Below, in pieces: positions 1 to 43,745 of a DNA stretch of 43,745 bases. Below the pieces are notes generated by a model, which did no database searches, was not told the DNA's origin, and was given only the letters and a program-made list of their open reading frames with translations. Each line of letters starts with the position of its first letter. The stretch's first letter is position 1. Made by a program: the position numbers and the translations under genes. The DNA comes from Lachnospiraceae bacterium (GTDB lineage Bacteria > Bacillota > Clostridia > Lachnospirales > Lachnospiraceae): assembly GCA_017392525.1 (NCBI GenBank), contig JAFOVD010000013.1, positions 1 through 43,745 on the forward strand, written 5' to 3'.

Positions 1-68
1 ACTGCATTTCCAGCCTCTACCGATGTCATGCTACCTTTAAATGAATCAATTGCTGTCACGACTTTCAT
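1..68 (-). CDS. Glycerate kinase, N-terminal fragment cut by window edge
   Basis: Only the first 22 codons lie in the window. They read MKVVTAIDSFKGSMTSVEAG, which matches the characteristic start of the glycerate kinase family (GarK/GlxK type), an enzyme that phosphorylates D-glycerate with ATP to 2- or 3-phosphoglycerate in the cytoplasm. The ATG is preceded on the minus strand by AAGGGGG, a good ribosome binding site. It lies downstream of yqeY on the same strand, but a terminator hairpin stands between them, so it is probably a separate transcription unit. The family call rests on a short stretch only. Confidence 0.75.
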   Translation of the reverse strand, partial: MKVVTAIDSFKGSMTSVEAGNA

Positions 69-94
69 TGTATATTCCCCCTTAAAAACAGCGA

Positions 95-120
95 CCCCTT
101 CTGCGAATTTGCAGAAGGGG
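95..120 (-). terminator. Intrinsic terminator after yqeY
   Basis: A perfect 10-bp stem (CCCCTTCTGC / GCAGAAGGGG) encloses a 6-nt loop and is followed on the minus strand by a GTTTTT tract. It sits 37 bp after the yqeY stop and 27 bp before the glycerate kinase start. The plus strand also has a weaker T-rich tail. Confidence 0.8.
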
Positions 121-156
121 TTAATTTTCAAGCCATTTATTTTTATTATCCGTTAA

Positions 157-594
157 TTATCCCAACAGCTTAGCAACTACCTGCTGAATAACACGTCCAT
201 CAGCCTTACCCTTAAATGCAGGCATTACGGTCTTCATGATCTGTCCCTTATTACCAGACGCAATTACCTCCGCATAATTTGCTTTAAGCTCAGCTTCAAT
301 TTCCTCTTCGCTCATCATCTTTGGCGCAAATTCTTCAATTACAGATACGCGGAATGCATATTCCTGCTTTAAATCTTCACGCTCAGCAGGACAACTCTCC
401 AACTGCTCCTTGGCTGTACGAAGCTCTTTAGTAACAGCTCTGTCAACCTGCTCATCTGTCACATCTTCTCTTGTTCCTTCGTCAATTGCGATTTTCTTGG
501 CTGCCGAAACAAGGGAAGAAATCACTTCTTTACGGTCCTTATCATGTGCCTTCATAGCTGCAATCATTTCTTTTCTTAAATTTTCAAATTTCAT
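157..594 (-). CDS. yqeY: YqeY/GatB-like domain protein
   Basis: This 145-aa protein is full length for the YqeY family, small cytoplasmic proteins that resemble the C-terminal tRNA-binding domain of the GatB subunit of Glu/Asp-tRNA amidotransferase. Family hallmarks are the N-terminal helix MKFENLRKEMIAAMKAHD, the central Glu-rich MSEEEIEAELK segment and the closing NKGQIMKTVMPAFKGKADGR stretch followed by VIQQVVAKLLG. In many Firmicutes yqeY follows rpsU; no rpsU is present here. The function of stand-alone YqeY is not established; a link to tRNA is the family inference. The start follows an AAGGGATGG ribosome binding site. It is transcribed leftward, away from the replication region. Confidence 0.92.
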   Translation of the reverse strand: MKFENLRKEMIAAMKAHDKDRKEVISSLVSAAKKIAIDEGTREDVTDEQVDRAVTKELRTAKEQLESCPAEREDLKQEYAFRVSVIEEFAPKMMSEEEIEAELKANYAEVIASGNKGQIMKTVMPAFKGKADGRVIQQVVAKLLG

Positions 595-792
595 TTTGAT
601 TTTCCATCCCTTCTTTAGCCTATTTATTCAAGTATACCAAACTTTGTTTTTCTGCGACACCATCAATCCTGATTTCTACCTATTTGGCTGTCCCTCTGTA
701 GAAAATCTATTTCTACCACGTCAACGCGATAAATTTTTATAGACCGTATCCCTAAAAACCGATATGATATATCCGAAAGAAGGATTCAGATT

Positions 793-1803
793 ATGATTGA
801 AAATTTACTGTTTAGTTTAAATGCTACCATGCCGGTTTTCTTAATGATGTTACTTGGCTTTCTCCTGCATCAAATCGGCTGGATTGATGATGCCTTTGCA
901 TCCAAAATGAATAAATTCGTATTTCGTCTGCCTCTGCCTGCACTGGTATTTTCCCAGCTGGCCACCACAGACTTTGTAAGCACATGGGACACAAAATTCG
1001 TATTATTCTGCTTTTTTGTGACCCTTTTTAGCATCTTTATCGTCACAATACTTTCTTACCTCATTATTCGGCCCACCAATAAAAACCCCCAAGGCAGCAT
1101 TTCCTATAATGGCACAGGCGGAAATGCCTCCGCTCATCGTGGCGAATTTATTCAGGCCGCCTACCGCAGTAGCGCTGCCCTTCTTGGCATCGCCTATATC
1201 CAGAATATCTACGGCGACGCCACCATGTCAGCTTTGATGATTCTTGGCGCTGTTCCTCTCTATAACATAATGGCTGTTGTTGTTCTTACAATGACAGAAA
1301 ATAATTATATTCCCGGAAATGATACGCATTCCGCTATAAAAAAGACAATTTATGGGATTTTTACAAACCCTATTATTATCGGCATCTTCCTGGGTTTCCT
1401 GTGGTCTCTTCTTAAGATTCCCATGCCACCTATCGCCGATAAATTCATATCAAATCTCGGTGGCATCGCAGCGCCTCTAGGTCTCATTGCCATGGGGGCA
1501 TCTGTTAAAGTACAAAAAATCAAGGGACAGCTCGCGCCATCCCTTGTTGCTTCTTTTATGAAATTATTTGGCCTCTGTGCTCTCTTTTTACCCCTTGCTG
1601 TTCATATGGGATTTCGAGATCAAAAGCTCGTTGCCATCCTCATTATGCTTGGATCTGCAACCACGGTCAGTTCCTTTGTAATGGCAAAATCCATGGGACA
1701 CGACGGTACACTGACAAGCAATACCGTCATCATCACCACCCTTCTCAGTGCATTCTCCCTAACCTTCTGGCTATTTGTCGCCCGCACCGGAGGGTGGATC
1801 TGA
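793..1803 (+). CDS. AEC-family (auxin efflux carrier-like) permease
   Basis: This 336-aa hydrophobic protein has about ten predicted membrane spans and the normal length for the AEC family (PF03547). The start MIENLLFSLNATMPVFLMML, the first-helix region LGFLLHQIGWID, the cytoplasmic segment GEFIQAAYRSSAALLGIAYI and the closing LGSATTVSSFVMAKSMG are typical. Bacterial members are secondary carriers for organic acids such as malate or malonate; the substrate here cannot be read from the sequence. A good AGAAGGA ribosome binding site precedes the ATG. It is the only rightward gene left of the origin, stands alone, and converges on the oxidoreductase gene, with the giant inverted repeat between them. 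Confidence 0.9.
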   Translation: MIENLLFSLNATMPVFLMMLLGFLLHQIGWIDDAFASKMNKFVFRLPLPALVFSQLATTDFVSTWDTKFVLFCFFVTLFSIFIVTILSYLIIRPTNKNPQGSISYNGTGGNASAHRGEFIQAAYRSSAALLGIAYIQNIYGDATMSALMILGAVPLYNIMAVVVLTMTENNYIPGNDTHSAIKKTIYGIFTNPIIIGIFLGFLWSLLKIPMPPIADKFISNLGGIAAPLGLIAMGASVKVQKIKGQLAPSLVASFMKLFGLCALFLPLAVHMGFRDQKLVAILIMLGSATTVSSFVMAKSMGHDGTLTSNTVIITTLLSAFSLTFWLFVARTGGWI

Positions 1804-1825
1804 CCCATAAATGCGGTTCCTCTTT

Positions 1826-2393
1826 TTTAGATGAAGTCCATTGCACTGCTGCTTCCGCCCACCGCCCCCGGCACTTTGCAGGAATATTGTATTTTCCGTA
1901 TATGCAAAGTCTCGCATCTTCTATTAGCATGTGTTTTTTTTAAGTCTGTACAGTTTCTACGGTGGTGTTTTCAAATAGGGCAGACACACAAAAAGAATGG
2001 GAACTTCCTAATGCTACAACCACTGCGTATGAATTAAAGTGAGCTTAGAAAAATAAGAATCAGGATTGCAACATATCGTCATGCGCCGCCATGGACGGCG
2101 GCGCAAGTGACACCTGATACACGACGTCGAATGTGTCACGGTGACGATATGTGCAAATCCTGATTCTTTTATTTTTCTTAGCAAACGATACTTGAATACG
2201 CAGTGGTTGCAACATTAGGAAGTTCTTATATATGTCTTATGTCTGCCCTTTGAAAACGCCACCGTAGGAACTGTTCATCCTGCAAAAAACACATGCTAGA
2301 TGCTCGCTTTTTGCATGGTAGGAAATAACAATATTCGCAAACATGTGCCGGGGGCGGTGGGCGAAAGCAGCAGTGCAATGAACTTCATCTAAA
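1826..2393. repeat. Giant imperfect inverted repeat (about 250-bp arms) with two-hairpin tip
   Basis: The whole gap between the two convergent genes folds back on itself. The outermost 49 bp of the two arms (from 1826 rightward and from 2393 leftward) differ at only about two places. Many further blocks pair in the same order: AGCATGTGTTTTTT, CCTACGGTGG-like, GTTTTCAAA, GGGCAGAC, ACTTCCTAATG, CAACCACTGCGTAT, AAGAAAAATAA, GAATCAGGATT and ACATATCGTCA. At the apex two extra hairpins protrude: 2083-2104 (GCGCCGCC/GGCGGCGC, 6-nt loop) and 2107-2139 (GTGACAC/GTGTCAC) with a CGACGTCG palindrome at 2122-2129. No credible ORF crosses it. The class is not recognised. It may be a structured RNA, a palindromic mobile element or a fold-back pair of repeats. 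No target duplication was established. Confidence 0.9.
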
Positions 2394-2408
2394 TAATATT
2401 GGAACCAT

Positions 2409-5216
2409 TTAGTGAGTCAATTTGTGGATTGCAATGCTTGCACCACGTTTGATAGCATATGGTCCAATCTTTTTGAATTTATCTTCTGCAATTGTCATCG
2501 TACTTGCTTCTGGCACATCACGTGTAAGCTTAATAGCGTCAAAATTGCACTTTGTTGTACAGAGTCCGCAACCGATACAACGGTTCTCATCAACCACAGA
2601 AGCTCCGCAGCCCAGACAACGATTTGCCTCCTTTCGAACCTGCTCTTCTGTAAGTGTCAGTCTTAGGTCGTCAAATGTTTCTGCTGCAACTCCGGCTTTC
2701 TTTCCCGGAATCTGACGTGGCGCATTATCAAAACCTTCTATACGAATATCATCCTTGTCCAATTCAATAAATTCACGGCGATCTCTTGCCAAATCCAGAC
2801 GATTGCCCGGATGAACAAAACGATTGATGGAAACAGCACCTTCACGACCTCCTGCAATCGCATCAATTGCAAATCGCGCTCCGGTAAAAACATCTCCACC
2901 AACGAAAATATCCGGTTCTGCTGTCTGAAGCGTCAGTGGATCAGCCTTTGCAGTCATATTTCTATTCAATTCTACTTTTGTACCATCCAGCAATTTTCCC
3001 CACTGAACCGACTGTCCAATAGATAGCAGTAAATTCTCACATGGAATCTCTATGGTCTCTGCTTCGTCATACTGCGGATTAAATCTTCCTTCAGAATCCT
3101 TAACTGCCGTACATTTCTTAAATATGACTGCTGTTACATGCCCATTTTCGGCCTTCACCTCTTTCGGGCCCCAGCCATTCATAACTACGATGCCTTCTTC
3201 CTTTGCTTCAAGCACTTCGTCATCCGCTGCCGGCATTTCCTGCTCACCTTCCAGGCAAAGCATCGTAACCTTGGTTGAACCTGCTCTAATAGCTGTTCTG
3301 GCAACATCTATCGCAACATTTCCACCACCAATTACTACAGTTTCCCCCTTCAGTTTGATACTGTGATCCTGATTTATATTTCTAAGGAAATCAACACCTG
3401 TCTGAACGCCCTCAGCGTCCTCTCCAGGCACTCCTGCCATTCGGCCTCCTTGCATACCAATAGCGATATAGAATGCCTTATAGCACTGTTTACGGAGCTC
3501 CTGAATCGTAACATCTCGTCCAACCTCTACTCCGGTCTTTATTTCCACGCCCATTTGTCTAATAACATCAATTTCTGCATCAATAATGTCCTTTTCCAAA
3601 CGATATGACGGAATTCCATTCATCAACATTCCACCCGGGCGCTGTTCCTTCTCAAATACAGTAACAGGATATCCATCCTGACGCAGGAAATACGCCGCCG
3701 CCAACCCGGACGGTCCTCCACCAATAACGGCAATTTTGTAATCATCCGACCACATACCACCATCATGCTTCTCACAAAGCGGCACATATCTCTTATCCTT
3801 GGTAAGTTCCACTGCAGCTATAAATTTCTTGATTTCATCAATAGCAAGCGGCTCATCAACAGTTCCTCTGGTACATGCATCTTCACAGCGTCTGTTACAT
3901 ACAGCGCCGCAAATCATTGGAAATGGATTATCTTGCTTTATCAATTTCAAAGCATCTTCATACCGTCCTTCTGCAGCCATCTTAATGTAACCCTGTACGG
4001 ACAAATGCACCGGACATGCCGTCTTACATGGTGCTGTACCTGTTTCATAACAATTTGTTTTAGCATCATCACGATAATTATAATTCCACTTTTCAGGACC
4101 CCATTTCTTTACATTTGGAAGTTCTGTCTTTGGATACTTCACATAAGTACCATTCTTTTTACAGAGTTTCTGTCCAAGTTTTGCTGCACCTACCGGACAC
4201 ACCTCAACACATTTTCCACATGCCACACATTTTTCTCTGTCTACATGCGCACGATAAGCCGATGCTGACATATTCGGAGTATTATAAAGCTGAGAAGTGC
4301 GAAGTGCGTTACAAACTCCGGCTGCACAGTTACAGATTGCTACAATTTTATCCTCTCCATCAATATTAGTAATCTGATGCACATAGCCATGGCGCTCTGC
4401 TCTTTCAATTATCTCAAGGGCCTCTTCTTTGGAAATGCGACGTCCCAGGCCTCTTTCTGCCATATAATCCGCCATATCTCCTACACCAATACAGTATTCT
4501 CCTTCAATTTGACCGGAGCCCTCTCCTCGCATAGCCTGTTGTTTACGGCAGGAGCAGATTCCCACGCCAAATCTGTCGTATTTATTCAACCAATGTGAAA
4601 TATGTTCTACAGACACAGATTTATTCTGCATCTCTATCGCCGCCTCAACCGGAATAACATGCATTCCGATTCCTGCACCTCCCGGTGGTACCAACTGTGT
4701 AATTCCCCCTAACGGCAACTGTGTCATTAGATTAAAGAACGTAGCCAGTTCCGGATGCTCCTCTGTCACCTTATCCTGCATCATCATAAATTCAGCAGAA
4801 CCCGGCACAAAGATTGGCATATTGTAAAGCTTCTGTCCACGGTTGTGCGGATTACTTGTGGTCTCAACTACACCAATCCACACCAGACGCTTCAACATCT
4901 TCTTTGTATCCTCTAATGACATATGATTTTTCTTTGCTAATTCTTCCAACGTATATTCTACGCGGCATTTTTTGAAGTTTAAGAGAAACTTGATTTCCTC
5001 TTTGCTAAAGATATGATCCAATGCCCAGTATTCCGGATCATGATTATTAATCTGATGTTTTATTTTCTTAACATATCGATCTGTAATGATTGTCGCAAGC
5101 TTCAATACGAGTTCTTCTTTCTCCGGATCCTGTGCCACATAGTCCGGATCTTGCCAATAATCATTTTCATTGATCATTGGATCCCCCAATTTCCACTCTT
5201 TTAAACTTTTTCCCAT
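2409..5216 (-). CDS. FAD/NAD(P)-dependent oxidoreductase with multiple 4Fe-4S domains (GltD-like)
   Basis: This 935-aa multidomain redox protein has four visible parts. Residues 1-310 hold a winged-helix-like segment followed by a cysteine region with CSCRKQQA and CNCAAGVC. A ferredoxin domain follows (CVACGKCVEVCP). Next comes a glutamate-synthase-small-subunit (GltD) module with its iron-sulfur entry domain (CKTACPVHLSVQGYI, then ICGAVCNRRCEDAC), the FAD fold GGGPSGLAAAYFL and the NAD(P)H fold GGGNVAIDVARTAI. The C-terminus has another cluster motif, CIGCGLCTTKC. GltD-type modules pass electrons between NAD(P)H, FAD and Fe-S clusters; no GltB partner is nearby, so it probably moves electrons to or from another acceptor. 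This large architecture is common in anaerobic Clostridia, but its substrate is not established. The start follows GGGGGA six bases upstream. Confidence 0.88.
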   Translation of the reverse strand: MGKSLKEWKLGDPMINENDYWQDPDYVAQDPEKEELVLKLATIITDRYVKKIKHQINNHDPEYWALDHIFSKEEIKFLLNFKKCRVEYTLEELAKKNHMSLEDTKKMLKRLVWIGVVETTSNPHNRGQKLYNMPIFVPGSAEFMMMQDKVTEEHPELATFFNLMTQLPLGGITQLVPPGGAGIGMHVIPVEAAIEMQNKSVSVEHISHWLNKYDRFGVGICSCRKQQAMRGEGSGQIEGEYCIGVGDMADYMAERGLGRRISKEEALEIIERAERHGYVHQITNIDGEDKIVAICNCAAGVCNALRTSQLYNTPNMSASAYRAHVDREKCVACGKCVEVCPVGAAKLGQKLCKKNGTYVKYPKTELPNVKKWGPEKWNYNYRDDAKTNCYETGTAPCKTACPVHLSVQGYIKMAAEGRYEDALKLIKQDNPFPMICGAVCNRRCEDACTRGTVDEPLAIDEIKKFIAAVELTKDKRYVPLCEKHDGGMWSDDYKIAVIGGGPSGLAAAYFLRQDGYPVTVFEKEQRPGGMLMNGIPSYRLEKDIIDAEIDVIRQMGVEIKTGVEVGRDVTIQELRKQCYKAFYIAIGMQGGRMAGVPGEDAEGVQTGVDFLRNINQDHSIKLKGETVVIGGGNVAIDVARTAIRAGSTKVTMLCLEGEQEMPAADDEVLEAKEEGIVVMNGWGPKEVKAENGHVTAVIFKKCTAVKDSEGRFNPQYDEAETIEIPCENLLLSIGQSVQWGKLLDGTKVELNRNMTAKADPLTLQTAEPDIFVGGDVFTGARFAIDAIAGGREGAVSINRFVHPGNRLDLARDRREFIELDKDDIRIEGFDNAPRQIPGKKAGVAAETFDDLRLTLTEEQVRKEANRCLGCGASVVDENRCIGCGLCTTKCNFDAIKLTRDVPEASTMTIAEDKFKKIGPYAIKRGASIAIHKLTH

Positions 5217-5286
5217 TCTGTATCCCCCATTTCATACTTTAATACTCTATTATTTTAACCGATTTTCTTTACACATGTACAAAAAA

Positions 5287-6447
5287 TCACCTTATTATTT
5301 CTCGCATTGATTTTCCGGTCTTTTTCGCTATTTTTCTAACATCTTCGTACTCCGGATAACGAAACTCCTTCCCCCCCGGCGTTTTGACCACCTTGTATCT
5401 AATTTCGCCAAGTTCCGTTTCCTCAACCTCTATTTTTCTCTCCAGCACCTTGCGCTCTACGGGGAAATATCTGATTCCGATTGTTGTAGTCTCGCAGAAA
5501 ATTATTTCCTGAAGATCCTCTATTTGTCTTTCTTCACATATAACAGTTAACTTATATGCCGGGCGATTTTTCTTCATATAGATTGGTTCATAGAAGGCAT
5601 CCTTTGCTCCCGCCTCCAATAGACACTCCAGTGTATATCCCAGCTCTTCTCCCGTAGAATCGTCAATATTTGTCTCCATTACATAGAGTTTTTCCTCGTA
5701 AACTCCCTCATAAACTCTAAGCACATTTGGATAACCGATTTCTCTCGAACCTAACCCATATCCGACTTTATTAATCTGCATCTTTGGCATATTCCCATAA
5801 TGTTCCGTTAATGTCGCTATAATTGCTGCTCCCGTAGGAGTAACAAGTTCCGTATCCACATCAATCTGCTGAAAAATCACCTGATTCATAGCAAAAATCT
5901 CTGTAGTTGCCGGCACCGGTACCGAAAGCTTTCCGTGGGCACATTCAATATATCCTCTTCCCTCATTCAAAATACTTGCATATATCTCATCCGGTTTAAT
6001 TTGATTTATCAATATTGATGTACCCACAATATCAATTATAGAATCTACAGCCCCAACTTCATGGAAATGCACCTGCTCCAGCGTTTTACCGTGTACCTTG
6101 GCTTCTGCCTTTGCCACTTTCAGAAATATTTCCTTTGATAAAGTCTTTACTTCCGTCTCTAAACCACTTTTATCAATTAACTCATAAATGTCCCCAAGAT
6201 GTCTGTGCTCATGCTTATTTTCTGCTCCGGAGCTCTTCTTTCCATCATTCCTGGTAAGTTTAACGTCTACATATGTGCCTGAAATACCATGGTTTTCTTT
6301 CTTTTCTATTATTATTTCATATTCATCCAGTTTTAACTTCTTTAATTCCGTTAAAAACCCCTGCTCATCGCCTGTAACTTCCAGTAATGCGCCTAATGTC
6401 ATATTTCCACTTATTCCACTTGAACAATCAAAATACAATACCCTCAT
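5287..6447 (-). CDS. larC: LarC, nickel insertion protein for nickel-pincer cofactor
   Basis: The 386-aa protein starts MRVLYFDCSSGISGNMTLGA, the diagnostic opening of LarC (DUF111). It contains the histidine-rich HEHRH segment near residue 80, the VHFHEVGAVDSIIDIVG motif, and ELVTPTGAAIIATL. LarC is the CTP-dependent nickel chelatase that finishes the NPN (nickel-pincer nucleotide) cofactor used by lactate racemase LarA and relatives. In Lactobacillus plantarum larC is read through a programmed frameshift from two ORFs; here it is one uninterrupted frame. LarA, LarB and LarE are not in the window, so the rest of the pathway must lie elsewhere. GGAGGAAG precedes the ATG. It ends 70 bp upstream of the oxidoreductase start on the same strand, so the two may be co-transcribed. 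Confidence 0.93.
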   Translation of the reverse strand: MRVLYFDCSSGISGNMTLGALLEVTGDEQGFLTELKKLKLDEYEIIIEKKENHGISGTYVDVKLTRNDGKKSSGAENKHEHRHLGDIYELIDKSGLETEVKTLSKEIFLKVAKAEAKVHGKTLEQVHFHEVGAVDSIIDIVGTSILINQIKPDEIYASILNEGRGYIECAHGKLSVPVPATTEIFAMNQVIFQQIDVDTELVTPTGAAIIATLTEHYGNMPKMQINKVGYGLGSREIGYPNVLRVYEGVYEEKLYVMETNIDDSTGEELGYTLECLLEAGAKDAFYEPIYMKKNRPAYKLTVICEERQIEDLQEIIFCETTTIGIRYFPVERKVLERKIEVEETELGEIRYKVVKTPGGKEFRYPEYEDVRKIAKKTGKSMREIIR

Positions 6448-6494
6448 TTAGCTTCCTCCGTTTTTAATAACCCTTTTGTTCAGTATACACCAAT

Positions 6495-6535
6495 AAAACC
6501 CTACATTCGCTATTCTTGTGCGAATGTAGGGTTTT
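6495..6535 (-). terminator. Strong intrinsic terminator closing the partition gene cluster
   Basis: A perfect 15-bp stem (AAAACCCTACATTCG / CGAATGTAGGGTTTT) with an 11-nt loop stands between the 78-aa gene and larC. The terminal A/T pairs supply a T-tract in either direction. It separates the par cluster from the larC unit. Confidence 0.85.
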
Positions 6536-6588
6536 ATATGTTTATTGATTCGTGAACCAACTAATATTGTATTTCTTTTATTGCTTTT

Positions 6589-6825
6589 TTATCCTTGTTT
6601 CATTGATTTAAGAATCTGAATTGTTTCTAAATCATCTGCTGTAATACGAATATTAGATTCGTATTCTTTTCCCTCCGGATCCGTTACTTTTACAGCAATA
6701 ACGGAATCTTCTTTAATTGCATTTTGTCCAACAAACTGCAAAAAAGCAATTGCCTTTGGGTGCTGCTCCTGGAACTTTTTCATTCTAGTTGCAACTTTCA
6801 TCATTTCCATTGGATTTATTCCCAT
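6589..6825 (-). CDS. Small conserved protein of unknown function (78 aa)
   Basis: The start MGINPMEMMKVATRMKKFQE and the C-terminal ITADDLETIQILKSMKQG resemble a family of roughly 80-aa cytoplasmic proteins I recall from Clostridia, with no known function. There is no signal peptide or membrane segment. A short helical N-terminus is followed by a likely beta-strand region (SVIAVKVTDPEGKEYESNIR). The ribosome binding site is a weak TAGGAAA, and directly upstream lies a perfect GTTGACT/AGTCAAC hairpin (6835-6852) that could gate translation. It follows the partition genes on the same strand after 69 bp and precedes a strong terminator, so it is probably the last gene of that unit. A role in replicon maintenance is only suggested by position. 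Confidence 0.7.
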   Translation of the reverse strand: MGINPMEMMKVATRMKKFQEQHPKAIAFLQFVGQNAIKEDSVIAVKVTDPEGKEYESNIRITADDLETIQILKSMKQG

Positions 6826-6834
6826 ATTTTCCTA

Positions 6835-6852
6835 GTTGACTTTAGAGTCAAC
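6835..6852 (-). promoter_or_regulatory. Perfect hairpin directly upstream of the 78-aa gene's ribosome binding site
   Basis: Two perfect 7-bp arms, GTTGACT and AGTCAAC, enclose a 4-nt loop. The hairpin ends just before the TAGGAAA ribosome binding site of the 78-aa gene. It could be an RNA hairpin affecting translation or an operator. No T-tract follows, so it is not a terminator. Confidence 0.5.
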
Positions 6853-6894
6853 ATACCACCTATCCTTAAATTTGTTGTTTTTTGAACAACATTA

Positions 6895-7410
6895 CTACAT
6901 GTCATTAAAGACACTTTCTAAAATCTGATTTACCACATCATTTTCTGATGTACCAAGTTCATCTGCCAGAGCTTTCAATTTTTCATTGCATGATTCCTTA
7001 ATAAGAAAACTTTTTCTAACGCTCTTATTTTCTTTTCTCTTAGCAACAAGATTAATTGCTGCATTAATTGACTGCTCTTTTTCTTCTACTGGACGAGATT
7101 CTTTTTTTGTTGACTTTCTTGCCGTAGAAGTCTTCTTTGGAGCTGTTGTTTTTGTCGATTTTGCTTCTGGCGCGCTAGAAGGGGTCAAATCGGCGTTTTC
7201 TTCCTTGAGGGTAGAGTTGTTAGGCTCACTCTCTTTTACGGCCTCATTTTTTGTTCCAATTTCATCGTAAGAAACACCTTCTTTAATAAGATCGTCTACG
7301 AGATTTGTGGAAGAGACATTTTCCTGTTCCTTTTCCTTCTCGACCTTATTCTGTTCCTTAATATCCTGAAGCTTTTTATTCTTAGCTCTAAGTTTATCTA
7401 AGTTGCTCAT
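6895..7410 (-). CDS. Ribbon-helix-helix partition protein (ParB/ParG-like, type Ib)
   Basis: This 171-aa protein has a highly charged, low-complexity N-terminus and middle (residues 1-120, rich in K, E, S, T) and a folded C-terminus at about residues 128-168 (KSVRKSFLIKESCNEKLKAL onward). The latter has the pattern of a ribbon-helix-helix DNA-binding domain: a basic beta strand followed by two helices. It lacks the helix-turn-helix CTPase core of chromosomal ParB. Its ATG directly abuts the parA stop (TAAATG), the standard arrangement of a type Ib par operon in which the small RHH protein binds the centromere and stimulates the ParA ATPase. The flexible part is N-terminal, as in ParG-type proteins. 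The centromere is probably the AT-rich repeat array upstream of parA. Confidence 0.8.
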   Translation of the reverse strand: MSNLDKLRAKNKKLQDIKEQNKVEKEKEQENVSSTNLVDDLIKEGVSYDEIGTKNEAVKESEPNNSTLKEENADLTPSSAPEAKSTKTTAPKKTSTARKSTKKESRPVEEKEQSINAAINLVAKRKENKSVRKSFLIKESCNEKLKALADELGTSENDVVNQILESVFNDM

Positions 7411-8169
7411 TTAGTTTACCCCCAATCTTTCAACTAATGCTTTTGCGATATCGCGATAATCAAATGCCGGGTTTGAATAATGATCATATCTCTGGAGAGA
7501 CTGCATAGCTAATTTGCTTTCAGATACTTTAATACCTTTTCTAACCTTCATTACAAAAGGATGCTCTTCCATCTCTTCTGCTTTTTCTTCTAACTGTTCA
7601 TATGCTAATGTATGCATAGCTGTGTTTTCAAATTTAGTTAAAATCAAAGCTGCAACCTGAGCATTCGTCCAATTTATTTTTCTATACTTAGATAAATCGC
7701 CATAGATTGCATCGATTCCATCAATTGATCCAGTATCACATTCTGTTGGGATAATTACAAAATCAGCTGCGATATAACTCATATTTAAAAGTGAGTTTCG
7801 TGATGGAGAATTATCTACAATTGCAAAATCATAATCCTCTTCTATAAATTTTAACAACTCTTTTAATAAGTAAATATCTTCTGGTGCAGAAAATTCCTTA
7901 TCCGCCTTAGATAATTTTTCTGATGCAGAAATAAAATCAAAATCATCTGTTGTCTGAATAGCTTCCTCCATAGTTGCTTCTGCCTTCAAGCAATCATAGA
8001 TAGATGGTTTCATTCTATCTGCATTAACATAGCCTGTAAGATTGGACTGCTGATCAAAATCAATAACAAGAACTTTGTAGCCCATATCCTTCAAGCAAGT
8101 ACCAATTTCCCAGCATGTAGTAGACTTCGCAACTCCACCCTTCTGGTTTGCCACTGCTATAGTTTTCAT
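7411..8169 (-). CDS. parA: ParA-family partition ATPase
   Basis: This 252-aa protein opens with MKTIAVANQKGGVAKSTTCW, containing the deviant Walker A box KGGVAKST (residues 10-17) with the signature first lysine of the ParA/MinD family. Walker A' (VLVIDFDQQSNLTGY) and Walker B (FAIVDNSPSRN) follow. It lacks the N-terminal HTH of type Ia ParA proteins, so it is the short type Ib form. ATP-bound ParA coats nucleoid DNA and relays the partition complex formed by the downstream RHH protein on the centromere. The ribosome binding site AAAGGAG is strong. The promoter region contains the imperfect palindrome at 8217-8237, a likely autoregulation site. Confidence 0.95.
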   Translation of the reverse strand: MKTIAVANQKGGVAKSTTCWEIGTCLKDMGYKVLVIDFDQQSNLTGYVNADRMKPSIYDCLKAEATMEEAIQTTDDFDFISASEKLSKADKEFSAPEDIYLLKELLKFIEEDYDFAIVDNSPSRNSLLNMSYIAADFVIIPTECDTGSIDGIDAIYGDLSKYRKINWTNAQVAALILTKFENTAMHTLAYEQLEEKAEEMEEHPFVMKVRKGIKVSESKLAMQSLQRYDHYSNPAFDYRDIAKALVERLGVN

Positions 8170-8189
8170 TTTTAAGCTCCTTTTATTAT

Positions 8190-8850
8190 GTTATTTCTAG
8201 TTTTATCATACAAAATGTATTACATAATATATGATACTTATAAACGTTGATTTTAAGCCATTTTTCAATATCTGGCTCCTGTTGTTGTACTGAGTATCAT
8301 TATCTATTGTTTATAAATATCAGCACGTAATTCGTATTATAACACAAATCATCCTGTTTCTTATGTTCTATTTTGTATTTTTTACTATATTTTGTTTTAT
8401 AGTCTCTATTATCATTGTTCTTATGTGTTATTTTATATTCCTAAATATATTATTTTATACATTACAAAACATATTTTATCATGCATTTCATGTTTTATTA
8501 TAGCATGTATTTTATATTGTATTTATAAATATATTTCGTAATGTATTGTGAATTATATTTTGAAATATGTTCTGTAATATGTTATTAAATATGCTTCATC
8601 TTGCATTACTTAATATGTTTGGTATGGTGCTATATGTGATACTTTGAATGATATTGTAGAATATATGTAGCATTATATTATAGAATGTATTACATATTAT
8701 ATTATGTATGATACTTTGTAATATGCTATCCATTATCTTTTAGCTTATATGTTATCATTTAGCACGAATATATGTATATTACCGAACATATTACGTTTTA
8801 TAGTATATATTATATTATGTAATATGTTTCGTAATAGAAAGCATAGTTTA
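8190..8850. repeat. AT-rich repeat array upstream of parA, candidate centromere (parS/parC)
   Basis: About 650 bp of non-coding, very AT-rich sequence is built from degenerate reiterations of a short motif resembling TAATATGTT or its complement AATGTATTA. Examples lie around 8212, 8536, 8576, 8609, 8686, 8718 and 8782. The most symmetrical copy, ATATTATGTAATAT, is at 8812-8825. Irregular spacing and the absence of an ORF argue for a protein-binding array rather than a degraded gene. Centromeres of type Ib par systems are usually repeat arrays next to parA. It may instead, or also, act as a DNA-unwinding element. Confidence 0.5.
8217..8237. promoter_or_regulatory. Candidate partition-protein operator in parA promoter
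   Basis: A 21-bp near-palindrome whose half sites are GTATTACATA and TATATGATAC lies about 50 bp upstream of the parA start. Its core is the reverse complement of the TATTATGTAATAT motif repeated farther upstream. Ribbon-helix-helix partition proteins usually repress their own operon by binding such sites. Assignment is inference from position and symmetry. Confidence 0.4.
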
Positions 8851-9541
8851 GCTGATTCCGCTATTTTTACCCAGGTAGATACTCTTCTTTATGCCTATGC
8901 ATACAAAAGCAACGACACGGTGTAGTATAGGTATAAACGACCCGATTTTTGCTTATTCCTGGCTATTTTAAATTTTCGATTTTCAGAGCCTTCTAGGTAG
9001 GATTATAGCATATTTGATCCTGAAAAACGATTTTTTATTTTTCAATAATTAGAGGACATTTCGTAGCATTATGTGGATTAAGGTGGATTTTCATAGAACC
9101 CTGGGAAAAAGAGTATTATATTTAAATAGTATAAATATCATCTATTATATAATATCTGATATCATATAACATGTATGCTAATTTATTTATATTATAGAGA
9201 ATAGTACAGGAATATGATAGATATATGATTGAATTATGATAGGATGTATGCTAATATACAATATGAATTGTATTATAAATAGCCACAATTCTAGTAATTT
9301 TGAATAAATATCCTTCAGTTTTATAAAATGAAGAAATAATTGCACCAATTATCTGATTATATTAATTTTAATCTGAATATTAGTATTATAATAAATATAG
9401 TTGGTTCTAAAATCAACAATAGCATGTTGTTGTTCTTTTAATTATTTATATATTTCTTACAAACAAACAATTTAATTTACTTATCTTTATTTAGGGAATC
9501 CAGAAAACCCAGTATCTATATGCATTTCAATGTATTTTGCT
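8851..9541. other. Gene-free, mixed-composition segment between centromere-like array and iterons
   Basis: No credible gene is visible. The part at 8850-9110 is less AT-rich than its surroundings. It contains the short sequence TGTGGATTA at 9072-9080, one mismatch from the DnaA box TGTGGATAA. From 9115 to 9480 the sequence is again extremely AT-rich without clear repeats, a suitable DNA-unwinding region next to the iterons. Functional assignment is inference. Confidence 0.35.
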
Positions 9542-9839
9542 GACGCGAAATTGGAGCAAAAGAACATCAAATTAGTGAAATTTTACGCAATAAAAGTGAA
9601 AGAGAACATAAAAAAGGTTAAAGATAACGCAATATGGGGGTATTCCGGATAGGAGAATTGTCGCAAAAAAGGAGTTAATTGTATTATCCGGGAACAAAGA
9701 ATGAACTTTTGAGGAGTTATTTAACGCAAAATAGGTCAGATCATAAAAGATAACGCAATTTTGGAGTTACATATTATAGAACTTAACGCAGAATTGGAGT
9801 TTTTGATTGCTATGATGTGATTTTACAGAAATTGGAACA
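9542..9839 (-). repeat. Iteron block I (reverse orientation), about seven copies
   Basis: Copies begin near 9542, 9624, 9659, 9721, 9751, 9783 and 9821. The clearest are TAACGCAATTTTGGAGTTA (9751-9769) and TTAACGCAGAATTGGAGTTT (9783-9802). Their reverse complement, approximately CTCCAAAATTGCGTTA, is a variant of the block II repeat, so they are the same family in the opposite direction. Spacings are irregular. The last copy is degenerate. Confidence 0.75.
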
Positions 9840-9889
9840 TAATCTGACGTATCCAGGTAAATAAATGAGCAATAGGCGTTAAGAAAAGA

Positions 9890-10296
9890 TACCAAATTGT
9901 CGACAATAAGAAAGTAAGTACTAATCTGTAGGCGAAATATGGTGAGAAGCTCCTTTTTTGTAGGCAATTAAAGTACATAACCGACTGTTATTAATTGAGA
10001 ATAGTACTAAATTGTCGGCTGTGTATAAAGTAAAAATTAACATAAAATGAAGTATTTCTTGCATTTTTATAAACTCAAGAATTAAAAACGGCAATAAAAA
10101 TACTAAATTGTCGTTATAAAAGTATTTGCAAAGTACTAAAGTGTCGTATATAATAGCAAACAAAGGTACCAAATTGTCAGCAAGTTAGTTTGAGAGTACT
10201 AAAGTGACGTTTGAGAATTATTAAAACTCCCAAATCGTCGGTAAATACAGTGCTTTAGACCAATCTGTAGGCTTAAAAAGTACCAAATAATCTGTT
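9890..10296 (+). repeat. Iteron block II (forward orientation), about ten copies upstream of rep
   Basis: The consensus is TAC(C/T)AAATTGTCG. Copies start near 9890, 9919, 10005, 10101, 10134, 10167, 10197, 10227, 10257 and 10281. Three at 9890, 10005 and 10101 match the 13-mer consensus exactly. The copies at 9919 and 10257 belong to a variant sharing AATCTGTAGGC. The last copy ends 26 bp before the rep start, so the block overlaps the rep promoter. This arrangement is typical of iteron origins bound by Rep_3-type initiators and of rep autoregulation. Confidence 0.85.
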
Positions 10297-10322
10297 AATA
10301 ATAGCCAAATAAGAGGGATACT

Positions 10323-11720
10323 ATGGCAAATAAAGAAAAGAATATTAATGGTGATTCTGTTAATATGTCCAATTACCTCATCAGGGCTAAGAAACAGTCT
10401 AATCTTCTGGAATCTAAGATTGAAGTAATGGCAATAAAGAAGCTGGAGACGGATTTGATTTCTGTGCCTGATCGAGATCCAAATGGCGTAGAGTATACCT
10501 ATGATGCTGTAGAGTTTAAGTCTGATGAATTAAAGGCCCTAATGGGCCGTAAGGGCGGTAGTTTCTATAGCAACCTAAGGGATGCTGCATCCCGTATGAT
10601 GCAGCGTTATATTGCTATTGAGGAGCCGGAATCACGACAGTTTAAGTTTAATCATTATTATCACGATGTAAGCTATAACAACGGTACATTTCGTGTTGTT
10701 TTCGAGAATGGTATGCAACCATATATCAAGGAGATTCAGGCGAATTATACGAATTTATCCTTGCCAATTCTGTGGTCATTTAAGACAAATGGCGCATTTC
10801 AGTTGTATACGCATCTTCGAAGCTACATGTATAAGATCGATTCGAAGCCACGTATGGGTGAGAAACAGGAAGATCAGGAGAGCATTGTGAAGGAGTATAA
10901 GCTTTCTGAGCTGCGTGTGGATCTGGGATTTGTTAATCTGGAAGAGGATGATGCAATTCGTGCGGAAGCCAAGAAGGCCAGACCAAACTGGGACAAGATA
11001 GATAATCTTGATAAAACTCCGAAATACAAACGCTGGTCGGATTTTTATGCACGAGTAATTAAGCCGGGAATCAAGGAAATTAATGAAAAGTCTGATATCT
11101 ATATCAAGGAACCTGAGACGGTTAAGACCGGTAAGGGCGGTAAAATCACATCCATAAAGTTTTATGTGCAATACAATACGAAATACTTTGAAAATGGCGG
11201 TGAAGACGTAGATACAGGCGTTAGAAATGTTTCTGCGACAGATGGCATAGAAGTTGTCGAGATTTATAACAATGCTACTCCGGAGAAGCTAAATGCTGTT
11301 CTGAGCCTGTTTAAGGACGTAGAAATCGATTTAAAGGAGGCTGAGATACTTCTTAACGATGCAGATGGCGATTTAGACGAAATACGTAAGGCATACGAGT
11401 ATGTTTGTACTATTGGCGAAGTTAATAACTTTATGGGGTATATGCGAAAGGCCATTAAAGAACATTATGCTGATCAGGCACAGACAGAAGTCGTATATGG
11501 CAGCCAGGAGCGTGCCGAGTTTGTTCAGAATATGAGAGAGTCTATGCAGTCTGTAGACGTTCAGGAGGCTGCATGGAAGCGTTTACAGAGTAAAGATAAT
11601 TATGCTATGTTTCTTCAGTATTTGGAGTCTCAGCAGCTTACAGAGGAAGTTTTTGATATAGCTTTTGATACTGCTGATAAGATTAAGATGTACACTAAGT
11701 GGGTTCGTGAAGGAATGTAA
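10323..11720 (+). CDS. Replication initiator, Rep_3 superfamily
   Basis: The 465-aa protein has two winged-helix-type domains typical of iteron-plasmid initiators (PF01051). The N-terminal domain begins NYLIRAKKQSNLLESKIEVM and contains the characteristic AFQLYTHLRSYMYK. The second domain carries RWSDFYARVIKPGIKEINEK, followed by TSIKFYVQYN. About 150 C-terminal residues extend beyond the usual Rep_3 core and are mostly helical. It would bind the flanking iterons, open the AT-rich region and load the replisome. AGAGGG lies upstream of the ATG. Iteron blocks precede and follow the gene, which favours autoregulation and iteron-based copy control. Close relatives would be expected on Butyrivibrio chromids and megaplasmids, but that comparison was not run. 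Confidence 0.92.
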   Translation: MANKEKNINGDSVNMSNYLIRAKKQSNLLESKIEVMAIKKLETDLISVPDRDPNGVEYTYDAVEFKSDELKALMGRKGGSFYSNLRDAASRMMQRYIAIEEPESRQFKFNHYYHDVSYNNGTFRVVFENGMQPYIKEIQANYTNLSLPILWSFKTNGAFQLYTHLRSYMYKIDSKPRMGEKQEDQESIVKEYKLSELRVDLGFVNLEEDDAIRAEAKKARPNWDKIDNLDKTPKYKRWSDFYARVIKPGIKEINEKSDIYIKEPETVKTGKGGKITSIKFYVQYNTKYFENGGEDVDTGVRNVSATDGIEVVEIYNNATPEKLNAVLSLFKDVEIDLKEAEILLNDADGDLDEIRKAYEYVCTIGEVNNFMGYMRKAIKEHYADQAQTEVVYGSQERAEFVQNMRESMQSVDVQEAAWKRLQSKDNYAMFLQYLESQQLTEEVFDIAFDTADKIKMYTKWVREGM

Positions 11721-11740
11721 ATAGAATATATGTGATTTAT

Positions 11741-11770
11741 AGAGATCTGGTTTTTCCAGGTCTCTTTTTT
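11741..11770 (+). terminator. Intrinsic terminator of rep
   Basis: The stem AGAGATCTGG / CCAGGTCTCT (one G-T pair) has a TTTTT loop and is followed by a T-run. It begins 21 bp after the rep stop codon. Confidence 0.88.
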
Positions 11771-11771
11771 T

Positions 11772-12116
11772 ATAACCAAAATTGTCGTCAACTTTTAATT
11801 AACGCAAATTTGGAGAATCCAAAATATTGTGACGTCATATCATCAAAATAATAATTGTGGAACCAAAAAATCAAACTTTTCTCAATTTCAGGAAAATCAA
11901 TTCGTTGTAAAAAAACCCGAAAATAAAGGATTTTATTGAATATGTGAAGAAATTGTGATAAAGTATATGTCGTCATATGAAATAAGATGTCAATTAACTG
12001 ACTCCAAAAATGCGTCAATTAAAACCAGAAAAAGTACCAAATTGGCGTCAATTAAAGCAATTTTCGATACCAAATTGACGTTATGTTAGATAAAACTGAT
12101 ACCAAACTGTCGTTTT
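11772..12116. repeat. Iteron block III downstream of rep, mixed orientation
   Basis: Further copies lie at 11772-11788 (ACCAAAATTGTCGTC), 11799-11816 (reverse: TTAACGCAAATTTGGAGA), 12001-12020 (CTCCAAAAATGCGTCAATT), 12035-12053 (TACCAAATTGGCGTCAATT), 12068-12083 (TACCAAATTGACGTTA) and 12100-12116 (TACCAAACTGTCGTTTTT). Between them GACGTCATAT (near 11831) and GTCGTCATATGA (near 11968) form a partial direct repeat. There is no gene in the 447-bp gap. It could be a copy-control (incompatibility) locus or a second initiator-binding arm of the origin. Confidence 0.75.
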
Positions 12117-12118
12117 TA

Positions 12119-12144
12119 ATAAAAAAGCAGCACCTAAGTGCTGC
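12119..12144 (-). terminator. Intrinsic terminator of the recombinase-like gene
   Basis: The perfect hairpin GCAGCAC/GTGCTGC with loop CTAA (12127-12144) is followed on the minus strand by TTTTTTATTA. It lies 24 bp beyond the stop codon of the leftward recombinase-like gene and separates it from iteron block III. Confidence 0.85.
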
Positions 12145-12167
12145 AAAGTGATGTATGTATGGAAGAA

Positions 12168-13028
12168 CTATTTTCGAATTGAGATGTGATTTAAATCAAT
12201 TGCCTGCAAACCAAGCTCTGGAATTACATTTTCATATCTTCGGAGCCAGTTTGGCATGATTCCTAAGTATTCAGCAACAGTCTTCTCGGGAATACCCTGA
12301 GATAACATGGAAGCAATTGAGCCATTTCGAATATCGGATAGGGTAAAGCTGGAATCTGGAAAAGCTTTCTGGAAATGTCGCTCCAAATCACGGATTCTTA
12401 GCTGATTGCCATTTCTATTTTCGAAAAGATATTCATCCGGGCTGGCATATCGGAAGTAATCGTTCAAGATGTCGACTAAATCGTTTGTAAGTTTGATGTT
12501 TCTGTCTTTACGTCTCGCATGAACCTTGAGGTATGGGTGATTGGACTGATCCAGGTAGAAATCTTCAATTTTAATACGACTTATTTCACTGACAGAGAGT
12601 CCACACTTGATAATTAGGGACAAAACCAGAAACATCTCAGGATTTCTGCTGGAGCGAGAGAGTAATGTATCCATTTCTTCAATAGAAGGAACATGGTGCT
12701 CTTCAATATGTTTAGGAGCTTCAGGCATAAAATTGATTCGTACAAAAGGATTAAATGCATAGTCAATATGGTAAATCGCAGTGTTTTTCAAAAGAAAGTT
12801 TGAAAAAGAGCGAAGTTTAGCCTGGCGCACAAGGATAGTTGAACGTTTAATATTTTTGGTTTGTAGTTGGTTAAAGTAAGCCTGACTATCCAAGGGTGTA
12901 ATTTCCAAAAAAGGCTTTCCAAGATAGGTAGTTATCTCTTCAATAGCATGTCTGTATTCTCTTCGTGACTGATCGGATTTCAAATTACTTGCGAAATCTG
13001 ACCAGATTTGTTCATTGATAATATTCAT
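12168..13028 (-). CDS. Tyrosine-recombinase-fold protein with degraded active site
   Basis: The 286-aa protein has the full phage-integrase layout: an N-terminal SAM-like core-binding domain (about residues 5-95) and a C-terminal catalytic fold (about 110-275). Aligned by eye to XerD, the first catalytic Arg is replaced (GLRVSE becomes GLSVSE, Ser145). The HxxR box has become SDIR (Ser231, Arg234 kept), the following His is Asn235, and the His/Trp of LGH is Ile257. Only Arg234 and the nucleophile-position Tyr265 (LRRY) remain. It is therefore unlikely to recombine DNA in the usual way and may be a DNA-binding factor of the replicon. The reading frame is intact, so it is not a simple pseudogene. 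An iteron-like sequence (13037-13051) overlaps its ribosome binding site. A divergent active recombinase cannot be excluded. Confidence 0.8.
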   Translation of the reverse strand: MNIINEQIWSDFASNLKSDQSRREYRHAIEEITTYLGKPFLEITPLDSQAYFNQLQTKNIKRSTILVRQAKLRSFSNFLLKNTAIYHIDYAFNPFVRINFMPEAPKHIEEHHVPSIEEMDTLLSRSSRNPEMFLVLSLIIKCGLSVSEISRIKIEDFYLDQSNHPYLKVHARRKDRNIKLTNDLVDILNDYFRYASPDEYLFENRNGNQLRIRDLERHFQKAFPDSSFTLSDIRNGSIASMLSQGIPEKTVAEYLGIMPNWLRRYENVIPELGLQAIDLNHISIRK

Positions 13029-13392
13029 AATTGTTCACCAAATTCACGCAATTTATTTATTCTATTATACTTCATTTTGTCGCCACATGAAATATGCAAT
13101 ATTATAACGAAATGGTAAGTTCGCTCATATGGCGTCACAAGCAACTCATATTATAGCCTAACGGGGCGAAAATAGCCACAAAAAGATGACAGGCAGGAAA
13201 TTCTGCCCTGAAGCAAAAAAGAGGCGCAGATGTTCAATTATGAAGGTTTGTGAAGAAATGTTCATTTTGACGCAAAATCATAAATACATAAAATAAGACT
13301 AGTAAATAAAGAAAATGTGAAGTAATAGGATAAAAGAGTAGCATTCTTATCTGTTCTTCAGTAAAATGGGAAAAAGAAAAGAGGATATTAAA
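13029..13392. other. Intergenic region between recombinase-like gene and HD-HAD gene
   Basis: This divergent promoter region has no credible gene. It holds an iteron-like site at 13037-13051 (ACCAAATTCACGCAA), a partial one near 13268 (TTTGACGCAAAAT), and a small hairpin around 13192-13207 (GGCAG/CTGCC). TGGCGTCACAAG near 13128 resembles the right half of the iterons. Function is not established. Confidence 0.4.
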
Positions 13393-14967
13393 TTGAGAAT
13401 AGATAGAGAACATATAAAGAAAAGATTTCAGGAATATGTTGAGAGATATGATATTTCTGATACTAAAATCAAATTGAAATACGATCATACATATCGAGTG
13501 GCAGAATTAAGTGATCGCATTGCAAAAAGCCTTAATTTGACAGATGAAGATAGGAATATTGCATGGACACTGGGTATGTTTCATGACATAGGCCGTTTTG
13601 AGCAGGTAAGAAGATACGGAACCTTTGAAGATGCTAAATCTATAAATCATGCTGCTTTAAGTGCAGATATCTTATATGTAGATGGCTTGGTAGATGATTT
13701 TATAGAAGACGTTAATCCGGAAGAAAATAGGCTTATGGAGAAGACCGTGCGTTTACATAATGTATTTAAACTGCCGGAGGAAATGACGGATAGAGAACTT
13801 CTCTTCGCCCAGATCTTACGAGATGCTGATAAGATTGATATCTTAAAAGTAAATTGCGATATCCCATTGACGGAGATATATAACGTTTCAGAGGAGAGAC
13901 TAAAAAACGATGAAGTCTCTGATGCAGTAATGAGATGTGCGTTATCCTGGCAAAATGTAGATCGTCGCTTTAACAAGACAAGCATAGACCGTTTGATTGC
14001 GCATATATGTCTTGTATATGGACTTGTTTATCCGGAGAGTTTACACATTGTAAAGGAACAGGGATATTTGGAACAGATGTTGCATTTCCAGAGTCATAAT
14101 TACAAGACTCTTGGCTGTTTAAAACGTCTTGAGGGATGTATGAAGCAGTTTATGAGAAGCAAAGATACAGACTACAAAATAGTGTTTACTGACATTGATG
14201 GCACTTTTATCAATAAGAAAAAGGAAGTTATGCCTATTACTAAAGCAGCGGTTCATGATTTTGTGAAGGCGGGAGGCGAGCTGGTGCTCTGCTCTTCCCG
14301 TTCAGCAACGGGAATGAAAGTTGTTGCTGAACAGCTGGATGTGCCTTGCTGTATTTCGGCCTTTGGCGGTGCTCTTTTAATTGATGAAAATGGACAGACA
14401 GTGTATGAGAAAGGCATGCCTCAGCCTGTGGCAAAAGAAGTGATTGATTATCTGGAGAATGAATTTCCACAGGTTACCTGGAATATCTACACTTCCGAGG
14501 ACTGGTTTGTAAAGGATAGAGACAATGATATTATTCGACATGAGGAGGATGTTGTTAAAATCCAGTCTACAGTCGGCACAATTGAAGATGTTGAAAAGAA
14601 TAGGATGGTTGATAAGATTCTATGCATCACATCAGAGAATGATATATCTAATCTGGAAATGAATCTGCAACGCAGATTTCCAGATCTTCATATTGTAAAA
14701 TCCGGTGACAAGTATCTGGAAGTCAATGAAAACGGGGTAAATAAAGGTATATCCGTTCAAAAGATGTGTCAGGTACGTGGAATAGATCAGAGTGAAACCA
14801 TTGGGTTTGGTGATAATTTTAATGATTTCGAGATGCTTCATGAAGTTGGCCAGGGCGTTACCATGAGAAGCGCTGTGGAGGCCTTGAAGGATGCGATGTA
14901 TTTTATAACAGAAAGCAATAATGATGATGGCGTGGGTCGTGCATTATATAAGCTAATGAGAAAATGA
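13393..14967 (+). CDS. HD-domain phosphohydrolase fused to Cof-type HAD phosphatase
   Basis: Two hydrolase domains lie in one chain. The N-terminal HD domain has all metal ligands: YDHTYRV, FHDIGR, NHA and the distal RDADKID. From about residue 255 a Cof/YkrA-type HAD domain follows, with motif I FTDIDGTFI, motif II LCSSRS, the lysine region NKGISVQKM and motif IV GFGDNFNDFEML. Both halves act on phosphorylated small molecules or nucleotides in the cytoplasm; the substrate is unknown. I place the start at TTG 13393 because AAAGAGGA lies 8 bases upstream. The in-frame ATG at 13366 has no ribosome binding site and would add nine residues. It is the first rightward gene beyond the origin and seems to be transcribed alone. 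Confidence 0.85.
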   Translation: MRIDREHIKKRFQEYVERYDISDTKIKLKYDHTYRVAELSDRIAKSLNLTDEDRNIAWTLGMFHDIGRFEQVRRYGTFEDAKSINHAALSADILYVDGLVDDFIEDVNPEENRLMEKTVRLHNVFKLPEEMTDRELLFAQILRDADKIDILKVNCDIPLTEIYNVSEERLKNDEVSDAVMRCALSWQNVDRRFNKTSIDRLIAHICLVYGLVYPESLHIVKEQGYLEQMLHFQSHNYKTLGCLKRLEGCMKQFMRSKDTDYKIVFTDIDGTFINKKKEVMPITKAAVHDFVKAGGELVLCSSRSATGMKVVAEQLDVPCCISAFGGALLIDENGQTVYEKGMPQPVAKEVIDYLENEFPQVTWNIYTSEDWFVKDRDNDIIRHEEDVVKIQSTVGTIEDVEKNRMVDKILCITSENDISNLEMNLQRRFPDLHIVKSGDKYLEVNENGVNKGISVQKMCQVRGIDQSETIGFGDNFNDFEMLHEVGQGVTMRSAVEALKDAMYFITESNNDDGVGRALYKLMRK

Positions 14968-15130
14968 AAAAATATATGATAAAACATATGATGAGAAGTA
15001 ATACATATAGGATGAATAAAATATATTATGTAATATAGTATAAAACATACATATAATATAATAATTAGCGATGCCCGAACAATAAAGTCAGTATTAAGAA
15101 GAATATATTAGAAATAAAAGAAAAAGGTGG
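14968..15130. repeat. Second small cluster of the AT-rich palindromic motif
   Basis: Downstream of the HD-HAD gene, AT-rich sequence again contains ATATATGAT, CATATGAT, AATACATAT and the 15-mer TATATTATGTAATAT at 15022-15036. The same 15-mer occurs at 8811-8825 in the array next to parA. No gene is visible. It may be a satellite binding site of the partition protein, or simply AT-biased spacer. Confidence 0.3.
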
Positions 15131-15166
15131 ATCCCTCTATACGAAGACACGTATAGAGGGATTTTT
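15131..15166 (+). terminator. Intrinsic terminator after the HD-HAD gene
   Basis: A perfect 12-bp stem (ATCCCTCTATAC / GTATAGAGGGAT) with an 8-nt loop is followed by TTTT. It lies 163 bp after the HD-HAD stop and shields the next operon from read-through. Confidence 0.85.
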
Positions 15167-15284
15167 AACGTAAAATATCAAAAAATAACAATTCACATGA
15201 AAAGATAGGGAAAGATAAAGTGGATGCAAAGCCACATAATATGCTTATAGGTTATATATTTTATATTACGGAGGGCTAATAAGC

Positions 15285-16631
15285 ATGGAAACAACAAGTA
15301 AAAAAATGTCTCTTTTAGAGAAGCTTAGTTATGGTTCCGGAAACATGGGAATCTGCTTGGCAACAACAATCATATCAACATTTATGATGTACTTCTATAC
15401 AGATGTTATTCAGTTACAGTTGATACAGGTTGGAACAATTATGATGGTTGGTGGTGTGGTAGATGCCATTTCCGATGTTGCAATGGGAGTTATTGTAGAT
15501 AATACAAAGTCACGATGGGGTAAATGCAGACCATATATCATTTTCTGCGCAATCCCGATGGCAGTTGTTTGTTTCTTCCTGTTTCATATTCCGGAAGCTG
15601 CAAATCAGGTGAAATACATCTATGCAATGGTAACGTATGTTCTTTATACATTAGCTTACACAGCTGTGCTGATTCCACAGAATGTACTTCTTACAGCAGT
15701 GACAGATGATCCTAAGGACAGATTACAGGTAAATATGTTTGGAACTTTAGGAACAAATTTTGGTCAGCTGGCTGTTGCATCACTTGCACTTACACTGGTC
15801 AATGCTATTGGTAAGGGAGATGAATATCTCGGATATGGAGTAACATCCATGATTTTTGCCGGAATCGGAGCAATTCTTATCTTGATTGATGGATTAAATA
15901 CAAGAGAAAGATTGAATGCCGGTGCAGCACAGAAGGCGACAGCTACAGATATGTTAAAGGCTATGAAAAACGGGCCATGGGTTATCTGCACACTGACTTC
16001 ATTATTTACAATTGCAGTTGTTGTAATAAAGGCAACAACAACGGTATATTTTGCTACAAATGTACTTGAGAACGTAGGCATTGCGTCAACATTACTGTCA
16101 ATCTCCAACTTAATTGGTATTCCGCTTACGTTGGTGATTCCGTTTATTGCAACAAAAATAGGTAAGAGAAATCTAGTATGGACTGGAGCGATTTTCTCCA
16201 TTGCTGGTTCACTGGGAACATTGTTATGTAAGGATTCTATTGTATTTGTAATTATATTTACAGTTGTTGCATCCATTGGATTAGCATTCATTAACGGTAT
16301 TATTTATGTTATGTGTGCAGAATCCATAGATTATGGAGAATGGAAAACAGGAATCAGAATTCAGGGATTCCTTATGGCCTTTATTGGATTTACAATAAAG
16401 ATAGCAAATTCTCTGGTATCCCTTCTTATTACAACAATTCTGAATATAGGAGGATATGATGGAAGTAAGGATGTGCAGACTGCTTCCGCATGTACAGCAA
16501 TTGAGTTTTGCTATATCGGCTTACCTGTAATCCTCATGGTTGCAGTTGTAATTATTAATGTATTTTATCATCTTGATAAGCAGTATCCGGAAATCAGAGC
16601 TGCGCTGGATGCAAAAAGAAATAATGCTTAA
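15285..16631 (+). CDS. GPH-family sugar:cation symporter (MelB/XynB-type)
   Basis: The 448-aa protein has about twelve membrane spans and the glycoside-pentoside-hexuronide (GPH) signature: LEKLSYGSGNMG at the N-terminus, then DAISDVAMGVIVDNTKSRWG, the family's conserved loop 2-3 region, and RPYIIF. GPH carriers import oligosaccharides or glycosides with H+ or Na+. It heads a tightly packed set with esterases and an AraC regulator, so the cargo may be an acylated oligosaccharide, for example acetylated or feruloylated xylo-oligosaccharides (inference). The start has GGAGGG upstream. The leader (15180-15284) includes a small GTGG/CCAC hairpin and no obvious sigma-70 consensus, which fits activator-dependent expression. 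Confidence 0.92.
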   Translation: METTSKKMSLLEKLSYGSGNMGICLATTIISTFMMYFYTDVIQLQLIQVGTIMMVGGVVDAISDVAMGVIVDNTKSRWGKCRPYIIFCAIPMAVVCFFLFHIPEAANQVKYIYAMVTYVLYTLAYTAVLIPQNVLLTAVTDDPKDRLQVNMFGTLGTNFGQLAVASLALTLVNAIGKGDEYLGYGVTSMIFAGIGAILILIDGLNTRERLNAGAAQKATATDMLKAMKNGPWVICTLTSLFTIAVVVIKATTTVYFATNVLENVGIASTLLSISNLIGIPLTLVIPFIATKIGKRNLVWTGAIFSIAGSLGTLLCKDSIVFVIIFTVVASIGLAFINGIIYVMCAESIDYGEWKTGIRIQGFLMAFIGFTIKIANSLVSLLITTILNIGGYDGSKDVQTASACTAIEFCYIGLPVILMVAVVIINVFYHLDKQYPEIRAALDAKRNNA

Positions 16632-16649
16632 GAAGTAAGGAGAAAAATT

Positions 16650-17453
16650 ATGTCTACAGGAAAGATGCGGTTTTATTCCGTTTGTCAGAATGCGCAGGTA
16701 GAGTTTACATATGTACTGCCAAATGACTATCCACCGTTTATGACGGAGGTTAATCCACATTTTAAAAGAGGTATGAAAGCACTTTATCTGCTTCATGGTA
16801 TTACAGGAAATGATCTCGACTGGGAATGCAATGGTACAGCAGAGGAACTGGCATTAAAGTATAATCTCGCAATATTTATGGTTACAGCAGGAAATAATTT
16901 CTATCTGGATCGTGCTGCAACTGGCGCACAGTATGGTAAGTATGTGGGACAGGAAGTGATTGATTTTACCAGAAAGACCTTTCATCTGTCAGATAAGAGA
17001 GAGGACACATTGATTGGAGGTCTATCCATGGGCGGATTTGGAGCAATCCATACCGCCTGGGCTTATCCGGATACATTTGGCGGAATTGTCGCACTTTCCT
17101 CAGCCTTGATTATCCATAATATACAGGGCATGAAGCCTGGTACTAAGGATATGATGGCAAATTATGAATACTACCGTGAAGTATTCGGAGATCTAGATAA
17201 GGTTTCGGAATCGGATAATAATCCGGAGGTTCTCTATAAGAAATGTATACAAGAGGGCAAGAAGATGGCGCCTCTTTATATGGCGATTGGCAAAGAGGAT
17301 TTCCTGTATCAGGAAAACCAGATTATGAGAAAGTTTTTAGATGATCAGGGAGCAAATTATAAGTATGAAGAGGGTCCGGGAATCCATGATTGGAATTTCT
17401 GGAATGCCTATATTACCAAGGGATTGGAGTATGTTTTAAATGAAATCAAATAG
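16650..17453 (+). CDS. Esterase D/tributyrin-esterase-like alpha/beta hydrolase (first copy)
   Basis: The 267-aa cytoplasmic protein lacks a signal peptide. The esterase-family fold (PF00756) is shown by ALYLLHGITGNDLDW (oxyanion region), the nucleophile elbow GGLSMGGFGA with Ser126, and the catalytic His246 in GIHDW. Relatives deacetylate or de-feruloylate short xylan fragments or hydrolyse small acyl esters. It lies 18 bp behind the symporter, and its end overlaps the next esterase by 14 bp, which indicates translational coupling. An intracellular location behind a sugar importer suggests it trims ester groups from imported oligosaccharides. It resembles the product of 19558-20367 (same FTRKxxxLSDKREDT segment), so the two are probably paralogues. 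Confidence 0.88.
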   Translation: MSTGKMRFYSVCQNAQVEFTYVLPNDYPPFMTEVNPHFKRGMKALYLLHGITGNDLDWECNGTAEELALKYNLAIFMVTAGNNFYLDRAATGAQYGKYVGQEVIDFTRKTFHLSDKREDTLIGGLSMGGFGAIHTAWAYPDTFGGIVALSSALIIHNIQGMKPGTKDMMANYEYYREVFGDLDKVSESDNNPEVLYKKCIQEGKKMAPLYMAIGKEDFLYQENQIMRKFLDDQGANYKYEEGPGIHDWNFWNAYITKGLEYVLNEIK

Positions 17454-18570
17454 TTTTGGATGGAATAATTGCATAGAACCACAGTTTCTCTCCATGGATC
17501 CGGTACTTCCGCCAGAGGGGGTGCCGGACCCTCTTCTTTATAAGGATGGCGCCTGGTATCTCAATCTATATGCCAAAGAAGCTCATGTAGTGACCTATGG
17601 TTGGGCTGATCAGGTGTTTTTATGTGAGAAAAAAGAGGATGGTACATGGCAATCCAGATTGCCGTTTCAGAAGGGAATGAATTACATTGCGATTCAGATT
17701 GACGGTGTGGATGTGTTGAACCCATATCTTCCAATTGGATACGGCTATTCAAGACCTTGCAATTATATAGAACTTCCTCAGGAAGACGGAGATTTTTATG
17801 CAACACGTAAGGTGAAACACGGCAGAGTGATAATTGAAAAATACTTTTCAAAAGTCACACAGGAATGGGAACGTTGCATGGTTTATACGCCATATGCCTA
17901 TGATGAGGAGCCGGAGAAGACATTTCCGGTACTTTATCTACAGCATGGGCATGGAGAAAATGAAATCGGATGGATCAGCACGGGACGTTTACCGGATATT
18001 CTGGACAATCTGCAGGCTGAGGGCAAATGTGAACCCTTCGTTGTAGTTATGAATAGTGGTATGGTTCAGGTGGAAATGGATGGAGAAAGAACCGTGGATT
18101 TCACAAGATTTGATGACCTTTTGACCGTGGATATCATTCCTTTTATAGAGGGACGTTATCACGTGGGAGGACAGCGTAAACTGCGTGGAATGGCCGGATT
18201 GTCCATGGGCAGCCTGCAGACAAGTATAAGTGGATTCAAGCATCCGGAAATGTTCAGTTGCCTGGGGATTTTCAGTGGATTTCTACACGATTGGATTCAG
18301 GGCTCATTGATTGATATGGTTGATCGTGGAGCAGGAGATGATCAGCACCTGGAATTTTTGAAGAAATTAAAAGATTCGAAGGTATTTGACGTGTTCTTTC
18401 GTGGAATCGGAGAAGAAGATCCGTTTCTTGAATATTTCCTGGGAGATGATGAGCTGGTAAAAGCTTCAGGAATTCAAGAGACAAGAGTGATTTATCCGGG
18501 AACACATGACTGGAACACATGGAGATATTGTATTCGTGACTTTGCACAATTGATTTTCCGTGAGAAATAG
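17440..18570 (+). CDS. Esterase with N-terminal beta-sandwich domain (feruloyl-esterase-like)
   Basis: The 376-aa protein has no signal peptide. Residues 1-105 look like an immunoglobulin/E-set-type sandwich (WADQVFLCEKKEDGTWQSRL) as found before the catalytic domain in several feruloyl and acetylxylan esterases. From about residue 125 comes the PF00756 fold with VLYLQHGHGENEIGW, the nucleophile elbow GLSMGS with Ser255, and His356 in GTHDW. It overlaps the preceding esterase gene and touches the AraC gene. The substrate is inferred to be an esterified plant-wall oligosaccharide because of the transporter and sister esterases; this is not proven by sequence. Confidence 0.82.
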   Translation: MKSNSFGWNNCIEPQFLSMDPVLPPEGVPDPLLYKDGAWYLNLYAKEAHVVTYGWADQVFLCEKKEDGTWQSRLPFQKGMNYIAIQIDGVDVLNPYLPIGYGYSRPCNYIELPQEDGDFYATRKVKHGRVIIEKYFSKVTQEWERCMVYTPYAYDEEPEKTFPVLYLQHGHGENEIGWISTGRLPDILDNLQAEGKCEPFVVVMNSGMVQVEMDGERTVDFTRFDDLLTVDIIPFIEGRYHVGGQRKLRGMAGLSMGSLQTSISGFKHPEMFSCLGIFSGFLHDWIQGSLIDMVDRGAGDDQHLEFLKKLKDSKVFDVFFRGIGEEDPFLEYFLGDDELVKASGIQETRVIYPGTHDWNTWRYCIRDFAQLIFREK

Positions 18571-18582
18571 ATGGGAGACCAT

Positions 18583-19545
18583 ATGGCAGCATTATACCAA
18601 TTGGAGAACTTTGAGAATAACAGAGTTCCAATCAAAATCTACAATCATAAACAGGATGGAGAGAAGATTTACACGCCCCTTCATTGGCATCGAAATATTG
18701 AGTTCAATCTGGCAACAGTTGGACGGGTTATGAGCTATGTCAATGGTGAAAAAATCATTAAGAATGCCGGAGAGTGGAATGTTATCAATACGACGGTGAT
18801 TCATTCGGATCACTATGTGGAGAAGACAGATCATTTTGAGGGCATTACGGTGCAGATTTCAAAGAGTTTTCTCGATAAATGGCTGGGAGAGAATCTGGTA
18901 TTTCAGGTGCCAAAGAGGCCGGAGGACAGAGAGAGAATCCGGGAGATACTGCTTCAGTTTGGAGCGATAGAACGGCAGTGCAATATTGAAGCCGGATTTT
19001 CAAGCGGAATGGATGAAAGACTGAATTATGCGAACTGGAACCTGAATGAGAGAAAGAAACAGCATATGAATGGAGCAGATTCGCAAGAGGTGGATATCTG
19101 GAGTGATCACAGCAGTCGGATTTTGAAACTCAGAAAGATGGAGCTGACGTTCCATTTCCTGCAGGAGCTGGAAAGATGTTGTATCGCAGATGTGGATGTG
19201 ACCAAGCTGCAGAGTAAGTCGGATGCGGCAGTGAAGGATGTGATTCAATATATTGAGGAGCATTTTTCTGAGAGTATTACATTAAATCAAGTGGCAAAAC
19301 ATTTTGGCTATACACCGTCTCATTTGTCCAGAACATTTAAATCCAGAGTGGGTGCTAATTTTCATGATTATCTGCAGAATGTGAGAATCACACACAGTGT
19401 GGAACTTCTGCGATCAAAACCCAATATGCTGCTTTTGGATTGTGCAATGCAAAATGGATTTTCCAATGTGAAATCATTTATTACAGAGTTTCATCGCACC
19501 TTTGGCTGTACGCCATCGGAGTGGGTGCGAAATGGTATGAAATAG
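18583..19545 (+). CDS. AraC-family transcriptional regulator
   Basis: The protein has an N-terminal cupin-like sensing domain (HWHRNIEFNLATVGRVMSYV) and a C-terminal pair of helix-turn-helix motifs in about the last 100 residues (ITLNQVAKHFGYTPSHLSR; then LDCAMQNGFSNVKSFITEF and FGCTPSEW). Between them is a less conserved 90-residue linker. I choose ATG 18583 because GGGAG lies five bases before it; ATG 18571, right after the previous stop, is also in frame but lacks a site. It sits inside the esterase operon and is the obvious candidate activator of the symporter promoter, responding to the imported sugar. The ligand is unknown. Confidence 0.9.
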   Translation: MAALYQLENFENNRVPIKIYNHKQDGEKIYTPLHWHRNIEFNLATVGRVMSYVNGEKIIKNAGEWNVINTTVIHSDHYVEKTDHFEGITVQISKSFLDKWLGENLVFQVPKRPEDRERIREILLQFGAIERQCNIEAGFSSGMDERLNYANWNLNERKKQHMNGADSQEVDIWSDHSSRILKLRKMELTFHFLQELERCCIADVDVTKLQSKSDAAVKDVIQYIEEHFSESITLNQVAKHFGYTPSHLSRTFKSRVGANFHDYLQNVRITHSVELLRSKPNMLLLDCAMQNGFSNVKSFITEFHRTFGCTPSEWVRNGMK

Positions 19546-19557
19546 GAAGGGGAAGCA

Positions 19558-20367
19558 ATGGCTTATTTAACAATGGAATTTAACTCCATGGCACTATGTC
19601 GTGGCGTGGAGATCAAGGTGTTCCTGCCGACGGACGGGTTGTCTACAAAGCAGTGGGAGGCACCATATAAAACTTGCTATTTTCTGCCGGGTTATAGTGT
19701 GGATGCAAGTAGTATTTTGACATATATCAATTTGAGAAAACAGTGTGAATTAAAGGGGATGGCAATTGTCCTTGTGGACGGATGCAATTCCTTCTATGTA
19801 GATCATCCGGAGAGAAATGAGAACTTCTCCAAATTTATCGGAGAGGAATTAATAGAATTTACAAGGAAAATATTGCCGCTGTCGGACAAGAGAGAAGACA
19901 CATATGTGGCAGGAATTTCAATGGGTGGATATGGAGCGATATACAACGGATTAAAGTATCGCGATAAGTTTTCTAAAATTGCGGGATTATCTCCTGCAGT
20001 GGATCCGAAACATCTGCTGAACAATTTTCCAATGTTGGGATTCAGACCCGAGGTATTTCAGGCAACATTTGGCTCAGAAGAAGCATATGAAAACAGTAAC
20101 AGGAATCTCTTCCGGGAATGGCCAAAATTAAAGGATGATCCGCTTTTGCCGGGATTATTTATGGCCTGTGGCAATGCTGACGGATTGGTATGGGATTCTG
20201 TGAGTCGCCTGTCGGAAACACTGTCTGAGGCAGGTATAGAACATGTTTTAAAGGAAACAACAGGAAATCATGAATATGATGTATGGGAACGTATGGCGGA
20301 TGCAGCATTCTCATATTTTGCGGATATAGAAGAGGGTAGTAACAATGCCCTTGTGCTTGGATTTTAG
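19558..20367 (+). CDS. Esterase-family alpha/beta hydrolase (second copy)
   Basis: The 269-aa cytoplasmic protein starts MAYLTMEFNSMALCRGVEIK, a tributyrin-esterase-type beginning. The nucleophile elbow is GISMGGYGA with Ser121, and the C-terminal GNHEYDVWE provides the catalytic His. The segment FTRKILPLSDKREDTYV closely parallels the esterase at 16650-17453, which indicates paralogy. AAGGGGAAG precedes the ATG, and the gene follows the AraC regulator by 12 bp. It is presumably the third deacylase of the locus; three related but distinct esterases suggest different acyl groups or positions on the same substrate. Confidence 0.87.
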   Translation: MAYLTMEFNSMALCRGVEIKVFLPTDGLSTKQWEAPYKTCYFLPGYSVDASSILTYINLRKQCELKGMAIVLVDGCNSFYVDHPERNENFSKFIGEELIEFTRKILPLSDKREDTYVAGISMGGYGAIYNGLKYRDKFSKIAGLSPAVDPKHLLNNFPMLGFRPEVFQATFGSEEAYENSNRNLFREWPKLKDDPLLPGLFMACGNADGLVWDSVSRLSETLSEAGIEHVLKETTGNHEYDVWERMADAAFSYFADIEEGSNNALVLGF

Positions 20368-20376
20368 GAGGACATT

Positions 20377-21231
20377 ATGACGCATCAGGAAGTTATTCAG
20401 CGAATAATTGCATATCATCCCCCGATTGATGAGAAAAATACATGTGATGGATTTAAAGCAGGAAACCCATCAGATGTTTGCACTGGAATAGTAACAGCTA
20501 TTGTGCCTACGGTAGAGGTGATTCAGAAGACAAAGGAACTGGGAGCAAATCTTTTGATTGTCCATGAGCCTACATTTTATATGACGCCGGATTATCCGGA
20601 CTGGCATACGGATTTTACAAATAGTGTGGTGGAAGAGAAGAAGGCGATGCTTCAGGAGGCCGGAATAACCATCTGGCGAGATCATGATCATATGCATGCT
20701 AATCAGCCGGACAGTATCTTTACAGGGGTGATTCGACGCCTTGGATGGGAAGATTACAGAATGGATGTAGAACTTCCACTCTTTTTCGGATTTGAGATTC
20801 CGAAGATGACAGTTGAGGAAATGAACAGTTTCCTACAGGAGAAGTTCCATCTGAATGGTCTTCGATATATTGGCAATCCATCGGATGAAATCTCTCGTAT
20901 TGCCATTATAGGACACTTATGCCCCGGCATGTTTATGGAAGAATCTGAAGATGCTAAGGGCAATTACCATGATTATGCAACTTCTATTATCAGGGAGTTG
21001 GAAGAGGACCGATTTGACGCAGTAATCCCGGGAGAGGTGATTGAATGGAACCTGCTTTCTTATATCCGGGATGCAGCGGCAATGGGAAGAAATAAAGCCT
21101 GTTTCAATATCGGGCATTTCAGCCTGGAAGAACCCGGCATGGAATACGCTGCAGAATGGATTCGAGAACTTGTGCCACAGGAGCTTCCCGTGCACTATGT
21201 AAGAGTTGAGGAAATGTATCATTTCCACTAG
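20377..21231 (+). CDS. Nif3-like dinuclear-metal protein
   Basis: The 284-aa protein matches the NIF3/YqfO family (PF01784), which forms hexameric toroids with two metal ions per subunit. Visible metal-ligand candidates are the HEP of LLIVHEPTFY, the DHDHMH cluster near residue 106, and the C-terminal GHFSLEEPGMEY, where family members have a conserved H...E pair. The biochemical role of Nif3 proteins is unsettled; some were annotated as GTP cyclohydrolase type 2. It lies 9 bp after the last esterase with an AGGAGG site, so it is the distal gene of that operon. An attractive inference is a hydrolase for the same pathway; this is not shown. Confidence 0.85.
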   Translation: MTHQEVIQRIIAYHPPIDEKNTCDGFKAGNPSDVCTGIVTAIVPTVEVIQKTKELGANLLIVHEPTFYMTPDYPDWHTDFTNSVVEEKKAMLQEAGITIWRDHDHMHANQPDSIFTGVIRRLGWEDYRMDVELPLFFGFEIPKMTVEEMNSFLQEKFHLNGLRYIGNPSDEISRIAIIGHLCPGMFMEESEDAKGNYHDYATSIIRELEEDRFDAVIPGEVIEWNLLSYIRDAAAMGRNKACFNIGHFSLEEPGMEYAAEWIRELVPQELPVHYVRVEEMYHFH

Positions 21232-21252
21232 AGGCACGAAATCTTGTGCCTC
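21231..21252. other. Hairpin at the end of the esterase operon, followed by A-run
   Basis: The perfect arms GAGGCAC and GTGCCTC (8-nt loop) begin at the last base of the nif3-like stop codon. The plus strand continues with seven A residues, so this is not a standard intrinsic terminator. It may be an mRNA 3' end or a protein site. Confidence 0.35.
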
Positions 21253-21362
21253 AAAAAAAGTAGACCACAAGTTTTCTAAAAATGTAGAATAGATGGTGAA
21301 AACGCGTTAGACTAGAGTTAGTGAGAAGTCGACATATTTTTCTTCAACGAGGGGAGGATAAT

Positions 21363-22541
21363 ATGAATTTAGAGCGTTTAGAGACCATGATTAATGAGTA
21401 TATGGACCAGTTTAGTGTCCGTGCCAACACCAACACGCATGATGAGATGTCGAAGTGGCGTACAGCATATGCTTGCAAGAAATGGGACAACGATGCCGAA
21501 GATTTCCTACAGATGTTTCAGACCTGCACAAAGGAGAGTCGTAGATTGCTTTCCGGAAACAGTGTATATCAGCCGAGACTTGCCGTAGAGAATCTGGTTC
21601 GACGTGATCGCGGTAATGAAGAGGAAGAGGTGCGTACGTATTTCAAGATGCTTCTGGAGGACAGTCCCAAGGATCTGAAGAAACGGGAGGCATATATGGA
21701 GGATTTTATCCAGAAGATGAATGATCTGGAGGAAGAGTGTCTGATGCCTCAGCAGATGTATAAGCTGGACAAGCGAGCTTGCTTGATGTTTATGGGGCTG
21801 GTACATCCGAAGAAGGATTATATGTATAAGCAGCGGGCGGTGGATTTCTTCCGGGATTATATAGAGTACGATTCCGGCGGCTCGTTCATTCTGGCTAACT
21901 ACTATGCATTCTGTGATGATGTTGTAGCGGAGCTGGAGAAACATGAGGATTTGCTTGAAATGGTTACGGCGGAGTTGAAAAAGCAGGCAAAGATGTTTAA
22001 GATGCCTGGGCTTGAGAAAATTGATCCAAAGCATCACATTCTGCTTTATGATCTTATGTATGTGACTGAGAAATACGGTTTTAAGACTCAGCATGAGGCT
22101 GAGATTGAGCCGGAGGGTAAGGCTAGAGGAAAGCAGAAGAGTAAGGCAGAGAGGGAGCAGGAAGAGCGCGACAAAAGGAAGAAACAGCTCTATGATGAAC
22201 TTGATAATCTCCGGGATACTATTATAGATAAAGAGATTGAGCTGGATAGAATAGATGAAGTCGATGTTGTGGGGGAAAAGGTCAAACACTTTAAGTTTGG
22301 CGATGGAGAGATTATTGATAAGGATAATGATATTGCCACAATTCGCTTTAATGTTGGAGAGAAGAAGATGAGCATGCGTTTTGTTGCAGAGCGAAAGATG
22401 CTTCTTAACAAGGATTTGACAACGGCCTATATGCGAAGAGCTCGTGTGGAACGTGAAATTCATGAGATGGAAAAGCGTGTGGAAAGTGATGAGAAGATTC
22501 TAATTAACATTAAGAATATAGAAATAAAGCTTGGTAAATAG
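21363..22541 (+). CDS. Unrecognised coiled-coil protein with PcrA/UvrD-Tudor-like motif
   Basis: The 392-aa, highly charged, cytoplasmic protein is not one I recognise as a named family. Residues 1-230 are mostly helical. Residues 245-300 (KQKSKAEREQEERDKRKKQL onward) form a long coiled coil. Residues about 300-345 contain VGEKVKHFKFGDGEIIDKD followed by a short beta strand (ATIRF), which matches the pattern G-x-x-V-x-H-x-x-F-G-x-G of the Tudor-like domain at the C-terminus of PcrA/UvrD helicases, where it contacts RNA polymerase. The helicase itself is absent. The start is ATG 21363 behind GAGGGGAGG; an upstream in-frame codon at 21321 has no such site. It is transcribed alone, between the esterase and queuosine operons. 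Confidence 0.7.
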   Translation: MNLERLETMINEYMDQFSVRANTNTHDEMSKWRTAYACKKWDNDAEDFLQMFQTCTKESRRLLSGNSVYQPRLAVENLVRRDRGNEEEEVRTYFKMLLEDSPKDLKKREAYMEDFIQKMNDLEEECLMPQQMYKLDKRACLMFMGLVHPKKDYMYKQRAVDFFRDYIEYDSGGSFILANYYAFCDDVVAELEKHEDLLEMVTAELKKQAKMFKMPGLEKIDPKHHILLYDLMYVTEKYGFKTQHEAEIEPEGKARGKQKSKAEREQEERDKRKKQLYDELDNLRDTIIDKEIELDRIDEVDVVGEKVKHFKFGDGEIIDKDNDIATIRFNVGEKKMSMRFVAERKMLLNKDLTTAYMRRARVEREIHEMEKRVESDEKILINIKNIEIKLGK

Positions 22542-22548
22542 CATTCTC

Positions 22549-22577
22549 TTGACAGACCTCACTGTTGAACATACAAT
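22549..22577 (+). promoter_or_regulatory. Sigma-70/sigmaA promoter of the preQ1 operon
   Basis: A consensus -35 box TTGACA (22549-22554) is separated by exactly 17 bp from TACAAT (22572-22577). Transcription should begin near 22584, just upstream of the riboswitch aptamer. This is the clearest promoter in the window. Confidence 0.88.
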
Positions 22578-22596
22578 GAATAAGCAAAATTTCATA

Positions 22597-22640
22597 AGAC
22601 AGTTCATTTGTACCATCCTGTCTATAAACAAAACTAGGGC
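22597..22640 (+). ncRNA. preQ1-I riboswitch aptamer
   Basis: The stem AGACAG (22597-22602) pairs with CTGTCT (22618-22623) around the loop TTCATTTGTACCATC. It is followed by the A-rich tail ATAAACAAAACTAGGG (22624-22639). The tail resembles those of the characterised preQ1-I aptamers of Bacillus subtilis queC and Thermoanaerobacter tengcongensis, and its GGG can pair with ACC in the loop to form the H-type pseudoknot. It stands between a consensus promoter and a terminator, ahead of the complete preQ1 synthesis operon. Ligand binding is expected to switch off the operon. Identification was made by eye, without a covariance model. Confidence 0.8.
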
Positions 22641-22695
22641 TATTGGCATACGGCAAAGTATGCGATTTTATGAAATTATAGGATTTGTAATTTTG

Positions 22696-22725
22696 GACCC
22701 ATGGTATATCCATGGGTCTTTTTTT
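22696..22725 (+). terminator. Regulatory intrinsic terminator between riboswitch and queD
   Basis: A perfect 9-bp hairpin GACCCATGG / CCATGGGTC with loop TATAT is followed by seven T residues, ending 17 bp before the queD start. An additional hairpin, GCATAC/GTATGC, lies at 22646-22663. It is the likely expression platform of the preQ1 aptamer. I could not find a convincing anti-terminator pairing by eye. Confidence 0.85.
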
Positions 22726-22742
22726 GTTGGAAGGAGCGTTAG

Positions 22743-23168
22743 ATGTTTTATATAAAATCCGAAGAAAGCTTTGATTCTGCGCATTTCCTAAAGGATTATC
22801 AGGGGAAATGCAGCAATTTGCACGGCCATAGATGGCGCGTTGTGGTAGAGGTGCAGGGAGAAACTCTACGAGAAGACCGGCAAAACCGAGGTATGGTTTT
22901 CGACTTCGGCGATTTGAAGAGTGTGTTAAAGGAAATGTGTGATTATCTGGATCATAGTCTGATTTACGAGGAGGGATCCTTGAAGGAGAAGACAGTAGAG
23001 GCCTTGAAAGAGGAGGATTTTCGACTGATCAGTGTGGGATTTCGTCCGACAGCCGAGAATTTTTCAAGATATTTCTATGAGGAAATTAAGAACCGTGGAT
23101 TTTTAGTGCATCGTGTAGATGTCTATGAGACACCAAATAACTGTGCTTCCTACGAGGAAAACAGGTAA
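22743..23168 (+). CDS. queD: 6-carboxy-5,6,7,8-tetrahydropterin synthase QueD
   Basis: The 141-aa protein has all features of QueD: zinc ligands His14 (SAHF), His27 and His29 (NLHGH), the catalytic Cys23, the LDHS motif in the middle, and the C-terminal VYETPNNCASY. It converts dihydroneopterin triphosphate into 6-carboxytetrahydropterin, the second step of 7-deazaguanine synthesis for the tRNA base queuosine. GGAAGGAG precedes the ATG. It is the first gene behind the preQ1 riboswitch and terminator, and queE follows after 15 bp. Confidence 0.95.
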   Translation: MFYIKSEESFDSAHFLKDYQGKCSNLHGHRWRVVVEVQGETLREDRQNRGMVFDFGDLKSVLKEMCDYLDHSLIYEEGSLKEKTVEALKEEDFRLISVGFRPTAENFSRYFYEEIKNRGFLVHRVDVYETPNNCASYEENR

Positions 23169-23183
23169 GTAAGGAAAAAAGGT

Positions 23184-23840
23184 ATGAAAGTAGTTGAAAA
23201 ATTTGTCAGCATAAACGGAGAAGGCCAAAGGGCTGGAGAATTAGCGGTTTTTATCAGATTCAAAGGGTGTAATCTTCGCTGTTCTTACTGTGATACGATG
23301 TGGGCCAATGAGTCGGATTGTACATACGAAGAGATGTCTCCAAAGGAGATTCATACATATATCAAATCCACAGGAGTAAAAAATGTAACCCTGACAGGTG
23401 GAGAGCCGTTGCTTCAGAAGGATATGGAAGAACTTTTGAAAGAACTCTTGGGGGATGAAGAAATCCGAGTGGAGATAGAAACCAATGGAGCGGTTGATTT
23501 AAAGCCGTTTATAGGGGAGCATAGACCGGTTTTTACAATGGATTATAAATTGCCGGGAAGTGGTCAGGAAAAAGCTATGGATATGGAGAATCTGATGCTT
23601 CTCTCCATGGAAGATACAGTGAAGTTTGTTTCGGGAAGCAGAGAAGATTTGGAACGCGCCCGAGAGATTATTGAAGAGTATGGTTTACTGGAGCGTACCC
23701 ATGTGTACTTTAGTCCGGTGTTTGGCAAGATTGAGCCGGTGGAAATCGTATCATTTCTCATGAATCATCGGATGAATGAGGCAAGACTTCAGATACAGAT
23801 GCATAAAGTAATCTGGGACCCCAATGAAAGAGGTGTGTAG
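23184..23840 (+). CDS. queE: 7-carboxy-7-deazaguanine synthase QueE (radical SAM)
   Basis: The 218-aa protein is a small radical SAM enzyme. The cluster motif CNLRCSYC (Cys29, Cys33, Cys36) follows the QueE-typical SINGEGQRAGELAVFIRFKG. TLTGGEPLLQ and EIETNGA are the SAM-binding strands. It rearranges 6-carboxytetrahydropterin to 7-carboxy-7-deazaguanine, using S-adenosylmethionine and Mg2+. Its stop codon directly abuts the folE start (TAGATG), so translation is probably coupled. Length and motifs are normal for the family. Confidence 0.95.
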   Translation: MKVVEKFVSINGEGQRAGELAVFIRFKGCNLRCSYCDTMWANESDCTYEEMSPKEIHTYIKSTGVKNVTLTGGEPLLQKDMEELLKELLGDEEIRVEIETNGAVDLKPFIGEHRPVFTMDYKLPGSGQEKAMDMENLMLLSMEDTVKFVSGSREDLERAREIIEEYGLLERTHVYFSPVFGKIEPVEIVSFLMNHRMNEARLQIQMHKVIWDPNERGV

Positions 23841-24398
23841 ATGATAGATAAAGAAGCAATTGAAGGGCATATTCGTGGCATTCTTATTGCACTTGGAGAC
23901 GATCCGGACCGTGAGGGACTGCGTGAGACCCCGAAGCGGGTGGCGAATATGTATGAAGAGGTCTTCGAAGGGATGAATTACAGCAATCACGAGATTGCAG
24001 AGATGTTTGATAAATCCTTTGAAGAGGGAGCCTCTGATGGAGTGGTGGTTATGAGAGATATCGATTTCTTTTCCTATTGTGAGCATCATATGGCGCTTAT
24101 GTATGATATGAAGGCAACGGTTGCCTATGTTCCAAGGGGAAAAGTGATTGGATTATCAAAGATTGCCAGAATCTGTGATATGGTCGGCAAGCGACTGCAA
24201 TTGCAGGAAAAAATTGGGCGGGATATTGCAGATATTATGACAGAAGTTACGGGTAGCCCGGATATAGCTGTAATGATTGAGGCGTGTCATAGCTGCGTAT
24301 CAGCAAGAGGAATTAAGAAAAGTGGAACGAAGACATATACAGCGGAGCTTCGGGGAGAATTTCGTACAAACCCAATGCTTCAGATGTATTTGAAATAA
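23841..24398 (+). CDS. folE: GTP cyclohydrolase I
   Basis: The 185-aa enzyme opens the pathway by turning GTP into dihydroneopterin triphosphate. Visible hallmarks are [15 protein letters not shown] near the N-terminus, the zinc ligands Cys80 and His83 in [21 protein letters not shown], and the third zinc cysteine in the [10 protein letters not shown] segment. FolE also feeds folate synthesis. Its place between queE and queC, under the preQ1 riboswitch, indicates that this copy is devoted to queuosine; a second folE elsewhere would be expected if the cell makes folate. Confidence 0.95.
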
Positions 24399-24411
24399 TG
24401 GAGAATAAGAA

Positions 24412-25098
24412 ATGAGAGCAATGGTTTTATGTAGTGGCGGAGTGGATTCTACTACCGCCCTGGGAATGGCAGTAAAGAAGTATGGAAAAGAGAATGTGGT
24501 TGCCCTTTCGATTTCCTATGGACAGAAACATGATAAAGAGATTCAGGCGGCAATAGATGTTGCAAACTATTATGGTGTGGAGCAGCTGTTTTTGGATCTG
24601 GCTAAGATATTTGAATACAGTAACTGTTCCTTGTTAAAGCAGTCTGATGAGGATATTCCGGAAGAGAGTTATTCCAAGCAGATTGATAAGACGGGAGGAG
24701 AAAAGCCGGTGAGTACGTATGTGCCTTTCCGAAACGGCCTGTTTTTATCAAGCGCTTCCAGTATGGCCCTCAGTAAGGATTGTAGCGTGATTTATTATGG
24801 GGCTCATGCTGACGATGCGGCAGGATTTGCTTATCCGGATTGTTCTGAGGTCTTCAATAAAGCAATGAATGAGGCTATTTACGAAGGCTCAGGTCATCAG
24901 CTGCGAATTGAGGCACCTTTTGTAAATATGAATAAAGCAGAGGTTGTAAAGCTTGGATTAGAATTGGAAGTACCTTATCACCTGACATGGTCCTGTTATG
25001 AAGGCGGAGATAAGCCTTGCCGGAAATGTGGAACATGTATTGATCGTGCAGCTGCATTTGCTGCAAATGGTGTGGCAGATCCTGCATTGGCGGAATAA
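24412..25098 (+). CDS. queC: 7-cyano-7-deazaguanine synthase QueC
   Basis: The 228-aa protein carries the PP-loop SGGVDSTTA (residues 8-16), HDKE, and the C-terminal zinc site SCYEGGDKPCRKCGTC. These are diagnostic of QueC, which uses ATP and ammonia to convert 7-carboxy-7-deazaguanine to preQ0. FRNGLFLSSASSMAL and HADDAAGFAYPDC are other conserved parts. It follows folE by 13 bp and precedes queF by 42 bp in the same operon. Confidence 0.95.
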   Translation: MRAMVLCSGGVDSTTALGMAVKKYGKENVVALSISYGQKHDKEIQAAIDVANYYGVEQLFLDLAKIFEYSNCSLLKQSDEDIPEESYSKQIDKTGGEKPVSTYVPFRNGLFLSSASSMALSKDCSVIYYGAHADDAAGFAYPDCSEVFNKAMNEAIYEGSGHQLRIEAPFVNMNKAEVVKLGLELEVPYHLTWSCYEGGDKPCRKCGTCIDRAAAFAANGVADPALAE

Positions 25099-25140
25099 GA
25101 GCTTTAAGAATAAGTATGGGAAAGAAACGGAGTAAATAAA

Positions 25141-25623
25141 ATGCGAGAAAATGAGAATTTGACCCTGTTGGGAAATCAGGGAGTGAAATATGAGTCTGAT
25201 TATAATCCGGATGTACTGGAAACATTTGAAAATAAGCATCCGGACAATGATTATTTTGTGAAGTTTAACTGTCCGGAATTTACATCTCTCTGTCCAATTA
25301 CCGGACAGCCGGATTTTGCTACAATCTATATCTCTTATGTACCCGACGTGAAGATGGTGGAGTCAAAATCACTGAAGATATACCTCTTCTCATTTAGAAA
25401 TCATGGGGATTTCCATGAGGACTGTGTGAATAAGATTATGAAGGATTTAATCCGATTAATGGATCCAAAATACATTGAAGTATGGGGTAAATTTACACCT
25501 CGCGGAGGTATTTCCATTGATCCTTATTGCAATTACGGAAAGCCGGGAACAAAGTGGGAGGATGTCGCATGGAACCGGCTTCAAAATCATGATTTGTATC
25601 CGGAGAAAGTGGACAATAGATAG
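25141..25623 (+). CDS. queF: NADPH-dependent preQ0 reductase QueF
   Basis: The 160-aa protein is the short, unimodular QueF type of the T-fold family. The nucleophile Cys51 lies in [11 protein letters not shown], with Asp58 as the partner acid and Glu74 in the QueF motif [16 protein letters not shown]. It reduces the nitrile of preQ0 to the aminomethyl group of preQ1, which Tgt inserts into tRNA; Tgt, QueA and QueG/H are not in the window. It ends the five-gene operon. The product preQ1 is the ligand expected for the riboswitch at the operon start, so feedback is direct. Confidence 0.95.
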
Positions 25624-25684
25624 CAGAAAGCGTAAAATTATAGTATCTTTTTAGTGTTTTGGGGAAATATGGGAGAAGAAAGTT

Positions 25685-26269
25685 ATGATTGAAAAATTAA
25701 AAGAAATTAATGGGTATTATACCCGGTATCGGGATGAGGTGAACCATCGAAACTCGAGAGTGATTATGTATATGATTCACGGAGGAATCCCAATCTCGAT
25801 GTTTGTTATTATTACGCAAGCTGCAATGCAGTACTATAATGCGATGATGCTAGCCTTTCGGCTGCTGATCTATTATATGTTTCTGTTTGTATTATATCGT
25901 CCGGTTCTTCAGAAACTCAAGAACCAGACGATTTTAATCTATCTTTTACAGATTCCGGTATTGTCGACGGCGCTTCTTATGGGTACGTTTATGGATCGAG
26001 AACATCAGGCAATTACGATTTTTGTATTCTTGTCGGTGCTTCCAATTATTATTCTGGATAGACCCCTTCATCTGGTAGCCTGGGTAATCGGCTGGCTAAC
26101 GTTATTTGTGGTTTGCTCCTATCAGGTTAAGACATTCCATGTGTTTAGAGGGGATTTGTTATATTCTCTGGAATTTGGTTCAGCCACATTGATGACAGCT
26201 GTAGTTATAACAATAGCCCGTATCAGGGTGATACGGGACTTGAAACTGGCAAAGAAAGAAGATCTCTAA
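25685..26269 (+). CDS. Membrane sensor-like protein ending where a GGDEF domain would begin
   Basis: The 194-aa protein has about six predicted membrane spans between residues 28 and 182, flanked by the N-terminal cytoplasmic segment MIEKLKEINGYYTRYRDEVN. That beginning resembles the membrane module of many lachnospiral diguanylate cyclases. The C-terminus RIRVIRDLKLAKKEDL stops exactly where such proteins continue as D-x-LTGL-x-NR into GGDEF. It looks like a sensor half without an output domain, through truncation or as a free-standing partner. No ribosome binding site stronger than GAAGAAAG is seen. Its stop codon overlaps the end of the converging diguanylate cyclase gene. Confidence 0.6.
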   Translation: MIEKLKEINGYYTRYRDEVNHRNSRVIMYMIHGGIPISMFVIITQAAMQYYNAMMLAFRLLIYYMFLFVLYRPVLQKLKNQTILIYLLQIPVLSTALLMGTFMDREHQAITIFVFLSVLPIIILDRPLHLVAWVIGWLTLFVVCSYQVKTFHVFRGDLLYSLEFGSATLMTAVVITIARIRVIRDLKLAKKEDL

Positions 26270-27390
26270 CGTCCGCGGCGGTCGATTCCTGACCGTCTAT
26301 AGTAGAGAGCTTTTTGCTGATACATATGGGCATCTGCCGTCTTCTGTAATTGAGATAAGTCTTCAAACTGTTCACGAAATGCGTATCCGATGGACATGGA
26401 GTATTTTGTTTTCTGCTGCTCGGATTCAATCTTGTTACAAATTTGTTGAATCTGTGCCTCGTCCATAGAAAAACAGAGGATGGCAAATTCATCTCCACCG
26501 ATACGATAAACAGATGCATTGGATGGAACACAGCGCTCCATGATATGGGCCAGGGTCTTAAGGCCGGTATCGCCGGCGCTGTGACCGCTTCCATCATTTA
26601 GAGTCTTTAATCCATTCATATCCAATATAATAATACCGGAGATTTTCGATTCAAAATTTTCCATATCAATAAAATACATTTGACGGTTAAACAGGCCTGT
26701 CAGGGAATCCATGCGACCAATTTGCATGTATAAATAGAGATAGTATACCAGGCCACTGGCTAAAATACATGGATAGAGTGCATCCCGTGTAAGGTCAAGA
26801 GATTCGCAAATCATGGCCAGAGAACAGCCAATGGCGCAGGAAATAAGCACCGGCACGTCTTCTGTTCGTTTTCTGTTATTCTGCCAGACTTCATAAGATA
26901 TAAAGATAATGATATAAGCAACTGTCAGAAAGTGAGAAAAATAGCCGAGGGTACCGCGATTAAACATATTTATGCCACTAAAAGAGTATACTAGCGGGTT
27001 TTCCACATTCGTCTGGAAAAAGATAGTGCTGTAAAGTGCGGCATTTAGAATCAGAGGTGTGGATAGCCAATGCATGTATTTGGAAGGACAGCGTGTAGAC
27101 ATGGAAAAGAAAGCCAGTAAGCTGGCCGGTCCAAAACTATAACAAAACCAAGATGAGAATTTTCTCGCAAAAGGCGTAGAAGAAATAACGGAACTCATCT
27201 CGATTTCTGTGTCTACAACGCGGAAAATACTTAACAGTAAAGTAAGAATCATCAGCGCATAAAGAGAAGAACGAACCCGTGAATCACGAAGTTCCTTGTT
27301 CTTAGACATTAAAATCAAGATGGTCGCATCTAAAAATAGAATAATAAAATATCTGTTTATGAATGATGAAATAATAGCTGATAAGTCCAT
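26266..27390 (-). CDS. Membrane diguanylate cyclase (GGDEF)
   Basis: The 374-aa protein has seven to eight predicted membrane spans in residues 5-225, then a GGDEF domain beginning MDSLTGLFNR and containing the intact active site RIGGDEF at about residue 300. It should make cyclic di-GMP from two GTP at the inner membrane face in response to an unknown signal. The usual inhibitory I-site RxxD five residues before GGDEF is missing (PSNASVYR instead), so product inhibition is probably weak. No EAL domain is present. It is encoded leftward, 52 bp after the small AASG-motif protein gene, so both may be one unit. Confidence 0.9.
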   Translation of the reverse strand: MDLSAIISSFINRYFIILFLDATILILMSKNKELRDSRVRSSLYALMILTLLLSIFRVVDTEIEMSSVISSTPFARKFSSWFCYSFGPASLLAFFSMSTRCPSKYMHWLSTPLILNAALYSTIFFQTNVENPLVYSFSGINMFNRGTLGYFSHFLTVAYIIIFISYEVWQNNRKRTEDVPVLISCAIGCSLAMICESLDLTRDALYPCILASGLVYYLYLYMQIGRMDSLTGLFNRQMYFIDMENFESKISGIIILDMNGLKTLNDGSGHSAGDTGLKTLAHIMERCVPSNASVYRIGGDEFAILCFSMDEAQIQQICNKIESEQQKTKYSMSIGYAFREQFEDLSQLQKTADAHMYQQKALYYRRSGIDRRGR

Positions 27391-27442
27391 AGAATAGTCC
27401 TCCCCAATGAGCTAAACCAAGACCGATGAACCAGTGTATGTC

Positions 27443-27829
27443 TTAGGCAACAGTTGCAGAACATGCAGAGATTGCAGGTCTGATTTCAGGATTTACCGGA
27501 TTTACGCAAGAAATCTGGAAATTCTTATTATTGCCGTCTCTAAAGGTCTGTGAAAGTGTAAATGTCATGACAGAACCACTGTTTGCACTGGTAAGTTCAC
27601 CCTTATTGGTGGTGAAGTCAGATACACTCTGGTTAAATGTAATTGTTACATTCTGGTTTTTACATTCCTCGTTGCCGGAATAATAAAGGTCTAAATCCCA
27701 GACCCATTTTCCGTTGCTTAAGGTTTCTCCCTTAGGAGTTGCTTTTACAGTGAAAGATCCAACGCCACTTGCTGCGAAGATTCCTTCAGAGATGTCATTG
27801 GATTCGATAATAACTGGTTTTATATACAT
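27443..27829 (-). CDS. Small beta-rich protein with N-terminal AASG motif (unknown function)
   Basis: The 128-aa protein begins MYIKPVIIESNDISEGIFAA then SG, and continues as an apparently all-beta domain (WVWDLDLYYSGNE, VTITFNQSV, VMTFTLSQTF) resembling a carbohydrate-binding or Ig-like sandwich. There is no classical signal peptide. I recall similar small clostridial proteins sharing the opening MY-x-KP and a ...E/DG-(V/I)-(Y/F)-AASG motif; their function is unknown to me. The N-terminus looks like a short leader, and the AASG position would suit processing, but no peptidase or exporter is nearby. GAGGAAT precedes the start. It is upstream of the diguanylate cyclase on the same strand. Confidence 0.65.
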   Translation of the reverse strand: MYIKPVIIESNDISEGIFAASGVGSFTVKATPKGETLSNGKWVWDLDLYYSGNEECKNQNVTITFNQSVSDFTTNKGELTSANSGSVMTFTLSQTFRDGNNKNFQISCVNPVNPEIRPAISACSATVA

Positions 27830-27966
27830 ATATATATATTCCTCAATCTTTCAGATAAATTTAAAAAAAAGAACACTTTTGGAATTTAAGTATATCATAT
27901 AGATTGCTCAATTGCTATGAAATACGATAGAATAGGTAAGGAAAATCATTAAAAGGACGTTTTGAT

Positions 27967-28893
27967 ATGAAGAAAGCATATGTTGTTTTTAAGGGCAGAA
28001 AGCCTGGAATATATAAGACCTGGGCAGAATGCAAAGCACAGGTGGATGGATTTTCAGGGCCGGTTTTCCGGGGATATGAATCCATGGAAGAGGCGGTAGC
28101 AGCCTACGAGAAACAGGATGCAGGCTATGCAAACCGTTACAGTGGCAGCAACAAGACATACAGCGCAAAATCAGGAAATGATAACTCTGTAGTTCATAAG
28201 GAGTTTCACCCGGATTTTGAGGGAGAATACTATGAAGTCCATTCGGATGGTGGGGCTCGTGGCAATGGAATTGCCGGTGCTCCAAGTGGTTATGGCTATG
28301 TGGTTGTGAATTCCCGGCATGAAATTGTAGCAGAGGGCTACGGTTCTGTGATTGGTGCTACAAATAATCAAATGGAGCTACTAGGCGCCATAGAGGGATT
28401 AAAAGCAGTTCCTGAGGGAGCAAAGGTATATTTTATGACAGATAGCCAGTATGTATATGCCGGATTTGCCAGAAACTTCAGCGATGAACCTCGTTATGAG
28501 AAATGGGAGGCTAATGGTTGGAAGAACAGCAGCAGGAAGACTCCGGAAAATATTGAGATGATTCAGGAGATTTATGCACTCGGAAAGTCTCATAATCTGG
28601 AGTGTATCCCAAGAGACTATCAGATGCTGGCAAAGGGTCGTGGCAAGTATATTCCAATTGCCCACGGTGATGTGCCGACAAGTGATGGGAAATGGAAAAA
28701 TCCATATAATAAAATCTGCGATGCCCTGGCAAATTATGGAGAAGATGATGCTGAGGCCGGCAAGCAGGGCCTTGTTAAACTGATAGTGGATGGCAAGATG
28801 GTGAATGATAAAGCGTTATTTGTAAAGGATTTTGATGATAATCGCCATGGATTTGTGGTGGATGCAGAGGGAAATACAGCAAAAGTTAATTAG
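27967..28893 (+). CDS. Ribonuclease H with N-terminal hybrid-binding domain
   Basis: In this 308-aa protein, residues 1-45 (KKAYVVFKGRKPGIYKTWAE) are the viroplasmin-type RNA-DNA hybrid-binding domain of eukaryote-like RNase HI. From about residue 85 the catalytic fold follows, with the first Asp in HSDGGARGN, Glu in NQMELLGAIEGL, Asp in MTDSQYVYAG and the last Asp in KICDALANYG. The usual handle and HAGxxGN region is replaced by a longer, divergent segment, and about 50 extra residues follow the last catalytic Asp. It removes RNA from RNA-DNA hybrids. Because the fourth motif is diverged, the active site should be checked by alignment. It is divergent from the small AASG-protein gene and 21 bp ahead of the ROK gene. 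Confidence 0.88.
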   Translation: MKKAYVVFKGRKPGIYKTWAECKAQVDGFSGPVFRGYESMEEAVAAYEKQDAGYANRYSGSNKTYSAKSGNDNSVVHKEFHPDFEGEYYEVHSDGGARGNGIAGAPSGYGYVVVNSRHEIVAEGYGSVIGATNNQMELLGAIEGLKAVPEGAKVYFMTDSQYVYAGFARNFSDEPRYEKWEANGWKNSSRKTPENIEMIQEIYALGKSHNLECIPRDYQMLAKGRGKYIPIAHGDVPTSDGKWKNPYNKICDALANYGEDDAEAGKQGLVKLIVDGKMVNDKALFVKDFDDNRHGFVVDAEGNTAKVN

Positions 28894-28914
28894 CATAAAG
28901 GTTGAGGTGGTTTT

Positions 28915-29844
28915 ATGAATTTAATGGTTTTTGATGTTGGGGGAACAGAAATCAAGTACTGTGTAATGAATGAAAGTCTGGAGAGAAAGCTGGCAGGTTC
29001 GCGCCCGACGCCTCTGGACACCCAGGAGCATTTCTTTTCGATTGTAAAAGAAATATTTGACGAGGTTGTCTTGGGATTTGAGTCCCTGAATGGAGAGAAG
29101 ATACATGGCGTTGCCATGAGTCTACCGGGGTTTATTGACAGTAAAAAGGGTAGAAATAACGGCGGTGGATTTATGATTTATAATCAGGGCAAATCCATCG
29201 GACCGGAGTTATCAGAACTGCTTGGAGTGCCGGTGCATCTTGCCAATGATGGCAAGTGTGCAGCATACGCGGAATTTTCCGTTGGATCTTTGCAAGGGAC
29301 GACGAATTCTGCTGTCTACATCTGCGGAACAGGTGTGGGAGGTGGATTGATTATCGATGGAAAATTGATGTGCGGTCCTCATTATACAGCAGGAGAATAC
29401 AGCTTTATGCGTACCGGATTTGAAGGTTGGGGTCAGTTGGATTATTCTCTGGGCTATACCGGAGGTTCCCGAGGACTTCTGATTCGTTATTTTCGGGAGG
29501 CAGGATTGCCGGATGATACGAAGATGAACGGAAAAGAACTGTTTGAACTTATAAATTCAGGTGATGAGTTGGCAAATAAGGTTTTAAATGATTATGCCAG
29601 ACACGTGGCCATGGCGATATTTAATATCCATGCACTATTGGATCTGGAAAAGGTGGCAATCGGTGGCGGAATCAGCAGACAGCCGATTTTGCTGGATAAA
29701 ATCCGCGAGAACCTGCAGGATTTATTTGAGAGAAATATTTATGATGCCATGCTTCCGAGGCCGGAAATTGTGGCATGTAAGTATGGAAATGATGCGAACA
29801 TGATTGGAGCATATATGTTCTATCAAAATGAGATGCATGAATAA
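28915..29844 (+). CDS. ROK-family sugar kinase-like protein
   Basis: The 309-aa protein has the ASKHA ATPase fold: phosphate-1 motif MVFDVGGTEIKYCV, then LANDGKCAAYAEFSVG with the catalytic Asp, the glycine-rich CGTGVGGGLIIDG, and VAIGGGISRQPIL (adenosine motif). It lacks a DNA-binding domain, so it is a kinase rather than an NagC/XylR repressor. The zinc-binding CxCGxxGCxE signature of typical ROK glucokinases is not visible; in its place is GEYSFMRTGFEGWGQLD. Substrate specificity, possibly glucose or another hexose, therefore cannot be given. It has a GAGGTGG site and follows rnh by 21 bp. A promoter for proS begins directly after its stop. Confidence 0.87.
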   Translation: MNLMVFDVGGTEIKYCVMNESLERKLAGSRPTPLDTQEHFFSIVKEIFDEVVLGFESLNGEKIHGVAMSLPGFIDSKKGRNNGGGFMIYNQGKSIGPELSELLGVPVHLANDGKCAAYAEFSVGSLQGTTNSAVYICGTGVGGGLIIDGKLMCGPHYTAGEYSFMRTGFEGWGQLDYSLGYTGGSRGLLIRYFREAGLPDDTKMNGKELFELINSGDELANKVLNDYARHVAMAIFNIHALLDLEKVAIGGGISRQPILLDKIRENLQDLFERNIYDAMLPRPEIVACKYGNDANMIGAYMFYQNEMHE

Positions 29845-29850
29845 AACGGA

Positions 29851-29880
29851 TTGACTTTTCCGGGAAAACGTGTTTAAATT
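29851..29880 (+). promoter_or_regulatory. Promoter of the T-box/proS unit
   Basis: TTGACT (29851-29856) is followed by a TTAAAT/TAAATT -10-like hexamer at 29874-29880 with 17-18 bp spacing. It lies seven bases after the ROK gene stop and just ahead of the T-box leader. Confidence 0.6.
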
Positions 29881-29884
29881 TTCT

Positions 29885-30148
29885 AGAAATGCGTTGAGCA
29901 GAAATAGTAAATATTGCAAAGTCTATGAGAGAATAGCCGGTTGGTGCGAGGCTTAGATATTTGGGTATTGAACCAGTCTGGGAGCAGCAGAAGGGAAAAC
30001 TGAGTATTCAGAAACTTCTGACGGTAGTCACCGTAATTTGACAGGTGGGTGGTAGCTCACCAATGAGAGCAGACTTCGGTCTGAATTTAGGTGGTAACGC
30101 GGAATTTATTTCGTCCTAAGTATACAATGTATGCTTAGGGCGTTTTTT
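29885..30148 (+). ncRNA. T-box leader for proS with proline specifier
   Basis: The stem I landmark GGTTGGTGCGAGGC lies near 29940. The specifier loop reads GAACCAG, with the codon CCA (Pro) at 29973-29975. The T-box sequence AGGTGGTAACGCGG runs from 30089 to 30102, where TGGT can pair with an ACCA tRNA 3' end. It is followed by the terminator CGTCCTAAG...CTTAGGGCG with two G-T pairs and a T-run (30112-30148). Uncharged tRNA-Pro should stabilise the antiterminator and permit proS transcription. The only gene downstream is proS, in agreement with the specifier. Confidence 0.93.
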
Positions 30149-30193
30149 GTTTGTCTTGGCATACTTTATCTCATTTTTTAGGAGGATTTACAA

Positions 30194-31936
30194 ATGAAAG
30201 TCAGTAAACTTGTGGGAGTCAGATTTAAAGAAAGACCGGCAGATTGTGTCATTGACAGTCATGCATTCTCTGTACGTGGCGGTTATGTAAAGCAGGTATC
30301 CAATGGTATATTCTCTCTTTACTCTCCAATGAAGAAGGTAACACAGAACATTGAGCGTATTATCCGTGAAGAAATGGATGCGCTGGATTCACAGGAAGTA
30401 ATGTTTCCGGTAGTATTACCGGGTTCTCTCTGGGAGGAATCAGGAAGATACCAGAGCGTTGGTGATGAGCTCTTAAGATTCAAGGATCGTAATGGTACTC
30501 CAATGGTACTTGGAATGACACATGAAGAAGCTGCAGTTCATCTTGCAAGAGATTTTGGTCGTACATATCAGAACTACCCATTCTCAATCTATCAGATTCA
30601 GACAAAGTATCGTGATGAAGCAAGGCCACGTGCAGGATTAATCCGTGTACGTGAATTTACAATGAAGGATGCATATTCTTTCCATACTTCACAGGAAGAT
30701 TTAGAGCAGTACTATGATCGTATGGCTAATTCCTACCATAGAATTTTTGAACGTATGGGACTTCCGGATGTAATTGCTGTTAAGTCTGACTCAGGAATGA
30801 TTGGCGGTAGCGTTTCTCATGAATATATGCTTTTGGCTGATTGTGGTGAGGATTCCATTGTCCTTTGTGATGATTGTGGTTTCTCTGCCAATATGGAAGC
30901 TGCTGATACTATTGTTGACAATAGCGGATGCTCTCCTATGTCTGAACTTACAAAGGTTCATACACCGGACTGCAAGACAATAGATGAAGTGTGTCATTTC
31001 CTTGGAGCTAAGGTGGAAGAGTCTTGTAAGGCTGTTATTTATCAGATTAATGCCAATGATGAATATGTGGTTGTATTTACACGTGGTGATTATGAAGTAA
31101 ATGAAACAAAACTTACAAATCTTCTTGGAGAGAAGGTTCATCCTGCAGAAGTTACACTGGAATCCGGTCTAGTAGCAGGGTTCTGTGGACCATATAATAT
31201 TACAGACAAGTGCAGAGTGATCTTTGACAAGTCCTTAGAGGGTATTGAAAGCCTTGTTTGTGGTGCAAATGAAGTGGATTATCATTTCACAGGATTAAAT
31301 ATCAAGAGAGATATTGGAGATGTTGAGTACGTTGATATTTCCAAGATTCAGGATGGCGGTATCTGCCCTGTTTGCGGAAAGAAGAGAATCCGTATCAGCC
31401 GTGGTATTGAAGCAGGTAATATCTTCCAGCTTGGAACAAAGTATACAGATAGTATGAAGATGACATATACAGCAGAAGACGGAACAGAGAAGACTCCTAT
31501 TATGGGATGTTACGGAATCGGTGTCGGTCGTGCAGCTGCTTGTATTATGGAGGCTCATCATGATGATTACGGCCCAATCTGGCCAATTTCTGTCGCTCCA
31601 TGGAAGGTTGAAGTATGTTGTATGCGTGTAGATGATGAAGAGTGCAAGGCAGTAACAGATAGAATCTATGAAGAACTTCAGAATATGGGCATTGAAGTTA
31701 TCTATGATGACAGAGATGTTCGAGCTGGTGCAATGTTTGCTGATGCAGATCTTATTGGAGCTCCTGTTCGTGTAACTGTTGGACCTAAGGCCCTTAAGAA
31801 TGGTGAAATCGAGCTTTGTACAAGAGATAAGAGTGTAAATGTTAAGGTTCCTAAGGATGATATTATTGCTGAGACAAAGAAGTTAATCGATCAGTTATAT
31901 GCAGATATCAATGCTAAGGTTCGTCCAAGAAACTAA
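30194..31936 (+). CDS. proS: Prolyl-tRNA synthetase (bacterial, with insertion domain)
   Basis: The 580-aa class II synthetase has motif 2 YRDEARPRAGLIRVREFTM and motif 3 GCYGIGVGRAAACIMEA. Between motifs 2 and 3, about residues 225-385, is the bacterial insertion domain that hydrolyses mischarged alanyl-tRNA-Pro. The C-terminal anticodon-binding domain starts near PIWPISVAPWKVEV. The start follows AGGAGG. Codon use here is noticeably uniform and optimised compared with neighbours, fitting a highly expressed gene. It is under T-box control. Its place within 20 kb of a plasmid-type origin is unusual for an essential gene, unless the replicon is a chromid or a second copy exists elsewhere. Confidence 0.97.
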   Translation: MKVSKLVGVRFKERPADCVIDSHAFSVRGGYVKQVSNGIFSLYSPMKKVTQNIERIIREEMDALDSQEVMFPVVLPGSLWEESGRYQSVGDELLRFKDRNGTPMVLGMTHEEAAVHLARDFGRTYQNYPFSIYQIQTKYRDEARPRAGLIRVREFTMKDAYSFHTSQEDLEQYYDRMANSYHRIFERMGLPDVIAVKSDSGMIGGSVSHEYMLLADCGEDSIVLCDDCGFSANMEAADTIVDNSGCSPMSELTKVHTPDCKTIDEVCHFLGAKVEESCKAVIYQINANDEYVVVFTRGDYEVNETKLTNLLGEKVHPAEVTLESGLVAGFCGPYNITDKCRVIFDKSLEGIESLVCGANEVDYHFTGLNIKRDIGDVEYVDISKIQDGGICPVCGKKRIRISRGIEAGNIFQLGTKYTDSMKMTYTAEDGTEKTPIMGCYGIGVGRAAACIMEAHHDDYGPIWPISVAPWKVEVCCMRVDDEECKAVTDRIYEELQNMGIEVIYDDRDVRAGAMFADADLIGAPVRVTVGPKALKNGEIELCTRDKSVNVKVPKDDIIAETKKLIDQLYADINAKVRPRN

Positions 31937-31962
31937 TAAGTCTATAGAGAGATAAATAAAAA

Positions 31963-31992
31963 GAGGCGGTGAAATGAAGATTTCACCGCCTC
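31963..31992. terminator. Bidirectional intrinsic terminator after proS
   Basis: A perfect 13-bp stem GAGGCGGTGAAAT / ATTTCACCGCCTC with loop GAAG begins 27 bp after the proS stop. T-rich tails follow on both strands (GAATTTTTAT on plus, TTTTTATTTATC on minus), so it can stop transcription from either side. Confidence 0.9.
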
Positions 31993-32299
31993 GAATTTTT
32001 ATGTGTTCCATCGGGGATTTGTTATGTTTGAAGCCATAACAAACTAGGAAGGTGAACAATCGGTCAATCTGTGGAAGACAACTAATACATAAAAGGCATT
32101 TTTAAGTATATTAGGACAGTCCAGTATTTACAGATAGCATCGAGGTTGAAGGGCAACGATGCAAAAGGGACCAATGTTCGATGATGGAACTTGTATTTTT
32201 GAGTTTAAGCCCAATCAAGCGCGAACGCCCGGCTCGGAAAAAAGATGAAAGGCAAATTCCGAGTGGACTTAACGAAAAATAGCTGTTGTATAAAATAAA
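31993..32299. ncRNA. Unassigned gene-free segment with local stems, candidate structured RNA
   Basis: There are 307 bases without a credible gene between two strong terminators. Several stems are visible: TTGTTATG/CATAACAA (around 32018-32041), GCATCG/CGATGC (around 32137-32162), GTTC/GAAC, CTCGGAA/TTCCGAG (around 32233-32262), and GTCC near 32120 that can pair with GGAC near 32265. Loops are purine rich. Base composition is more balanced than typical spacers here. It did not match RNase P, tmRNA, SRP or 6S RNA by eye. The strand is undetermined. A degraded gene fragment is possible, because one plus-strand frame is open for about 50 codons ending near 32283. Confidence 0.35.
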
Positions 32300-32330
32300 A
32301 AAACCTATTCCCAAAAGTGGAATAGGTTTT
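32300..32330 (-). terminator. Intrinsic terminator of the EamA transporter gene
   Basis: The perfect stem AAAACCTATTCC / GGAATAGGTTTT with a 7-nt loop is followed on the minus strand by TTTTATTTTA. It is 49 bp beyond the transporter stop codon and also bounds the unassigned segment on the right. Confidence 0.85.
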
Positions 32331-32378
32331 ATATTATATAGAATGAAAATAAAAATTGCAAGTGCTTTTATGAAAAAT

Positions 32379-33311
32379 CTAATTATTTTTTAAAAATCCG
32401 GGGAGAATCTGCGCCAGTACAATGGCAGCAAACATAAGTGTAGCCCCGAGAATCTCAGGAGGAGTAATAATCTGAGAGAGTAAAAGCCAGCCTGCAATTG
32501 CTGAAATAACGGATTCCAGACACATTATCAAGGAAGCTACCGTCGGGTTCAGATGCTTTTCTGTTACGATTTGAAGTGTGTAGGCAACACCACTGGATAG
32601 AACACCGACAAACAACAGGGATGGCAGGGCGTCTATTACACCGGAAAGGGTGGGATGTTCATATATCATTGTGAGAATCCAGGACTCGCATCCACAGACA
32701 AAAAACTGCAGGCAGGATAATACAACACCGCGACACCGCATGGAATAATGGGATACGCAGAGTATCTGAACTGCAAAGATAAAGGCACAGATTATTTCCA
32801 ATAAATCGCCGATGGATGTACTGCCGGCGTCTTTGCCATATAGACATAGAAAATACAAACCAACTACGGAAATGCCAGCGCAAATCCAAAGATATTTTGG
32901 AATTTCATGATGCAGTAATATGCCTAACATGGGAACAAGGATAACATATAAAGCCGTCAGGAAACCGGCTTTGGCAACGGTGGTGTACTGGATGCCAACC
33001 TGCTGAAAATTCGATGCGATACAGAGGATAGAACCGCATACCAAACCACCGAGTAGTTCTGCTTTGGTAAAGGGACCAATCATATAGACTTCGCAATGCG
33101 GCATTTTATCAATATCGGTATGTTTTCGCTTATGTCTTTCCACCAGGATTGCCACCGGAATCAGAAATAGAAACCCGATAAAACTACGCCCTGTTGTAAA
33201 GGCCAGAGGGCCAATGCTGTTCATGCCCAGAAACTGGAACACAAATGCCGTTCCCCAGATAAGGGCTGCAATAAATAATAATAAACTATATTTCAATTCT
33301 GTCTTATTCAT
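32379..33311 (-). CDS. EamA/DMT-family transporter
   Basis: The protein (310 aa from the chosen start) has about ten membrane spans in two EamA repeats. The first is seen in ALIWGTAFVFQFLGMNSIGP and the second in the last third (GVAYTLQIVTEKHLNPTVAS, then LESVISAIAGWLLL). Drug/metabolite transporters of this type export or import amino acids or other small metabolites; the substrate is not predictable. I choose ATG 33311 because GAGG lies about ten bases upstream. An in-frame TTG at 33359 would add 16 residues but has no ribosome binding site. The gene stands alone with its own terminator, and it is divergent from the signalling cassette, sharing a promoter region with a perfect inverted repeat. 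Confidence 0.9.
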   Translation of the reverse strand: MNKTELKYSLLLFIAALIWGTAFVFQFLGMNSIGPLAFTTGRSFIGFLFLIPVAILVERHKRKHTDIDKMPHCEVYMIGPFTKAELLGGLVCGSILCIASNFQQVGIQYTTVAKAGFLTALYVILVPMLGILLHHEIPKYLWICAGISVVGLYFLCLYGKDAGSTSIGDLLEIICAFIFAVQILCVSHYSMRCRGVVLSCLQFFVCGCESWILTMIYEHPTLSGVIDALPSLLFVGVLSSGVAYTLQIVTEKHLNPTVASLIMCLESVISAIAGWLLLSQIITPPEILGATLMFAAIVLAQILPGFLKNN

Positions 33312-33349
33312 ATAAAAAAACCTCGTACCTATTTTGGATGATTCCCTTA

Positions 33350-33394
33350 TATTTGGCAAGTCTTGTTGTGATTTAATATGGGACTTGCCAAATA
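33350..33394. promoter_or_regulatory. Perfect 13-bp inverted repeat in divergent promoter region
   Basis: TATTTGGCAAGTC (33350-33362) and its exact reverse complement GACTTGCCAAATA (33382-33394) are separated by 19 bp, between the divergent EamA and binding-protein genes. No T-run follows on either strand, so it is better explained as an operator than as a terminator. The regulator is unknown; the response regulator at 36820 is one candidate. Confidence 0.55.
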
Positions 33395-33458
33395 CAGGTA
33401 AGTAGCGCTAATATTTTTTTAGGTTGAATATTTATCCTAAGGGTTTGGGGGAATCTTT

Positions 33459-34982
33459 ATGATGTATTGCGGAGGTTTGAAGTCACGTAAAATCGTGGCT
33501 CTAATTGGCGTTTCAATAATTTTTCTATTGTCATTGTCAGTGGCAATAGCTCAGATCGAGTCAGATCAATTTTCACAGAGAAAAAATCAGGGGAACTCGG
33601 ATGTGTCTCCGGAAATGAAGACGGTGTCGCTATCTTTCTATTCCGATATTCAGGATTGGGATGGTGTGGAATGGACGCTGGATGAAGGCACACTTACAGC
33701 GTGTATTTCAAAACAGACGGGAGTTCTTATCAATACAGAAAATCCGGTGCAGGACGCAGATATGCAATTGTCTCTTATGCTGATGGAGAACAAGCTTCCG
33801 GATATTATTGCTGTTTCGGATTCGAATATGATTCGACAGCTGGTGTCATCCGGAAAGGTGTGGAATCTGGAGGATTTTTTCAGTGAGTACAGACCGGATG
33901 CGAAAATCCTTGAAAGTCTATCTGCGGAAGATAAACAGGCCATGGTGTACCGGGACGGAGGTTGGTACAGCATTCCTACGGGGTTCACTTCTGCTGATTT
34001 AAAGACCGGTGGCAATGCCGTGATTTGGAATACAGATCTTTTGCAGACCCTTGGATATACATTGTCTGATGTCAATGCCGAAGAGAAGGTTACAGAGATT
34101 TTTGAGGCAGCAAAAAATTACAAAGAGGAGAGTATTATTCCCTTGCTACTTGGTGGTGAGGATACCGGTGGAGGAATCCGGTTTCTTGCGGAATCCTTTG
34201 GAGGTACACCTGTGAATGAGGATGGGAGTTATCAGGATATCTGGCGGACAGAAGGGGGAAGAGAGGCACTTCTGTTTACCAATCAGTTGCTGAGAAATGG
34301 TGTTTTGGATGCGACGACTCTGTCCTACAGTAGTTCTCAGATTTATCACAAGTTGCTACAGAATCAGGTTCTTTGCTACATCGGAAATATTACGGACTAC
34401 CGTCTGGATAGGAATAAGTGGCAGAATGGCGGGTTAATCAAGGCGACCTCCGGAGCGACGCCATATCTGGAAATGCAAACGGCGGGCGGATATCAATGGA
34501 CCAATGTCTTTGTAAGTAAGAGCTGTACGGACTTGTCAGGAACCGCAGCATTTCTCGATTACATGATAAGCGGGCAGGTTTTTGATGACTACGACCACGA
34601 GAAAATACTGGAGGATTGGTGGATTTTAAAAAATCCTCTCTGGGAGGAGAAGACTTCGATAGATTTGTCGCTGTTTGCTGTGGATAAGATGAGGAAAGAT
34701 GCGAAACAAATTGATGGCAAGAATCTGGTTGTGCCGCTTTATCATTTCCGAGAATCAGAGAATTTTGAGGATTTGAAGGGGCGAATTACGGACTGTGAAA
34801 AGCAGAGGATTTCCTATGTGATTGCAGCGGAATCTGCGTCGGACTTTGAAGCGCGGTTCATTGAATTTCAGGAAGAATTATCCGGAGTTGGAGTGGAAGA
34901 ATACGAGAGAGATATGACAGAACAGGTAGAGAAAAACTGCGGGTGTCTCGCCGGTGTTTTATGTGGGGGTGAGATGGAATGA
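33459..34982 (+). CDS. Extracellular solute-binding-type protein associated with a sensor kinase
   Basis: The 507-aa protein has an N-terminal membrane or signal segment (VALIGVSIIFLLSLSVAIAQ) without a lipobox cysteine. The rest has the family 1 sugar-binding-protein pattern: LSLMLMENKLPDIIAVSD, KVWNLEDFF, YSIPTGF and the C-terminal-lobe YQWTNVFVSKS. Instead of MalFG-type permeases, the neighbours are a histidine kinase (ATGA overlap) and a response regulator. This suggests that it serves as the extracellular ligand receptor for the kinase. The C-terminus ends with the cysteine cluster NCGCLAGVLCGG, unusual for a secreted protein. GGGGGAA precedes the ATG. Confidence 0.8.
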   Translation: MMYCGGLKSRKIVALIGVSIIFLLSLSVAIAQIESDQFSQRKNQGNSDVSPEMKTVSLSFYSDIQDWDGVEWTLDEGTLTACISKQTGVLINTENPVQDADMQLSLMLMENKLPDIIAVSDSNMIRQLVSSGKVWNLEDFFSEYRPDAKILESLSAEDKQAMVYRDGGWYSIPTGFTSADLKTGGNAVIWNTDLLQTLGYTLSDVNAEEKVTEIFEAAKNYKEESIIPLLLGGEDTGGGIRFLAESFGGTPVNEDGSYQDIWRTEGGREALLFTNQLLRNGVLDATTLSYSSSQIYHKLLQNQVLCYIGNITDYRLDRNKWQNGGLIKATSGATPYLEMQTAGGYQWTNVFVSKSCTDLSGTAAFLDYMISGQVFDDYDHEKILEDWWILKNPLWEEKTSIDLSLFAVDKMRKDAKQIDGKNLVVPLYHFRESENFEDLKGRITDCEKQRISYVIAAESASDFEARFIEFQEELSGVGVEEYERDMTEQVEKNCGCLAGVLCGGEME

Positions 34983-36808
34983 GTAGATTTATTCGTGCAG
35001 TCAGGCAAAGCATTATCGTGCAGATGGCTTTATTGATTTTATTAATTATGTGCGTATTGGCAGGAATGATAGTACAGAGCTTCAGGGCGTTTCAAAAGCT
35101 GGAGAGAGACAATGCCAATGTGCTTGCCAATACTATATTGACACAGTCGGAAAATTCCTTAAACAGTTACTATAAATCATTGGAGAACACGGCAAAATCC
35201 TTTTCTTATTCCCCGACAGTTCTGCAATATTATGAGGATGATTCCATGGCAAAGGTTGCGGATATCAGTGAACTTCGCACGGTATTTTCGAATATGTTGC
35301 TGTTAAATCATCATATACAGACGGTGTTTTTATATAACAACCGGATGGAATTGCTGGCTGGACTCGGTGGAGATTATAGTTTGCCGGAGCGACAGCAGAG
35401 GCTACGCACAGTGGGAGAACTAAGTGTGGATTACTATGCAGGGGAAGATCAGAAACCATGTTTCGCCTATTATCTACCGGTTTATGATCTGTCCAGTGAC
35501 GAATACATGGACCAGCTGGGAATGTGTGTATTTGTTATGGACAGCAGTGCACTGGACGATTCTCTGTCCAATGCCCTGTCTGCCTTGTCCTGTGCAGTGC
35601 AGTTACAGGATAGGGCCGGTAATCTTCTTTCGATTCAGACGACGGAGGATTTAAGTAATGTAAATAAAATCTCGTATCTGACGGAAGACAGCCGGTTTGG
35701 CAGTACGCACGGCTCCTGGGGACAGAATGGCTGGCGTATTACTACAGCTGTGTCCATAGAGGCGAACGCAGAGAATGAAAGCGGCTACAGAAATTTGGTA
35801 ATTATAGGAATCATAATGGTTATCTGGATGTTCCTGCTTCTGATTCTGTTTACTTATTTGAGGCTGGCAAAGCCGATTCACAAGATTCAGGATTTTATCG
35901 AACATGTTATGGTTCAGCCGTCTTCGCGACTTACAATGCATAGATCTGACGATATCGGAACAGTGGCAAAGAGCCTGAACCGTTTGCTGGATGATAATCA
36001 GCGGCATATTCATGAAATACGTGAGAATAAGATACTCTTGTATGAGGTGGAATTATCCAGACAGAAGATGAAGGTGCTGGCCTATAGAAATCAGATTAAT
36101 CCGCATTTCCTTTACAATACATTCGCCTGTATCAGCGGAATGGCACTGATGAATGACCAGGAGGAAATCTCCGAACTTGCCATGGCACTTTCAGATATCT
36201 TCCGCTATGCCGTAAAGGGCGGCAATATAGCAACGGTGCAAAAGGAAGTGGAAAATATCGAAAAATACGCGAAGATTATGGAATATCGCTTTATGGGTAA
36301 GATTAAGGTGCAAATCAAGGCGGACAAAGAGGTATTGGATACACCGATTATTAAGCTGATATTGCAACCGATTGTGGAAAATGCAGTATTTCATGGTCTT
36401 GAACCGAAGATGGGAGAGGGACATGTGGAAACAACCGTTTCCCGTGTAAATAATGGGATTCGCATCGTAGTATCGGATGACGGACTGGGCATTGCACCGG
36501 ATCAATTGGTGGAAATGAAACGTAACTATGAGTCGATTGCCTACACAGTGCCGGAATCTATGCGAGTACCGGAATATATGAAGCCTACACAGATGGTGGA
36601 GGGAACCGGACGGGGAATCCGTTTGGAACAGCCGGATGAGACGAATAAGAGTAGAGGAATCGGTCTTGGAAATATTGTTCAGAGATTGAAGTTATTTTAT
36701 GAGACAGACTATAGCTTCCAGATTGAAAGTCAGGAACAGAAAGGTACTACGATTATTATCACTGTTCCTGATCAGATTCGACAGGAAATACTGGACGCAG
36801 AGTCATAA
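34979..36808 (+). CDS. Membrane histidine kinase, LytS/YesM type
   Basis: The 609-aa protein has a first membrane span at about residues 10-32, an extracytoplasmic sensing region (33-268, Cache-like in pattern), a second span (LVIIGIIMVIWMFLLLILFT) and a HAMP linker. The His_kinase motif QINPHFLYNTF follows with phospho-accepting His376, then a HATPase with QPIVENAVFHGL, DDGLGI and GIGLGNIVQRL. About 50 extra residues lie in the ATP lid (around YESIAYTVPESMRVPEYM). It overlaps the binding protein gene by four bases and is followed by its response regulator 11 bp later. The three together form a ligand-sensing two-component cassette. Confidence 0.93.
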   Translation: MSRFIRAVRQSIIVQMALLILLIMCVLAGMIVQSFRAFQKLERDNANVLANTILTQSENSLNSYYKSLENTAKSFSYSPTVLQYYEDDSMAKVADISELRTVFSNMLLLNHHIQTVFLYNNRMELLAGLGGDYSLPERQQRLRTVGELSVDYYAGEDQKPCFAYYLPVYDLSSDEYMDQLGMCVFVMDSSALDDSLSNALSALSCAVQLQDRAGNLLSIQTTEDLSNVNKISYLTEDSRFGSTHGSWGQNGWRITTAVSIEANAENESGYRNLVIIGIIMVIWMFLLLILFTYLRLAKPIHKIQDFIEHVMVQPSSRLTMHRSDDIGTVAKSLNRLLDDNQRHIHEIRENKILLYEVELSRQKMKVLAYRNQINPHFLYNTFACISGMALMNDQEEISELAMALSDIFRYAVKGGNIATVQKEVENIEKYAKIMEYRFMGKIKVQIKADKEVLDTPIIKLILQPIVENAVFHGLEPKMGEGHVETTVSRVNNGIRIVVSDDGLGIAPDQLVEMKRNYESIAYTVPESMRVPEYMKPTQMVEGTGRGIRLEQPDETNKSRGIGLGNIVQRLKLFYETDYSFQIESQEQKGTTIIITVPDQIRQEILDAES

Positions 36809-36819
36809 GGAGGATTCAG

Positions 36820-37569
36820 ATGATTCGAACGTATATAGCAGATGATGAGATTTGGGTTGTTTTGGGATTACAGAAGCAGTTGGAGAAGACGGGGCTGCCG
36901 ATACAAATTGTTGGAACGGCAAACAATGGCCTGACTGCAAAGGAAGAGATAGGGAAATTACAGCCGGATATCGTTTTTACAGATATTCGTATGCCGGGAG
37001 AAAATGGACTAGAACTTCTTCGGGATATTGGGGATTTATCAGAGGATAGCAGGGTCGTAATCATTTCCGGATACGAGGATTTTCAGTATGCAAGAGAGGC
37101 AATCAGAAATCATGCATATGAATACCTTGTAAAGCCCATTAATCAGGAGGAGTTGCTTCGGGTAATTCATAGTATCCAGAGGGAAATTCATCCGGAGGAG
37201 ACGGAAATACAGATGCAGGAAGAGGTTAAAGCCCTGCGGAGCGAACGGGCAACGGATATTGATAAAGTGGTGGAGGAGATACGTGATCATTTTACGGAGA
37301 ATATCTCGCTTACATCTCTTGCAAAGAAGTATGGGATGAGTTCTGCGAATCTTAGTGCACAGCTAAAGGACAAGCTTCAGATGACATTTTCAGACTACTT
37401 GACCAGTCTTAGAATCCAAAATGCAAAGCAGCTTTTAAAGAATCCCAATGTTTCAGTGCAGACGGTTGCAGAGGAATCCGGCTACCCGGATTATTTCTAT
37501 TTCACAAAGGTATTTAAGAAAGTAGAGGGCATTAGCCCTAGTAAATACAGGAAAGAACTGGAGGGGTAG
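36820..37569 (+). CDS. Response regulator with AraC-type output (YesN-like)
   Basis: The 249-aa protein has a receiver domain with acidic pocket Asp8-Asp9, phospho-acceptor Asp55 in FTDIRMPG, Ser in IISGYEDF and Lys in EYLVKPI. After a short linker, two helix-turn-helix motifs follow (ISLTSLAKKYGMSSANLSA; VQTVAEESGYPDYFYFTKVF) ending SPSKYRKEL. It is shorter than many YesN proteins, which have a long middle region. Coupled to the kinase gene, it most likely activates the sugar ABC operon starting at 37723, and possibly its own promoter. Its stop codon lies inside a GGAGGGGT/ACCCCTCC hairpin. Confidence 0.94.
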   Translation: MIRTYIADDEIWVVLGLQKQLEKTGLPIQIVGTANNGLTAKEEIGKLQPDIVFTDIRMPGENGLELLRDIGDLSEDSRVVIISGYEDFQYAREAIRNHAYEYLVKPINQEELLRVIHSIQREIHPEETEIQMQEEVKALRSERATDIDKVVEEIRDHFTENISLTSLAKKYGMSSANLSAQLKDKLQMTFSDYLTSLRIQNAKQLLKNPNVSVQTVAEESGYPDYFYFTKVFKKVEGISPSKYRKELEG

Positions 37570-37579
37570 CCACCCCTCC
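37560..37579 (+). other. Hairpin overlapping the response regulator stop codon
   Basis: Perfect 8-bp GC-rich arms GGAGGGGT and ACCCCTCC enclose loop AGCC, with no T-run after them. It may slow 3' decay or attenuate read-through into the transporter operon. Confidence 0.4.
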
Positions 37580-37722
37580 TGAACAAATTACCAAATTTCA
37601 AAAATCAGTCCATACTTTTTCATTTTTGGGCAGGATATGATGTAGATGGTTCGTAAGACAAGCCAATTGATTTGGGGGTAAACATTCAGTTGGCATGAGG
37701 TTAATGAAAAGGAGTGGGTGAA

Positions 37723-38868
37723 ATGAAGAAACGAATCTTAAGCTTGTTCCTCTGTGGAGCGATGTCACTTTCCTTGCTGGTAGGCTGTGGAAATGCCGGA
37801 AGCGGTTCGGCAGCAGCAGACGGCAAGATCAAAATCGGTGTTTCTATTTGGAGTTCCACCGATGTCTTGGGTTCTCAGTGTAAGACAATTATCGATGAGG
37901 CTGCGGAGGCTCTTGGGGATGTAGAAGTACAGTACGTTGATCAGGGCCATGTATCAGAAAAGGTTACAGCATCTGTTGAACAGTTATGTGCAGCAGGTTG
38001 TCAGGGGGTAATTATCTGTAACTCATCCGATACTGAGATGACCTCAGCAATCAAAACATGTAATGATAACAAGGTTTATCTGTCACAGTTCTTCCGTATT
38101 ATCAGTAAGGATGACAACCCTGATATCTATCAGGCAGCGACAGATTCACCATACTATATTGGTGCTGTTCATGAGAATGAACCGGAAAATGGCGAGAAAC
38201 TTATGAATATCCTCTTAGAGAAGGGGGATAGAGATATCGGTCTAATTGGCTGGGAGCAGGGCGATGCAACCTGGCTTGGACGTTGGGAAGGTTATCAGAA
38301 GGCCGTTGAGGATTGGAACAAGGAACATCCGGATGACAAGGCAACATTGTCAGAACCTCAGTATGCAGGAACTTCTTCAGAAGGTGGTTCAAGAGCAGCA
38401 GAAGCATTGATGTCAGCAGATCCAAAGCTGGATGCATTGATTCCTGCCGGTGGTGGTGGTGATCCGCTTCAGGGGGCTATCGCAGCAGTAGAGCGTGCAG
38501 GCAAAACTGATTCCATCGATATCGTATCAACAGATTTCTTACCGGATTTGGGAGAAAGACTTGAAAACGGATCTATGGCAGGTGAGTCCGGTGGACATTA
38601 TTGTGATCCTCTTTTCTCATTTATGATGGTGTATAACGCAATTAAAGGCAACTACACAGATATCGAAGGTAATTTCGTAGATATGGATTTTCCATATCTG
38701 TATGTATCATCTGCAGAAGACTACAAGGACTATGAAAAATACTTTGTAGATCAGCTTCCATATACAGATGATGAATTGGTTGAAATGTCAAAACTTAGCA
38801 TCGACGATCTTGCAAAGAAGGCAAGTGAACTCTCCATCGAAGATGCTGCAGCAAGAGCTGGACAATAA
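37723..38868 (+). CDS. Sugar ABC transporter substrate-binding lipoprotein (CUT2, RbsB-like)
   Basis: The 381-aa protein has a lipoprotein signal MKKRILSLFLCGAMSLSLLV followed by GC, with lipid-anchor Cys22. The mature part has the periplasmic-binding-protein type 1 pattern: IKIGVSIWSSTDVLGSQ, GCQGVIICNSSD, LIPAGGGGDPLQGAIAAVE, IVSTDFLP. Such proteins deliver monosaccharides or related ligands to RbsA/RbsC-type transporters. I choose ATG 37723 behind AAAGGAG; an in-frame GTG at 37714 overlaps that site. It heads the transport operon directly downstream of the two-component cassette. A stable hairpin after the gene may keep this mRNA segment more abundant than the permease part. Confidence 0.93.
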   Translation: MKKRILSLFLCGAMSLSLLVGCGNAGSGSAAADGKIKIGVSIWSSTDVLGSQCKTIIDEAAEALGDVEVQYVDQGHVSEKVTASVEQLCAAGCQGVIICNSSDTEMTSAIKTCNDNKVYLSQFFRIISKDDNPDIYQAATDSPYYIGAVHENEPENGEKLMNILLEKGDRDIGLIGWEQGDATWLGRWEGYQKAVEDWNKEHPDDKATLSEPQYAGTSSEGGSRAAEALMSADPKLDALIPAGGGGDPLQGAIAAVERAGKTDSIDIVSTDFLPDLGERLENGSMAGESGGHYCDPLFSFMMVYNAIKGNYTDIEGNFVDMDFPYLYVSSAEDYKDYEKYFVDQLPYTDDELVEMSKLSIDDLAKKASELSIEDAAARAGQ

Positions 38869-38898
38869 ACTAAGAGTTTCTTTATAAGAAATGATACG

Positions 38899-38921
38899 GA
38901 GCCGGCATTATTTGCCGGCTC
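38899..38921 (+). other. Stable hairpin between binding protein and permease genes
   Basis: A perfect 9-bp GC-rich stem GAGCCGGCA / TGCCGGCTC with loop TTATT is followed by the small palindrome CTAGTACTAG. It has no T-run. Such hairpins after binding-protein genes commonly protect the upstream mRNA or reduce downstream transcription. Confidence 0.6.
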
Positions 38922-38943
38922 TAGTACTAGAAATGAGGTAAAA

Positions 38944-39945
38944 ATGATGGATGCCACAATGACTTCTTCTGTAAAGGCAAGATTTGCCGGTACAGATAAA
39001 AACAGGAAAAAACTTTCGGGCACTGCGCGGGGATATTTGATTTTAATCGGATTGGTTGTCATTTCCTGGTTGATTTTCAAACTGATTACACCGGATAATT
39101 TTGGCTCTCCGGCAAATATGTTGCAGTATTTTCAGGCCAGCCTGATTGCAGCGACAGGAGCAATTGGATTTTACTTTGTAATGGTTATGGGAATGTTTGA
39201 TTTCTCTATCGGAGCCAATATTATGTTATCCGCAATCGTTGGATGCGTACTTGCAACAAAATACAATATGGGATACGCGGGACTGGTTATCGGATGTATT
39301 GTAACAGGTGCGCTGGTGGGACTGTTAAATGGTTCTTTTTATGTAAAACTCAGAATCCCATCCATGATTGTAACAACGGGATTGGCGCTGATTTATGAAT
39401 CCATTGCTAACTATATGGCAGGTGGAATAGAGCAGACTCTGCCTGCAGATATGCGAATGTTCGGTACTATGCCGGGGGATATCATACTTGCAATCGCCGC
39501 ATTTCTCGTTGCGTATCTGATTCTGAATTATACGAAGATAGGAACGTATACTTATGCCATTGGTTCAGATGAATATGTTGCTAAAAACATGGGTATTAAA
39601 GTCAATAAGTACAAGGTTCTTGCCTTCGTAATCAGTGGAGCTTTCTTTGGAATTATGGCGATTCTTACTATCAGCTACGGTTCTTCAATGGTAGCTGTAA
39701 CCGGCATGTCATCAATGAGTCGAAACTTCGTTCCCACCATGGGATGTTTCTTTGGTATCGCATTTAAGAAATATGGTATGCCGCTTCCGGCAATTATCAT
39801 TGGTGAGTTTGTAATCAATATTATTTTCTTTGGATTTATCGCACTTGGGGCGCCGACAGCAATTCAGGATGTCATCACAGGTTTGGCACTTCTGATTATT
39901 ATTACACTTACAACAAAGGCCAATAAGGGCGAAATCGTCAAGTAA
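38944..39945 (+). CDS. CUT2 ABC transporter permease 1 (RbsC-like)
   Basis: The 333-aa protein has about ten membrane spans of the BPD_transp_2 family. VMGMFDFSIGANIMLSAIVG, LLNGSFYVKLRIPSMIVTTG and YAIGSDEYVAKNMGIKVNKY are characteristic. The last region contains the cytoplasmic segment that contacts the ATPase. A charged N-terminal tail of about 28 residues precedes the first span. It forms the channel with the second permease at 41476; having two different permeases flanking the ATPase gene suggests a heterodimeric pore, as in galactofuranose-type transporters. The substrate is unknown. Confidence 0.92.
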   Translation: MMDATMTSSVKARFAGTDKNRKKLSGTARGYLILIGLVVISWLIFKLITPDNFGSPANMLQYFQASLIAATGAIGFYFVMVMGMFDFSIGANIMLSAIVGCVLATKYNMGYAGLVIGCIVTGALVGLLNGSFYVKLRIPSMIVTTGLALIYESIANYMAGGIEQTLPADMRMFGTMPGDIILAIAAFLVAYLILNYTKIGTYTYAIGSDEYVAKNMGIKVNKYKVLAFVISGAFFGIMAILTISYGSSMVAVTGMSSMSRNFVPTMGCFFGIAFKKYGMPLPAIIIGEFVINIIFFGFIALGAPTAIQDVITGLALLIIITLTTKANKGEIVK

Positions 39946-39962
39946 GAGAGGGAGGACGCAAA

Positions 39963-41465
39963 ATGAGTGATGACATTAGATTAGAGGTAAAACATCTTTG
40001 CAAATCCTTTGGTATTACAAAGGCGGTGAACGATGTTTCATTTAACGTTAGAAAGGGAACAATCCACGCGCTGATTGGTGAAAATGGTTCCGGAAAGTCA
40101 ACGCTTACCAATATGTTGACCGGAATTTACAGTATCGACAGCGGTGAATTTATATTGGATGGCAAAAAGATCCATCCAAAGAATCAGGTAGAGGCCAATA
40201 ATGAAGGCGTATCTATTATTGTGCAGGAGCTTGGTACACTATCCGGACTTACGGTTGCAGAAAATATATTCCTGGGACATGAGGATATGTTTGTTAAGGC
40301 TGGTATTAAAAACACAGCAGCGATGAACCGTAAGGCCACAGAACTACTCAAGAAGTATGGGTTCGACAATATCAAAGCCAATAAGATGGTGGATGAGTAC
40401 AACTTTGAAGACCGTAAGCTGGTGGAGATTATCAAGGCTACCTACTTCCATCCAAAGGTAGTAGTTATCGATGAGACAACAACAGCTCTTTCACAGGAAG
40501 GTCGTGAAGAACTCTACAAGCACATGTATCGCATTCGTGAAGAAGGCGGAAGCGTCATCTTTATCTCCCACGATTTGCAGGAAGTGCTTGAGATGTCAGA
40601 TGATATCACGATTTTACGAGATGGGCAGTATATCGATACGATTCGTGCCTGTGACGTTGTGGAAGAGCAGTTGAAGACTCTTATGGTAGGACGAGAAGTG
40701 ACCGGAGCATATTATAGAAATGATTACGGCGATAAAATCTCGGATGAAGTTGTTTTATCTGTAAAGGATGTGACCGTACCAGGTGAGCTAAAGAATATCA
40801 ACTTTGAACTTCATAAGGGTGAAATCCTTGGATTTGGAGGATTGTCTGAGTCCGGTATGCATGAAATCGGCAAGGCAGTATTCGGCGCTTCCTATGACCG
40901 TGAAGGAGAAGTAAGACTGGAAGATGGAACAACAATCAATGATATTCCGACAGCAATCAAGCACAGTATTGCTTATACATCCAAGGATAGAGATAACGAA
41001 TCTGTCGTTATGAATATGAGTATTCGTGACAATATCTGTCTCCCGTCACTAAATATGCTGGGAAATAAGCTGCATCTGCAGAGTGACAGAAGAAACAAGA
41101 AATTCGCCAATAAATTTGCCAAGGATATCTCCGTAAAGATGGTTAATACAGATCAGTTTGTATCACAGCTTTCCGGAGGTAATAAGCAGAAGGTCGTTCT
41201 GGCCCGTTGGATTGGCAAAGATTCCGATATTGTTGTACTGGACAGTCCAACACGAGGAATTGATATCAAGGTAAAACAGGATATCTATCAATTGATGGAT
41301 CAGATGCGAAAGAACGGAAAATCCATCATTATGATTTCTGAGGAATTAATGGAACTAATCGGTATGTGTGATCGAATCATCATTATGAAGGATGGCAAGA
41401 TTAGTGGACAGATTAATCGAAGTGAAGAAGTCAATGAGCATTCATTGATTGAAATGATGGTATAG
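39963..41465 (+). CDS. CUT2 sugar ABC transporter ATPase with two nucleotide-binding domains (RbsA-like)
   Basis: This 500-aa tandem ATPase shows uneven degeneration. Domain 1 has Walker A GENGSGKST and Walker B VVVIDETTTAL, but a weak signature (YNFEDRKLVEI instead of LSVAxxQ). Domain 2 has an eroded Walker A (GFGGLSESGMHEIGKAVFG), an intact signature LSGGNKQKVVLARW, and Walker B LDSPTRGID, in which the catalytic Glu is Ser. One composite ATP site (domain 1 Walker A/B with domain 2 signature) would therefore be active and the other silent. This pattern exists in other RbsA-type ATPases, although the Ser in place of Glu is worth noting. It lies between the two permease genes, 17 bp after the first and 10 bp before the second. 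Confidence 0.94.
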   Translation: MSDDIRLEVKHLCKSFGITKAVNDVSFNVRKGTIHALIGENGSGKSTLTNMLTGIYSIDSGEFILDGKKIHPKNQVEANNEGVSIIVQELGTLSGLTVAENIFLGHEDMFVKAGIKNTAAMNRKATELLKKYGFDNIKANKMVDEYNFEDRKLVEIIKATYFHPKVVVIDETTTALSQEGREELYKHMYRIREEGGSVIFISHDLQEVLEMSDDITILRDGQYIDTIRACDVVEEQLKTLMVGREVTGAYYRNDYGDKISDEVVLSVKDVTVPGELKNINFELHKGEILGFGGLSESGMHEIGKAVFGASYDREGEVRLEDGTTINDIPTAIKHSIAYTSKDRDNESVVMNMSIRDNICLPSLNMLGNKLHLQSDRRNKKFANKFAKDISVKMVNTDQFVSQLSGGNKQKVVLARWIGKDSDIVVLDSPTRGIDIKVKQDIYQLMDQMRKNGKSIIMISEELMELIGMCDRIIIMKDGKISGQINRSEEVNEHSLIEMMV

Positions 41466-41475
41466 GAGGCGTGTC

Positions 41476-42438
41476 ATGGAAAAAGTAAAAGCAATCGCTC
41501 CTCTGGGAGGAATGAAAAAAGAGAATATGATGTCCATGATTCGGGCAATATTGCCGGTTGTAGGGCTGGTTTTGGTTTTCCTGCTGTTTAATACATTGAC
41601 GGCAGGTAGAATGACAATGAATATGTCACTCGTACTATCACAGGTATATGTGATTATGATTTCGGCGATGGGAGTATTTTTCATCATGACGATGGGCGGG
41701 TTGGATTTCTCGCAGGGATCTATTCTAGGCATCTCATCTATTGTCGTATGTTACCTTAGCCAGTATGGTGTTGTAATAGCAATCCTCGGTGGAATAGCAG
41801 CAGGTGCAATAATTGGCATGATTAACGCGTATTTCTACGTATATCGTAAGATAAAGTCCTTTATTGTTACTATATGTACCATGTTTTTGTTCCGCGGATT
41901 TATAAAGTATCTGACAACGAACGCACCGGTTTCCGGTTCGGCAACTTTGATAAATTATGATTCAACAGCATTGAAACTCACTTGTACCATCATTATTCTT
42001 GTATGTGGTTTTGTGGCATTTCGATATACAAGATTTGGAACAGGTTTACGGGCAATCGGTGCAGGGGAAAAGGCAGCAATGTTTGCCGGAATCAGAACAG
42101 ATCGCATGAAATTCTGGGTATATGTTCTTTCCGGTGCGATTACCGGATTTGCAGCATTTATTAATGTAATTAAGGTGGGTTCCGTCACCTCCTCCGGCGG
42201 AAACCAGCTGGAAACACAGATTCTGATTGCATTAGTACTTGGTGGAATGCCAATCTCAGGTGGTGCCAAGGTTCGCTTTGAAAATATCATTGTAGGTTCC
42301 CTCCTATACATTGTATTGAATAGCGGATTGACCATGATGGGCTTTTCAACGCAGATGCTGCAGCTTATAGAAGGAGTTGTATTCTTGGTATTTGTTGCCA
42401 TTTTTGCCGACCGTGAATCTCTGTCTGTAATTAAATAG
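41476..42438 (+). CDS. CUT2 ABC transporter permease 2 (RbsC-like)
   Basis: The 320-aa integral membrane protein is of the same family as the first permease: FFIMTMGGLDFSQGSILGIS, MINAYFYVYRKIKSFIVTIC, RAIGAGEKAAMFAGIRTDRM and VLGGMPISGGAKVRFENII. The last block is the conserved G-G-P-x-x-G-G region of RbsC-type permeases; it is lacking in permease 1, so the two are diverged partners rather than a recent duplication. TAGGAGGCG precedes the start. It ends 71 bp before the aldolase-like gene. Confidence 0.92.
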   Translation: MEKVKAIAPLGGMKKENMMSMIRAILPVVGLVLVFLLFNTLTAGRMTMNMSLVLSQVYVIMISAMGVFFIMTMGGLDFSQGSILGISSIVVCYLSQYGVVIAILGGIAAGAIIGMINAYFYVYRKIKSFIVTICTMFLFRGFIKYLTTNAPVSGSATLINYDSTALKLTCTIIILVCGFVAFRYTRFGTGLRAIGAGEKAAMFAGIRTDRMKFWVYVLSGAITGFAAFINVIKVGSVTSSGGNQLETQILIALVLGGMPISGGAKVRFENIIVGSLLYIVLNSGLTMMGFSTQMLQLIEGVVFLVFVAIFADRESLSVIK

Positions 42439-42458
42439 TGTCTCTGATTGGACTTTAT

Positions 42459-42476
42459 TCTTACATTGACGTAAGA
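42459..42476 (+). other. Small hairpin between permease 2 and aldolase-like gene
   Basis: Six-bp arms TCTTAC/GTAAGA enclose loop ATTGAC, without a T-run. It may partially separate the transporter genes from the aldolase-like gene. Stability is modest. Confidence 0.3.
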
Positions 42477-42509
42477 TTAGGGTATTAAAAATTGGAGATA
42501 AAACAAACT

Positions 42510-43556
42510 ATGAATAACAGACTATATTTTGCATCCGATTATCTGGAGGGCGCACATCCTAAGATTATAAATAGACTTGTAGAGACAAATCTTATGCATA
42601 CAGTTGGATATGGAGATGATCCCTATACAGTCTCTGCAAAAGAACGTATTCGGAAGGCATGTGTGTGCCCGGATGCAGAAGTTCAGTTTTTGGTTGGCGG
42701 TACGCAAACCAATGCCACTGTAATTGATGCAGTATTAAAACTCTATCAGGGTGTTATAGCGGCAGATTATGGGCATATAGCGGTACACGAGGCAGGAGCG
42801 ATTGAATATACCGGACATAAGGTGCTGCCTTTAAAATCAGAACTCGGTAAGATCAAGGCAGAGGATGTCAGGAAATATCTTGAGGATTTTTATCAGGATC
42901 CAAGCTATACCCATATGGTAAATCCGGGTATGGTATATATTTCTCAGCCGACGGAGTATGGAACACTTTATACCAAAGAAGAGCTTACTGCGTTGTCCGA
43001 AGTTTGTCGTGAATATAAGATTCCGCTCTATGTAGATGGAGCGCGTCTGGCATATGCATTGGCAAGTGTTGAAAATGATGTGACACTTGCCGATTTGGCG
43101 CGTCTAACAGACGTTTTCTATATTGGCGGAACGAAGTGTGGAGCGTTGCTGGGGGAGGCTGTTGTAGTTCCGAACCCGGAGCTTATTTCACATTTCTTTA
43201 CGATTATCAAACAGCATGGAGCACTTCTTGCCAAAGGACGTGTATTGGGAATACAGTTTGATGAACTTTTCAGGGATAATTTATATATGCATATCGGTAA
43301 AACTGCTGTTTCCTATGCCGGTGAGATTAAGTCTGCATTGCAGAAAAAAGGATATCCTCTGTATTTTGACTCTCCAACCAATCAGGTATTCTTTATTCTG
43401 GAAAAATCCAAGGTAGAATCCCTGCTAGAGAGGGTTGAATATAGCAACTTTGAGCAATATGATGATACCCATGTTGTGGCACGTTACTGTACAAGTTGGG
43501 CTACCACAAGGGAAGATGTTGATGCATTGTTAGAAGTAATTGCTAATTTCCGGTAG
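42510..43556 (+). CDS. Threonine-aldolase/beta-eliminating-lyase family PLP enzyme
   Basis: The 348-aa fold type I PLP enzyme starts MNNRLYFASDYLEGAHPKII, typical of low-specificity L-threonine aldolases. VGGTQTNATVIDAVL binds the cofactor phosphate. LYVDGARLAYALAS carries the Asp that holds the pyridine nitrogen, and YIGGTKCGALLGEAVV contains the Schiff-base lysine. It cleaves beta-hydroxy-amino acids such as threonine to glycine and an aldehyde, or is a relative with a different substrate. I choose ATG 42510; an in-frame TTG at 42492 would add six residues and would overlap the GGAGA site. It follows the sugar ABC operon on the same strand but need not be functionally linked. Confidence 0.9.
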   Translation: MNNRLYFASDYLEGAHPKIINRLVETNLMHTVGYGDDPYTVSAKERIRKACVCPDAEVQFLVGGTQTNATVIDAVLKLYQGVIAADYGHIAVHEAGAIEYTGHKVLPLKSELGKIKAEDVRKYLEDFYQDPSYTHMVNPGMVYISQPTEYGTLYTKEELTALSEVCREYKIPLYVDGARLAYALASVENDVTLADLARLTDVFYIGGTKCGALLGEAVVVPNPELISHFFTIIKQHGALLAKGRVLGIQFDELFRDNLYMHIGKTAVSYAGEIKSALQKKGYPLYFDSPTNQVFFILEKSKVESLLERVEYSNFEQYDDTHVVARYCTSWATTREDVDALLEVIANFR

Positions 43557-43614
43557 AATTTGGTATGATTTTAAACTGTTAGAAAAATAGGACTGTAAAT
43601 TACGGAGGTGTAGG

Positions 43615-43745
43615 ATGAGTAATTTAATTAAAGATACAACTATGCAGGAAAGAATTGCACTGATTAAGCAGTGGGAAGAAAACGGTGGATGCGAAGATAG
43701 TGGATTTGATCTGATGGAGTATTTCCGCGATTATATTGATGGCAA
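43615..43745 (+). CDS. Small conserved protein, cut by window end
   Basis: The first 43 codons are present behind GGAGG. The sequence MSNLIKDTTMQERIALIKQW, continuing through a Cys and acidic stretch to DLMEYFRDYIDGK, resembles a short conserved protein I recall from Lachnospiraceae without known function. There is no signal peptide. It lies 58 bp after the aldolase-like gene on the same strand. Confidence 0.65.
   Translation, partial: MSNLIKDTTMQERIALIKQWEENGGCEDSGFDLMEYFRDYIDG

Follow-up and report, generated by a model that had tools for sequence, protein, structure and literature searches.

The convergent gap between two genes in the window (here, the whole 43,745-nt stretch of contig JAFOVD010000013.1 from a Lachnospiraceae bacterium) is filled by a long near-palindrome, and the question is what this structure is, how its arms remain paired and what, if anything, it does. 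The upstream gene encodes a membrane transport protein (PF03547; 793-1803, + strand) and the downstream gene an iron-sulphur/pyridine-nucleotide oxidoreductase of 935 amino acids (2409-5216, - strand); both are directed at the palindrome. The 568-bp near-palindrome (1826-2393) described in an earlier note is real: RNAfold gives -338.9 kcal/mol compared to a mean of -147.76 (sd 6.4) for 100 dinucleotide shuffles, none of which is as good (z -29.9), and the fold is a single rod with a T-shaped tip in which the arms are paired in register from end to end. The two tip hairpins (2083-2104 and 2107-2139) are located exactly as claimed in that note, and its nearly perfect outer 49 bp are borne out by 47 of 49 complementary positions between the C-rich, copy-specific left outer arm (1826-1874) and the G-rich right outer arm (2345-2393), both read on the + strand. 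A repeat search recovers seven arm pairs inside the palindrome with complementarity of 76-100%; most blocks of the inner arms are just 76-85% complementary.

The outer limits of the structure are less sharp than had been supposed. The TTTAGATGAAGT termini were taken as defined element ends; however, BLAST pairs 1808-1874 with 2345-2411 at 88%, and thus the arm similarity spans the gap from just behind one stop codon to the other. The whole palindrome, with this weaker outermost pairing added to the fold of 1826-2393, covers 1808-2411. The part common to the window copy and a second copy of the same genome (L001) is 1875-2344, at 92% identity; together with alignment A1, it delimits the left inner arm with its conserved internal-loop blocks (1875-2032, +) and the right inner arm (2193-2344, +). 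The outer arms of these two copies are mutually unrelated and each is nearly perfectly paired. Beyond chance-level matches, BLAST finds no second place for the outer arm of the window copy in genomes G000-G003, and the fetched loci hold no second source of it except one 14-mer. The palindrome was said to contain no ORF: no gene is recognised within it in the ORF list, while chance ORFs of 50-68 amino acids do overlap it.

The tip identifies the family. An Rfam 15 scan of the window returns two families above cut-off: a T-box leader (RF00230; 29885-30121, + strand, 125.4 bits) and TwoAYGGAY (RF01731), which matches 2033-2192 (+) with 79.9 bits against a gathering score of 43 and over model positions 1-168, its full length. 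In the fold of the window copy (L004), one stem carries both tip hairpins side by side, as in the family. The namesake AYGGAY, which lies outside Rfam's score rule, is not present in both loops: tip hairpin 1 (+) has the loop AUGGAC (2091-2096), a GGA loop of the CsrA type, and tip hairpin 2 (+; ACACGACGU) has the loop ACACGAC, with CGA where two-site copies such as L002, L005, L009 and L012 have GGA. Several sister copies likewise carry CGA in place of the loop-2 GGA. The window copy is a TwoAYGGAY member by model score, as a degenerate copy. The proposal of a structured RNA thus stands for the tip by the Rfam match, and two-sided changes along the arms (below) speak for it as well. The likeness to an ITR holds in shape and in nothing beyond it, and an AAV-like ITR is set aside on this ground; an integron attC site is presumably excluded by ends that do not fit. 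The 568 bp have no blastn match among plasmid and phage records, and viral contigs give two pattern matches, neither of which is at the RF01731 cut-off.

The family is multi-copy, and the window copy is far from unique. The source draft genome (1.99 Mb, 65 contigs, 78.6% complete) has 7 TwoAYGGAY copies above cut-off and one weaker copy. Counts in other genomes are 25 (G001, Lachnospiraceae bacterium AC2012), 4 (G002), 2 (G003), 31 (G089), 32 (G125) and 23 (G179). TwoAYGGAY is present in 35 of 200 genomes of a family sample (one genome per genus) and in 40 of 398 genomes of a phylum sample, and the long hairpin family occurs in many genera of gut and rumen Clostridia. For 107 copies, 60 nt are available on either side of the core. 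Measured against cross pairings between copies (close relatives included), pairing outside the Rfam core exceeds the 95th percentile in 103 of them and the 99th in 66; L007, L008, L052 and L073 fall short of the 95th. Most palindromes are about 200-700 bp long, a rough estimate because weak extensions can be partly chance. TwoAYGGAY is therefore usually found at the tip of a longer palindrome. The palindrome, the family membership by model score and the many copies are certain.

This recurrence bears on whether the palindrome is an assembly artefact, a fold-back from short-read assembly or amplification. A draft of 65 contigs at 78.6% completeness invites the suspicion, as do L001, L002 and L006, which lie near contig ends. 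By contrast, 25 copies are found in the two-contig AC2012 assembly, whose record names 'quiver', which we take to be a long-read polisher; the inner arms of the window copy are just 76-85% complementary in most blocks; and the structure recurs across many genera. An artefact is almost certainly not the explanation.

Other repeats and RNAs are seen near TwoAYGGAY copies. A separate ~660-bp repeat, one end of which is a 144-bp palindrome, is present in AC2012 at L033:2192-2857 and in roughly a dozen longer matches. Four of its copies are located between, or next to, TwoAYGGAY copies that form inverted pairs; it has no match in G000, G002 or G003. The degenerate tandem units at L035:3030-3300 measure ~52 bp, contain CATGGTGGAG and ATATGCCCAA and can be read through as chance ORFs; similar units occur in L034 and L037. 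A TPP riboswitch (RF00059; L089:3759-3855, - strand) lies ~290 bp from a TwoAYGGAY copy of Pseudobutyrivibrio ruminis SIG312.

The most constant part of the structure is the pair of tip loops. In an oriented set of 110 copies (L001-L031, L050-L073 and L123-L177, which covers part of the copies found by genome scans, includes L008 from below the cut-off and leaves out L074-L078, five loci with a match), GGA is in two loops of 82 copies, in one loop of 26 and in none of 2, counts that are partly circular because the Rfam model itself scores AYGGAY. No other trinucleotide is as frequent in two loops; the next is GAT (54 copies), which overlaps GGAT. Less affected by this circularity are the spacing of the two GGA (27-31 nt in 79 of the 82 two-site copies) and the context, CA(N)GGA(Y)G or ACAGGA(Y)GU, with closing stems that are variable. 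The SELEX consensus of CsrA is RUACARGGAUGU, in which ACA and GGA are fully conserved and a GGA in a hairpin loop is preferred (PMC4347634, in the passage on the consensus). Both the RNA family and the proposal that it binds CsrA are already known: a 2010 table lists TwoAYGGAY as probably an RNA and probably not cis-regulatory, from the human gut, gamma-Proteobacteria and Clostridiales (PMC2864571), and a 2014 paper offers CsrA binding as a hypothesis to test (PMC4333381). In the passages of the literature found by family name, no tested function is reported, nor are the long palindromic context, the csrA association, mobility or inversion met there, and these may be published elsewhere.

Gene content accords with the proposal. 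In the family sample, csrA (PF02599) is present in 34 of 35 TwoAYGGAY genomes compared to 74 of 165 others (Fisher 1.8e-9), and in the phylum sample in 39 of 40 compared to 242 of 358 (Fisher 1.2e-5); the tables are matched by eye, the samples overlap at least in the positives G000 and G183, and relatedness is uncorrected. The TwoAYGGAY genomes that lack csrA are G171 (family sample) and G399 (phylum sample), and the genome of the window carries fliW-csrA. TwoAYGGAY is found almost only in csrA genomes. Flagellin (PF00669) fits equally well, being present in all 35 TwoAYGGAY genomes of the family sample and in 75 of the other 165; thus, co-occurrence does not separate CsrA from motility. Support for a link of TwoAYGGAY to CsrA, as judged from loops and gene content, is moderate.

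The placement of copies relative to genes does not suggest a leader. The gene upstream of the 110 copies is on the same (+) strand in 53, on the opposite (-) strand in 49 and not called in 8; downstream, the counts are 42, 61 and 7. The near-even orientation of the upstream gene does not fit a cis-regulatory leader, and Rfam's cis-regulatory label is unsupported by it. Where genes are called on both sides (95 copies), 61 pairs are co-directional, 23 convergent and 11 divergent. On the 3' side, 20 of 64 palindrome ends have a facing stop codon within 15 nt (9.3 under the null, p 0.0002), and on the 5' side 6 of 52 do (2.7 under the null, p 0.04); for gene starts, the corresponding counts are just 2 of 32 and 1 of 26.

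A 3'-end element of convergent genes, in which a long hairpin ends or protects both transcripts, would account for the proximity to stop codons rather than gene starts and for palindromes that run nearly from stop codon to stop codon, as at the window locus and at two orthologous Pseudobutyrivibrio loci (L083 and L088). Such an element would leave the conserved GGA loops unexplained, and convergent pairs make up just 23 of the 95 copies. It also lacks a terminator-like site at the palindrome: a search of 1500-2700 for intrinsic terminators (a GC-rich stem followed directly by a U run) finds one site where 1.1 would be expected by chance, and this site is on the minus strand at 1521-1546, within the transporter gene. 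A 3'-end element is improbable as the explanation of the family.

The two sides of the RNA are not equivalent. At 58 single copies, gene 3' ends lie at a median of 241.5 from the 5' side of the RNA and 108.5 from its 3' side (p 0.0002), with no side difference for gene 5' ends (p 0.78). Neighbouring copies within 1.6 kb, counted in the complete lists of G001, G002, G003, G089, G125 and G179, are arranged (-)(+) in 16 cases, (++) in 1, (--) in 1 and (+)(-) in 0; four more pairs, picked by eye among the matches listed, are (-)(+) in 3 and (++) in 1. The larger distance on the 5' side and the (-)(+) pairing are compatible with a promoter on the 5' side. Sigma-70-like promoter sites show no excess 5' of single copies and are, if anything, fewer there (4 of 78, compared to 12 of 78 on the mirrored side). 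These distance and promoter tests on single copies leave out 28 loci typed as paired or neighbouring and loci that lack an ORF on both sides. The genes in them, and in the test of palindrome ends against stop codons and gene starts, are ORFs from our own script rather than annotations.

The arms differ from copy to copy and remain self-complementary. When six long copies of the genus of the window are aligned and scored on the fold of the window copy, 84.8% of cells pair, and 94 of 223 arm pairs are changed on both sides, compared to 51.6 (sd 4.8) in shuffled data, where 0 of 500 are as high. The two-sided changes drop to 20-43 when partners are slid by 1-3 columns, a control that is tilted in favour of the fold because the fold is taken from one of the six aligned copies. 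A divergence of the arms that proceeds by one-sided change only, a possibility raised in the earlier note, is thus not what is found. In G089, each of 15 copies pairs its own left and right arms with scores of 34-66, whereas cross pairings average 8.7 and 0 of 210 exceed 30; cross pairings in the genus of the window average 7.9, with the near-identical L018 and L022 cross-pairing at 208. The Pseudobutyrivibrio copies L083 and L089 are 90% identical over 502 columns, and by eye their outer arms are unrelated yet each is paired. Inner parts that are similar beside outer arms that are unrelated indicate that the outer arms belong to the locus. The evidence for copy-specific, covarying arms is strong.

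The kind of mismatch points to how the pairing is kept. Isolated arm mismatches comprise 61 G.T, 34 A.C and 131 others, of which 89 are T.T and mostly fall at two core sites. The excess of G.T over A.C (1.8 times, p 0.007, with copies counted as independent although they are not) hints that the TwoAYGGAY strand is under some constraint as RNA. No such constraint is visible in the MITE-like genomes, where G.T (11) and A.C (10) are equally frequent. A purely RNA-level account of the arms is rejected, as G.U forms just 2-6% of arm pairs and isolated G.T is just 1.8 times A.C. The mismatch and G.U pattern is what would be predicted from DNA-level copying between the arms with a weaker RNA constraint on top.

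Base composition and repeats within the arms also vary. By eye, the long copies L001, L003, L004, L018 and L022 have a G-rich right arm and a C-rich left arm, in sequences that are unrelated or partly related, and several short copies have the reverse bias. The C-rich left arms of several long copies in the genus of the window prompted the idea of a Rho site. Next to one copy, L161 of G089 (contig 15610-15720), the outer left arm is duplicated in tandem with a spacing of about 52 bp.

One orthologous pair is inverted. The loci L083 and L088 come from two Pseudobutyrivibrio metagenome-assembled genomes. Their flanks align directly, with identities of 88.2% and 89.6%. The palindrome, which lies between two convergent ORFs, reaches 97.8% identity over 579 bp only if one copy is inverted; aligned directly, it is at 76.4%. 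The limits of the inverted stretch are the two stop codons. As both genomes are metagenome assemblies, the inversion may be an assembly flip. Stems can be perfected, lengthened and inverted by template switching during replication, a process proposed to maintain RNA hairpins (PMC8794818).

In two relatives, the palindromes behave as mobile DNA. The copies in G179 and most of those in G125 are bounded by GATTCGGGTGTCAAAAGGT-like inverted repeats, ends that in G179 also bound inserts of 38-203 bp that lack TwoAYGGAY. Among 28 inserts with both ends (L054, L166 and L172 are dropped, as their ends are absent), the 7-bp flanks are identical in 10, compared to 7 of 756 cross pairs, and match in at least 6 of 7 positions in 14, compared to 38 of 756. 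A smaller test of 20 inserts, made without L192 and the TwoAYGGAY copies of G125, finds identical flanks in 7, compared to 6 of 380 cross pairs. The evidence for MITE-like behaviour in G179 and G125 is strong. A 72-bp insert with MITE-type ends (L191:3313-3384 in G179) is placed, by eye, between two genes of a phage-tail-like cluster. No autonomous transposase with the G179/G125 ends is recognised in the ORF lists of 20 stretches.

The window copy itself is not classed as a MITE, as neither shared terminal inverted repeats nor a target duplication is found there or in its genus. The earlier suggestion of a non-autonomous palindromic mobile element thus finds its match in relatives in two other genomes of the family and not in the window copy, whose outer arms occur at one locus in four genomes. 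An empty site for it was looked for, and no clean one is found: at the orthologous locus of G001, an ordinary gap separates a YqeY-like gene from the oxidoreductase gene, and the transporter gene is absent along with the palindrome.

These data bear on two further alternatives. The first is that the palindromes are selfish, MITE-like DNA with no decoy role. The tip would then be either a hairpin formed by DNA or RNA cargo of ancestral origin, and copies would accumulate in the gaps between genes because they do little harm there. This reading would explain the G179 and G125 inserts with their terminal repeats and 7-bp target duplications, the identical ends around short inserts devoid of TwoAYGGAY, the 23-32 copies per genome in G089, G125 and G179, the balanced orientation with respect to the upstream gene (53 to 49) and the lack of a G.U excess in the MITE-like genomes. 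It is at odds with GGA loops that persist at near-constant spacing while the surrounding stems vary, with the restriction of the family to csrA/flagellin genomes, with the two-sided arm changes in the genus of the window and with MITE-type terminal repeats not being recognised in that genus. We regard purely selfish DNA as unlikely. The second is that a transposase or relaxase acting in trans reads the tip hairpins as signals in single-stranded DNA, with the GGA loops as its recognition sites. Palindromic mobile units that are read as hairpins exist (REP/RAYT and the IS200/IS605 type), the element moves in some genomes, and pairing is mostly Watson-Crick (G.U 2-6%). By contrast, the G179 ends move without TwoAYGGAY, no transposase is recognised in the 20 ORF lists above, and the 7-bp length of the target duplications suggests a DDE-type reaction rather than HUH enzymes. 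Such a DNA signal is highly improbable.

The explanation that we favour, with close to an even chance of being right, is a dispersed family of CsrA-decoy RNA hairpins that is partly mobile and has arms rewritten at the DNA level. Transcription from the TwoAYGGAY strand would yield an RNA rod that presents the GGA loops; a CsrA dimer would bind these loops and be withdrawn from its mRNA targets, similarly to a CsrB-like decoy. The window copy, with one GGA left, may be a weaker or decaying decoy. MITE-like insertion may spread copies in some lineages, and template switching between the arms during replication may copy a change from one arm to the other, largely keeping the pairing, and may also lengthen or flip the palindrome. 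Transcription, CsrA binding and template switching as the cause are only inferred here, from sequence. Counting against the decoy are the loss of the second GGA in the window copy and the lack of promoter-site enrichment on the 5' side; counting against the explanation as a whole are the equal fit of flagellin, the partial circularity of the loop counts and the equal G.T and A.C in the MITE-like genomes. A more specific form is doubtful: a mobile, invertible CsrA-decoy palindrome, with arms of up to ~250 bp rewritten at each locus by template switching, a stem maintained through DNA copying and not through compensatory selection base by base, and growth outward to the stop codons of the neighbours.

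The csrA co-occurrence, the near-fixed site spacing and the dispersal make the 2014 CsrA proposal directly testable and, if it is true, Clostridia gain a CsrB-like layer beside FliW. CsrB-type RNAs carry many CsrA sites each, whereas TwoAYGGAY has one or two per RNA; CsrB-type RNAs come from one or two loci, whereas TwoAYGGAY has tens of dispersed copies, and its stem is very long and palindromic. The two are alike in that TwoAYGGAY has a hairpin-loop GGA in a CsrA context (consensus in PMC4347634) and its host has csrA. No CsrB, CsrC or RsmZ family match is found in the Rfam scan of the window, and the window copy is thus not filed as a member of the CsrA-sequestering sRNAs. Compared to the TwoAYGGAY model, the window tip matches in full (79.9 bits), whereas the model has 168 positions and the window pairing extends ~200 bp longer on each side, and one of the two namesake loops is degenerate; Rfam's cis-regulatory type is contrary to the 2010 table entry (PMC2864571) and to the gene orientations.

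Bacterial palindromic repeats include MITEs, REP, ERIC, Correia and similar elements. TwoAYGGAY palindromes resemble these in being multi-copy, intergenic and non-coding, and the G179/G125 copies resemble MITEs in their terminal inverted repeats and target duplications. They differ in the conserved RNA structure at their centre and, in other genera, in lacking common ends and in outer arms that differ from copy to copy. Hairpins formed by template switching, in which stems are created, repaired and inverted, suit the mostly Watson-Crick arms and the inverted orthologue. In PMC8794818, RNA helices are taken to be runs of 2 to 10 pairs and the histories studied are those of rRNA genes, whereas the arms here reach ~250 bp; template-switch models there have addressed short stems. 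Tens of hairpins per genome with self-complementary, copy-specific arms, together with the inverted orthologue, provide a natural system for how long stems stay paired during sequence change.
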